A stretch of DNA of 35,670 bases from Actinomycetota bacterium (GTDB taxonomy: Bacteria; Actinomycetota; CADDZG01; WHSQ01), in contig JACDCD010000029.1 in NCBI GenBank assembly GCA_013694625.1, positions 1-35,670 on the forward strand, given 5' to 3'. Below are positions 1-35,670 of the stretch, in pieces. Within the stretch, counting starts at the first letter, position 1. Every line of letters starts with the position of its first letter. The notes below the pieces were generated by a model. The model was not told the DNA's origin, made no database searches, and worked only from the letters and a program-made list of their open reading frames with translations. The position numbers and the translations under genes were made by a program.

Positions 1-68
1 CCCTTTTCGGACTTATTGCCTTTGCCCTCTATCCGGGATTGGTGGCGCTGGATCTGTTGGTGCCTTAG
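1..68 (+). CDS. C-terminal end of a probable TadC-like (T2SS F family) pilus membrane protein, partial
   Basis: Only the last 21 residues are present. They read in frame from base 3 and form a hydrophobic segment ending in DLLVP, followed by TAG at 66-68. The identification is by context: the next genes are an Flp-like pilin and TadE/TadG-like proteins, and in actinobacterial tad operons the gene just before these encodes TadC, an inner-membrane platform protein of the T2SS F family. The hydrophobic tail fits, but so short a fragment cannot confirm the family. Confidence 0.5.
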   Translation, partial: LFGLIAFALYPGLVALDLLVP

Positions 69-88
69 ACATGAAAGGGAGGCCCGCT

Positions 89-277
89 ATGGGTTTGCGC
101 ATCTGCGTGTGGTTGGTTTCGATGATGGATGAGGAACGGGGCGATGTTCCCGGTTGGGTTTTGATCATGCTGATGACCAGTGCGTTGGTAGTGGCAATCT
201 GGGGAGTGGCACGCGGGAGACTCGTTGCAATCGTAGAGACGGCGCTCAACACGGTCTGCGGCAGTTTGGGATGTTGA
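89..277 (+). CDS. Flp-like small pilin of a Tad system (GDVPGW type)
   Basis: A 62-residue protein with a short basic/acidic leader, a GDVPGW motif near residue 18, one hydrophobic helix of about 20 residues and a short tail. This is the architecture of the small pilin-like proteins in actinobacterial Tad clusters, which are cleaved by a TadV-type prepilin peptidase and polymerise into thin adhesive pili. The canonical Flp Glu-Tyr after the cleavage glycine is absent, so it is an atypical member. The ATG at 89 is preferred over the in-frame ATG at 71 because a GGGAGG Shine-Dalgarno lies just upstream. Its stop overlaps the start of the next gene. It could be a minor rather than the major pilin. 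Confidence 0.6.
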   Translation: MGLRICVWLVSMMDEERGDVPGWVLIMLMTSALVVAIWGVARGRLVAIVETALNTVCGSLGC

Positions 278-666
278 GCGTTACGGAGCGAGGCTCTGCT
301 CCGCTCGAGGCGGTTTTCGCCATCGCCCTCTTGTTGGTGCTGGTACTGGGCGTAATCGAAGTTGTGTGGGCGCTCTACGGGAGGAACGTCCTGATGTCAT
401 CGGCCCACGAGGGAGCGCGAGCGGCACTCGAGTTGGGGCGCAGCTCATCTGACGCCGTGACAATCGCCACCCGCTCGATCGAACGGAGCGCCGGAGGGTT
501 GGTGGACGAGCTCGATGTTGGAGTATGGACGCAAACGCTGGACGGCCGTTCACTTGTACGCGTGGAAGTAAGAGCGATTCTGGCACCCTGGGGACCGATT
601 CCCATTCCGATCCCGGTGAAGTCGGCGGCGACGGTGTCGCGTACGGCGATCCCGGGTCGGAGTTGA
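271..666 (+). CDS. TadE-like minor pilin / pilus assembly protein
   Basis: A 131-residue protein. An N-terminal segment (ERGSAPLEAVFAIALLLVL) holds the TadE hallmark: a glycine/serine cleavage region, a Glu five or so residues on, and one hydrophobic helix. The remainder is a small extracytoplasmic domain beginning with a SAHEGARAAL helix, as in the TadE family (PF07811). The family forms pseudopilins needed for assembly of Tad pili. The ATG at 271 overlaps the TGA of the preceding pilin, which argues for translational coupling; the reading frame extends upstream of 271, but that part has no TadE character. The next gene starts on its final base. Confidence 0.75.
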   Translation: MLSVTERGSAPLEAVFAIALLLVLVLGVIEVVWALYGRNVLMSSAHEGARAALELGRSSSDAVTIATRSIERSAGGLVDELDVGVWTQTLDGRSLVRVEVRAILAPWGPIPIPIPVKSAATVSRTAIPGRS

Positions 667-1103
667 TGGCCGGTCCGCAGCGCGTTGCCGGCGAGGCCGG
701 AATGGCATTGGTTGAAACCCTCCTCGTTGCCGTCGTCTTCATAGTCCCGTTGATTGGTGTGTTGGGCGTGCTGTCTGATCTGCATCGTGGTGCGCTTGCC
801 GTCAGTGCGGCCGCGCGCGAAGCAGGGTTCGAGGCGGCCCGGTCGGGCAGCGCCGCGCAGGCCGATCTGGTTGTCGACGCCGCCGTCGACGTGGCCTTCT
901 CCGACCACGGCATCGACGCCCGGAGCGCCGATGTCAGGTGGACCGGGGCGCCGGGGCTTGATCGCGGTGGAGTGATCGAGGTCGAGGTGGCATACCCGAT
1001 CGAAGTGTTACAGCTGCCCTTCATGGGCGGCGTCTCCGAATCGCGCGTCTGGGTGAAGGCACGCCACGTCGCTCGCATCGACCCCTACATGAGCCGCGAA
1101 TGA
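666..1103 (+). CDS. TadE-like protein, second copy
   Basis: A 145-residue protein of the same design as its neighbour: a short N-terminus, the motif GEAGMALVETLLVAVVF containing the pilin-type Glu, one transmembrane helix, then a soluble domain opening with an AAAREAGFEAARSG helix. It is a second TadE/TadF-like pseudopilin of the Tad machine. The ATG at 666 shares its A with the TGA of the upstream gene and its end overlaps the next start by 4 bases, so three minor-pilin genes are translationally chained. TadE versus TadF cannot be decided from sequence alone. Confidence 0.7.
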   Translation: MAGPQRVAGEAGMALVETLLVAVVFIVPLIGVLGVLSDLHRGALAVSAAAREAGFEAARSGSAAQADLVVDAAVDVAFSDHGIDARSADVRWTGAPGLDRGGVIEVEVAYPIEVLQLPFMGGVSESRVWVKARHVARIDPYMSRE

Positions 1104-1513
1104 GGCGAACACTCGCCGCCCAGTCGGGGCAGCTTTCTGTCCTCGTGCTCGGCCTCGCAATGCTTCTCTTCGCAGTTGCGGGAGTCGCCGTGGATGGAAC
1201 GCGCGCCTTCTTGCTTCGAAGGTCGCTGCAGAATGCAGCGGACGGCTCGGCACTCGCCGGCGCAGGTGAGGTGGACGTTCACGCCTACTACAGAACGGCG
1301 GGGCGCGAAGTTATCCTCGAGCCACTGGCAGCCCGTCGCGCCGCGTTGGAGTGGCTGGCGCGCCGGAGCCTTCCCGCCGAGGCCGCGGTTGCAGCCGACA
1401 CAGGTGGCTTGCGCGTAAGGTTGGCAGGCCGCATGGATACGAGTTTTCTGGCGCTCATCGGTCTGCGGAGCATTGAGGTCGCGGCCGAGGCGGAAGCCGA
1501 GCCGGTGGACTAG
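1100..1513 (+). CDS. TadE/TadG-like pilus assembly protein
   Basis: A 137-residue protein beginning RRTLAAQSGQLSVLVLG, followed by a hydrophobic helix and DGTRAFLLRRSLQNAADGSA, a segment typical of the N-terminus of TadG/TadE-like proteins (helix followed by NAADAAALA-type sequence). Full TadG proteins carry a large C-terminal von Willebrand-like domain; this one stops after about 100 extracytoplasmic residues, so it is the short actinobacterial variant. It overlaps the upstream gene by 4 bases and is the last gene of the Tad operon. Confidence 0.7.
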   Translation: MRRTLAAQSGQLSVLVLGLAMLLFAVAGVAVDGTRAFLLRRSLQNAADGSALAGAGEVDVHAYYRTAGREVILEPLAARRAALEWLARRSLPAEAAVAADTGGLRVRLAGRMDTSFLALIGLRSIEVAAEAEAEPVD

Positions 1514-1795
1514 CCAAGCGGGGGGCCTGACCGGATGCCCGGGCAGGGTATGTCGGGGATCCTGGGGCGCGTGAAACGGCAGATCCGGAGCAGCTCGAGA
1601 CCGCCCGGAGCGCGGGGAGAGCCTCCCCGGCGGGTGGGCTGACCATCCCGGGGCGGTTGCGTTGCGCGGTGGTCCGGAAACCCTTGCAGGACAACAAATT
1701 TTGCCGAATGCCACAATCGTGCAAAGCCCGGACTATAGGCTTCCTTCGTTAGACCTCCTCCTTGAGGAGGCATCCTTTCTTAAGGGGGTAATGCC
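1514..1795 (+). other. Intergenic region between the Tad operon and hup, with a 5' leader hairpin
   Basis: No convincing gene is seen here. A 5-bp hairpin (CCTCC, loop TTGA, GGAGG) occupies 1757-1770, and a ribosome binding site AAGGGGG lies at about 1782-1788, 7 bases before the TTG start of hup. A TATAGG hexamer at 1734-1739 is a possible -10 element without a recognisable -35. The GGAGG arm itself resembles a Shine-Dalgarno and is hidden in the stem. No clear terminator for the Tad operon was found. Confidence 0.4.
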
Positions 1796-2083
1796 TTGAA
1801 CAAGAAAGAGCTGATTGACTCGGTCGCCAAGGACACCGGGCACAGCAAGAGGAGTGTCCAGGATGTAGTCGACGCCACCGTCGACCGCATTCAGCGCCAG
1901 GTCAAAAAGGGCGACAAGGTTACGCTCCCGGGTTTCGGCACCTTCTCCCGCCGTCAACGCGCTGCCCGGACCGCCCGCAACCCGCAGACCGGTGAGGCGA
2001 TCAAGGTCAAGGCCGCCAAGGTGCCCGGGTTCAAGCCGGGTTCGGCGTTCAAGAGCTACGTATCCGGAGCGAAGAAGAAGTAA
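1796..2083 (+). CDS. hup: HU family DNA-binding protein
   Basis: A 95-residue histone-like nucleoid protein. It begins NKKELIDSVAKDTGHSK and carries the HU signature GFGTFSRRQRAARTARNP, the DNA-wrapping arm with its conserved NPQTG tip. HU dimers bend and compact DNA in the nucleoid. Unlike mycobacterial HupB it has no long lysine/alanine-rich C-terminal tail; it ends in SGAKKK. The start codon is TTG at 1796, supported by AAGGGGG upstream and by the conserved MNKxELI N-terminus. It is monocistronic: a strong terminator follows at once. Confidence 0.95.
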   Translation: MNKKELIDSVAKDTGHSKRSVQDVVDATVDRIQRQVKKGDKVTLPGFGTFSRRQRAARTARNPQTGEAIKVKAAKVPGFKPGSAFKSYVSGAKKK

Positions 2084-2106
2084 CCAAGTCGTTCCGGATC
2101 GAAACT

Positions 2107-2140
2107 GAGACCCCGGGCGCGGATGCCCCGGGGTCTCTTC
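2107..2140 (+). terminator. Intrinsic-type terminator after hup
   Basis: A perfect 11-bp inverted repeat, GAGACCCCGGG (2107-2117) and CCCGGGGTCTC (2127-2137), with a 9-base loop, 24 bases after the hup stop codon. The downstream tract is only TTC, so the U-run is poor, as is common in high-GC bacteria. Confidence 0.8.
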
Positions 2141-2154
2141 CATTCCGGCCCGGG

Positions 2155-2160
2155 TATCGT
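2155..2160 (+). promoter_or_regulatory. Leaderless-type -10 hexamer TATCGT
   Basis: TATCGT ends exactly 6 bases before the ATG at 2167, and no Shine-Dalgarno is present. Transcription from it would begin at or next to the ATG. The same spacing recurs at eight other gene starts in this window. Confidence 0.6.
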
Positions 2161-2166
2161 GCGAGC

Positions 2167-2547
2167 ATGAAGAGGAGCATGGGGGGAGGGGCCCACAGGG
2201 GCCCGGTGGCCCCGACGCGCCAACGCAGGGCCATCCGCCTCGTCCAAATGCTGATGGTGCTCCTCGGAGCGGGCCTCCTCGTCTACGCGGGCTATACCCT
2301 GGGTGTGGCCAGTGGATCCAGGTCTGGCCGGCGCGCCGGCGACCTGGGAGCGGCGACTCCGCCGCCGCTTACCCAAACGCTTGTGCTGGCCGCACTGGGC
2401 GCCGGCTCGCTGGGCGCTGCGGTGTCTTTGCAAGGCCCCGGTGATGTCCGCATCCCGACCCCGGCGCGCCTCGAGGAGTTGGCCGGGCGCGCCGAGGCGG
2501 CTGCGGTGTCACGCGCCGGGGAAGCGCCGAAGGGAGACTCCGTGTGA
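2167..2547 (+). CDS. Hypothetical membrane protein with two predicted helices
   Basis: A 126-residue protein that I do not recognise. A basic N-terminus (residues 1-25, rich in Arg, Gly and His) leads into a hydrophobic helix at about 26-48. A short loop follows, with GSRSGRRAGD, then a second helix at about 68-90 and a polar, Ala/Glu-rich tail. The charge distribution suggests a small inner-membrane hairpin with both ends in the cytoplasm. Its start is supported by the TANNNT hexamer 6 bases upstream. It converges on cofC with a 25-base gap. Confidence 0.6.
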   Translation: MKRSMGGGAHRGPVAPTRQRRAIRLVQMLMVLLGAGLLVYAGYTLGVASGSRSGRRAGDLGAATPPPLTQTLVLAALGAGSLGAAVSLQGPGDVRIPTPARLEELAGRAEAAAVSRAGEAPKGDSV

Positions 2548-2572
2548 CGGCTGCCGGGTCCGAGTGAAGGCC

Positions 2573-3238
2573 TCAGTCTCCCGAGGGCGGTTCTGCCCCG
2601 GAGGTCCACGCACGCAGCCCCCGCAGAAGCGTGGCCGTCCGGCCATCCTCTCCCGGGGGGCGCTCCAGAAGGGCCCGGACGTCCGCGGGTGTATCGATAT
2701 CGAGGGCGAGGCGGGGAAGGGGCAAGATCGAGCAGCGGTGTCCCCGCCGGCGGGCGAGCATCAGATGGGCCTGAAGGCTCGCCGGGCCAAACTGCGGTCG
2801 GAAGAGATCTGGAGGGGCCATATAGAGCCCGTTGGTCCCTCCGTCCTGCCCCGAAGGAACCACCACGACATCGGAGGTCGCGCCGGTGTCGAGGAGGTCA
2901 CGCAGATCGCTTCCAGTGGTCAACGGCACGTCACAGGGCAGTACGGTGACCGACGCGGCACCCGCAGCCCTCACCGCCTCGACACCCTCTTGCAGGGCGG
3001 CATTGAGGCCTTCGCCACGATCCCGGACGGCGGCGAAACCCCGGCCGAAGGCCTCCGCCGACAGCTCGGGGTCGTCGGTGACCACCCACCACTCAAGGAA
3101 ATCTGCTCCTTCACAGAGGTCGAGGGCGTCCTCCCAGAGGGCGCGCGCCACCAGAACCCTTTCCTCGGGCTCGAGTTCGGCTCCCAGCCGTGCTTTGGCG
3201 CGGCTGAACCGCTTCACGGGCAAAAGACCGGCATCCAT
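2573..3238 (-). CDS. cofC: 2-phospho-L-lactate / phosphoenolpyruvate guanylyltransferase (coenzyme F420 synthesis)
   Basis: A 221-residue CofC/FbiD family nucleotidyltransferase. The N-terminus LLPVKRFSRAKARLG is the GTP-binding loop with its conserved Lys residues. Further markers are VLPCDVPL (metal-binding Asp) and GGTNGLYMAPPDLFRPQFG, which matches the substrate-loop segment of the family. In actinobacteria the enzyme activates phosphoenolpyruvate (2-phospholactate in archaea) with GTP, and the product is joined to Fo by FbiA on the way to F420. No other F420 genes are in the window. The start at 3238 is supported by TACTCT 6 bases upstream. The fbiD synonym would also be valid. Confidence 0.9.
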   Translation of the reverse strand: MDAGLLPVKRFSRAKARLGAELEPEERVLVARALWEDALDLCEGADFLEWWVVTDDPELSAEAFGRGFAAVRDRGEGLNAALQEGVEAVRAAGAASVTVLPCDVPLTTGSDLRDLLDTGATSDVVVVPSGQDGGTNGLYMAPPDLFRPQFGPASLQAHLMLARRRGHRCSILPLPRLALDIDTPADVRALLERPPGEDGRTATLLRGLRAWTSGAEPPSGD

Positions 3239-3244
3239 GCCCCC

Positions 3245-3250
3245 AGAGTA
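3245..3250 (-). promoter_or_regulatory. Leaderless-type -10 hexamer TACTCT for cofC
   Basis: On the minus strand TACTCT ends 6 bases before the ATG of cofC (3236-3238), and no ribosome binding site is seen. Confidence 0.6.
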
Positions 3251-3287
3251 GGGTGAACCACACTGAGGCCGGGTGAAAAGGCGTGGT

Positions 3288-3494
3288 CTAGGCTGCGCTG
3301 TCCCTTTCGCAGCCCGAGCATTTGAACGCCCTGGAGGGCCCTGTTCCCCACCCTTTGACAGGCACGAAATCGCCTTCGATCACAGGCCTCACCTCACCGC
3401 ACCACGAGCATCGAGCGCTCATGCCCTCGGGGTAGCGGCCTTCGAGGATGTCGGTTCTGGCTAGATGTGCTTCCGGGTCACTGATTTTTCGCAT
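3288..3494 (-). CDS. Small zinc-ribbon protein of unknown function
   Basis: A 68-residue protein with two Cys pairs, CSWC near residue 28 and CSGC near the end, spaced like a single zinc ribbon. There is no signal peptide or membrane segment. The reading frame continues upstream, but the ATG at 3494 is chosen because a perfect leaderless-type TACAAT lies exactly 6 bases before it. The function is unknown; such proteins may bind nucleic acid or proteins through the zinc site. Confidence 0.65.
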   Translation of the reverse strand: MRKISDPEAHLARTDILEGRYPEGMSARCSWCGEVRPVIEGDFVPVKGWGTGPSRAFKCSGCERDSAA

Positions 3495-3500
3495 ACCGCC

Positions 3501-3506
3501 ATTGTA
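3501..3506 (-). promoter_or_regulatory. Leaderless-type -10 hexamer TACAAT
   Basis: On the minus strand TACAAT, close to the sigma-70 consensus, ends 6 bases before the ATG at 3494. This decides the start of the small zinc-ribbon gene. Confidence 0.65.
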
Positions 3507-3570
3507 GCCAACAACGTCAACCGACCTGAAATTGACCTTTCTAGGGCCCAAAAAGGGTTCGTCCGGGTAA

Positions 3571-3873
3571 TCAGTCGGTCAGCTCGAAGTGGCGAACGAT
3601 GGGATTCTCCTGGAAGAGCTCCCTCAGCTCCGAAACCGCGTCGGCGTATTCGGGGCTCGCGGTCGCCTGTTCGATGGCCGCCACGGAATCCCATCGCGAG
3701 ATCGCGACCAAAAGCACGAGATCGCGTGAGTGCTCCTCGAGGCTGAGGCCCATCTCGATGCCGCCACATCCCGCGAAGCGTGCGAAGGCAGGGACGATGA
3801 CTTCGCGATGAATCCGTCTGGCTCTGTCCGTCTCCTGCGGGTCGATGGCCGTGTCGAAGATCCGGATGATCAT
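3571..3873 (-). CDS. Antibiotic biosynthesis monooxygenase-like (dimeric alpha/beta barrel) protein
   Basis: A 100-residue protein starting MIIRIFDTAIDPQE, with the beta-alpha-beta pattern of small ferredoxin-like barrels: strand, helix ARRIHREVIVPAFARF, strands EMGLSL and LVLLVAISRWDS, then the helix around SPEYADAVSELRELF. The SRWDSVAAIEQ segment is typical of ABM/stress-response barrel domains. These proteins are often quinol mono-oxygenases, haem-binding or plain scaffolds, so no substrate can be given. The start at 3873 is chosen for the AGGGGGA ribosome binding site a few bases upstream. It lies 31 bases downstream of the metallophosphoesterase gene on the same strand and may be co-transcribed. 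Confidence 0.6.
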   Translation of the reverse strand: MIIRIFDTAIDPQETDRARRIHREVIVPAFARFAGCGGIEMGLSLEEHSRDLVLLVAISRWDSVAAIEQATASPEYADAVSELRELFQENPIVRHFELTD

Positions 3874-3904
3874 TGTGTCCCCCTGGCGCCTCGATCCGAC
3901 GGGC

Positions 3905-4741
3905 TCAAACGTTCCACGCCCCCCGGTTCCACATGCCGGCAAGTTGAGGATTGAGCGACAGGCGACGTTCTCCCCGCTGGTAGGTGGCCGCCACTATCTC
4001 CCCCAAACCAGGGTAGCGATGCACGATGCGGACTCTATCCTCGGTTACCTCGATGACATTGAAGCTGGGTCTCGTGTAGCCGCGCACTCTGTGGGTCGAG
4101 GCGGTCCCCGAGTTGATCAACAGCATCTCGCCCACCTGCCACACGTTGGGCACGTGTTTGTGTCCGGCGAGAACGAGGTTGACCTTGAGCTCGTCGAGAA
4201 GCGCCAGGACGTCACCCGCATCCCACACGATGTTGCGCTCTCTGCCGGTGCCGGGGACGGGGACGAGGTGGTGGTGGAGGATGAAGATCCTGTAATCGTC
4301 CGGCCACTTGTAGGATGCTCTTATCCAATCGTACTTGCCTTGACCAATCTCGCCTTCGGCCAGGTCGGGTTTGGCGGAGTTGATGGCGGTAACCGTGGCG
4401 AATTTCTCGGGTTCAGAACCGTTCTGGTTTGAAAAGGGAACTCGTACGACTCTGTCGGATTGGCCGAAGGAGTCTCTGAAGTGCAGGAACCCCACGTTCA
4501 TGAGGTCGTGATTACCCGGAATCACCACCCTCTCGAGGTCCCCCAAGCGGTCTAGGAACCTCTTGGCCTGACGAAACTGCGGGGCATAGCCCTCGGAGGT
4601 CAGGTCACCGGCAACCACCACGAGATCGGGGCCCAATTCGACAATCTCATCCACCGCATGTGTGAGCAGCTCCCCGTCGAACATCACATGACCGCAGTGG
4701 ATATCCGAGACTTGAGCGATGGTGAGCCGAGACCCTGGCAT
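3905..4741 (-). CDS. Calcineurin-like metallophosphoesterase (CpdA/Icc type)
   Basis: A 278-residue cytoplasmic phosphoesterase. All five metal-site blocks are visible: DIHCGH (Asp13, His15), GDLT (Asp46), GNHD (Asn77, His78), a histidine block HHHLVPVP and the closing GHKH. The spacing fits the class III cyclic-nucleotide phosphodiesterase-like branch (CpdA/Icc, Rv0805 type), whose members hydrolyse cyclic nucleotides or other phosphodiesters with two metal ions. The substrate cannot be fixed from sequence. The gene is divergent from the acyltransferase at 4762 with only 20 bases between, so their promoters overlap; a TATCAT lies 9 bases before this start. Confidence 0.8.
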   Translation of the reverse strand: MPGSRLTIAQVSDIHCGHVMFDGELLTHAVDEIVELGPDLVVVAGDLTSEGYAPQFRQAKRFLDRLGDLERVVIPGNHDLMNVGFLHFRDSFGQSDRVVRVPFSNQNGSEPEKFATVTAINSAKPDLAEGEIGQGKYDWIRASYKWPDDYRIFILHHHLVPVPGTGRERNIVWDAGDVLALLDELKVNLVLAGHKHVPNVWQVGEMLLINSGTASTHRVRGYTRPSFNVIEVTEDRVRIVHRYPGLGEIVAATYQRGERRLSLNPQLAGMWNRGAWNV

Positions 4742-4749
4742 TAGCTTCG

Positions 4750-4755
4750 TATGAT
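4750..4755 (+). promoter_or_regulatory. Leaderless-type -10 hexamer TATGAT for the acyltransferase
   Basis: TATGAT ends exactly 6 bases before the ATG at 4762. On the other strand the overlapping TATCAT (4751-4756) could serve the divergent phosphoesterase gene, which would make this 20-base gap a compact bidirectional promoter. Confidence 0.65.
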
Positions 4756-4761
4756 AGTGGC

Positions 4762-5454
4762 ATGGAACCAGTTTTCGTCGGAATCCGAAACGTCGTCATT
4801 CCAGCCTGCCGGCTATGGTTTCGGTGGTCGCTGGAGGGGCTCGAAGGCATTCCCAAAGAGGGCCCGGCGATAGTTGCCTTCAACCACATCTCTTATCTTG
4901 ACCCGTTTGCCGCCGCCTACGCAGTGGACAAGGCAGGAAGGCGACCTCGCTTTCTTGCGAAGTCGGAGTTGTTCGAGAACCCCTGGACCGGCTGGATCAT
5001 GAGAGGGACCCATCAGATCGAGGTCAGAAGAGGTACGCCTTCTGCGCCGTTGGCCCTGGAGCAGGCCCTGATTGCCCTGGCTCGAGGCGAGATCATCGTC
5101 ATCTTTCCGGAAGGAACGGTCACGTTCGACCGCGACCTTCGGCCCATGCCTGCCAAGACCGGGGCGGTCCGGCTCGCAATCCGCTCCGGCGCGCCGTTGA
5201 TTCCCGCCGGGATATGGGGCACCGCCAACGTACTGCCGCGCCATTTCAAGGACTACAAGACGAAATGGTGGCCGAAACAGGATCTCTGTGTGCGCGTGGG
5301 CGAGCCTATGGACATGACGGGACACTGTGATACTCCTGAGGAATGGCGTGTCACCGGCGTCGAGCTCATGGATCGGATCTCCGCGCTGGTCGCCGGCCTT
5401 CGGCCTGCCCTGCCCTACACCCGCCAATCGAGGCGGAAGTCGATGGCATCCTGA
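4762..5454 (+). CDS. 1-acyl-sn-glycerol-3-phosphate acyltransferase (PlsC family)
   Basis: A 230-residue membrane-associated acyltransferase. Block I is NHISYLD (His42, Asp47: the HX4D catalytic pair), block III is FPEGT at about residue 115, and the following PMPAKTGAVRLAIRSGAPLIPAGIWG matches block IV. The family transfers an acyl chain to lysophosphatidic acid, giving phosphatidic acid for phospholipid synthesis. A second PlsC-like gene lies at 16216-16941, so the acceptor of each may differ. The leaderless-type promoter upstream suggests independent transcription. Its 3' end converges on the SDR gene with only 4 bases between. Confidence 0.85.
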   Translation: MEPVFVGIRNVVIPACRLWFRWSLEGLEGIPKEGPAIVAFNHISYLDPFAAAYAVDKAGRRPRFLAKSELFENPWTGWIMRGTHQIEVRRGTPSAPLALEQALIALARGEIIVIFPEGTVTFDRDLRPMPAKTGAVRLAIRSGAPLIPAGIWGTANVLPRHFKDYKTKWWPKQDLCVRVGEPMDMTGHCDTPEEWRVTGVELMDRISALVAGLRPALPYTRQSRRKSMAS

Positions 5455-5458
5455 CGGT

Positions 5459-6442
5459 TCACGCTATAAAGCCTTCGCTGCGATACCACGCGACCGTGGT
5501 TGCGACGCTGGTCTCGACGGGCGCGTAAACGAGCCCCAACTCCCGTTGGGACAACGAGGCATCGTACGCATGGCCGTGCAGCAGAGTGCTGATCACCTCC
5601 CGGCAATAGGAAGGGTTGCGCCGTTGGAGGCGCCCCCAAATCTCTGTCCCGTAAGCTGCGGCCCGCGCGGCGATGGATGGCAGCATGACCGGCGAGTTGT
5701 TAATCCCCGTGATCTCCGCCATCAGGGCAATTGCCTCGGATACTTTCAGCGTTGCGCCGCTCAAGATGTAGCGAGCGCCCGGCGCGCCGTGAGTTTCGGC
5801 GAGGATGTGGCCCTGCGCGCAGTCGGCCACATCGACGATGCTCATGGTCGTGTCGAGCGCAACCTTGAGCTGCCCGTTTGCATAATCGATAAGCAAACGG
5901 GCCGTTCCCGATGTCCTGCCCGGCCCCTGAACCGACGCGGGGTTTACCGAGACGACGTCGATACCCGCGCGGTCGGCGGTAAGGAAGACCGCCGCTTCGG
6001 CCTCGAACTTGGACCGCTCGTACTGGGACAGCCAGAACCCCCGGTGGGCGGAGGTTTCGGAGCCGATCGTTCCCTTCGGCTCACCGATTGTCGCGGCCGA
6101 CGACGTGTAGACCATCCGTGTAACCCCGGCCTGGTGAGCCGCCGCTACCACGTTGTGCGAGCCGAGCACGTTGCCTCTGTACAGGGGTGCCGGGTCGGCG
6201 AGGCAAAAGGCGTTCACTCCGGCGACGTGGTAAACGACGCCGCATCCTTCCATTGCCCCCGAGAGAGAGTCGTCGTCCAAGATGTCGCCCCGGTGGACGC
6301 GTGCCCCCAAGCCCGTAACCACTTTGGCGGCGTCGTCGCTGCGCGCCAAGGCAATGACGTCCCGCTCCTGCTCTACCAGCCGGGTGCAGATCGCCCGCCC
6401 GAGAAAGCCACTCGCGCCGGTCATGAAAACACGGTCCGTCAT
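5459..6442 (-). CDS. NAD(P)-dependent epimerase/dehydratase (extended SDR, HpnA-like)
   Basis: A 327-residue extended short-chain dehydrogenase. It opens with the Rossmann motif TGASGFLG and has DILDDDSL (adenine-ring Asp), the VYTSSAATIG strand with the catalytic serine region and YERSK (Tyr/Lys pair). The GNVLGSHNVVAAA and NPASVQGPG segments resemble the hopanoid-associated sugar epimerase / dihydroflavonol reductase branch. The substrate is unknown. The ATG at 6442 is chosen because it opens the conserved N-terminus and sits 1 base after the pgsA stop, indicating an operon with pgsA. The open frame extends 17 codons further but would overlap pgsA. Confidence 0.75.
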   Translation of the reverse strand: MTDRVFMTGASGFLGRAICTRLVEQERDVIALARSDDAAKVVTGLGARVHRGDILDDDSLSGAMEGCGVVYHVAGVNAFCLADPAPLYRGNVLGSHNVVAAAHQAGVTRMVYTSSAATIGEPKGTIGSETSAHRGFWLSQYERSKFEAEAAVFLTADRAGIDVVSVNPASVQGPGRTSGTARLLIDYANGQLKVALDTTMSIVDVADCAQGHILAETHGAPGARYILSGATLKVSEAIALMAEITGINNSPVMLPSIAARAAAYGTEIWGRLQRRNPSYCREVISTLLHGHAYDASLSQRELGLVYAPVETSVATTVAWYRSEGFIA

Positions 6443-6443
6443 C

Positions 6444-7010
6444 TCAATGATCGCCTGCTCGCGGGGCGAAGACCGATGAGAAGCGGACGACATACTCGAT
6501 CGCAGATATCACCGTTATGGACGCCGCGACCAGCATCGCCCACTCATCAAGGAGAAAGGGTCCGAGGCGCACCGGGTAGCGGAGTATGGCTAACACGATC
6601 GCCGCGAACTGCACATTGGCTTTCAGCTTGCCCCAGATGGACGGCTTGAAGGCGAAGCCATCCATCATTGCAACGGCGCCGCGCAGCCCCAATATCAGGA
6701 GCTCGCGTCCGACGATGATTGTCGCGATCCAGGGAGAGGCACGCCCCACGGCAACCAACGCGATGAGCGCACCAGACACCAGCAGTTTGTCGGCCGTCGT
6801 GTCAAGGAACGAACCAAGGGTCGTTGCCGTGTCCCATCGACGCGCAAGAAACCCGTCGAGCCAATCGGTCGAGGCGGCGAACACGAAGAGCGCAGCCGCC
6901 GGCACGAAGGCCTCGGCGAGGATGAATGCCATCACGACCGGCACCAGGGCCATGCGCGTATAGGTGATGCCGCTGAGGAGCGATACAGTTCCCCGGTTCA
7001 CGGTTCTCAT
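6444..7010 (-). CDS. pgsA: CDP-diacylglycerol-glycerol-3-phosphate 3-phosphatidyltransferase
   Basis: A 188-residue integral membrane enzyme of the CDP-alcohol phosphotransferase family. The complete signature is present: Asp49, Asp52-Gly53, Ala56-Arg57, Gly66, Asp70 and Asp74 (D-x2-DG-x2-AR-x8-G-x3-D-x3-D). Four to five hydrophobic helices surround it. It joins glycerol-3-phosphate to CDP-diacylglycerol to make phosphatidylglycerol phosphate. Other CDP-OH enzymes (phosphatidylinositol phosphate synthases) share the signature, but KLKANVQ after the first half fits PgsA. It lies next to the glycerol-3-phosphate-producing island and upstream of the SDR gene in one transcript. Confidence 0.85.
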   Translation of the reverse strand: MRTVNRGTVSLLSGITYTRMALVPVVMAFILAEAFVPAAALFVFAASTDWLDGFLARRWDTATTLGSFLDTTADKLLVSGALIALVAVGRASPWIATIIVGRELLILGLRGAVAMMDGFAFKPSIWGKLKANVQFAAIVLAILRYPVRLGPFLLDEWAMLVAASITVISAIEYVVRFSSVFAPRAGDH

Positions 7011-7137
7011 GAAGTCGAGGCCGTCCCCGAGGTGCTCTGGGTTCTTTGCACGGCGACAACCTCCACTGGACTCGGGACTTGAGCGACCCTACCGCTTACC
7101 GAGAACGTGAGAGAGGGCCAGACGTGCCTCACGCCTC

Positions 7138-7881
7138 CTACTCGTCGAAGTTGCGCCCGGCAAGAGCCTCAAGGGCGGATATGACCTCCCTGGCGCCCTC
7201 GCCGCGAGCCTCGATCCTGATGGCGTCGCCGCAGGTCACGCCAAGTGTCGTAACCGAAACGAGGCTTCGGGCGTTCACCGGGCCTTTGTCTTTGGTCAGG
7301 TTCGTGAGCGACACCTCAGCCCCGAAAGCACTTGCAGTTTTGACAAAGCGCGCCGCCGGGCGCGCATGCAGCCCGGTCGGGTTGTGGATGACCAGTTGCA
7401 GGACGACGCTTCCTTCCTGCTGCTCGTCGAGGCGGTCCTTCTCCTCACCGTTTACCTCTTCTGGGCCGCCCCGGTCTCCCCGTAGGTGCTCGACTTTGGC
7501 TTCGAGGCCCCTCTGGGCTTCCTGCGACACCGCTTCCAACGTCGCGCCGGCCCCGGCGGTTGCAGCCGCGGCGACCGCCCCCTCAACTAGTGGGGCCGCC
7601 GACAGCCTGACGTGAGCCTGCCGGGCGGGATCGAGCATCGCTATGGCCATCTCGGCGCTCATGATTGCGCTGCCGAGATCCATGAGTACGAGGACTCCGT
7701 CGTCGGAATAGGCGCGCTCGATGGCTGCGAGCACGAACGCCGCATCGGTGCCCAGAGGCCCGTCTGGCTGGTCCAAGCCGCCCGCCGCCTCGATTGGCGC
7801 ATCGCCGCCCATTTCGCGGGCGAGCTCGGCTGCGCCCTCGGCCAGGGTGGCGCTGTGCGACACAACCACGATGCCAACCAA
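7138..7881 (-). CDS. dhaM: PTS-dependent dihydroxyacetone kinase, phosphotransferase subunit (EIIA-HPr fusion)
   Basis: A 247-residue two-domain protein. Residues 1-125 are an EIIA-mannose-like DhaM domain with active-site His9 in VVSHSATLAEG and the MDLGSAIMSAEMA segment. A charged linker (about 130-157) leads to an HPr domain with GLHARPAARF (active-site His172) and the regulatory-serine region around Ser206. It accepts phosphate from PTS enzyme I and passes it to the ADP held by DhaL. E. coli DhaM carries an additional enzyme I-like domain; here it is absent, so a separate enzyme I is required. It is the last gene of the glpABC-dhaM run (4-base gap to glpC), far from dhaKL. Confidence 0.9.
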   Translation of the reverse strand: MVGIVVVSHSATLAEGAAELAREMGGDAPIEAAGGLDQPDGPLGTDAAFVLAAIERAYSDDGVLVLMDLGSAIMSAEMAIAMLDPARQAHVRLSAAPLVEGAVAAAATAGAGATLEAVSQEAQRGLEAKVEHLRGDRGGPEEVNGEEKDRLDEQQEGSVVLQLVIHNPTGLHARPAARFVKTASAFGAEVSLTNLTKDKGPVNARSLVSVTTLGVTCGDAIRIEARGEGAREVISALEALAGRNFDE

Positions 7882-7885
7882 TTCT

Positions 7886-9124
7886 CTAGAGCCCGTAGGA
7901 GCGGTACAGCAGCTCTATCGGATGGACAGACACGACGCCTGAGCCATGGGTTATCTGCCAGCGGCAGGTTTCACTGTCGCACGCGGCGACCTCCGGTTCC
8001 AGCTTTTCGATGGTCTTGAACAGCCGGTCACCCACACTCATCGAGATGTCGTATTTCTCCTTCTTCAACCCGTACGTGCCGGCGATGCCGCAGCAGTCGA
8101 CGTCGATCTCCTCGATGCGCAACTCCGGGATGAGGCCGAATAGATCGAGTGCGGGTTTTCCCATCCCGTGTCCGCGCTGTTGACAGGGTGCATGGTAGGG
8201 GACGGCCATCGGCAGGGGGTCGAAGTCGACCTCGAGCTCGCCGCGATCGTGTAGATCGAGGAGAAACTCGCAGATGTCGTAAGTCTGCCGGCCGACCTCC
8301 TCGACCTCCGGATCGGTGACGTCGAGAATCTCCCTCGCCTCACGCTTGAGCATCAGACTGCAACTCGTGGAGGTCGCCACGATGGGATGACCACGGCGTG
8401 CATAGGGAGCAAGAGCGCCGGCGAGGCGGCGCACGTACTTGCGCGCCGCATCAAAGGAGCCGTTGGACTGAAGCGGTAATCCGCAACAATCCTGACGCGG
8501 AACTATCACCCGGAAGCCGTTGTGCTCAAGCACAGCCACTGCCATCTCGCCCAGGCGCGGCTCGAAGTAATTGGTGCTGCATCCGTGGAAGTACACGACG
8601 GTCTTGTCCGTCAGTGGAGAAGGATGATGGCGCGCCCAACTCTGGAAAGTGCGCCCTGCAAACCGGGGGAGCGGCGCCTTTCGGTGGACGCCGGCAACCC
8701 TCTCGATCAGACCGCGAACGAGACGATTGCCGAGAGCCCAGTTGACCGGCCCGGCAAAGGGCGTGGCGAGGCGCCCTCCGAGAGTGGGCCTGGCCAAAAT
8801 CTTGTTTCGGAGCGGAATCCCCCGCTCGTCCCACAGCTTCGCTCTGGCCTTGGAGTTGATCTCGGCGATCTTGACGCCCTGGGGACATACCTGTGTGCAG
8901 ATGCCGCATCCGGAGCAATAATCGAGCGACATGTCGGGAGAGTGGTCACCCCCGTCCCGGAAGCGTTCGGCTTGGGGACCGACATACTTGGGGCCGGGGA
9001 ACAGCGGGGTGGCGTTCGCGAAGGGACAATAGGTTTCGCAGATAGTGCACTTGATGCAGTGATCGAGCGAACCGCGTATGGTGTCTTCCTCGAGAGGCTC
9101 AATCAGGTCATCGATCATGCTCAC
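7886..9124 (-). CDS. glpC: Anaerobic-type glycerol-3-phosphate dehydrogenase, iron-sulfur subunit C
   Basis: A 412-residue protein with two ferredoxin-type 4Fe-4S motifs (Cys23, 26, 29, 33 and Cys70, 73, 76, 80) followed by two CCG domains, each with a DCCG core (DCCGLPLQSNG and DCCGIAGTYG). This is the GlpC layout: it anchors the GlpAB dimer to the membrane and passes electrons to the quinone pool. The start is GTG at 9124 or the in-frame ATG at 9118. It follows glpB by 4 bases and precedes dhaM by 4 bases, so the four genes form one tight transcript. Glycolate oxidase GlcF has the same fold, but the glpAB neighbours decide the call. Confidence 0.92.
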   Translation of the reverse strand: MSMIDDLIEPLEEDTIRGSLDHCIKCTICETYCPFANATPLFPGPKYVGPQAERFRDGGDHSPDMSLDYCSGCGICTQVCPQGVKIAEINSKARAKLWDERGIPLRNKILARPTLGGRLATPFAGPVNWALGNRLVRGLIERVAGVHRKAPLPRFAGRTFQSWARHHPSPLTDKTVVYFHGCSTNYFEPRLGEMAVAVLEHNGFRVIVPRQDCCGLPLQSNGSFDAARKYVRRLAGALAPYARRGHPIVATSTSCSLMLKREAREILDVTDPEVEEVGRQTYDICEFLLDLHDRGELEVDFDPLPMAVPYHAPCQQRGHGMGKPALDLFGLIPELRIEEIDVDCCGIAGTYGLKKEKYDISMSVGDRLFKTIEKLEPEVAACDSETCRWQITHGSGVVSVHPIELLYRSYGL

Positions 9125-9128
9125 CCGT

Positions 9129-10418
9129 TCAACCCCCCCTCCGTTCGAGTATCAGCTCCGCGGCGCGCAACCCGGTTGCCAGACTTATCCCTTCGCCGGA
9201 CTTCTCCCGCCACGGTTCGGCGCCGGCCAGGGCGGCGCCCGCCACGCGGACATTTTCGTACACGACCCCATGCCCCGAATCGAGCGGCCTCAGCTCGTCG
9301 TCGACCCCTATCCCCACGCGAGCAGCGGGGTGGGCGGCCAGGTACTCGTCCGCCCAGCGCGCTTCGGCGTTTGGTGGCATGCCCGTGACGGGAAGGTCGA
9401 AAGCGGCCTCTCGCACCATCCCATATGAATCCATCTCGAGGCCCCGGGAGGCGAAGCCGCCCGTTGCAAGGACGTAGTCCCTCGCCCGGTAGGTCTTGGG
9501 GCGCGCCGCTGCGTCCACGACCACCTCCTCCAGGCGTTCACCTGCTCCGCGCACGCCGATGACCCGGCCACCCATAACAACCCGTCCTCCGGCGCGGGTC
9601 AGTGCTGCTCGCAAAGCGCGCGCCATGCGGTTTCCGGGCACCGACGGCGGCAGGGTCGGGATCTCGAACACGGGGACCCCCAGGGCGTCGTTGAGCTCCT
9701 GCCACACTGTGCGGGCCGAGTCGAGGCCCAGCACGGCGGGGAAGCCCACGGCGCCTCCATCCAGAGAGGGCTCGAGCTCGGCTATAACCGTCTTCCGGAA
9801 CTCGGTGTCCTCGAACCGGCGTGCCCACCCCATGGGGGTGACGTCGGCGACACCACCGGTAGGAGGCGAAATCGTAACGGCTCGTGCCTCGACCCGGCCG
9901 TTGTCTTCTTGCCCCAGGCGGGCCCGGCTCAGGTTGTCGGCGAGGTAAGCGGGATAGAAGTCTTTGAGGCCGGCCAGCCCGACTATGGTGAACCTTCCGC
10001 CATTCCGAAGGTCGCCCGGGGCCATGGTCTCCGGCGCCAGGGCTGATGGTTTGGGAACGCCCACGGCCGTCGGGAGCAGGAAGTTGGCCTCGAGGCTTCC
10101 CACGAGTGCTCCGTCCGGCAACTGCAATTTGATCCAGTCGAGGGCATCACCGACTGCCTGCAGCCCGGCCCTGGCGTAGGGATGCTCGGGATGATCCCGG
10201 ACGAAATCGGGAAGCGCCGCAGCGGGATTGACGACGCGCTCCGGCGTATAGCCGAGGACGTCCACAGTCCCGCTCGTGAGATGTGTGGCTCCGACACCCT
10301 TCGCCGTTACCAATACGTCGGCACCCTGCTTGGCGAGCCGAAGAGCGGTCACGAGGCCGGCAGTTCCGACGCCAACCACGAGAGCGTCATAGACACGGCC
10401 CGGGCCCGCAGCGGTCAT
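9129..10418 (-). CDS. glpB: Anaerobic-type glycerol-3-phosphate dehydrogenase, subunit B
   Basis: A 429-residue flavoprotein, close to the size of E. coli GlpB. It has an N-terminal dinucleotide-binding fold (VVGVGTAGLVTALRLAKQG) followed by GLAGLKDFYPAYLADNL and the GlpB-type C-terminal region with LATGGFASRGLEMDSYG. GlpB pairs with GlpA on the cytoplasmic face of the membrane to oxidise glycerol-3-phosphate to DHAP. Its start overlaps the end of glpA by 4 bases (ATGA), a sign of translational coupling. Confidence 0.9.
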   Translation of the reverse strand: MTAAGPGRVYDALVVGVGTAGLVTALRLAKQGADVLVTAKGVGATHLTSGTVDVLGYTPERVVNPAAALPDFVRDHPEHPYARAGLQAVGDALDWIKLQLPDGALVGSLEANFLLPTAVGVPKPSALAPETMAPGDLRNGGRFTIVGLAGLKDFYPAYLADNLSRARLGQEDNGRVEARAVTISPPTGGVADVTPMGWARRFEDTEFRKTVIAELEPSLDGGAVGFPAVLGLDSARTVWQELNDALGVPVFEIPTLPPSVPGNRMARALRAALTRAGGRVVMGGRVIGVRGAGERLEEVVVDAAARPKTYRARDYVLATGGFASRGLEMDSYGMVREAAFDLPVTGMPPNAEARWADEYLAAHPAARVGIGVDDELRPLDSGHGVVYENVRVAGAALAGAEPWREKSGEGISLATGLRAAELILERRGG

Positions 10419-11968
10419 GTCAGGTGCTCGACGTCGAGGAGTCCCTGGAAGATCCAGTCGTCGAGCCGAGCCTGCCGCAGTTGGTCACCGTAGAGGATGG
10501 GTCTCACACCCTTCCATCGCTCCTGCAGGAAACGCAGCAACGCAGAGTTTGCTGCGCTGTAGTCCAGCCGCTCTACGGAATGCAGTATGCCCGTCGCCCT
10601 GTAGATGCAAAAACCACCTTGGCACGGTCCCATGGCCAAACGCAGTGTCCGGCGGATGTCGTCGAGGTTCTGCGTGTGGCGTTGCTCCATTGCGCTCTCG
10701 AGCCGGCGCCTCGAGATGAGCTCGCACTCGCATATGAGCTGGTCGTCGTTGAGCGTCTCCTCCCGGCGCGCCAACCTCGCCCCGAGCCAGTAGAAGCGAT
10801 GGTGCCCGGAGTCCGGCAGGGCCTCCTCGGCGGTGGTGCAACTTCGAGCGGTTCCCAGGTGCTCGCACATCCTGTCGACCGTGACTTCGGCCATCTTGCG
10901 AAAGGTGGTGAACTTCCCACCCGTGATAGTCAGGAAGTGCTCGACGCCGTCTCGCTCCTTGTGGTCGATGAGTGCAAAGGCGCGGCTCATCTCGCGCGTA
11001 TCTGCATCGTCCGCCTTGTCATCCTTGACCAACGGACGGGAGCCTGCCCAGACGCGCAACGCCCGGGCGCGGCGGAAGCCCGGCACCAACTTCTCGCCCT
11101 CCTCGAGAAGCAGTTGTATCTCGTCCTGCGGAATTGCCACATCGTCGGGACCATCGGCTTCGGTGTCGGTCGTACCGATCACCGATACGGTGCGGATGGG
11201 GACCAGGATGTCTCCGTCGGCGGGTTTCTTGCACCGGTTGACAACGGTATGGACGAGACGATGACTCATGGCGATCATGATGCCCTTGCCGGGCAGGACG
11301 GTTACGCCCTCGCACCCTGCGAGATTTGCAACGTCGCCCGCCCACACCCCACTGGCGTTCACGACGAAACCAGCCGAGATGGCTACCTCTTCTCCGCTGA
11401 TGGCATTGACTGCAGTCGCTCCGGTCACTACACCATCTGACCGATGGACCGCCGTGATTCGATGGTAGTTGAGAATTGTTGCTCCGTACTCCTTGGCGGA
11501 AAGTGCGCAGCCCCAAACGGTCTTCCAGGCGTCGATTGCACCATCGGGAACCGCAAAACCACCGGAGATGCGCGGGTTGAGGCGCGGCTCCCGCCTGAGG
11601 ATTTCGGCGGTTGACAGTATCTCGACAGGGATTCCCGCCTCGATGCAGCCCGAGTGGAAGAGGTCGGGATATGCGGGATCATCCCAGGGGGTCGACACAA
11701 AGAGGCCGCCCGTGTCCTCGATGGCGTCGGCGGCGATGCGCCGGAGCGCCCGGTTCTCCTCCATGCATTCAGCCGCCGAAGGCGGGTCCTTTACCGCATA
11801 CCTCCCGCCGGAGTGCAGCAAGCCATGGAAGCGTCCCGTCGTCCCCATGGCGAGATCGTCGCGGTCGACCAGAACGGTACTGAATCCGCGCATAGCCGCA
11901 TCCCGCGCAACCCCAGCGCCGGTAGCCCCCCCGCCAATAACAAGAACCTCAGCCTCCACCAACCCCAA
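10415..11968 (-). CDS. glpA: Anaerobic-type glycerol-3-phosphate dehydrogenase, FAD subunit A
   Basis: A 517-residue FAD enzyme. The N-terminus has VLVIGGGATGAGVARDAAMRG and the GTTGRFHGLLHSGGRYAVKD segment characteristic of glycerol-3-phosphate dehydrogenases. RVWAGSRPLV and FLTITGGKFTTFRKMAE follow, and a C-terminal BFD-like [2Fe-2S] domain holds CEC near residue 420 and GPCQGGFC. It catalyses glycerol-3-phosphate to DHAP. The BFD extension marks the GlpA type rather than GlpD. Starts at 11968 (TTG), 11962 (TTG) or 11959 (GTG) are all possible; GGAGAG upstream fits 11962 best. A large hairpin separates it from glpK. Confidence 0.92.
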   Translation of the reverse strand: MGLVEAEVLVIGGGATGAGVARDAAMRGFSTVLVDRDDLAMGTTGRFHGLLHSGGRYAVKDPPSAAECMEENRALRRIAADAIEDTGGLFVSTPWDDPAYPDLFHSGCIEAGIPVEILSTAEILRREPRLNPRISGGFAVPDGAIDAWKTVWGCALSAKEYGATILNYHRITAVHRSDGVVTGATAVNAISGEEVAISAGFVVNASGVWAGDVANLAGCEGVTVLPGKGIMIAMSHRLVHTVVNRCKKPADGDILVPIRTVSVIGTTDTEADGPDDVAIPQDEIQLLLEEGEKLVPGFRRARALRVWAGSRPLVKDDKADDADTREMSRAFALIDHKERDGVEHFLTITGGKFTTFRKMAEVTVDRMCEHLGTARSCTTAEEALPDSGHHRFYWLGARLARREETLNDDQLICECELISRRRLESAMEQRHTQNLDDIRRTLRLAMGPCQGGFCIYRATGILHSVERLDYSAANSALLRFLQERWKGVRPILYGDQLRQARLDDWIFQGLLDVEHLT

Positions 11969-12056
11969 CTCTCCGATCGACCAGTCAGCGGCCCTCTAGC
12001 CTTGTTTCTCCCGCGCAGACACGGGCTTACCTTTGTCTGGCCGGCTCAGGGGCGGA

Positions 12057-12118
12057 GAGACGGCCCCCTCCGGAACGATCACTTAAGGCCTGCGTGATCT
12101 GGAGGAGGGGGCCGTCTC
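12057..12118 (-). terminator. Long two-tier hairpin between glpK and glpA
   Basis: A 15-bp perfect inverted repeat lies at 12057-12071 and 12104-12118 (GAGACGGCCCCCTCC and its complement). Inside it is a second 6-bp inverted repeat, GATCAC / GTGATC. It starts 8 bases after the glpK stop. There is no U-tract on the minus strand. It may be a terminator, a partial terminator that lowers glpABC-dhaM expression, or an mRNA-stabilising 3' structure. Confidence 0.75.
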
Positions 12119-12126
12119 GGAGCAAA

Positions 12127-13620
12127 CTACTCGAGCCAGTCAAACGTCCGGGTGACAGCTTTTTTCCACATCGCGTACTGCTTGGCGCGCTCGTCTTCTT
12201 CCATCTGCGGCTCCCACTCCTTGTCCTTGCCCCAGTTGTCCCGAAGCTCGTCGAGCTCGCTCCAGAAGCCCACGGCAAGTCCTGCCGCGTAGGCGGAGCC
12301 CAGTGCCGTCGTCTCGGGAACGGTGGGCCGTATTACGGGTACACCGAGCACGTCGGCCTGGAACTGCATCAACGTCTCATTGGCAACCATGCCCCCGTCG
12401 ACTTTGAGTGCGGTGAGGTCGACCCCGGAATCGGCGTTCATCGCGTCCACCACCTCTTTCGACTGCCAGGCGGTTGCCTCGAGGACGGCCCGCGCAATGT
12501 GTCCCTTGTTCACATAACGCGTGAGTCCTGCAATCACACCACGTGCGCTGCCCTTCCAGTAAGGAGCAAACAGACCCGAGAACGCGGGCACGAAGTAGCA
12601 GCCGCCGTTGTCCTCGACGGATTTCGCCAGGTCTTCGATCTCCGGCGCCGCGCTGATCATCCCAAGGTTGTCTCTCACCCACTGGACGAGTGCTCCCGTG
12701 ATTGCGATCGCACCCTCCAGGGCATAGACGGGTGCTTCATCGCCGATCTTGTAGCCGAGAGTCGTCAGCAGGCCGTTCTTGGACTGCACGGCTTCGTTCC
12801 CTGTGTTGAGCAACAGGAAGTTACCCGTTCCATAAGTGTTCTTAGCCTCGCCCACCGAGAAGCAGGTCTGGCCGAACACGGCCGCCTGCTGGTCGCCGAG
12901 CGCTCCGCCGATCTGCAAACCACCGAAGTCACCCGCTTCTCCGTACACCTCGCTCGAGCTGTGAATCTCCGGGAGCATCGCGCGCGGGACGCCCAGCGTG
13001 GAAAGAATCTCGTCATCCCACTCCAGGGTCTCCAGATCCATCATCAAAGTGCGGCTCGCGTTGGTGACATCGGTTAGGTGCACCCCGCCGTCGGGACCTC
13101 CGGTGAGCTTCCAGATCAGGAATGCATCCAGGTTTCCAAAGAGGACATCCCCGTTTTCCGCCTTCTCGCGTGCGCCGTCGACGTTGTCGAGAATCCATTT
13201 GACCTTGGGCCCCGAGAAATAGGTAGCAAGGGGCAGCCCGGTCTTGGGGCGAAAGCGGTCGTCTCCTCCGTCCTTGCTGAGCTCCTGGCAGATCTTATCT
13301 GTACGCGTGTCCTGCCACACGATTGCGTTCATAACGGGCTCGCCGGTGCTCTTATCCCAGACAACAGTCGTCTCTCGTTGATTGGTGATGCCGAGAGCGG
13401 CGATGTCGTCCGGTCCAAGCCCCTTCTTGTCAAGCGCGCCTCGCACGACTTCCTGGGTGCGCTCCCAGATCTCAGTGGCGTCGTGCTCGACCCAGCCCGC
13501 CTTCGGGTAGATCTGCTCATGCTCTTTCTGGTCCGCACTCACAGCCTGTCCACTGTGGTCGAACACCATGCATCGTGTGCTGGTCGTCCCTTGGTCTATC
13601 GCTGCGACGTAGTCCGCCAT
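12127..13620 (-). CDS. glpK: Glycerol kinase
   Basis: A 497-residue FGGY-family kinase. It has the N-terminal phosphate loop [46 protein letters not shown] and the C-terminal segment [20 protein letters not shown], all as in GlpK. It phosphorylates glycerol with ATP to sn-glycerol-3-phosphate in the cytoplasm. The region after SSEVYG, where low-GC Gram-positive GlpK proteins carry the His phosphorylated by HPr, contains no His here, so that control seems absent. The ATG has a good AAAGGGAGGG ribosome binding site. It sits between dhaL and the hairpin. Confidence 0.96.
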
Positions 13621-13696
13621 TACATACCCTCCCTTTCGCGCCCTCTATGACGCTGTCTTGACCAACCCCGTGAGCTTTTGGCCAACCGCCGGCTGC

Positions 13697-14341
13697 TCAT
13701 GAGGCCTTCTTTGTTGCCAACACGTCTGAAGCCGCTTTCATCAGCAGGTAAGAGGAGGTTGCTCCGGGATCCTGATGGCCGACGCTGCGCTCGCCCAGGT
13801 AGCTTGCACGGCCCTTGCGGGCAATCAGCGGGATAGTTGCCTTCATACCTCCCTGGGCTGCTTCGGTGGCCTTGACGAGCGCGGCCTCCAATGAGGACCC
13901 GGCACCGACAGACTCCTTGAGCGCCTGGACGGCCGGGAGCAACGCATCGAGCATTGTCGCCTCTTCCAGCTCCGCCTTGCCTCGTGTCTGGACCCCTTCG
14001 ACTCCGGCCTCGAGCGCCGTTGCCCAGTCGTCTGCTTCCAACTCGGACTTGCCCGCCAACGCGGTCCCCATCTGCATGAAAAAGGTGCCGTACAGCGGCC
14101 CGCCGGCTCCTCCTATCTTGGATACGAGGGTCATACCGACGCCCTTCAGAGCGGCCCCGATGTCGTCGCCTGGGGATTCCTCGAGCTTTTGAACGGCGGC
14201 TTGAAAGCCGCGCTGCATGTTAGTGCCGTGGTCGGCGTCACCAATGGCCGAATCGAGCTGAGTCAGGTAAGCCTTGTTCTCCTCGATCGCAGAGGCAAAT
14301 GCCTTCACCCACGCGACCACGTCGTCGTATTGCACGGGCAT
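13697..14341 (-). CDS. dhaL: Dihydroxyacetone kinase, ADP-binding subunit
   Basis: A 214-residue all-helical DhaL protein. The Mg-nucleotide site is visible as LDSAIGDADHGTNM (Asp30, Asp35, Asp37, His38), followed by KIGGAGGPLYGTFF and near the C-terminus GERSVGHQDPGATS. In the PTS-dependent system DhaL holds ADP permanently as a cofactor that DhaM rephosphorylates, then transfers the phosphate to DhaK-bound dihydroxyacetone. The PTS-type assignment rests on dhaM in the same island. It follows dhaK with a 37-base gap. Confidence 0.92.
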   Translation of the reverse strand: MPVQYDDVVAWVKAFASAIEENKAYLTQLDSAIGDADHGTNMQRGFQAAVQKLEESPGDDIGAALKGVGMTLVSKIGGAGGPLYGTFFMQMGTALAGKSELEADDWATALEAGVEGVQTRGKAELEEATMLDALLPAVQALKESVGAGSSLEAALVKATEAAQGGMKATIPLIARKGRASYLGERSVGHQDPGATSSYLLMKAASDVLATKKAS

Positions 14342-14378
14342 CGCTAAAGAACCTGCCTCTGGGTTGCTTCGACTGTGA

Positions 14379-15380
14379 TCATGCCCCCCATGTGAGCCCG
14401 GGAGTGGACACAGGAGCGTCCCACAACCTCGTCAACTCATCGTCCAGCTTCAGCAGCGTGATGGAGCACCCGGCCATCTCGAGCGACGTGATGTAGGGCC
14501 CTATCAGATTTCGAGCGATGTTGACGCCGCGACCCGACAGCAGCTTCTTGAGCTCATTGAACACGATATAGAGCTCGATCAAAGGCGTGCCGCCCATGCT
14601 GTTGACGAAGGCCAGCACGTTGTCACCTTGTTGCAGAGACAGGTCCTCGACGATCGGTCCCGCAAGACGCTCCACGACTTCCCGGGCCGGCGCTAGAGAG
14701 ATTCGCTCGCGGCCAGGCTCCCCGTGGATGCCTATGCCGATCTCCATCTCGTCCTCGCCCAAATCGAACGTCGGAGCCCCGGCTGCCGGAACGATGCACG
14801 ATGTCAGCGCCATTCCCATGCTACGCCCGTTCCCGTTGACCTTCCTGCACAGGTCCGCGACTTCCTTCAACGATCGCTTTTCCTCTGCGGCCCCTCCGCA
14901 GACCTTTTCGGCTAGAACTGTGGCCCCGACGCCGCGTCGCCCGGCGGTGTAGAGGCTGTCCTGAACGGCCACGTCGTCATCGATGACGACGGCTTCGACC
15001 TCGATGTTCTCTTCTCGAGCGAGATCGGCCGCCATCTCGAAGTTGAGAACATCGCCGGTGTAGTTCTTGACGATGTGGAGCACGCCGGCCCCTCCGTCCA
15101 CGGCCTTGGTCGCTTCGAGCATCTGGTCGGGCGTTGGAGAGGTGAACACCTCGCCGGGGCAGGCGGCGTCGAGCATTCCCGGGCCGACGAAGCCGCCGTG
15201 CATAGGCTCATGCCCCGAGCCGCCACCCGACACCAGAGCAACTTTGCCTTGCACCGGCGCGTCCGCACGGCAGAGGTAATGGGGATCGATCATGACCCTC
15301 AGCACGTCGCCATGGGCGGCTTGCATTCCCTGAAGAGCGTCAGGTACGACGTCCTCGGGATTGTTGATGAGTTTCTTCAT
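14379..15380 (-). CDS. dhaK: Dihydroxyacetone kinase, substrate-binding subunit
   Basis: A 333-residue DhaK. It has the glycine-rich phosphate-binding loop [16 protein letters not shown], the [12 protein letters not shown] segment and [10 protein letters not shown] with His219, which corresponds to the histidine that binds dihydroxyacetone covalently as a hemiaminal. With DhaL and DhaM it makes DHAP. The full-length separate subunit, rather than an ATP-dependent DAK fusion, agrees with the PTS-dependent type. It lies 48 bases downstream of glpF on the same strand. Confidence 0.94.
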
Positions 15381-15428
15381 CTTGCCTCACTTTCCTTCCG
15401 GTGCGCCGATCCGCGAGGGCGGGTCCGG

Positions 15429-16145
15429 CTACTGCGGGAAGACGTTGTACCAGAAAGCTGCGCCCAGCACCCCGCCAATGATCGGGCCCAACACCGGTAC
15501 CCAAGCGTAGCCCCAGTCGGATTCGCCTTTACCGGCGATAGGCAGGAGCGCATGAGCGATGCGAGGGCCGAGGTCGCGGGCCGGGTTGATGGCATAACCC
15601 GTGGGGCCACCAAGAGAAAGTCCGATGGCGACAACCAAGAAACCAACAAGAAGCGGACCGAGCCCGCTGGCCGCCAAGCCCGGATCTGACGTAACTGCGA
15701 GCACTCCCAAGACGAGCATGAAGGTGCCGATAACCTCCGTGATCACGTTGGCGCCGTACTTGCGGATCGCAGGCCCGGTCGAGAAAACCGCGAGCTTGAG
15801 CCCGGGGTCCTCGGTGACGCCCCAGTGGGGGAGGTAGGCGAGGTAGACAAGGCAAGCGCCGATGATGGCTCCGGCGAACTGACCCCCGATGTAGAGCGGG
15901 ACATCTCCCCACGGAGTCAAGCCGATGCTTGCGAAACCGATCGTCACCGCGGGATTAATGTGCGCCCCGGTAAACGCGACGACGGCGAAGACTGCTACGG
16001 CGACTGCCAATCCCCAACCCAAAGTGATAACAATCCAGCCACCGTTCTGTGCCTTCGACTCGTTGAGCAGAACCGCCGCTACCACTCCGTCGCCCAACAG
16101 AATCAGTATCGCTGTGCCGATGAGCTCGGCAGTGAATATACTCAT
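15429..16145 (-). CDS. glpF: Glycerol facilitator (aquaglyceroporin)
   Basis: A 238-residue MIP-family channel with about six membrane helices and both NPA half-helices: HINPAV (Asn64) and YAINPARDLG (Asn187). The Asp after the second NPAR is the marker of glycerol-conducting members, as opposed to water-only aquaporins. It admits glycerol by facilitated diffusion. The ATG at 16145 is chosen for the GGGAGG ribosome binding site upstream and because it opens directly on the first helix; 20 further open codons upstream have no MIP character. It is the first gene of the island. Confidence 0.93.
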   Translation of the reverse strand: MSIFTAELIGTAILILLGDGVVAAVLLNESKAQNGGWIVITLGWGLAVAVAVFAVVAFTGAHINPAVTIGFASIGLTPWGDVPLYIGGQFAGAIIGACLVYLAYLPHWGVTEDPGLKLAVFSTGPAIRKYGANVITEVIGTFMLVLGVLAVTSDPGLAASGLGPLLVGFLVVAIGLSLGGPTGYAINPARDLGPRIAHALLPIAGKGESDWGYAWVPVLGPIIGGVLGAAFWYNVFPQ

Positions 16146-16215
16146 GCCACCTCCCAGTCTTGTGCTGCTACGTCGCCCCCATGGCGCTATCTGATCCAAC
16201 GACACCGGCTACAAG

Positions 16216-16941
16216 TTAACGGACGTTTGCCTCGGGTGGCGGTCGCGCTCGCATGACCATGGCGTCAAGCGACTGCTGCAAACGCTTTGTAAAGGCGCGA
16301 TGGTCCTCTCCGGCCATGGGGCGCAGCGGAGAGCCGACATGAAGAGTGACCCGGTGATGCTTCGGCCAGCCCCGGCCCGGTGGCATCGCTTCGTGTGTTC
16401 CTTCCACATAGAGGGGCAGTACGGGGATTGCGTGTTCAACCGCCAGAAAGGCGGCGCCGGATCGAAGCCTGCTCATGTTTCCATCGCGCGACCGAGTGCC
16501 CTCGGGGTACATGAGCAGGTTCCAGTCCTCGCCTATGAGCCGGTCTATGAGCTCGGCGGAGTCTCGTGATAGGCGGGCCCGCTCGATGGGAATGGTTCCG
16601 AACGCAAGCGACACGAGCAATGCAACCGCCCGGGTTTTATAGAAGTAGTCGGCTGCAGCAACAACTGCGGTGCGCCGGCGCCAATTTCCCGGAAGCGATT
16701 TCAGGATGATTGGGGTGTCCAGATGGCTCGAGTGATTCGAAACCAGGAGCACGGGGGGCGCCACCGTGCCGAACACCTCGGCCCCAGAAATCTGAGTCTC
16801 GGTGTAGTGGTCGATGGCCGGGCCCAGCACCCTTGTCAGGATTACCTCGCGGACGGTCCGGGCCGCAGGACGACGCGCCCACTCGGTGTCGTAGCTTGCG
16901 CCCTTGTCCTTCACTCGGCCGCCCCACCCTCGAAATCGCAA
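16216..16941 (-). CDS. 1-acyl-sn-glycerol-3-phosphate acyltransferase (PlsC family), second copy
   Basis: A 241-residue acyltransferase with SNHSSHLD (His70, Asp75, HX4D), GTIPIERARLSRDS, YPEGTRSRDG (block III) and VLPLYVEGT (block IV). It belongs to the same superfamily as the gene at 4762 but diverges widely from it, so the two probably differ in acceptor or acyl donor. The start is either TTG at 16941, just after GGGAGG, or GTG at 16914. It lies 70 bases upstream of glpF on the same strand, so readthrough into the glycerol island is possible. Confidence 0.82.
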   Translation of the reverse strand: MRFRGWGGRVKDKGASYDTEWARRPAARTVREVILTRVLGPAIDHYTETQISGAEVFGTVAPPVLLVSNHSSHLDTPIILKSLPGNWRRRTAVVAAADYFYKTRAVALLVSLAFGTIPIERARLSRDSAELIDRLIGEDWNLLMYPEGTRSRDGNMSRLRSGAAFLAVEHAIPVLPLYVEGTHEAMPPGRGWPKHHRVTLHVGSPLRPMAGEDHRAFTKRLQQSLDAMVMRARPPPEANVR

Positions 16942-17071
16942 CCTGCCTCCCTCACAGGGCGAGAGCCTATTCCATGCAGGGCCGACGCCGCCCAGGGCCT
17001 GCGAGAGTTAGGGTCAGGTTCGGGGCCGGCACGGCTCCTGCATTGGTGACTTTCTTAAGGAGGGAGGGAGC

Positions 17072-17398
17072 ATGATGACTTCACACGACGATCCCAACCG
17101 GAAAGAAGATTCGGCGCACCGCCATCCGTCGAGATCGGACGACGACACCGCGGGCCAGTACGGGGGTGGCGAGGAGAACGCTGAGGGAGTAGGCAGCGAT
17201 GACGACAAGGAGAGGTTCAGCGAGGGACAGGAGGCGACCGGCGAGACGGCCGAGAAGGAAGAGGTCGGGACCTTCGCCGAGGGTCAGGCACTGACTCCGG
17301 ACGATCCGGACGAGATCAAGGAAGGTGAATTCAGCACCGGCATGGACGACAGACCGCACGAGGCCGACCCCGACGGGCGTCGCGAGAGGGGTACATGA
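17072..17398 (+). CDS. Small acidic disordered protein with repeated F-x-x-G motifs
   Basis: A 108-residue, very hydrophilic protein rich in Asp, Glu, Gly and Arg, with no hydrophobic segment. Three copies of a short motif are visible: RFSEGQE, TFAEGQA and EFSTGMD, each preceded by charged residues. It is almost certainly intrinsically disordered and cytoplasmic. Similar small FxxGxE repeat proteins occur in actinobacteria, but I know of no assigned function. A very strong ribosome binding site (AAGGAGGGAGGGAG) precedes the ATG, so it may be highly expressed. It overlaps the DJ-1/PfpI gene by 4 bases, suggesting a joint, possibly stress-related, role. Confidence 0.7.
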   Translation: MMTSHDDPNRKEDSAHRHPSRSDDDTAGQYGGGEENAEGVGSDDDKERFSEGQEATGETAEKEEVGTFAEGQALTPDDPDEIKEGEFSTGMDDRPHEADPDGRRERGT

Positions 17399-17937
17399 GC
17401 GACTCCGGAGGGCGGCTCCGCGGCGTGAGGGTTGCGGTACTGCTCGAGGACGGCTTCGAGGATCTCGAGTTCTGGGTGCCTGTGATGCGTCTCCGGGAAG
17501 AGGGCGCAGTGGTGAGGGTGGTGGGAACCGAAGCGGAGGTGACCGCACGCGGCAAGCACTGCCTGACGGCGTCCAGCGACGTCGCGGCGGGCTCCGTGTC
17601 CGCGGAGGACTTCGACGCGGTGGTCGTGCCCGGCGGCTGGGCACCCGACAAGATGCGGCGTCACACGGCCATGACCGAGCTCGTGAGCCGGGCCCACTCT
17701 GAGGGCAAGATCATCGGGCTCATCTGTCATGCAGGGCTGGTGGGAATCTCAGCAGGGATCGTCAAGGGCTCGAGGGCCACCGGAAGCCTTGGCATCAAGG
17801 ACGATCTCGTTAATGCAGGCGCCGAGTGGATCGATAGGCCGGCGTTCAGAGATGGCAACATCGTGTGGGGGCGCGTGGTGGATGACATCCCCGACTTCTG
17901 CAGGGAGTTGGTCGTGGCGCTGAGCGCGGGAGAATAA
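17395..17937 (+). CDS. DJ-1/PfpI family protein
   Basis: A 180-residue class I glutamine amidotransferase-like protein. It opens with RVAVLLEDGFEDLEFWVPV (containing the Glu of the family) and has VVVPGGWAPDKMR and GLICHAG, with the nucleophile Cys followed by His at about residues 111-112. The DDLVNAGAEWIDRPAFRDGN segment is typical of the PfpI/YhbO branch, whose members act in stress defence, for example as deglycases or chaperones; proteolysis is disputed. It is translationally coupled to the disordered repeat protein. An inverted repeat at its stop codon could end transcription on both strands. Confidence 0.85.
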   Translation: MSDSGGRLRGVRVAVLLEDGFEDLEFWVPVMRLREEGAVVRVVGTEAEVTARGKHCLTASSDVAAGSVSAEDFDAVVVPGGWAPDKMRRHTAMTELVSRAHSEGKIIGLICHAGLVGISAGIVKGSRATGSLGIKDDLVNAGAEWIDRPAFRDGNIVWGRVVDDIPDFCRELVVALSAGE

Positions 17938-17955
17938 CGGGCAGTTCAGCCCGTT
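17936..17955. terminator. Possible bidirectional terminator hairpin between convergent genes
   Basis: A perfect 7-bp inverted repeat, AACGGGC and GCCCGTT, with a 6-base loop, spans both stop codons of the convergent genes. No U-tract is present on either side, so the call is tentative. Confidence 0.35.
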
Positions 17956-19205
17956 GCCGCGAGTGCCGCGGTCAGGTCGGCGATCAGGTCGCCCGGGTCC
18001 TCGAGGCCCACCGACAGGCGACAGAGACCCTCCGATATCCCCGCCGACACGAGCTCGTCCGGTCCCAGTTGAGTGTGGGTCACGCCCGCCGCATGAACGA
18101 TGAGTGAGTGGGTGCCGCCCAGAGACGCCGCAGGAAGTATCAGCTCGAGTGCGTCCTGGAACGCGCCCGCGCGCTCCCGCCCGCCACGGACCTCGAACGC
18201 GAGCGTGCCTCCGCCGCGGCCCCCCATTAGCGCGCCGGCCAACCTGTAGGAGGGACTCGACTCGAGGCTGGGGTAGTAGACCGCCTCTATGCCGTCATAA
18301 CGCTGCAGGGCGCGGGCTACCTTCAGAGCAGTCGTGCTCGACCGTTCCACCCTCAGGGGGAGTGTTGCGATGCCCCTCAGGCCCAACCAGGCATTGAACG
18401 GCGCCAGGGTGGGGCCGAGGTCCCGCGCCACCTCTGCCACCGGCTCAAGCATTTGCGCGGACGCGCACACAACTCCACCCAACAAGTCGTGATGCCCGCC
18501 GATGAATTTGGTTGCCGAATGAATCACGATGCTGGCGCCGTGTGCGATCGGGCGGCAGAGCGCGGGGCTTGCGAAGGTGTTGTCCACCACCAGAGGAATG
18601 CCCGCCTCACTCGCCAGGGCTGCCAGATGGGGAAGATCCGCCACCTGCACCTTGGGATTGCCGATCGTCTCGCAGTACAGCAACTTCGCACCTCTAAGCG
18701 CTGCGGCTATGGCGGTGTGGTCGTCGTGATCGCAGAAGGTCGCGGTGATGCCGTAGCGCGGCAGGCGCTCTTGCAGGAGAGAGTAGGTATTGCCGTAGAG
18801 CTGGCGGGTCGCCACAACCCGATCGCCCGAGGAACAGAGCGCCAGGAAGACCGATGAGATGGCTCCCATTCCACTGGCGAATGCCTCGGCCGCCTCGGTG
18901 CCTTCGAGGTCTGCCAGCGCAGCCTCGAAAGCGTCCACCGTCGGATTGGCCCACCGTGAGTAGACGTAACCGGCCCCGGTCTTGGCGCGGCTCGCGCGCG
19001 CAAATGTGGCTGTGTCCGAGAAGGAGTAGGTCGACGAGGAATCAAGCAGAGGCGCCATGGGCAATCCCTCTTGCCGGGACGGCGCGGGAGGATGAACGGC
19101 GCGCGTCTCGAACGCTCGCGACCCTCGGGCGGGGGGTTCTCTAGAGATGGACCACCGGGCAGGTAAGTGTTCGGGTGATCCCTTCGACCGCTTGGATTTT
19201 TGCAA
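17946..19205 (-). CDS. Trans-sulfuration PLP enzyme (cystathionine gamma-synthase / methionine gamma-lyase family)
   Basis: A PLP enzyme of up to 419 residues with YSRWANPTVDAFE, GTEAAEAFASGMGAIS, YCETIGNPKVQVADL, DNTFASP and SATKFIGGHHD (the PLP lysine), then GGTLAFEVRGG and LGGTHSLIVHAA. The family acts on cystathionine, O-acyl-homoserine or methionine; the exact reaction is not decided by sequence. The start is uncertain. The family hallmark FETRAVH lies upstream of the well-placed ATG at 19058 (370 residues, preceded by AAGAGGGA), and the only start codon covering it is TTG at 19205, which overlaps the upstream gene by 65 bases. The longer form is given. Confidence 0.85.
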   Translation of the reverse strand: MQKSKRSKGSPEHLPARWSISREPPARGSRAFETRAVHPPAPSRQEGLPMAPLLDSSSTYSFSDTATFARASRAKTGAGYVYSRWANPTVDAFEAALADLEGTEAAEAFASGMGAISSVFLALCSSGDRVVATRQLYGNTYSLLQERLPRYGITATFCDHDDHTAIAAALRGAKLLYCETIGNPKVQVADLPHLAALASEAGIPLVVDNTFASPALCRPIAHGASIVIHSATKFIGGHHDLLGGVVCASAQMLEPVAEVARDLGPTLAPFNAWLGLRGIATLPLRVERSSTTALKVARALQRYDGIEAVYYPSLESSPSYRLAGALMGGRGGGTLAFEVRGGRERAGAFQDALELILPAASLGGTHSLIVHAAGVTHTQLGPDELVSAGISEGLCRLSVGLEDPGDLIADLTAALAATG

Positions 19206-19380
19206 CCACGAGCTTGCCGAGGTCGTCTACGTTGGGTGCGCTTGCCCGGACAATGACGTCATAAGGCCCGGTGACATCCTCGGCGGCGTCAACGCCCTCG
19301 ATGTTGCGCACCTCCAATGCAACCTGCGCCGCCTTACCGACCTCGGTCTGAATCAGGATGTAGGACTGAACGTCAGCCAC
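19141..19380 (-). CDS. Stand-alone Lrp/AsnC effector-binding (RAM) domain protein
   Basis: A 79-residue protein consisting only of the Lrp/AsnC C-terminal domain: QSYILIQTEVGKAAQVALEV, GVDAAEDVTGPYDVIVRASA and the final GITRTLTCPVV. There is no helix-turn-helix. Such one-domain proteins bind amino acids at dimer interfaces and may modulate enzymes or full-length Lrp regulators. The GTG at 19380 is chosen for the excellent AAGGAGGGA ribosome binding site. It lies directly upstream of, and probably overlaps, the sulfur-amino-acid PLP enzyme gene, so a link to methionine/cysteine sensing is a reasonable inference. Confidence 0.85.
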   Translation of the reverse strand: MADVQSYILIQTEVGKAAQVALEVRNIEGVDAAEDVTGPYDVIVRASAPNVDDLGKLVVAKIQAVEGITRTLTCPVVHL

Positions 19381-19470
19381 GATCCCTCCTTGTCTGGCTC
19401 TCCGACCGAGCCTTGTTCGAGCGGAAGGCACCCGGTCCTAGGAAAATCCGAAGTCTAGCAGGGAGGCTGA

Positions 19471-20487
19471 TTGGGGCCGGGTAGTGTCGGTTTTGCGTTG
19501 AAGGAGAGACAGAAGGTTTCCAACATCGGTGAATTCGGACTCATAGAACGGTTCGCGGCTCGGATCGGCGCGTCGCCCAAGGGCGAGACGTGGGCAGGGG
19601 ACGATGCCGCAGTGCTGAGATCACCGGGTTCGACGTTGTTGTACACGACCGACCTGCTCGTCGAAGCGGTCGACTTCGACATGGGCTACGCGTCCGGCGC
19701 CGACATCGGTTGGAAGGCACTGGCCGTGAACGTGTCCGATGTCGCGGCCATGGGTGGGCGCCCCCATCACGCGGTCGTGGGCCTGGGTCTAGGGGACGAT
19801 TGTCTCGTCGAAACGGCGGATGGGATTCTCGACGGCTTGCTGGCCGCCGCCTCCCGGTGGGATGTTCAACTCGTGGGCGGTGACATCAGCAGGGCAAGCG
19901 CTCTCGTTCTCTACGTTGCGCTCATCGGGGTGGCCGAGGCGGAACCCGTTCGCCGTTCGGGGGCGCGCCCGGGTGATGCGATCTGCGTCACCGGCGCCCT
20001 CGGTGGCGCGGCCGGGGGTCTGGCGCTGTTGAGGGGCGACGCTGCGGTGGAGGCATCCGCGCGCCGGCGGCTGGTCGCCCGGCAGCTCAGGCCCGAAGCG
20101 CGTCTAGAGGAAGGCAGGCGGCTTGCGGCGCTTGGGGCGACCGCCATGATCGATGTGTCAGACGGGCTCATCGGTGACCTCCTGCACCTGCTGGATGCCA
20201 GCGAGACGGGCTGCGTCGTGGTTCCGGAAGAGGTGCCCGTCGATCCCGACCTCATCCCGCTCCGGGAGGTCCTGGATCCTATCGAGGCGGCGCTGACCGG
20301 AGGTGAGGACTTCGAGTTGTTGTTCACACTCGCCGACGACACGGTCCCACAAGCCCGGGCGTCTCTTGCCGAGCTGGGAACACCCGTCACCCGGATCGGA
20401 GCCACTCAGGAAGGAAGCCGCTTCCTGGGTGACAGGCCGCTGAGCGCCGCGAAGGAGGTTGGATGGGATCACCTTCGCGCCCGGTGA
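19471..20487 (+). CDS. thiL: Thiamine-monophosphate kinase
   Basis: A 338-residue PurM/ThiL-fold kinase. Signatures are GDDAAVL (about 43-49), [46 protein letters not shown] and the C-terminal [11 protein letters not shown]. It phosphorylates thiamine monophosphate with ATP to the active cofactor thiamine diphosphate. The TTG at 19471 has GGGAGG nearby; a second TTG at 19498 is possible. It overlaps thiD by 25 bases, forming a two-gene thiamine operon. No TPP riboswitch is recognised upstream. Confidence 0.93.
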
Positions 20488-21296
20488 CGGGGATGCCGCG
20501 AACACTCACGATCGCAGGCTCGGATTCGGGCGGCGGGGCCGGCGTGCAGGCGGACCTGAAGGTGTTCTTCGCGCTCGGATGTCACGGTATGAGCGCGTTC
20601 ACAGCGCTCACCGCCCAGAACACTCTCGGGGTGCAGGCGATCCACGAGGTGCCCGCGGACTTCGTCGACGCTCAGATTGCTGCGGTCGCCGACGACATCG
20701 GAATCGACGCGGCCAAGACCGGGATGCTCGCCTCTGTACCGATCGTCGAAGCCGTAGCCAGGTCCGTACAGGTTCACGGGATCACCCGGCTGGTCGTTGA
20801 TCCAGTGTTCGTGTCCAAAAGCGGTCACCGCTTGCTGTCGGGTGACGCCGTCGAGACCCTCATCGAGCGGCTGTTCCCACTGGCGGCACTCATTACCCCC
20901 AACCTGGAGGAAGCCGGCGTCTTGCTCGACGCGCCGATCACCTCTCTGGGAGACATGAGGGCAGCGGCGCGTTCGCTGTACGCCATGGGGCCGCACGGCG
21001 TCGTGGTCAAAGGGGGTCATCTCCAGGGAGCGACGGCGGTGGACGTTTTCTACGACGGCGGTGAGATGGTCGAGCTCGCCGCCCCGCGCTGGGCGACAGA
21101 GGACACGCACGGAACGGGCGACACGCTCGCCGCAGCGGTCACCGCGCGCCTGGCTTGGGGGGACGATCTGCTGACTGCCCTCACCGCAGCGAAAGAGTTC
21201 GTGTCGGGGGCAATCGAGCATTCACTGCGGCTTGGCGGCGGCTTCGGCCCTGTCAACCCGGGCTGGCGTCTCGTCCACAGAACGGGAGACCCCTAG
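20463..21296 (+). CDS. thiD: Hydroxymethylpyrimidine / phosphomethylpyrimidine kinase
   Basis: A 277-residue ribokinase-like kinase. It has the ThiD N-terminus [63 protein letters not shown] and the catalytic loop [13 protein letters not shown]. It makes HMP phosphate and HMP pyrophosphate, the pyrimidine half of thiamine. The ATG at 20463 has a good GAAGGAGG ribosome binding site inside thiL. Its stop abuts the stop of the convergent membrane-protein gene with no spacing. Confidence 0.95.
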
Positions 21297-22115
21297 TCAG
21301 GCGACCGCGCGGGCGCGTTCCGCGGCCAGGCCCTCCCAGGCGAGGTCTTCGTTGCGGACCCGAAGGTCGAGGTAGGTCACGAAGGTAGTCGCCGCTAGGT
21401 AGGGGAGAGCCAGCGCCGCGATGAGCGTCTGGATGAACGTCAATACGAGCAACGCGAGTCCTCCGGCGTCGGCCAGCAGGGCGACGGAGAAGCTCAACAA
21501 CACCAGTTGCAGAATCCCGAGGACAAAAGCGACATTGAGCAGAGTGACCAGCCCCCGGCCCCAGTTGCCGCCCAGGAGCATGCGGGCTCGAGCAACCGCT
21601 TCCGGAAATGACTTCACCTCGACTGCGATCACGTGGGCGAGGATGGGCGGACCCAGGAGCATCGGGACGATCACCATCGAACCCAGGGGGCCGAACGGCA
21701 GGAACAGGGCGGCTATCGAAAGCATCCCCACGAGAAGGCCGGCGCTAACGAGATCTCTCACCTGGTTGCGGAGCGAGCGCGCCGCCGCTCCCGGCGAAGT
21801 ACTCCGGCCACTTACGCCGTCGGCCAGGATCACCGTGGCACATTGGAGGGCAAAGCTTCCCGCTAGAGCGACCAGCGCCATCGAGCTCAGCGTAAGTACA
21901 ACCTGCGCGGCCAGAGCGGAAGCCGTCACGCTTAACAACACCTGTATCCCGACGCGAAGAAATGCCAGAGGCAGAAAGATTGCAAGGTAGAGGCGAAGGA
22001 GGGCCCCGAAGTGGGACCGGTAGAGGCGCCAGGAAGCAGCGACGATGCCCGAGAACCGAAGCTCGGCCGGAAGTCCGTAAGCATCCATGCCGGTCGGTGC
22101 GGGCTCGGAACGCAA
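21297..22115 (-). CDS. Hypothetical multi-pass membrane protein
   Basis: A 272-residue protein with about six hydrophobic helices and a short cytoplasmic N-terminus ending in GIVAASWRLYRSHFGALLRLY. This amphipathic SWRLYRxHF stretch before the first helix occurs in actinobacterial membrane proteins resembling the membrane domain of glycerophosphodiester phosphodiesterases, but no catalytic domain is attached. No specific function is claimed. The TTG at 22115, with AGGTAGGA upstream, or the ATG at 22088 may be the start. It lies 5 bases downstream of the DUF3618 gene and belongs to that transcript. Confidence 0.6.
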   Translation of the reverse strand: MRSEPAPTGMDAYGLPAELRFSGIVAASWRLYRSHFGALLRLYLAIFLPLAFLRVGIQVLLSVTASALAAQVVLTLSSMALVALAGSFALQCATVILADGVSGRSTSPGAAARSLRNQVRDLVSAGLLVGMLSIAALFLPFGPLGSMVIVPMLLGPPILAHVIAVEVKSFPEAVARARMLLGGNWGRGLVTLLNVAFVLGILQLVLLSFSVALLADAGGLALLVLTFIQTLIAALALPYLAATTFVTYLDLRVRNEDLAWEGLAAERARAVA

Positions 22116-22120
22116 GGGTC

Positions 22121-22312
22121 CTACCTCACGCGTCTTTTTGCGATATAGCCGAGCAGTGCGACGACTGCCATGCCTGCAGCCCCCACGCTGAGTTTCTTCC
22201 CGAGCTCACCGGCTTCGACCTTGGCTCGGTCGACCAGCTCGTCGACCTTCCTGCCAAGGTCCTCACGGGTTGCCTCGATATCTTCTAGCGTTTGCCGAGG
22301 GTCTTGGCCCAT
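22121..22312 (-). CDS. DUF3618-like small membrane-anchored protein
   Basis: A 63-residue protein. The N-terminal half (RQTLEDIEATREDLGRKVDE) is a charged helix like the DUF3618 signature of actinobacterial envelope proteins; a short membrane helix (GAAGMAVVALLGYIA) and a basic RRVR tail follow. The function of the family is unknown. DUF3618 genes regularly accompany Holin-X (DUF1469) genes, as here: this gene overlaps the Holin-X gene by 28 bases. The pair probably forms an envelope complex. Confidence 0.65.
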   Translation of the reverse strand: MGQDPRQTLEDIEATREDLGRKVDELVDRAKVEAGELGKKLSVGAAGMAVVALLGYIAKRRVR

Positions 22313-22890
22313 TCGACGTCCTCTCTAATTGTTTTCTTGGTCATGTCGGTCTTGATCGGCGTTCCCAGGAGGCGGCGCGCCATCATCGCCCCGACACCGC
22401 CGAGCAGGAGCAGAATGAGAGCGGTGATCAGGTCGGCCACCCATCTCCACAAGAAGGTGTCCAGACCGTCGCGCAGTCCAAGCAGGAGGAAGATCAGGGC
22501 GAAGAACCCGAACACCGCTGCGATCGCGATGATCGCTGCACCCTTGGCCTTGGCCGAGATCGACTCGGTCAGCTCGAGCTTAGCCAGCTCGATCTCCTTG
22601 CGGAACAGGGTCGAGAAGTCCTCGCTGACTTCCTTCATGAGCTGCCCGGCCGACTTGTTGGACCGTCTCGAGCTCACGAAGGAAGAAAACGCTCCCGGGC
22701 GGGCGGCTCCGCCGTCGCCGGACGCTTCCGGGCGGCTCGTGGAGGTGTCACTGCCGGTGGGGGTGGCACTGCCGGTGGGTGAATTCGGCGAGCTTGCCCC
22801 CGAGGCTACGGCGCCGGCTCGCGCCGAGCTCGATTCGGACCCGGGCCCTTCGCTCGGTGGCGGCGTCCGGTCCATAGGTTTGTCTGTCAC
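22285..22890 (-). CDS. Actinobacterial Holin-X (DUF1469) family membrane protein
   Basis: A 201-residue protein. Residues 1-75 are a low-complexity Ser/Pro/Gly/Ala/Thr region, probably disordered. The conserved part begins with SAGQLMKEVSEDFSTLFRKE, continues as a long charged helix (IELAKLELTESISAKAKG) and then two strong membrane helices separated by a short RDGLDTFLWRW loop. This matches the Phage_holin_3_6/Holin-X family. The name is historical and no lysis role is implied. The start is GTG at 22890 with GGGAGGGG upstream. It probably acts with the DUF3618 partner. Confidence 0.75.
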   Translation of the reverse strand: MTDKPMDRTPPPSEGPGSESSSARAGAVASGASSPNSPTGSATPTGSDTSTSRPEASGDGGAARPGAFSSFVSSRRSNKSAGQLMKEVSEDFSTLFRKEIELAKLELTESISAKAKGAAIIAIAAVFGFFALIFLLLGLRDGLDTFLWRWVADLITALILLLLGGVGAMMARRLLGTPIKTDMTKKTIREDVEWAKTLGKR

Positions 22891-23083
22891 AACCCCTCCC
22901 TAGTCCTGCTCCCTGTCCGTCCCACGGGGCCGAGACCACCCCTTCTTGCGGCGCGCCAGCCCTGCTCAGTGCGCCGCACCGCTTGCCCTGAAGCTACCAG
23001 GACGGTGGCCGTCGAGAAAGGAAGAGAGCTCGACGCCGGGGATGCACCCGGCAATTCGTCATTTGTGACTCGAAGGAGCGTGC
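22891..23083. other. Intergenic region between the Holin-X gene and rpmB
   Basis: This stretch of 193 bases holds the ribosome binding site of the Holin-X gene at its left end. I see no further gene, RNA or clear terminator in it. Confidence 0.4.
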
Positions 23084-23275
23084 TCAGCCGACCCGGGACA
23101 CCTTGTTGGCCTTGAGGCATTGCGTGCAGACCCTCATGCGTTTGGGTGTGCCGTTCACCCGGACGCGCAGCTTCTGCACGTTCGGGTTCCAACGCCGTCG
23201 TGTGCGCCGATGTGAGTGCGAGATGTTGTTCCCGAACTGTGGGGACTTGCCGCAAATGTCGCATACCGATGCCAT
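23084..23275 (-). CDS. rpmB: 50S ribosomal protein L28 (zinc-binding form)
   Basis: A 63-residue L28 with the typical start [10 protein letters not shown], the basic [16 protein letters not shown] core and a C-terminal [10 protein letters not shown]. The two Cys pairs (CDIC and CTQC) make this the C+ zinc-dependent paralogue; many actinobacteria also carry a zinc-free copy used under zinc limitation. The ATG at 23275 gives the canonical length. It is divergent from recG, the usual arrangement in actinobacteria, with a 59-base gap containing TAGGCT 10 bases before its start. Confidence 0.95.
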
Positions 23276-23322
23276 AACGCCGCAAAGCCTACCAAATGCC
23301 CGGGCCGGCCCCGGCGCGCACT

Positions 23323-23328
23323 TAGTCT
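23323..23328 (+). promoter_or_regulatory. Leaderless-type -10 hexamer TAGTCT for recG
   Basis: TAGTCT ends exactly 6 bases before the ATG at 23335, and no ribosome binding site is visible. Confidence 0.6.
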
Positions 23329-23334
23329 CAACGT

Positions 23335-25626
23335 ATGGCCGAAATGGTTGTTGCTCTCGAACGGGGCCTCGAGCTGTTCGCTCCGGCTGCTCTGCAGTCG
23401 CCACTGAAGGTGCCGCGCTCCTCGGCTCCCGGGTGGGACAAGCTCGGGATCAGCACCGTGCAGAGCCTGCTGCAGCACTATCCCCGGTACCATGTGGATC
23501 GCACCCGGCTCAAGACAATCGCCGAGCTCGTTCGGTCCCCCGAGGGCCTTCCGCCGGGGGAGGTTCAGGTGCACGCTCGCGTCCTCAAGGTCACGCGCAT
23601 CAGCACCCGGAAGGGCCGGCGCATGATCACCGGCCGGATCGGCGACGAGACGGGGTCCCTGGCCGTTACGTGGTTCAACCAGGACTGGGTGGCCCGGGCT
23701 CTCACACCCGGCACCGAGGCGTTCTTCTACGGCAGGTTGGGTCTGTTCCGGGGACGGCCGCAGCTGACCGCCCCCCGCTTCGAGGTCGTGAGGACCGGCA
23801 AGGAACCCTTCAACGTCGGCCGGATCGTGCCGGTCTACCCTGCCACTGCCGAGCTGTCGACCGACCAGCTCCGCAGGGTGATGTGGAACACGCTCGAGAG
23901 CGTCGGACCCATACTGGACCCGCTTCCCGTCGACCTCCGCCGCAGGCTCGGCCTCATCCCGAGAGGTGATGCCCTGAGGGCCATCCACTTCCCCGAAGAC
24001 AAGGACCAGGTGGTCGCAGCTCGGAGACGGATCGTGTTCGATGAGGTGTTCACGCTGCAGCTCGGCCTCGTATACCGCAAGCGAAAGCTCGAGCGCACGG
24101 TGCAGGGGATCCCGCATCCCGCTCCGGGGGCCGGAGCGCTTGCGAGCAGCTTCATCGAGGCCCTGCCCTTCGAGCTCACCGGGGTTCAACGTCGCGCCTG
24201 CGACGAGGTGGAGAGCGACATGGGCCGCCGCTTTCCGATGCACCGGCTCATCGAAGGCGAGGTTGGCTCGGGCAAGACCGTCGTGGCCCTCTACGCCTGT
24301 CTGGTGGCGGTTGGAGGCGGTCATCAGGCGGCCTTCATGGCCCCGACGGAGGTGCTTGCCGAGCAACACCACGGCACGGTCGACGAGCTCTTGACCCGCG
24401 CGTTCGGCTCCGAAGAGGCGAGCAACCTGTTTGCCGCCACCTCGAGGCGACCCGTGGTGCGGCTCCTGACCGGTTCTACGCCGGCGCGCCGGCGAGAGGA
24501 GATCCTCACGGCGACCGCCGACGGCGGCGTCGATCTGCTGATCGGCACCCATGCGCTGATACAGGACTCGGTGAGGTTCGCCCGCCTTGGGATAGCCGTC
24601 GTGGACGAGCAGCACCGCTTCGGTGTGCACCAGCGCAAGAAACTGAGGGCGAAGGCCGGAGGAGGGACAGACGGCGGAGGAGGGACAGACGGCGGGGAGC
24701 GCCCGGACGGCGGAGGAGGGACAGATGGCGGGGAGCGTCAGGGGGGCGAGCCAGACATCCTCGTGATGACCGCCACTCCCATACCGCGCACCCTGGCGGT
24801 CACCATCTACGGCGACCTCGATGTCTCGGTCCTGGACGAGCTACCACGCGGCCGGAAGCCGATACACACCACCATTGCAGCGGGGGATGCGGGGCGCCGG
24901 CAGGCCTACGGCCTGATCCGATCCGAGGTGGCGGCGGGCCGACAGGCGTTCGTGGTCTATGCCCTGCGCGAGGACTCGGCCAAGACAGAGCTGAGGAGCG
25001 CCAAGGCGGAGGCTAAACGGCTGGCGGCGGAGGTATTTCCTGATCTCCAGGTGGGTCTCGTCCACGGCGACATGGCGAGCGCCGACAAAGAGACCGCCAT
25101 GGCCGCCTTCAGGGACGGTGCGACCCAGGTGCTGGTGGCGACCACGGTAGTGGAGGTCGGCGTGGACGTTCCCAACGCGAGCGTCATGCTGATCGAGGAC
25201 GCCGAACGCTTCGGGCTGGCACAACTTCATCAGCTGAGGGGTCGCATAGGACGAGGTCGCCACGGCTCCCACTGCGTCCTCGCCACCAACCTGCCGCTCG
25301 AACGCGACGACTCGGAGCCGGCGGTTGCACTTGCCCACGATCGCCTCAAGGCGGTGGCCTCCACGGCGGACGGGTTCAAGCTTGCGCTCGCAGACCTCCG
25401 CTACCGAGGGGAGGGCGAGCTCTTCGGTGCACGGCAGTCGGGCGTGCCACAGCTCAAGCTGGCGCGGGTGCTCGAGCACCAGGACGTCGTGGCCATGGCC
25501 CGTCGCCTTGCCGTCTCACTGCTGACCGACGATCCGGAGGTCACCCACTTCGCCAACATCAATCTCGGCCGGGAGATGCGCTCCCGCTGGGGCGCACGGG
25601 AGCTCGATGTGGTGCAATCGGGATGA
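23335..25626 (+). CDS. recG: ATP-dependent DNA helicase RecG
   Basis: A 763-residue RecG, slightly longer than usual. The N-terminal wedge/OB region spans about 60-200. The helicase core has Walker A GEVGSGKT (about 308-315), [11 protein letters not shown], motif [13 protein letters not shown] (about 424), motif [28 protein letters not shown] and motif [14 protein letters not shown]. RecG remodels stalled replication forks and Holliday junctions. The extra length is mostly a Gly/Asp-rich insertion at about residues 442-471, encoded by five 18-bp repeats between motifs II and III; E. coli has only a short loop there. All core motifs stay in frame, so the enzyme should be functional. It is first in the recG-rsmD-coaD series. 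Confidence 0.96.
24658..24747 (+). repeat. Five in-frame 18-bp tandem repeats inside recG
   Basis: Units start at 24658, 24676, 24694, 24712 and 24730. Units 1 and 2 are identical (GGAGGAGGGACAGACGGC), unit 4 differs by one base, and units 3 and 5 are diverged and begin GGGGAGCG. They encode [24 protein letters not shown] and GERQGG. The 18-bp period keeps the reading frame, so copy-number change would alter loop length without breaking recG. Confidence 0.9.
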
Positions 25627-25666
25627 GCCGGACGGCGTGCGGTTGGCGGGGTGCCATTCGTCTAGT

Positions 25667-25672
25667 TAACTT
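25667..25672 (+). promoter_or_regulatory. Leaderless-type -10 hexamer TAACTT for rsmD
   Basis: TAACTT ends exactly 6 bases before the ATG at 25679, with no ribosome binding site. It suggests rsmD-coaD can be transcribed apart from recG. Confidence 0.6.
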
Positions 25673-25678
25673 GTCTTC

Positions 25679-26233
25679 ATGAGAGTCACTGCAGGAGAGG
25701 CGAAGGGCCGGCGGCTGAAAACGGTCGGAATGGGAACCCGTCCCATGACCGACCGCATGAAGGAGGCCCTGTTCTCGTCGCTGGGGGATGTCATGGGCAC
25801 GACCGTTCTGGACCTCTACGCAGGCTCCGGGGCGCTGGGGCTCGAGGCGCTGTCGCGCGGCGCGGCCACCGCCACCTTCGTCGAGAGCGCCCGCGATGCG
25901 ATCCTCAAGCTCGAGGAGAACGTGGCCGTCACCGGTTTCGGCGATCGCGCCAGGGTTCTGTGGGCCGACGTCGAATCGACGCTGGCGCAGGGCGCCACCG
26001 AGAGGCTCGACCTCATCTTCATCGACCCGCCGTACTCGATGTCGAAAACGGGTGTTCAGGAGGACCTCGAGGAGCTTGTCACCGGAGGGTTCCTGACAGA
26101 CGATGGCCGTATCGTGGTTCACCGGCCCGCGCGCGAATCCGCTCTCAAGCCACTGGGGCTGCAGGTGGTGTGGGAGCGTGCAATAGGACAGTCCCAGCTG
26201 ATCATCTACAGCCATGAAGCGAATGAACCTTGA
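25679..26233 (+). CDS. rsmD: 16S rRNA (guanine(966)-N(2))-methyltransferase
   Basis: A 184-residue class I SAM methyltransferase of the RsmD family. It starts MRVTAGEAKGRRLKT, has RPMTDRMKEALFSSL (family signature), the SAM-binding VLDLYAGSGALGLEALSRG and the catalytic IDPPY motif at about residue 115. It methylates G966 of 16S rRNA in the 30S subunit. Its stop codon shares a base with the ATG of coaD, the usual rsmD-coaD operon of bacteria. Confidence 0.95.
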   Translation: MRVTAGEAKGRRLKTVGMGTRPMTDRMKEALFSSLGDVMGTTVLDLYAGSGALGLEALSRGAATATFVESARDAILKLEENVAVTGFGDRARVLWADVESTLAQGATERLDLIFIDPPYSMSKTGVQEDLEELVTGGFLTDDGRIVVHRPARESALKPLGLQVVWERAIGQSQLIIYSHEANEP

Positions 26234-26718
26234 TGCCGGTTGCCATGTGCCCCGGGTCGTTTGACCCCCCCACCAGGGGTCACGTCGACGTGGTCGAGCG
26301 CGCCTCCCGGTACTTCGAGGGAGTCGTCGTCGCGGTGATCGCCAATCCCTCCAAGGAGCCGCTCTTCAGCGTGCAGGAGAGGAGAAGCCTGCTTGCCGAT
26401 GCCCTCGCCCACGTAGAGAACGTCGAGATCGCGTCGTTCGACGGCCTCCTTGTTGACTTCGCCCGCTCCAAGGGCATTACCTTGGCCGTGAAGGGACTCC
26501 GTGCGGTGTCGGACTTCGAGTACGAGTTGCAAATGGCTCAGATGAATACGACCCTGGCGCCGGGCCTCGACACGATGTTCATGACTGCGAAGCCGTCATG
26601 GGCCTTTTTATCCTCTAGCCTCGTGAAGGAAGTGGCCCGATATGGCGGCTCCGTCGAGGGGCTCGTGCCCCCGGGGGTGGCGACGGCCCTTAGCGAACGC
26701 TACGGCCGGGAAAGGTGA
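26233..26718 (+). CDS. coaD: Phosphopantetheine adenylyltransferase
   Basis: A 161-residue nucleotidyltransferase of coenzyme A synthesis. The T/HxGH-type ATP site reads CPGSFDPPTRGHVD, followed by NPSKEPLFSVQER, AVKGLRAVSDFEYELQMAQMN and the C-terminal SSSLVKEVARYGG block that binds the triphosphate. It transfers AMP from ATP to 4'-phosphopantetheine, giving dephospho-CoA. The ATG at 26233 overlaps the rsmD stop; a TTG lies one codon earlier. The end overlaps the next gene by 4 bases. Confidence 0.96.
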   Translation: MPVAMCPGSFDPPTRGHVDVVERASRYFEGVVVAVIANPSKEPLFSVQERRSLLADALAHVENVEIASFDGLLVDFARSKGITLAVKGLRAVSDFEYELQMAQMNTTLAPGLDTMFMTAKPSWAFLSSSLVKEVARYGGSVEGLVPPGVATALSERYGRER

Positions 26719-27257
26719 CGGAGATGGATCTCATAGAAGGGATCGACGAGCTACAACTGGTGATCGAAGAGGCCAAGGCGGTGCCTCTGTCGAACAACGC
26801 GGTGGTCAACCGGGAAGAGTTGCTCGAGCTGCTGGCCCAGCTCAAGCAACAAATCCCCGACGAGGTCCGTCAAGCTCGCTGGATGACCCGGGACCGGGAT
26901 GACCTGTTGGCCCGCGCCTATAAGGAGGCCGAGCGAATAATCGCCGAAGCGCGCGCTCAGAGAGATCGCCTGTTGTCCCAGACACAGATAATGCAGGACG
27001 CCCAGCGTGAAGCCGAGCGCATCACCCAGGCGGCGCGGGACCACGCCGCGCATCTCTCCGCCGACGCCGACGAGTACATCGATGGACGCCTCAACGCGTT
27101 CGAGTTGTGGCTCAACAAGACGCTTGCGGCGGTCGAGCGGGGCCGGGCGCAGCTCGAGGCCGAGAAGCGGCCGACCCCCCCCACGGAAGTGGTGCTGGAC
27201 GAGCGGACGACGGTGGCCCCTTTCGACGCAGCGCAGTTGGGCGGCGGCTCCGTCTGA
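26715..27257 (+). CDS. SepIVA-like coiled-coil divisome protein
   Basis: A 180-residue, almost entirely helical protein. The N-terminal part (IDELQLVIEEAKAVPLSNNA, then NREELLELLAQLKQQIPDEV) and the C-terminal YIDGRLNAFELWLNKTLAAVERGRAQL resemble mycobacterial SepIVA (Rv2927c), a DivIVA-like septal protein. The central coiled coil is shorter than in mycobacteria. The neighbours agree: in mycobacteria sepIVA lies next to the DUF177 gene and rnc, as here. Automated annotation may label it an ATP synthase B-like protein. The start is GTG at 26715 or ATG at 26724. A role in septum formation or polar envelope growth is inferred from homology only. Confidence 0.7.
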   Translation: MTEMDLIEGIDELQLVIEEAKAVPLSNNAVVNREELLELLAQLKQQIPDEVRQARWMTRDRDDLLARAYKEAERIIAEARAQRDRLLSQTQIMQDAQREAERITQAARDHAAHLSADADEYIDGRLNAFELWLNKTLAAVERGRAQLEAEKRPTPPTEVVLDERTTVAPFDAAQLGGGSV

Positions 27258-27311
27258 CCCCGACGCCCGATCGGAACGGACGCGTTAGCCCGGATCCGCT
27301 CGACCGGCTGG

Positions 27312-27317
27312 TATCGT
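27312..27317 (+). promoter_or_regulatory. Possible -10 hexamer TATCGT upstream of the DUF177-rpmF-rnc genes
   Basis: TATCGT lies 79 bases before the DUF177 start and 13 bases before a short ORF with its own ribosome binding site. No convincing -35 is seen. Confidence 0.35.
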
Positions 27318-27330
27318 TGGGGAAGGAAAG

Positions 27331-27372
27331 ATGTGGGTTTTCGACCCCACGGAGAACCTGAAACCAAGCTAG
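27331..27372 (+). CDS. Possible 13-codon leader peptide upstream of DUF177-rpmF
   Basis: ATG-to-TAG frame encoding MWVFDPTENLKPS, preceded by GGGGAAGGAAAG immediately before the ATG. A 5-bp hairpin (GTGGG / CCCAC, about 27333-27350) lies within it. It ends 18 bases before the GTG of the DUF177 gene. Promoter-like TATCGT upstream, ribosome binding site, short frame and hairpin together suggest a leader or attenuator controlling a ribosomal-protein operon, but this could be chance. It is too short for homology-based support. Confidence 0.3.
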   Translation: MWVFDPTENLKPS

Positions 27373-27390
27373 AGGGATCGGGACGCGCGC

Positions 27391-27906
27391 GTGCAAGACG
27401 CATTGATTTCGGTGGCTCAGTTACTCGGCCGGCCCGGCGCCAGCCGGGCCATCCACCTGTCCCGGCCCCTCGAGGGAGTTGAGACGGTGCTTGCCTCGGT
27501 GGCCGAAACGCCGGTCGACGCGCGTCTGCGAGCCGACAGCGTGGTCGAAGGCATCCTCGTCAGCGGGTCCGTGGAGGCAGGGACACGTCTGCAATGCGCC
27601 CGGTGCCTACGCGCCTTCTCTTCCGGGGTGAGCGTGCCGGTGTGCGAACTGTTCGCCGACGGCCCCCTGCAAGTGGCCGAAGCGGACGCCTATGCGGTCG
27701 AGGGTGAGGTCATCAATCTCGAGCCGATGCTGCGGGACGCGTTGACGCTCGCATTGCCCCTGCGGCCACTGTGCCGGGAGGCGTGCGCCGGATTGTGCGG
27801 AAGCTGTGGACATGATCTCAACGAAGGGCCCTGTGGGTGTGTTCACGAGGAGCTCGATCCCCGCTGGGCCGGCCTGGGCTCCCTGCGCGACAAACTGAGC
27901 AACTAG
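27391..27906 (+). CDS. DUF177 / YceD family protein
   Basis: A 171-residue protein of the YceD (DUF177) family, which nearly always precedes rpmF and has been linked to 23S rRNA accumulation and ribosome assembly. The conserved core is SVEAGTRLQCARCLRAF, followed by the acidic INLEPMLRDALTLALPLRPLC and C-terminal CAGLCGSCGHDLNEGPCGC; the paired cysteines suggest a bound metal. The start is GTG at 27391 with AGAGGGA upstream. It lies 11 bases before rpmF and is co-transcribed with it. Confidence 0.85.
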   Translation: MQDALISVAQLLGRPGASRAIHLSRPLEGVETVLASVAETPVDARLRADSVVEGILVSGSVEAGTRLQCARCLRAFSSGVSVPVCELFADGPLQVAEADAYAVEGEVINLEPMLRDALTLALPLRPLCREACAGLCGSCGHDLNEGPCGCVHEELDPRWAGLGSLRDKLSN

Positions 27907-27917
27907 GAGGAGTCGAG

Positions 27918-28094
27918 ATGGCCGTACCCAAACGTCGCAAGACCCGTTCCAAGATGCGAATGAGGAGAGCGCACTGGCGTGTGTCGCCGCCCACCTACTC
28001 TTCCTGCCCTCAGTGCCGCGAACCCAAGCTGCCGCACCGGGTCTGCTCGAACTGTGGCCATTACGCAGGCCGACAGGCCGTAGAGACTGAATAG
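27918..28094 (+). CDS. rpmF: 50S ribosomal protein L32 (zinc-binding form)
   Basis: A 58-residue L32 with the standard start AVPKRRKTRSKMRMRRAHW and a zinc ribbon CPQC / CSNC (the C+ type). The AGGAGG ribosome binding site at 27905-27910 fixes the ATG. The rnc coding frame must begin inside its last codons, so rpmF and rnc are tightly coupled. Confidence 0.96.
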   Translation: MAVPKRRKTRSKMRMRRAHWRVSPPTYSSCPQCREPKLPHRVCSNCGHYAGRQAVETE

Positions 28095-28866
28095 GGAATC
28101 GGCCCTCCAGGTCCTCGGGATTCCGCCCGGCGGCGGCCCGCTCTACGAGCTCGCGCTGACGCACCGCTCCCACGCCTTTGAGCAACCCGCCCCGGGACCG
28201 GGCCCGGCCATCCACAACGAGCGGCTCGAATTCCTCGGTGACGCAATCCTGGGGGCCGTGGTCACGACCCTGCTGTATCAGGACTATCCGGAATTGCCCG
28301 AGGGCGACATGGCCCGGCTGCGCTCTTCGGTCGTAAACACCCTTGCACTGGCCGAGCTGGCGTGCGACCTGGGGATCGGTGACCATCTCCGCCTGGGGCG
28401 GGGCGAGGAGGCGACGGGGGGGCGGGCCAAGCCTTCACTTCTCGCCAACACCTTCGAGGCGCTCGTCGGAGCCCTTTACCTCGACCGGGGGATGGAGCAC
28501 GTGACTTCGGTTCTCAGACCGATGTTCGCCGCCAAGCTGTCCGATCTCGTTGCAGGGGGCGAGCGTTATGACGCCAAGAACGCCCTCCAGGAGGTGGCGG
28601 TGCGCGATTCTGCGCAGGTACCCTCGTACCGGGTAACCGCGTCGGGGCCCGATCACGCCAAGCGGTTTGCGGCGGAGGTGGTGGTTGACGGCATCCTGGC
28701 CGGGACCGGACAGGGTCGCAGCAAGAAGGAGGCCGAGCAGAATGCGGCGCGGGCGGCGCTCGGACGGATGACGAATCCGGCCGGGTCTGCGCCCGGGCCG
28801 GATTCGGGACCCACGCCGGGGGCGGTCCACGGCCGAGGCGGGGGGCGGGACGCTTTTGCTTCCTGA
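28087..28866 (+). CDS. rnc: Ribonuclease III, apparently with a CTG start
   Basis: A dsRNA-specific endonuclease of about 259 residues that processes rRNA precursors. The catalytic domain has LTHRSH, the RNase III signature NERLEFLGDAILG, and LLANTFEALVGALYLD; the dsRNA-binding domain follows (DAKNALQEVAV ... GRSKKEAEQNAARAAL). The first ATG/GTG/TTG in frame is GTG at 28258, after the signature, which would remove essential residues. The frame is open only from 28084, and the only near-start codon is CTG at 28087, giving LNRESALQVLG, a sensible first helix. The residue equivalent to E. coli Asp114 is Asn here. The tail is Gly/Pro-rich. It overlaps rpmF by 8 bases and mutM by 11. Confidence 0.9.
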   Translation: MNRESALQVLGIPPGGGPLYELALTHRSHAFEQPAPGPGPAIHNERLEFLGDAILGAVVTTLLYQDYPELPEGDMARLRSSVVNTLALAELACDLGIGDHLRLGRGEEATGGRAKPSLLANTFEALVGALYLDRGMEHVTSVLRPMFAAKLSDLVAGGERYDAKNALQEVAVRDSAQVPSYRVTASGPDHAKRFAAEVVVDGILAGTGQGRSKKEAEQNAARAALGRMTNPAGSAPGPDSGPTPGAVHGRGGGRDAFAS

Positions 28867-29692
28867 GGTCGAGGTGCTGAGGCGCGACCTCGAGCGCGAG
28901 GTGGTCGGTCGCCGCGTCAAAGAGGCCGAGGTGCGCCCCGGCAGCAACGCCATGAAGATCATCCGGCACCACGGGCGCCGCAAGGATTTCCAAGGCCTGC
29001 TGACCGGTGCCAGGATCGACCGGGCGGGGCGTATCGGCACCCACCTGGTCCTCGAGCTCGACAACGGGCACGCCCTTGTGATTCACCCTGGCCCGGCCGG
29101 ACAAGTGCTCAAGACGAGCGCGTCTGACGGGATCAACCCCCATACCCACGTGGTGATCGGCTTCACTATCGGCGGTCAGCTTCGTTACATCGACCCGCAG
29201 AAGTCGGGCGAGGTCTACGTTCTCCCACTCGATGAGCTGAAGACCGTGGGATGCAACGGAGCCATCGACCCATTCGAGAGCCCGCTCACGTGGCAGCGCT
29301 TCTCTCTGCTCCTGAGCCAGAGGGAGCAGCGACTGAAGGACCTTTTCATGGACGAGTCGTTCATCTGCGGACTGGGCGACATCTACACCGACGAGATCCT
29401 GTGGGCGGCGGGCCTGCGCCACGGCCACCTCTCCAACAAACTGTCGTCGCAGGACGTCAGGCGACTGTACAGGGGTCTGAGTGAAACCCTCCAAGATGCT
29501 CTCAAGGCACGGGGGACGAGCTCGGCCGGAGGTCACATCTGGGTCGACCTGCAGGGTGTCGCCGGCACCTACCAGCTCGAGCTGAAGGTTTACGAACGCG
29601 CCGGTGAGCCATGCCGGCGTTGCCGGCACCTCGTCGTAAGAGAGAAAATAGACGGGGGCTACGCCTACTTTTGTCCGCAGTGCCAGGCATGA
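28856..29692 (+). CDS. Fpg/Nei (MutM) family protein with degenerate catalytic residues
   Basis: A 278-residue protein with the MutM fold throughout and in the usual mutM place after rnc. The N-terminus reads LPEVEVLRRDLEREVVGRR, the H2TH region FICGLGDIYTDEILWAAGL, and the C-terminal zinc finger CRRC ... FCPQCQ is complete. However, the TTG start is directly followed by LPEVE, so the canonical Pro-Glu of MPELPEVE is missing. The active-site Lys block RRGKYL reads RIGTHL, HLGMSG reads HPGPAG, the DQRTFG loop reads DPQKSG, the H2TH Asn is Asp, and the zinc-finger Arg is gone. DNA binding may remain while glycosylase/lyase activity is probably lost. It overlaps rnc by 11 bases. Confidence 0.8.
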   Translation: MLPEVEVLRRDLEREVVGRRVKEAEVRPGSNAMKIIRHHGRRKDFQGLLTGARIDRAGRIGTHLVLELDNGHALVIHPGPAGQVLKTSASDGINPHTHVVIGFTIGGQLRYIDPQKSGEVYVLPLDELKTVGCNGAIDPFESPLTWQRFSLLLSQREQRLKDLFMDESFICGLGDIYTDEILWAAGLRHGHLSNKLSSQDVRRLYRGLSETLQDALKARGTSSAGGHIWVDLQGVAGTYQLELKVYERAGEPCRRCRHLVVREKIDGGYAYFCPQCQA

Positions 29693-29725
29693 CCTGTCTG
29701 GGCTTTGTCATTGGGAGGATCGAGA

Positions 29726-30001
29726 TTGGAAGATAGGACCCGCGTCCATGTGTTCGTCTCCGGCACGGTCCAGGGCGTGGGATTTCGCCAGGCGGTGCTG
29801 GACAAAGCGAACGAGCTCGATGTCACCGGATGGGTCAAGAACCTGCCGGACGGCCGCATCGAGGCTGTGTTGGAAGGGCCGCGCGACGATGTGTACAGGG
29901 TCGTCGGCTTGTGCCGAGCCGGTCCCCAGGGCGCCCAGGTGTCGGGCGTGCAGGTCGACCGGGAGCCGCCGAAGAACGAGAAGTCCTTCAGACTGAAATA
30001 G
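29726..30001 (+). CDS. acyP: Acylphosphatase
   Basis: A 91-residue acylphosphatase. The phosphate-binding loop VSGTVQGVGFRQ contains the catalytic Arg21, and GWVKNLPDGRIEAVLEG contains the catalytic Asn39. It hydrolyses carboxyl-phosphate bonds of small acyl phosphates. The TTG at 29726 is chosen because GGGAGG lies 7 bases upstream; an earlier in-frame TTG at 29705 lacks one. It sits between the mutM-like gene and smc, a common placement in actinobacteria. Confidence 0.92.
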   Translation: MEDRTRVHVFVSGTVQGVGFRQAVLDKANELDVTGWVKNLPDGRIEAVLEGPRDDVYRVVGLCRAGPQGAQVSGVQVDREPPKNEKSFRLK

Positions 30002-30028
30002 ATCCGGGGGGGCCGCACCCCTCGCTGC

Positions 30029-30034
30029 TAGCGT
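30029..30034 (+). promoter_or_regulatory. Leaderless-type -10 hexamer TAGCGT for smc
   Basis: TAGCGT ends exactly 6 bases before the ATG at 30041; no ribosome binding site is visible. Confidence 0.6.
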
Positions 30035-30040
30035 GGCGGC

Positions 30041-33000
30041 ATGCATGTGAGGTCTTTGCGCGTCGCGGGTTTCAAGTCCTTCGGCGACCCGGTCGTCTTC
30101 GAGTGGAAGCCCGGGGCCAACGCGATCATCGGCCCCAACGGCTCGGGCAAGTCCAACATCGCAGACGCCGTGGCGTGGGTTCTGGGCTCACAAGCGCCCT
30201 CGAGTTTGCGGTCGGGATCGATGGAAGATGTCATCTTCGCGGGATCGCAGCGCCGGGAGCGCCTGGGGGTTGCGGAGGTCGAGCTCACCCTCGAGGGCTC
30301 GTTCGGCGACATGCCCCTTGACCTTGCAGAGATCACCATCAGCCGCTCGACCGACCGCACCGGCATGTCCGGATACAGGATCAACGGGGTGCCGTGCCGG
30401 CTGCTCGACGTGGCGGAGCTGCTGTCCGACACCGGGATCGGCCGCAACCTCCACACCGTGGTCGGCCAGGGTCAGCTCGACGTGATCCTTCAGGCGCGCC
30501 CCGAAGACCGGCGCACGCTGATCGAGGAGGCTGCCCAAATCGGCAAGTTCCGGCGCCGGAAGGAGCGCTCGGTGCGAAAAATCGAACGGGTCGACGACAA
30601 CCTCATGCGGCTGGGCGACGTTATGTCGGAGCTCAAGCGGGCGATCCGCCCGCTCAAGCGCCAGGCGTTGGCCGCAGCGCAGTACTCCGAGCTCATGGAG
30701 GAGCACAGGACTCTCAGGCAGCGCCTGAGCGCCGCGGAGCTCGCCGAGCTCGCCGAGGCCGAGGCACGCTGGGATCCAGCCGGCGAGGAGCGGCGCGCCG
30801 GGCTGCTGCGGGAGGAGCTGGAGCACGTCCGTGCGGCGCTCGGACGCGTCGCGGGTGAGCGTGTGGAGCTCGATCGACAGGCGCAGAGGCAGCTCGCGCT
30901 CGCCACCGGGATCGTGCGCGCCGCGGACCGACTCGCCGGCACCGGACGGCTGGCGCTCGAGCGGGTCCAGCGTATCGCCGCACAGCTCGAGGCGGAGACC
31001 GAGGAGCGTTACCAGGAGCGGATCCGGCTTCTGGAGGGCGAACGGGAGCGCTGGGACCAGGCCGCTGCCGATGAAGTACGCGCCGCCACAGAGGCCCACC
31101 GTGTCGCCGTTGCGCAAGAAGAGCGCGCCGCCACCGCGATCAGAACGTCCGAGCGGGCAGAGGCGGCGCTCGCCGAAACGCGGTCGGCTGAAACGCTGGC
31201 CGCCCAGGAGCTCGTGCGCGCCGAAGGGGCCGAGGCAGCGGGACGGACCAGCCTCAGCGCGCTGGACGCCCAGGCACGAGCCGCCCTCGAGCGTGGTGAG
31301 GTGGCGGAGGGGGCCCTCCACACGGCGGCCCGGGCCGTGGGGGAGGCCGAGACCGAGGTGGCGGCGCTCGGGATGGATCTGTCCTCGGGGGTCGCTGCGG
31401 CCGCTGAGGCGGAGTCCCGTCACGAGGAGGAACGGGACCGCGCCGAGAGCCTGAGACAACGGCTCGGCGTGAGCCGGATCGAGCTGGCGGCGGCGGAGGC
31501 GCGGGCGGCGACCCTCGAAGAGGTGGCCGGGTTATTCCGTGGACGGGATGACGTCCTGACCCGTCTCGGACCCCTGATGGCCGATGCGGGCGAGGCCGTT
31601 CGCCTCGCATCGGCGAGCGAGGACGATGCCGCCGGGATCGTCGCCGGGGTGGAGGCAGCCATCGAGGACCGCTGGGTCGAGGTCGCCCGGTGCGATGGGG
31701 CCCTTCGACACCTGAAGACACGCATGTCGGGCGCCACCGAGCGGCTGGAAGGGGCCCGTCGGGACACAGCGATGCGCGAGACCGAGCTTGCCGCACTCAA
31801 CGAGGAGCTCGCCCGCGCCAGGACGGCCCTGGCGGCGACCGAGCGTGCCGCCACCGAAGATCGTGCTGCTCTCCCGGCGCGGCGGGCCGTCCTGGAACAG
31901 GCGGGCTTCGAGCGCGCCGGCGCCGAGGCGGCGGCCGAGGCGGCCCGCCTGGAGACGGCTGTCGAACGCACCGCCGCGACCCAGACCGGGCTCGACGCCC
32001 GGAGCGCCGAGGAGCGGGTGCTGGCGGCACAGCTGAGGCTCGAAGAGGCGCTTGCCGGCATTGGCGACGCTCAGACTGCGCTGGCGGGGCTGGAGGAACA
32101 TCGCTCGGTGTTGTCCTCGGCGCGCCGGCGCGCCGAGGATGTCGCCCGGATCGCGGGCCTCGCCTCCACGATAGCCCGCCGGTGGGGGGAGGGGAGTGAC
32201 GCCCGGGCCGGGGCGACCCGCGCCGAGGCCGCCGAACGCGACGCCCGGGCCGGATCGATGAGGGACAGGCAGGCCGAGCTCGAGCAGCGGTTGGAAGCGG
32301 TCAACCGCGCCCGGGGTGAGGCGGAGGTCCGGCAGGCCGAGGCGCGCGCCCGGATAGACGGGCTCTGCGCGAGGGCGATGGAGGACTGGGGCTATACGCG
32401 CTCCGATCTCGGCGCCATGGAGCCGTTCCCCGAAGGTGAGCAGGCCGGCGCAAACGAGCGCGTGGCGGCGCTCGAACGACGCATGCGCTCCCTTGGCGGG
32501 ATCAACCCGATGGCTCAGGAGGAGTTCACCGAGCTCGACGAGCGCGCCGGGTTTCTGCAGGAGCAGATGGGCGACCTACGGGCGTCGCGCCGCGACCTCA
32601 TGGCGATTGTGCGCGAGGTGGACGCAACAATCGTCACCGAATTCTCCTCGGCCTTCGCCGACGTTGCGCATGAGTTCGAAGGGGTCTTCGAACGGCTGTT
32701 CCCGGGTGGCCGGGCCAGGATGACCCTGGCCGACCCCGACGACCCACTGGCGAGTGGGATCGAGATCGAGGCCCGCCCCGCCGGGAAGAGGGTGAACAAG
32801 TTGTCGCTGCTCTCCGGGGGCGAGCGGTCGCTGGTCGCTCTTGCATTCCTGTTCTCGATCTTCAGGGCACGGCCGTCGCCCTTCTACCTGCTCGATGAGG
32901 TGGAGGCGGCGCTGGATGATGTCAACCTCAGCCGATTTCTCGGCCTGGTGGCCGACCTCAAAGAGGGTGCGCAGGTGCTCATCGTGACCCATCAGAAGCG

Positions 33001-33115
33001 CACGATGGAGGCCGCTGATGTCCTCTACGGCGTTTCGATGGGGCCCGAGGGCGTCTCGCGCGTCGTTGCGAAACGCCTCGAGCAGCGGGTGGCGGGGCAG
33101 GGTGCCGCCGGGTAG
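30041..33115 (+). CDS. smc: Chromosome segregation protein SMC, apparently lacking the hinge domain
   Basis: A 1024-residue SMC ATPase. The N-terminal head has Walker A GPNGSGKSN (31-39) and VGQGQLDVIL (141-150). A long Arg/Glu/Ala-rich coil runs from about 170 to 490. The C-terminal coil from about 545 to 840 leads to LSLLSGGERSLVALAFLFS (signature, about 921-939) and Walker B FYLLDEVEAALDD (about 947-959). Bacterial Smc is usually about 1150-1200 residues, with a hinge of about 150 residues between the coils. Here the coils are joined by about 50 residues (LFRGRDDVLTRLGPLMADA and following) with no recognisable hinge G-x-V-x-DL motif. Both heads look intact, so an ATPase is expected. The partners ScpA/ScpB are not in the window. 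Leaderless-type promoter upstream. Confidence 0.92.
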   Translation: MHVRSLRVAGFKSFGDPVVFEWKPGANAIIGPNGSGKSNIADAVAWVLGSQAPSSLRSGSMEDVIFAGSQRRERLGVAEVELTLEGSFGDMPLDLAEITISRSTDRTGMSGYRINGVPCRLLDVAELLSDTGIGRNLHTVVGQGQLDVILQARPEDRRTLIEEAAQIGKFRRRKERSVRKIERVDDNLMRLGDVMSELKRAIRPLKRQALAAAQYSELMEEHRTLRQRLSAAELAELAEAEARWDPAGEERRAGLLREELEHVRAALGRVAGERVELDRQAQRQLALATGIVRAADRLAGTGRLALERVQRIAAQLEAETEERYQERIRLLEGERERWDQAAADEVRAATEAHRVAVAQEERAATAIRTSERAEAALAETRSAETLAAQELVRAEGAEAAGRTSLSALDAQARAALERGEVAEGALHTAARAVGEAETEVAALGMDLSSGVAAAAEAESRHEEERDRAESLRQRLGVSRIELAAAEARAATLEEVAGLFRGRDDVLTRLGPLMADAGEAVRLASASEDDAAGIVAGVEAAIEDRWVEVARCDGALRHLKTRMSGATERLEGARRDTAMRETELAALNEELARARTALAATERAATEDRAALPARRAVLEQAGFERAGAEAAAEAARLETAVERTAATQTGLDARSAEERVLAAQLRLEEALAGIGDAQTALAGLEEHRSVLSSARRRAEDVARIAGLASTIARRWGEGSDARAGATRAEAAERDARAGSMRDRQAELEQRLEAVNRARGEAEVRQAEARARIDGLCARAMEDWGYTRSDLGAMEPFPEGEQAGANERVAALERRMRSLGGINPMAQEEFTELDERAGFLQEQMGDLRASRRDLMAIVREVDATIVTEFSSAFADVAHEFEGVFERLFPGGRARMTLADPDDPLASGIEIEARPAGKRVNKLSLLSGGERSLVALAFLFSIFRARPSPFYLLDEVEAALDDVNLSRFLGLVADLKEGAQVLIVTHQKRTMEAADVLYGVSMGPEGVSRVVAKRLEQRVAGQGAAG

Positions 33116-33149
33116 TGCCCGTGCGGCGAGGTACGCAGGGCTTTGCCCT

Positions 33150-33155
33150 TAGCCT
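33150..33155 (+). promoter_or_regulatory. Leaderless-type -10 hexamer TAGCCT for ftsY, within an inverted repeat
   Basis: TAGCCT ends exactly 6 bases before the ATG at 33162. It overlaps the right arm of the inverted repeat CGCAGG (33134-33139) / CCTGCG (33153-33158), which could be an operator or the smc terminator stem. Confidence 0.55.
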
Positions 33156-33161
33156 GCGTCC

Positions 33162-34250
33162 ATGTCTGATCTCATCATTCCGCTCATCGCCGTTCTGTTC
33201 GTCGTCGCTCTGGTCGCGGGTCTGGTGATAGGGACCCGGCGGCGCCCATCCGCCCCGGCGCAGCGGCCCGCCCGGGGCGCTCGGGTCACCCGGCCACAGA
33301 GTCCTCCCGTGGTCACCGAGTCGCCGAGGGAGCAGGCCGCTGCGCCGGCCGAGGCGCGGCCGTCCCTGCGAGACCGCTTAGGCAAGAGCCGGCGCTTCTT
33401 CGGAGACCGGCTGGCCGAGACCCTCGGAGGGGGCCTGGACGAGGACACCTGGGACGACATCGAGGCGGTCCTGATCCAGGCCGACATCGGCGTCGCCACG
33501 GCAAGGAGGATCACCGAAGATCTCAGGGCCCGGGCGCGCGAACGCAGGCTGGGCGACGCCGCCGAGATACGGGCGCTGCTCGCCGATGAGCTGGTGTCCC
33601 TGTTCGATGCCACTCACGACAGGGCGCTCGCCTTCGGACCCGAGCCCCCGACCGTGTGGTTGGTCGTCGGGGTCAACGGCACGGGGAAGACCACGACGAT
33701 CGGAAAGCTGACGTCCGACCTTGCCCACCGTGGCCGGACCGTGGCCCTTGCCGCAGGGGACACCTTCAGGGCCGCCGCAGACGAACAGCTCGGCATCTGG
33801 GCCGAGCGCTCGGGGGCGACGCTGATCAAGCATCAACCGGGCGCCGACCCGGGGGCGGTCGCCTTCGACGCCTACGCTCATGCAAAGGCGCGCGGCATCG
33901 ACGTCCTTCTCGTGGACACGGCGGGACGGTTGCACACGAAGACGCCCCTCATGGACGAGCTGGGGAAGGTCAGACGGGTGATCGAGCGACAGGGTCAGGT
34001 ACACGAGGCGCTGCTCGTGATCGACGCTACTGCGGGCCAGAACGGCCTTGTGCAGGCGAGGGAGTTTGCAGACTCTGTCGGGGTGACGGGAGTCGCCCTC
34101 ACCAAGCTGGACGGCACCGCCAAGGGCGGGATCGCTCTGGCGATCGAGACCACCCTCGGCATTCCCATCAAGATCATCGGCGTGGGCGAGGGCATCGACG
34201 ACCTCGAGCCGTTCGACCCCAAGACCTTCGTGGACGCGTTGCTGTCGTGA
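33162..34250 (+). CDS. ftsY: Signal recognition particle receptor FtsY
   Basis: A 362-residue SRP GTPase. An N-terminal membrane helix (LIIPLIAVLFVVALVAGLVI, about 4-23) anchors it, followed by a Pro/Ala/Arg-rich linker and the NG domain. The four-helix N domain has DEDTWDDIEAVLIQADIGV; the G domain has GVNGTGKTTTIGKL (about 170-183), GDTFRAAADEQL, DTAGR, TKLDGTAKGG and GVGEGIDDLEPF. It docks ribosome-SRP complexes to the membrane for co-translational insertion. Its TGA overlaps the GTG of the next gene, and ffh follows after that. Confidence 0.96.
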   Translation: MSDLIIPLIAVLFVVALVAGLVIGTRRRPSAPAQRPARGARVTRPQSPPVVTESPREQAAAPAEARPSLRDRLGKSRRFFGDRLAETLGGGLDEDTWDDIEAVLIQADIGVATARRITEDLRARARERRLGDAAEIRALLADELVSLFDATHDRALAFGPEPPTVWLVVGVNGTGKTTTIGKLTSDLAHRGRTVALAAGDTFRAAADEQLGIWAERSGATLIKHQPGADPGAVAFDAYAHAKARGIDVLLVDTAGRLHTKTPLMDELGKVRRVIERQGQVHEALLVIDATAGQNGLVQAREFADSVGVTGVALTKLDGTAKGGIALAIETTLGIPIKIIGVGEGIDDLEPFDPKTFVDALLS

Positions 34251-35155
34251 AGATCGTCGTTGCCGGGGGGACCGGTTTTCTCGGCCGGGCCGCGGCGGGA
34301 AGCCTGCTCGACTCCGGCCACGCAGTGACCGTGCTGACACGCAACCCGGACCGGGTGCGCACCATTCCGCGGCTTGCCGGGGCGGACGCCAGGCGCGGCG
34401 ATGTCACCGACGCTCCCTCGCTCAGGGGAACGTTGGCCGGGGCCGACGCGGTCGTCTGCGCGGTGCAGTTTCCCAACCATCCCATCGAAGTAGAGCGCAA
34501 GGGCCTGACCTACGACCGTTTCGACCGGCTCGGGACCGAGAATCTGATCCGCGAGGCACAGGACTCCGGGGTCAACCGCTTCTTCTATCTCAGCGGCGCG
34601 GGCGCCGACCCGGCCAGCGACTTGGTCTGGTACCGGGCCAAGGGACGCGCCGAGGAGAGCCTGCGCCACTCGGGGCTGCGGTACGTCATCCTGCGTCCTT
34701 CGTGGGCCTATGGGCCCGGAGATCAGGCCATGAGCAAGTTCGCCTCCATCGCCCGGCTCTCCCCGGTGTTACCGCAGTTGGGGGTTCGCACCCAGCGGAT
34801 TCAGCCCGTCCATGCTGACGACGTCGGATTGGCCGTGCGGCGTAGCTTCGAGCTGCTCGAAGTCGCGTGGGACAAGACCTTCGAGATCGGGGGTCCCGAC
34901 ATCATGACGATGAACGCCGTGCTTCACACCCTTCTGGACGTGATGGGGCTCCGGCGGCTCGTGGTTCCGATCCCCGTGGTCCTGGCCAAGCTGGGGACGG
35001 CTCCGCTCAAGTTGCTCCCGAGGCCCCCCATGACGCCGCAGGGGATCGAGTTCGCCGTCCAGGACGGCGTCGTCGACACGAGCCTGCTCGAGAAGGTGCT
35101 CGAAGTCCATCCCGTGCCGCTGAGGGTCGGGCTCGAGCGCTACCTCGTTCCTTAG
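34247..35155 (+). CDS. Atypical SDR, NDUFA9-like NAD(P)-binding protein
   Basis: A 302-residue Rossmann protein. The N-terminus KIVVAGGTGFLGRAAAGSLL binds the dinucleotide; GDVTDAPSLRGTLAGADAVV and FFYLSGAGADP follow. The canonical YxxxK is only partly kept (WYRAKGRAEESLR). This pattern fits the atypical SDR group near complex I subunit NDUFA9 and sugar-epimerase-like proteins. A redox or structural role is possible; the substrate is unknown. The GTG at 34247 overlaps the ftsY stop in GTGA, so it is translationally coupled to ftsY. Its presence between ftsY and ffh is unusual. Confidence 0.75.
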   Translation: MKIVVAGGTGFLGRAAAGSLLDSGHAVTVLTRNPDRVRTIPRLAGADARRGDVTDAPSLRGTLAGADAVVCAVQFPNHPIEVERKGLTYDRFDRLGTENLIREAQDSGVNRFFYLSGAGADPASDLVWYRAKGRAEESLRHSGLRYVILRPSWAYGPGDQAMSKFASIARLSPVLPQLGVRTQRIQPVHADDVGLAVRRSFELLEVAWDKTFEIGGPDIMTMNAVLHTLLDVMGLRRLVVPIPVVLAKLGTAPLKLLPRPPMTPQGIEFAVQDGVVDTSLLEKVLEVHPVPLRVGLERYLVP

Positions 35156-35309
35156 GGAGGGCCCGAACCGCACCCACCGGGGCTCCCGAGGGCCGGCATC
35201 GGCCGTCACCGCCGAACTCAGGTCGAAAAGCGCGCTTGAGTGCACATTTTCGACCAATGTCGGCTCCCGGCGCTTTCATCCTGCGTCGTGGGCTCCCGCC
35301 GGCTGTAGT

Positions 35310-35315
35310 TACGCT
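35310..35315 (+). promoter_or_regulatory. Leaderless-type -10 hexamer TACGCT for ffh
   Basis: TACGCT ends exactly 6 bases before the ATG at 35322, with no ribosome binding site. The 166-base gap before ffh holds no other gene that I can see. Confidence 0.6.
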
Positions 35316-35321
35316 GGACCT

Positions 35322-35670
35322 ATGTTCGATTCCCTCAGCGGCCGCCTCGACGATATCTTCACCCGGCTGAGATCGCGTGGACGACTGTCGGAGAAGCAGA
35401 TCGAAGAGGTTCTCCGCGAGATCCGGCTCGCGCTCCTGGAGGCCGATGTCTCCCTGAAGGTGGTCAAGACCTTCATCGCCGACGTAAGGGAGCGAGCCGC
35501 CGATGCGGCCATCCATAAGAGCCTGACGCCTGCCCAACAGGTAATAAAGCTGGTCCACGCAGCGCTTATCGATGTCCTGGGGCGCGCGACGGTGGGTCTC
35601 GAACCTGCGCCCCGCCCCCCGAGGGTGTTGCTGATCGCCGGGCTGCAGGGGTCGGGGAAGACGACTGCGG
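35322..35670 (+). CDS. ffh: Signal recognition particle protein Ffh, 5' part
   Basis: The first 116 codons are present and the gene runs off the window. The N domain MFDSLSGRLDDIFTRLRSRG, LSEKQIEEVLREIRLALLEA and DVSLKVVKTFIADVRERA is typical of Ffh, and the fragment ends in the G1 loop AGLQGSGKTT of the GTPase domain. Ffh binds signal sequences and 4.5S RNA and docks to FtsY, encoded just upstream. The 4.5S RNA gene is not in the window. Confidence 0.96.
   Translation, partial: MFDSLSGRLDDIFTRLRSRGRLSEKQIEEVLREIRLALLEADVSLKVVKTFIADVRERAADAAIHKSLTPAQQVIKLVHAALIDVLGRATVGLEPAPRPPRVLLIAGLQGSGKTTA

Follow-up and report, generated by a model that had tools for sequence, protein, structure and literature searches.

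The window analyzed here, a stretch of 35,670 bases (contig C159), contains an smc gene that the initial annotation described as encoding a protein without a recognizable hinge domain. The locus raises the question of whether the hinge is truly absent and, if so, how such an Smc would dimerize.

Features of the smc gene

The gene was found as the single uninterrupted frame of 1024 codons that had been reported. Its neighbors are rnc, mutM, an acylphosphatase gene, and ftsY, an ordinary setting, since these genes are the usual surroundings of bacterial smc. The features of the locus are as follows.

29705–30001, forward strand: acylphosphatase gene, upstream of smc (PF00708, E = 5e-24)
30041–33115, forward strand: smc, one unbroken open reading frame encoding a hinge-less Smc ortholog of 1024 residues
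30041–30535, forward strand: N-terminal half of the ATPase head, residues 1–165, holding Walker A and the Q-loop (from motifs and conservation; boundary approximate)
30131–30157, forward strand: Walker A, GPNGSGKSN, residues 31–39 (from the sequence; near-invariant across 13 relatives)
30536–31462, forward strand: N-terminal coiled-coil arm strand, residues 166–474 (helical in AlphaFold; equal in length to the sister-family strand by alignment)
31166–31255, forward strand: distal N-arm region, residues 376–405, with 391–405 strongly conserved; candidate arm–arm contact
31463–31618, forward strand: tip in the place of the hinge, residues 475–526 (AlphaFold hairpin of helices 479–498 and 503–523; no PF06470 match)
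31619–32590, forward strand: C-terminal coiled-coil arm strand, residues 527–850 (helical in AlphaFold; boundary to the head approximate)
31661–31885, forward strand: distal C-arm, residues 541–615, with invariant W545 (from conservation); candidate arm–arm contact
32810–32824, forward strand: ABC signature LSGGE, residues 924–928 (from the sequence)
32876–32920, forward strand: Walker B and D-loop region, SPFYLLDEVEAALDD, residues 946–960 (invariant where family members extend that far)
33162–34250, forward strand: ftsY, downstream of smc (PF00448, E = 2e-71; PF02881), a context that backs orthology

Walker A, the Q-loop (Q143), LSGGE, and Walker B (YLLDE, residues 949–953) were all located within one head, which bears out the earlier description of the head motifs as complete. 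The protein matched PF02463 (SMC_N; E = 4e-63) and scored 692.4 bits against the Smc equivalog TIGR02168 (cut-off 567.35), with the match split into two stretches. Based on the TIGR02168 score and the rnc–mutM–acyP–smc–ftsY synteny, we regard the gene as a true Smc ortholog by descent, albeit one without a canonical hinge. Elsewhere in the window, between coaD and yceD, an open reading frame at 26715–27257 (forward strand) showed a weak DivIVA-like match (E = 0.008) under the curated cut-off.

Absence of the hinge

The hinge profile PF06470 (SMC_hinge) gave no match in the window Smc at E ≤ 1, none in the segment 31388–31790 at E ≤ 10, and none in the whole genome of the window, so that a free-standing hinge gene was also ruled out; the same genome-wide search produced a match in 10 of 14 control genomes. 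The claim that no hinge is recognizable thus held for protein, segment, and genome alike. The AlphaFold model of the window Smc (13 rows) consisted of an arm helix (residues 321–474), the two hairpin helices, and a second arm helix (527–682), with no beta strands in the tip and a pLDDT of 73–82 over it. The head of this model was poor (pTM 0.29), and local secondary structure alone was used. The connector between the arms, which the initial annotation had put at about residues 496–545, is short as described, but its position differs, as the model places the tip at about residues 475–526. A Foldseek search with the full-length model returned SMC-type matches with poor superposition and was uninformative on the tip. 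A zinc hook at the apex was ruled out by the absence of a CXXC motif in every examined member of the window's family.

The lost segment was delimited by comparison with sister families of the same class (f2 and f3). The Walker A-to-LSGGE spacing was 1031–1037 residues in the sister families versus 892–893 in all 10 complete or near-complete genes used from the window's family, and the Q-loop-to-signature spacing was 919–925 in f2 and f3 versus 780–781, a difference of 138–139 residues in most. Alignment placed the approximately 138 extra residues of f2 and f3 at the tip. Judged from alignments and models, these residues are the hinge that was lost, and the arms keep their length; the earlier estimate that the missing length equals one hinge agrees with this shortfall of 138 residues relative to the sister families.

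The f2/f3 hinge (L066–L072) is itself weakly matched by PF06470, with 27.9–36.5 bits in five genomes, while three others gave none at E ≤ 0.001. Two sister-family genomes, G019 and G020, lie under the Pfam cut-off, yet their hinge region aligns. AlphaFold predicted the f2/f3 tip (7 rows, with L066 of f2 first) as a mixed alpha/beta domain, and a Foldseek search with the L066-based tip matched the Smc hinges of Pyrococcus, Geobacillus, and Thermotoga. As modeled, the f2/f3 hinge is weak in sequence but real, and this tip, with its fold tested on L066, served as the positive control for the AlphaFold/Foldseek pipeline. A divergent hinge hidden in the window Smc was ruled out because neither the AlphaFold model nor Pfam at E ≤ 10 over the segment shows one, and because the same method recovers the weak-Pfam hinge of a sister family.

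In canonical Smc, the glycine-rich end of the hinge is required for dimerization. This end looks eroded in the sister families (GVMATGRLLV in f2 and GAVAHGGLVSKG in f3), suggesting that the hinge interface may have weakened ahead of hinge loss. Families f4 and f19 (L073, L078, and L079) have another short Smc, of about 960–978 residues, in which a hinge match is kept and the arms are shortened.

Distribution and maintenance within the family

A PF06470 match was absent from all 16 genomes of the window's family, which represent 13 genera and comprise the window and 15 other species. Whole-protein genome searches retrieved collinear same-family genes over about residues 1–1015, with 54–59% identity where complete, and the family alignment was free of gaps over residues 1–787, with 52–63% identity to the window Smc. 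All 13 named loci from the public genome collection are labeled Actinomycetota or actinobacterium. With at least 10 readable genes sharing the gap-free architecture, the initial proposal that this lineage uses a hinge-less Smc was upheld, and its alternative, an in-frame deletion in this copy, was contradicted by the same architecture in at least 10 independently assembled relatives.

The metagenome assembly that holds the window is fragmented (2.72 Mb, 98.2% complete, 230 contigs), which would be in keeping with an assembly collapse or an in-frame deletion peculiar to this copy. Against this explanation, at least 10 independent relatives are collinear, some of them on contigs that range from hundreds of kb up to 1 Mb, and none of the 16 family genomes has a hinge; moreover, the long contigs that carry some of the family smc genes (about 1,046 kb and 336 kb) exclude a collapsed assembly. 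The approximately 450 extra bases that, according to the initial annotation, would speak against its proposal if seen in related genomes were found in no family genome and only in the sister families. The relatives have already refuted this reading, and we give it practically no probability.

The dN/dS ratio between congeneric species was about 0.1 over residues 1–690 and 0.11–0.20 in the tip; to judge from these substitutions, the family smc is under purifying selection and is a maintained gene. Whole-protein searches detected no second Smc in the window's genome, where the sole other match was weak (35% over residues 922–1019, in a 970-residue frame), and the hinge-less protein is the only detected Smc of the window's family. 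A family-wide hinge-less Smc within the Smc–ScpAB gene set is almost certainly real.

Partner genes and relationship to other SMC systems

ScpA was found in 14 of the 16 family genomes, ScpB in 15, and ParB in 13; ScpA and ParB are present in the window's genome, and scpA and scpB are adjacent there on contig C17. A search of this genome for consensus parS with at most two mismatches found no site. Two relatives carry TGTTCCACGTGGAACA (G009:C95:17098–17113, on the parB contig, and G015:C92:147–162), and these sites suggest an altered parS. The MksE/JetB partner (PF13835) was detected in none of the 24 genomes of the class, with Corynebacterium glutamicum as a positive control. Its absence rules out replacement by MksBEF or Wadjet and sets the window Smc apart from MukBEF, MksBEF, and Wadjet systems.

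The window Smc shares the head, the signature motifs, and arms of about 300 residues with the canonical Smc of Smc–ScpAB (TIGR02168, B. subtilis type), along with ScpA, ScpB, and ParB in the genome, the ftsY synteny, and TIGR02168 as the best NCBIfam match. It differs in lacking the whole hinge (about 138 residues) and having a predicted helical hairpin instead. Rad50/SbcC zinc-hook proteins resemble it in that their head carries an antiparallel coiled coil whose apex is small and takes the position of the hinge, and the tip of the window Smc may work like such an alternative apex; however, the window Smc lacks CXXC, has a head of Smc type by profile, and is not a member of this group.

Hinge-less Smc is a kind already known, and the window's family is a new variant of it: a 2025 survey described a hinge-less SMC from abundant oceanic Actinobacteria as a possible new kind of biology (PMC12153180). 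The oceanic proteins (OM-RGC cluster 9; PMC12153180) are likewise actinobacterial, without hinge and CXXC, and apparently not paralogs of a normal Smc. The arms keep the standard length in the window's family. The main text of the survey does not mention ScpA (PMC12153180).

Families f6 and f26 (L074, L075, and L076; G026, G040, and G054) encode Smc proteins of 737–885 residues without a hinge match, with ScpA present and a GC content of 28–40% at their smc loci; they may belong with the oceanic type (PMC12153180). In the head tree, f6 and f26 grouped away from the window's family, which fell among f2/f3 and other hinge-bearing groups, although this tree is not final, as f6 and f26 are long branches of unusual composition. 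A common origin with the hinge-less Smc of these long-branched families was set aside because the head tree separates them. The hinge loss in the window's family looks like an independent event, which is the simplest reading given the hinge-bearing sister families in the same class.

Conservation of the arms and possible routes of dimerization

Head conservation was alike in the window's family and f2/f3 (0.81 and 0.82), whereas identity over the distal C-strand (residues 541–615) was 0.64 in the window's family versus 0.34 in f2/f3, and that over the N-strand patch 391–405 was 0.82 versus 0.48. Conservation of the distal arm relative to the proximal arm gave a ratio of 1.27 in the window's family versus 0.55–0.94 in all but one of nine hinge-bearing groups. 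The exception, f44 (four sequences), had a ratio of 1.20, given which the shift toward the distal arm is not unique to the window's family and is suggestive only. Symmetric conservation nodes, with both arm strands conserved at equal distances from the apex, were rejected, since about 11% of shifted controls showed a correlation as high as that observed (0.39).

With ScpA, ScpB, and the full set of ATPase motifs retained, dimerization by another route would be the natural reading. We propose that the window Smc is the ordinary chromosomal Smc of an Smc–ScpAB condensin, that a clean loss of the hinge took place in the ancestor of its actinobacterial family, and that its arms dimerize instead. 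We lean slightly toward this statement as a whole; arm–arm dimerization as the replacement for the hinge, which rests on conservation patterns, we regard as evenly poised. By sequence, the head, neck, fixed-length arms, ScpA, ScpB, and ParB are kept, and a short tip, predicted to be a helical hairpin, replaces the hinge. Two Smc would lie alongside each other, arm against arm, to form a rod, the contacts of the distal arms (residues about 376–495 and 541–615) having taken over the job of the hinge. Ring closure at the heads would still be provided by ScpA. As in other Smc complexes, head engagement driven by ATP would open the part of the arms nearest the heads, and a hinge gate would not be needed for DNA loading or looping. 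The predicted cost is that functions depending on the hinge, obstacle bypass among them, are lost.

In B. subtilis Smc, the arms run alongside each other and touch in seven regions; these contacts probably aid dimerization of hinge-less Smc (PMC5526789). Once hinge dimerization is lost, however, B. subtilis Smc is non-functional (PMC5344682), so that arm contacts alone are insufficient in that organism, which counts against arm pairing. A Wadjet complex without the segment from elbow to hinge still acts on DNA if its arms are cross-linked, with no obstacle bypass (PMC12647877). The Smc hinge can be exchanged for the unrelated Rad50 hook (PMC5344682), and the Rad50 hook for the MukB hinge (PMC6969161). 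In these engineered systems, the hinge fold is replaceable, or, in Wadjet, dispensable for loop extrusion, if the arms stay joined; they are laboratory constructs, whereas the case of the window's family is natural and fixed in the family.

The exchange for the Rad50 hook, in which an unrelated apical dimerizer stands in for the hinge (PMC5344682), also fits a tip-to-tip arrangement, in which the apical helical hairpins (residues 475–526) of two Smc would bundle into a mini-hinge of new fold, similar to a Rad50 hook without zinc. The hairpin is predicted by AlphaFold, its length is constant across the family, and A487, R488, V495, and L512 are near-invariant. Residues 496–540 of the tip nevertheless show comparatively low conservation within the family Smc (0.33–0.43), unlike what would be expected of the main dimer interface, and dN/dS was higher at the tip (0.20) in one of two species pairs. 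We consider this arrangement possible but rather unlikely, and favor dimerization by the arms over that by the tip because the distal arms are unusually conserved and the tip only weakly so.

Hinge-deleted yeast Smc5 and Smc6 join through their heads with ATP (PMC8327961), and the heads and ScpA are wholly retained in the window's family. A resting Smc that is monomeric, with ScpA bound to head and neck and the heads meeting only in an ATP-dependent manner, so that the complex forms a clamp that stays open instead of a ring, would accord with these observations. Arms that end freely are hard to square with the fixed arm length and the conserved distal arms, and opening of the ring abolished DNA cleavage by Wadjet (PMC12647877); we judge the absence of a stable dimer improbable. 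Still less probable, and in our estimation a marginal option, is a separate family-specific protein acting as a cap that links the two tips in the place of the hinge, as the genome has no free-standing hinge domain and the smc neighborhood is ordinary.

Implications

The hinge is seen as near-universal and essential in SMC ring complexes, and its role beyond dimerization is debated. With ScpAB and ParB intact and hinge-bearing sister families available for comparison, the window's family is a natural experiment on the role of the hinge.
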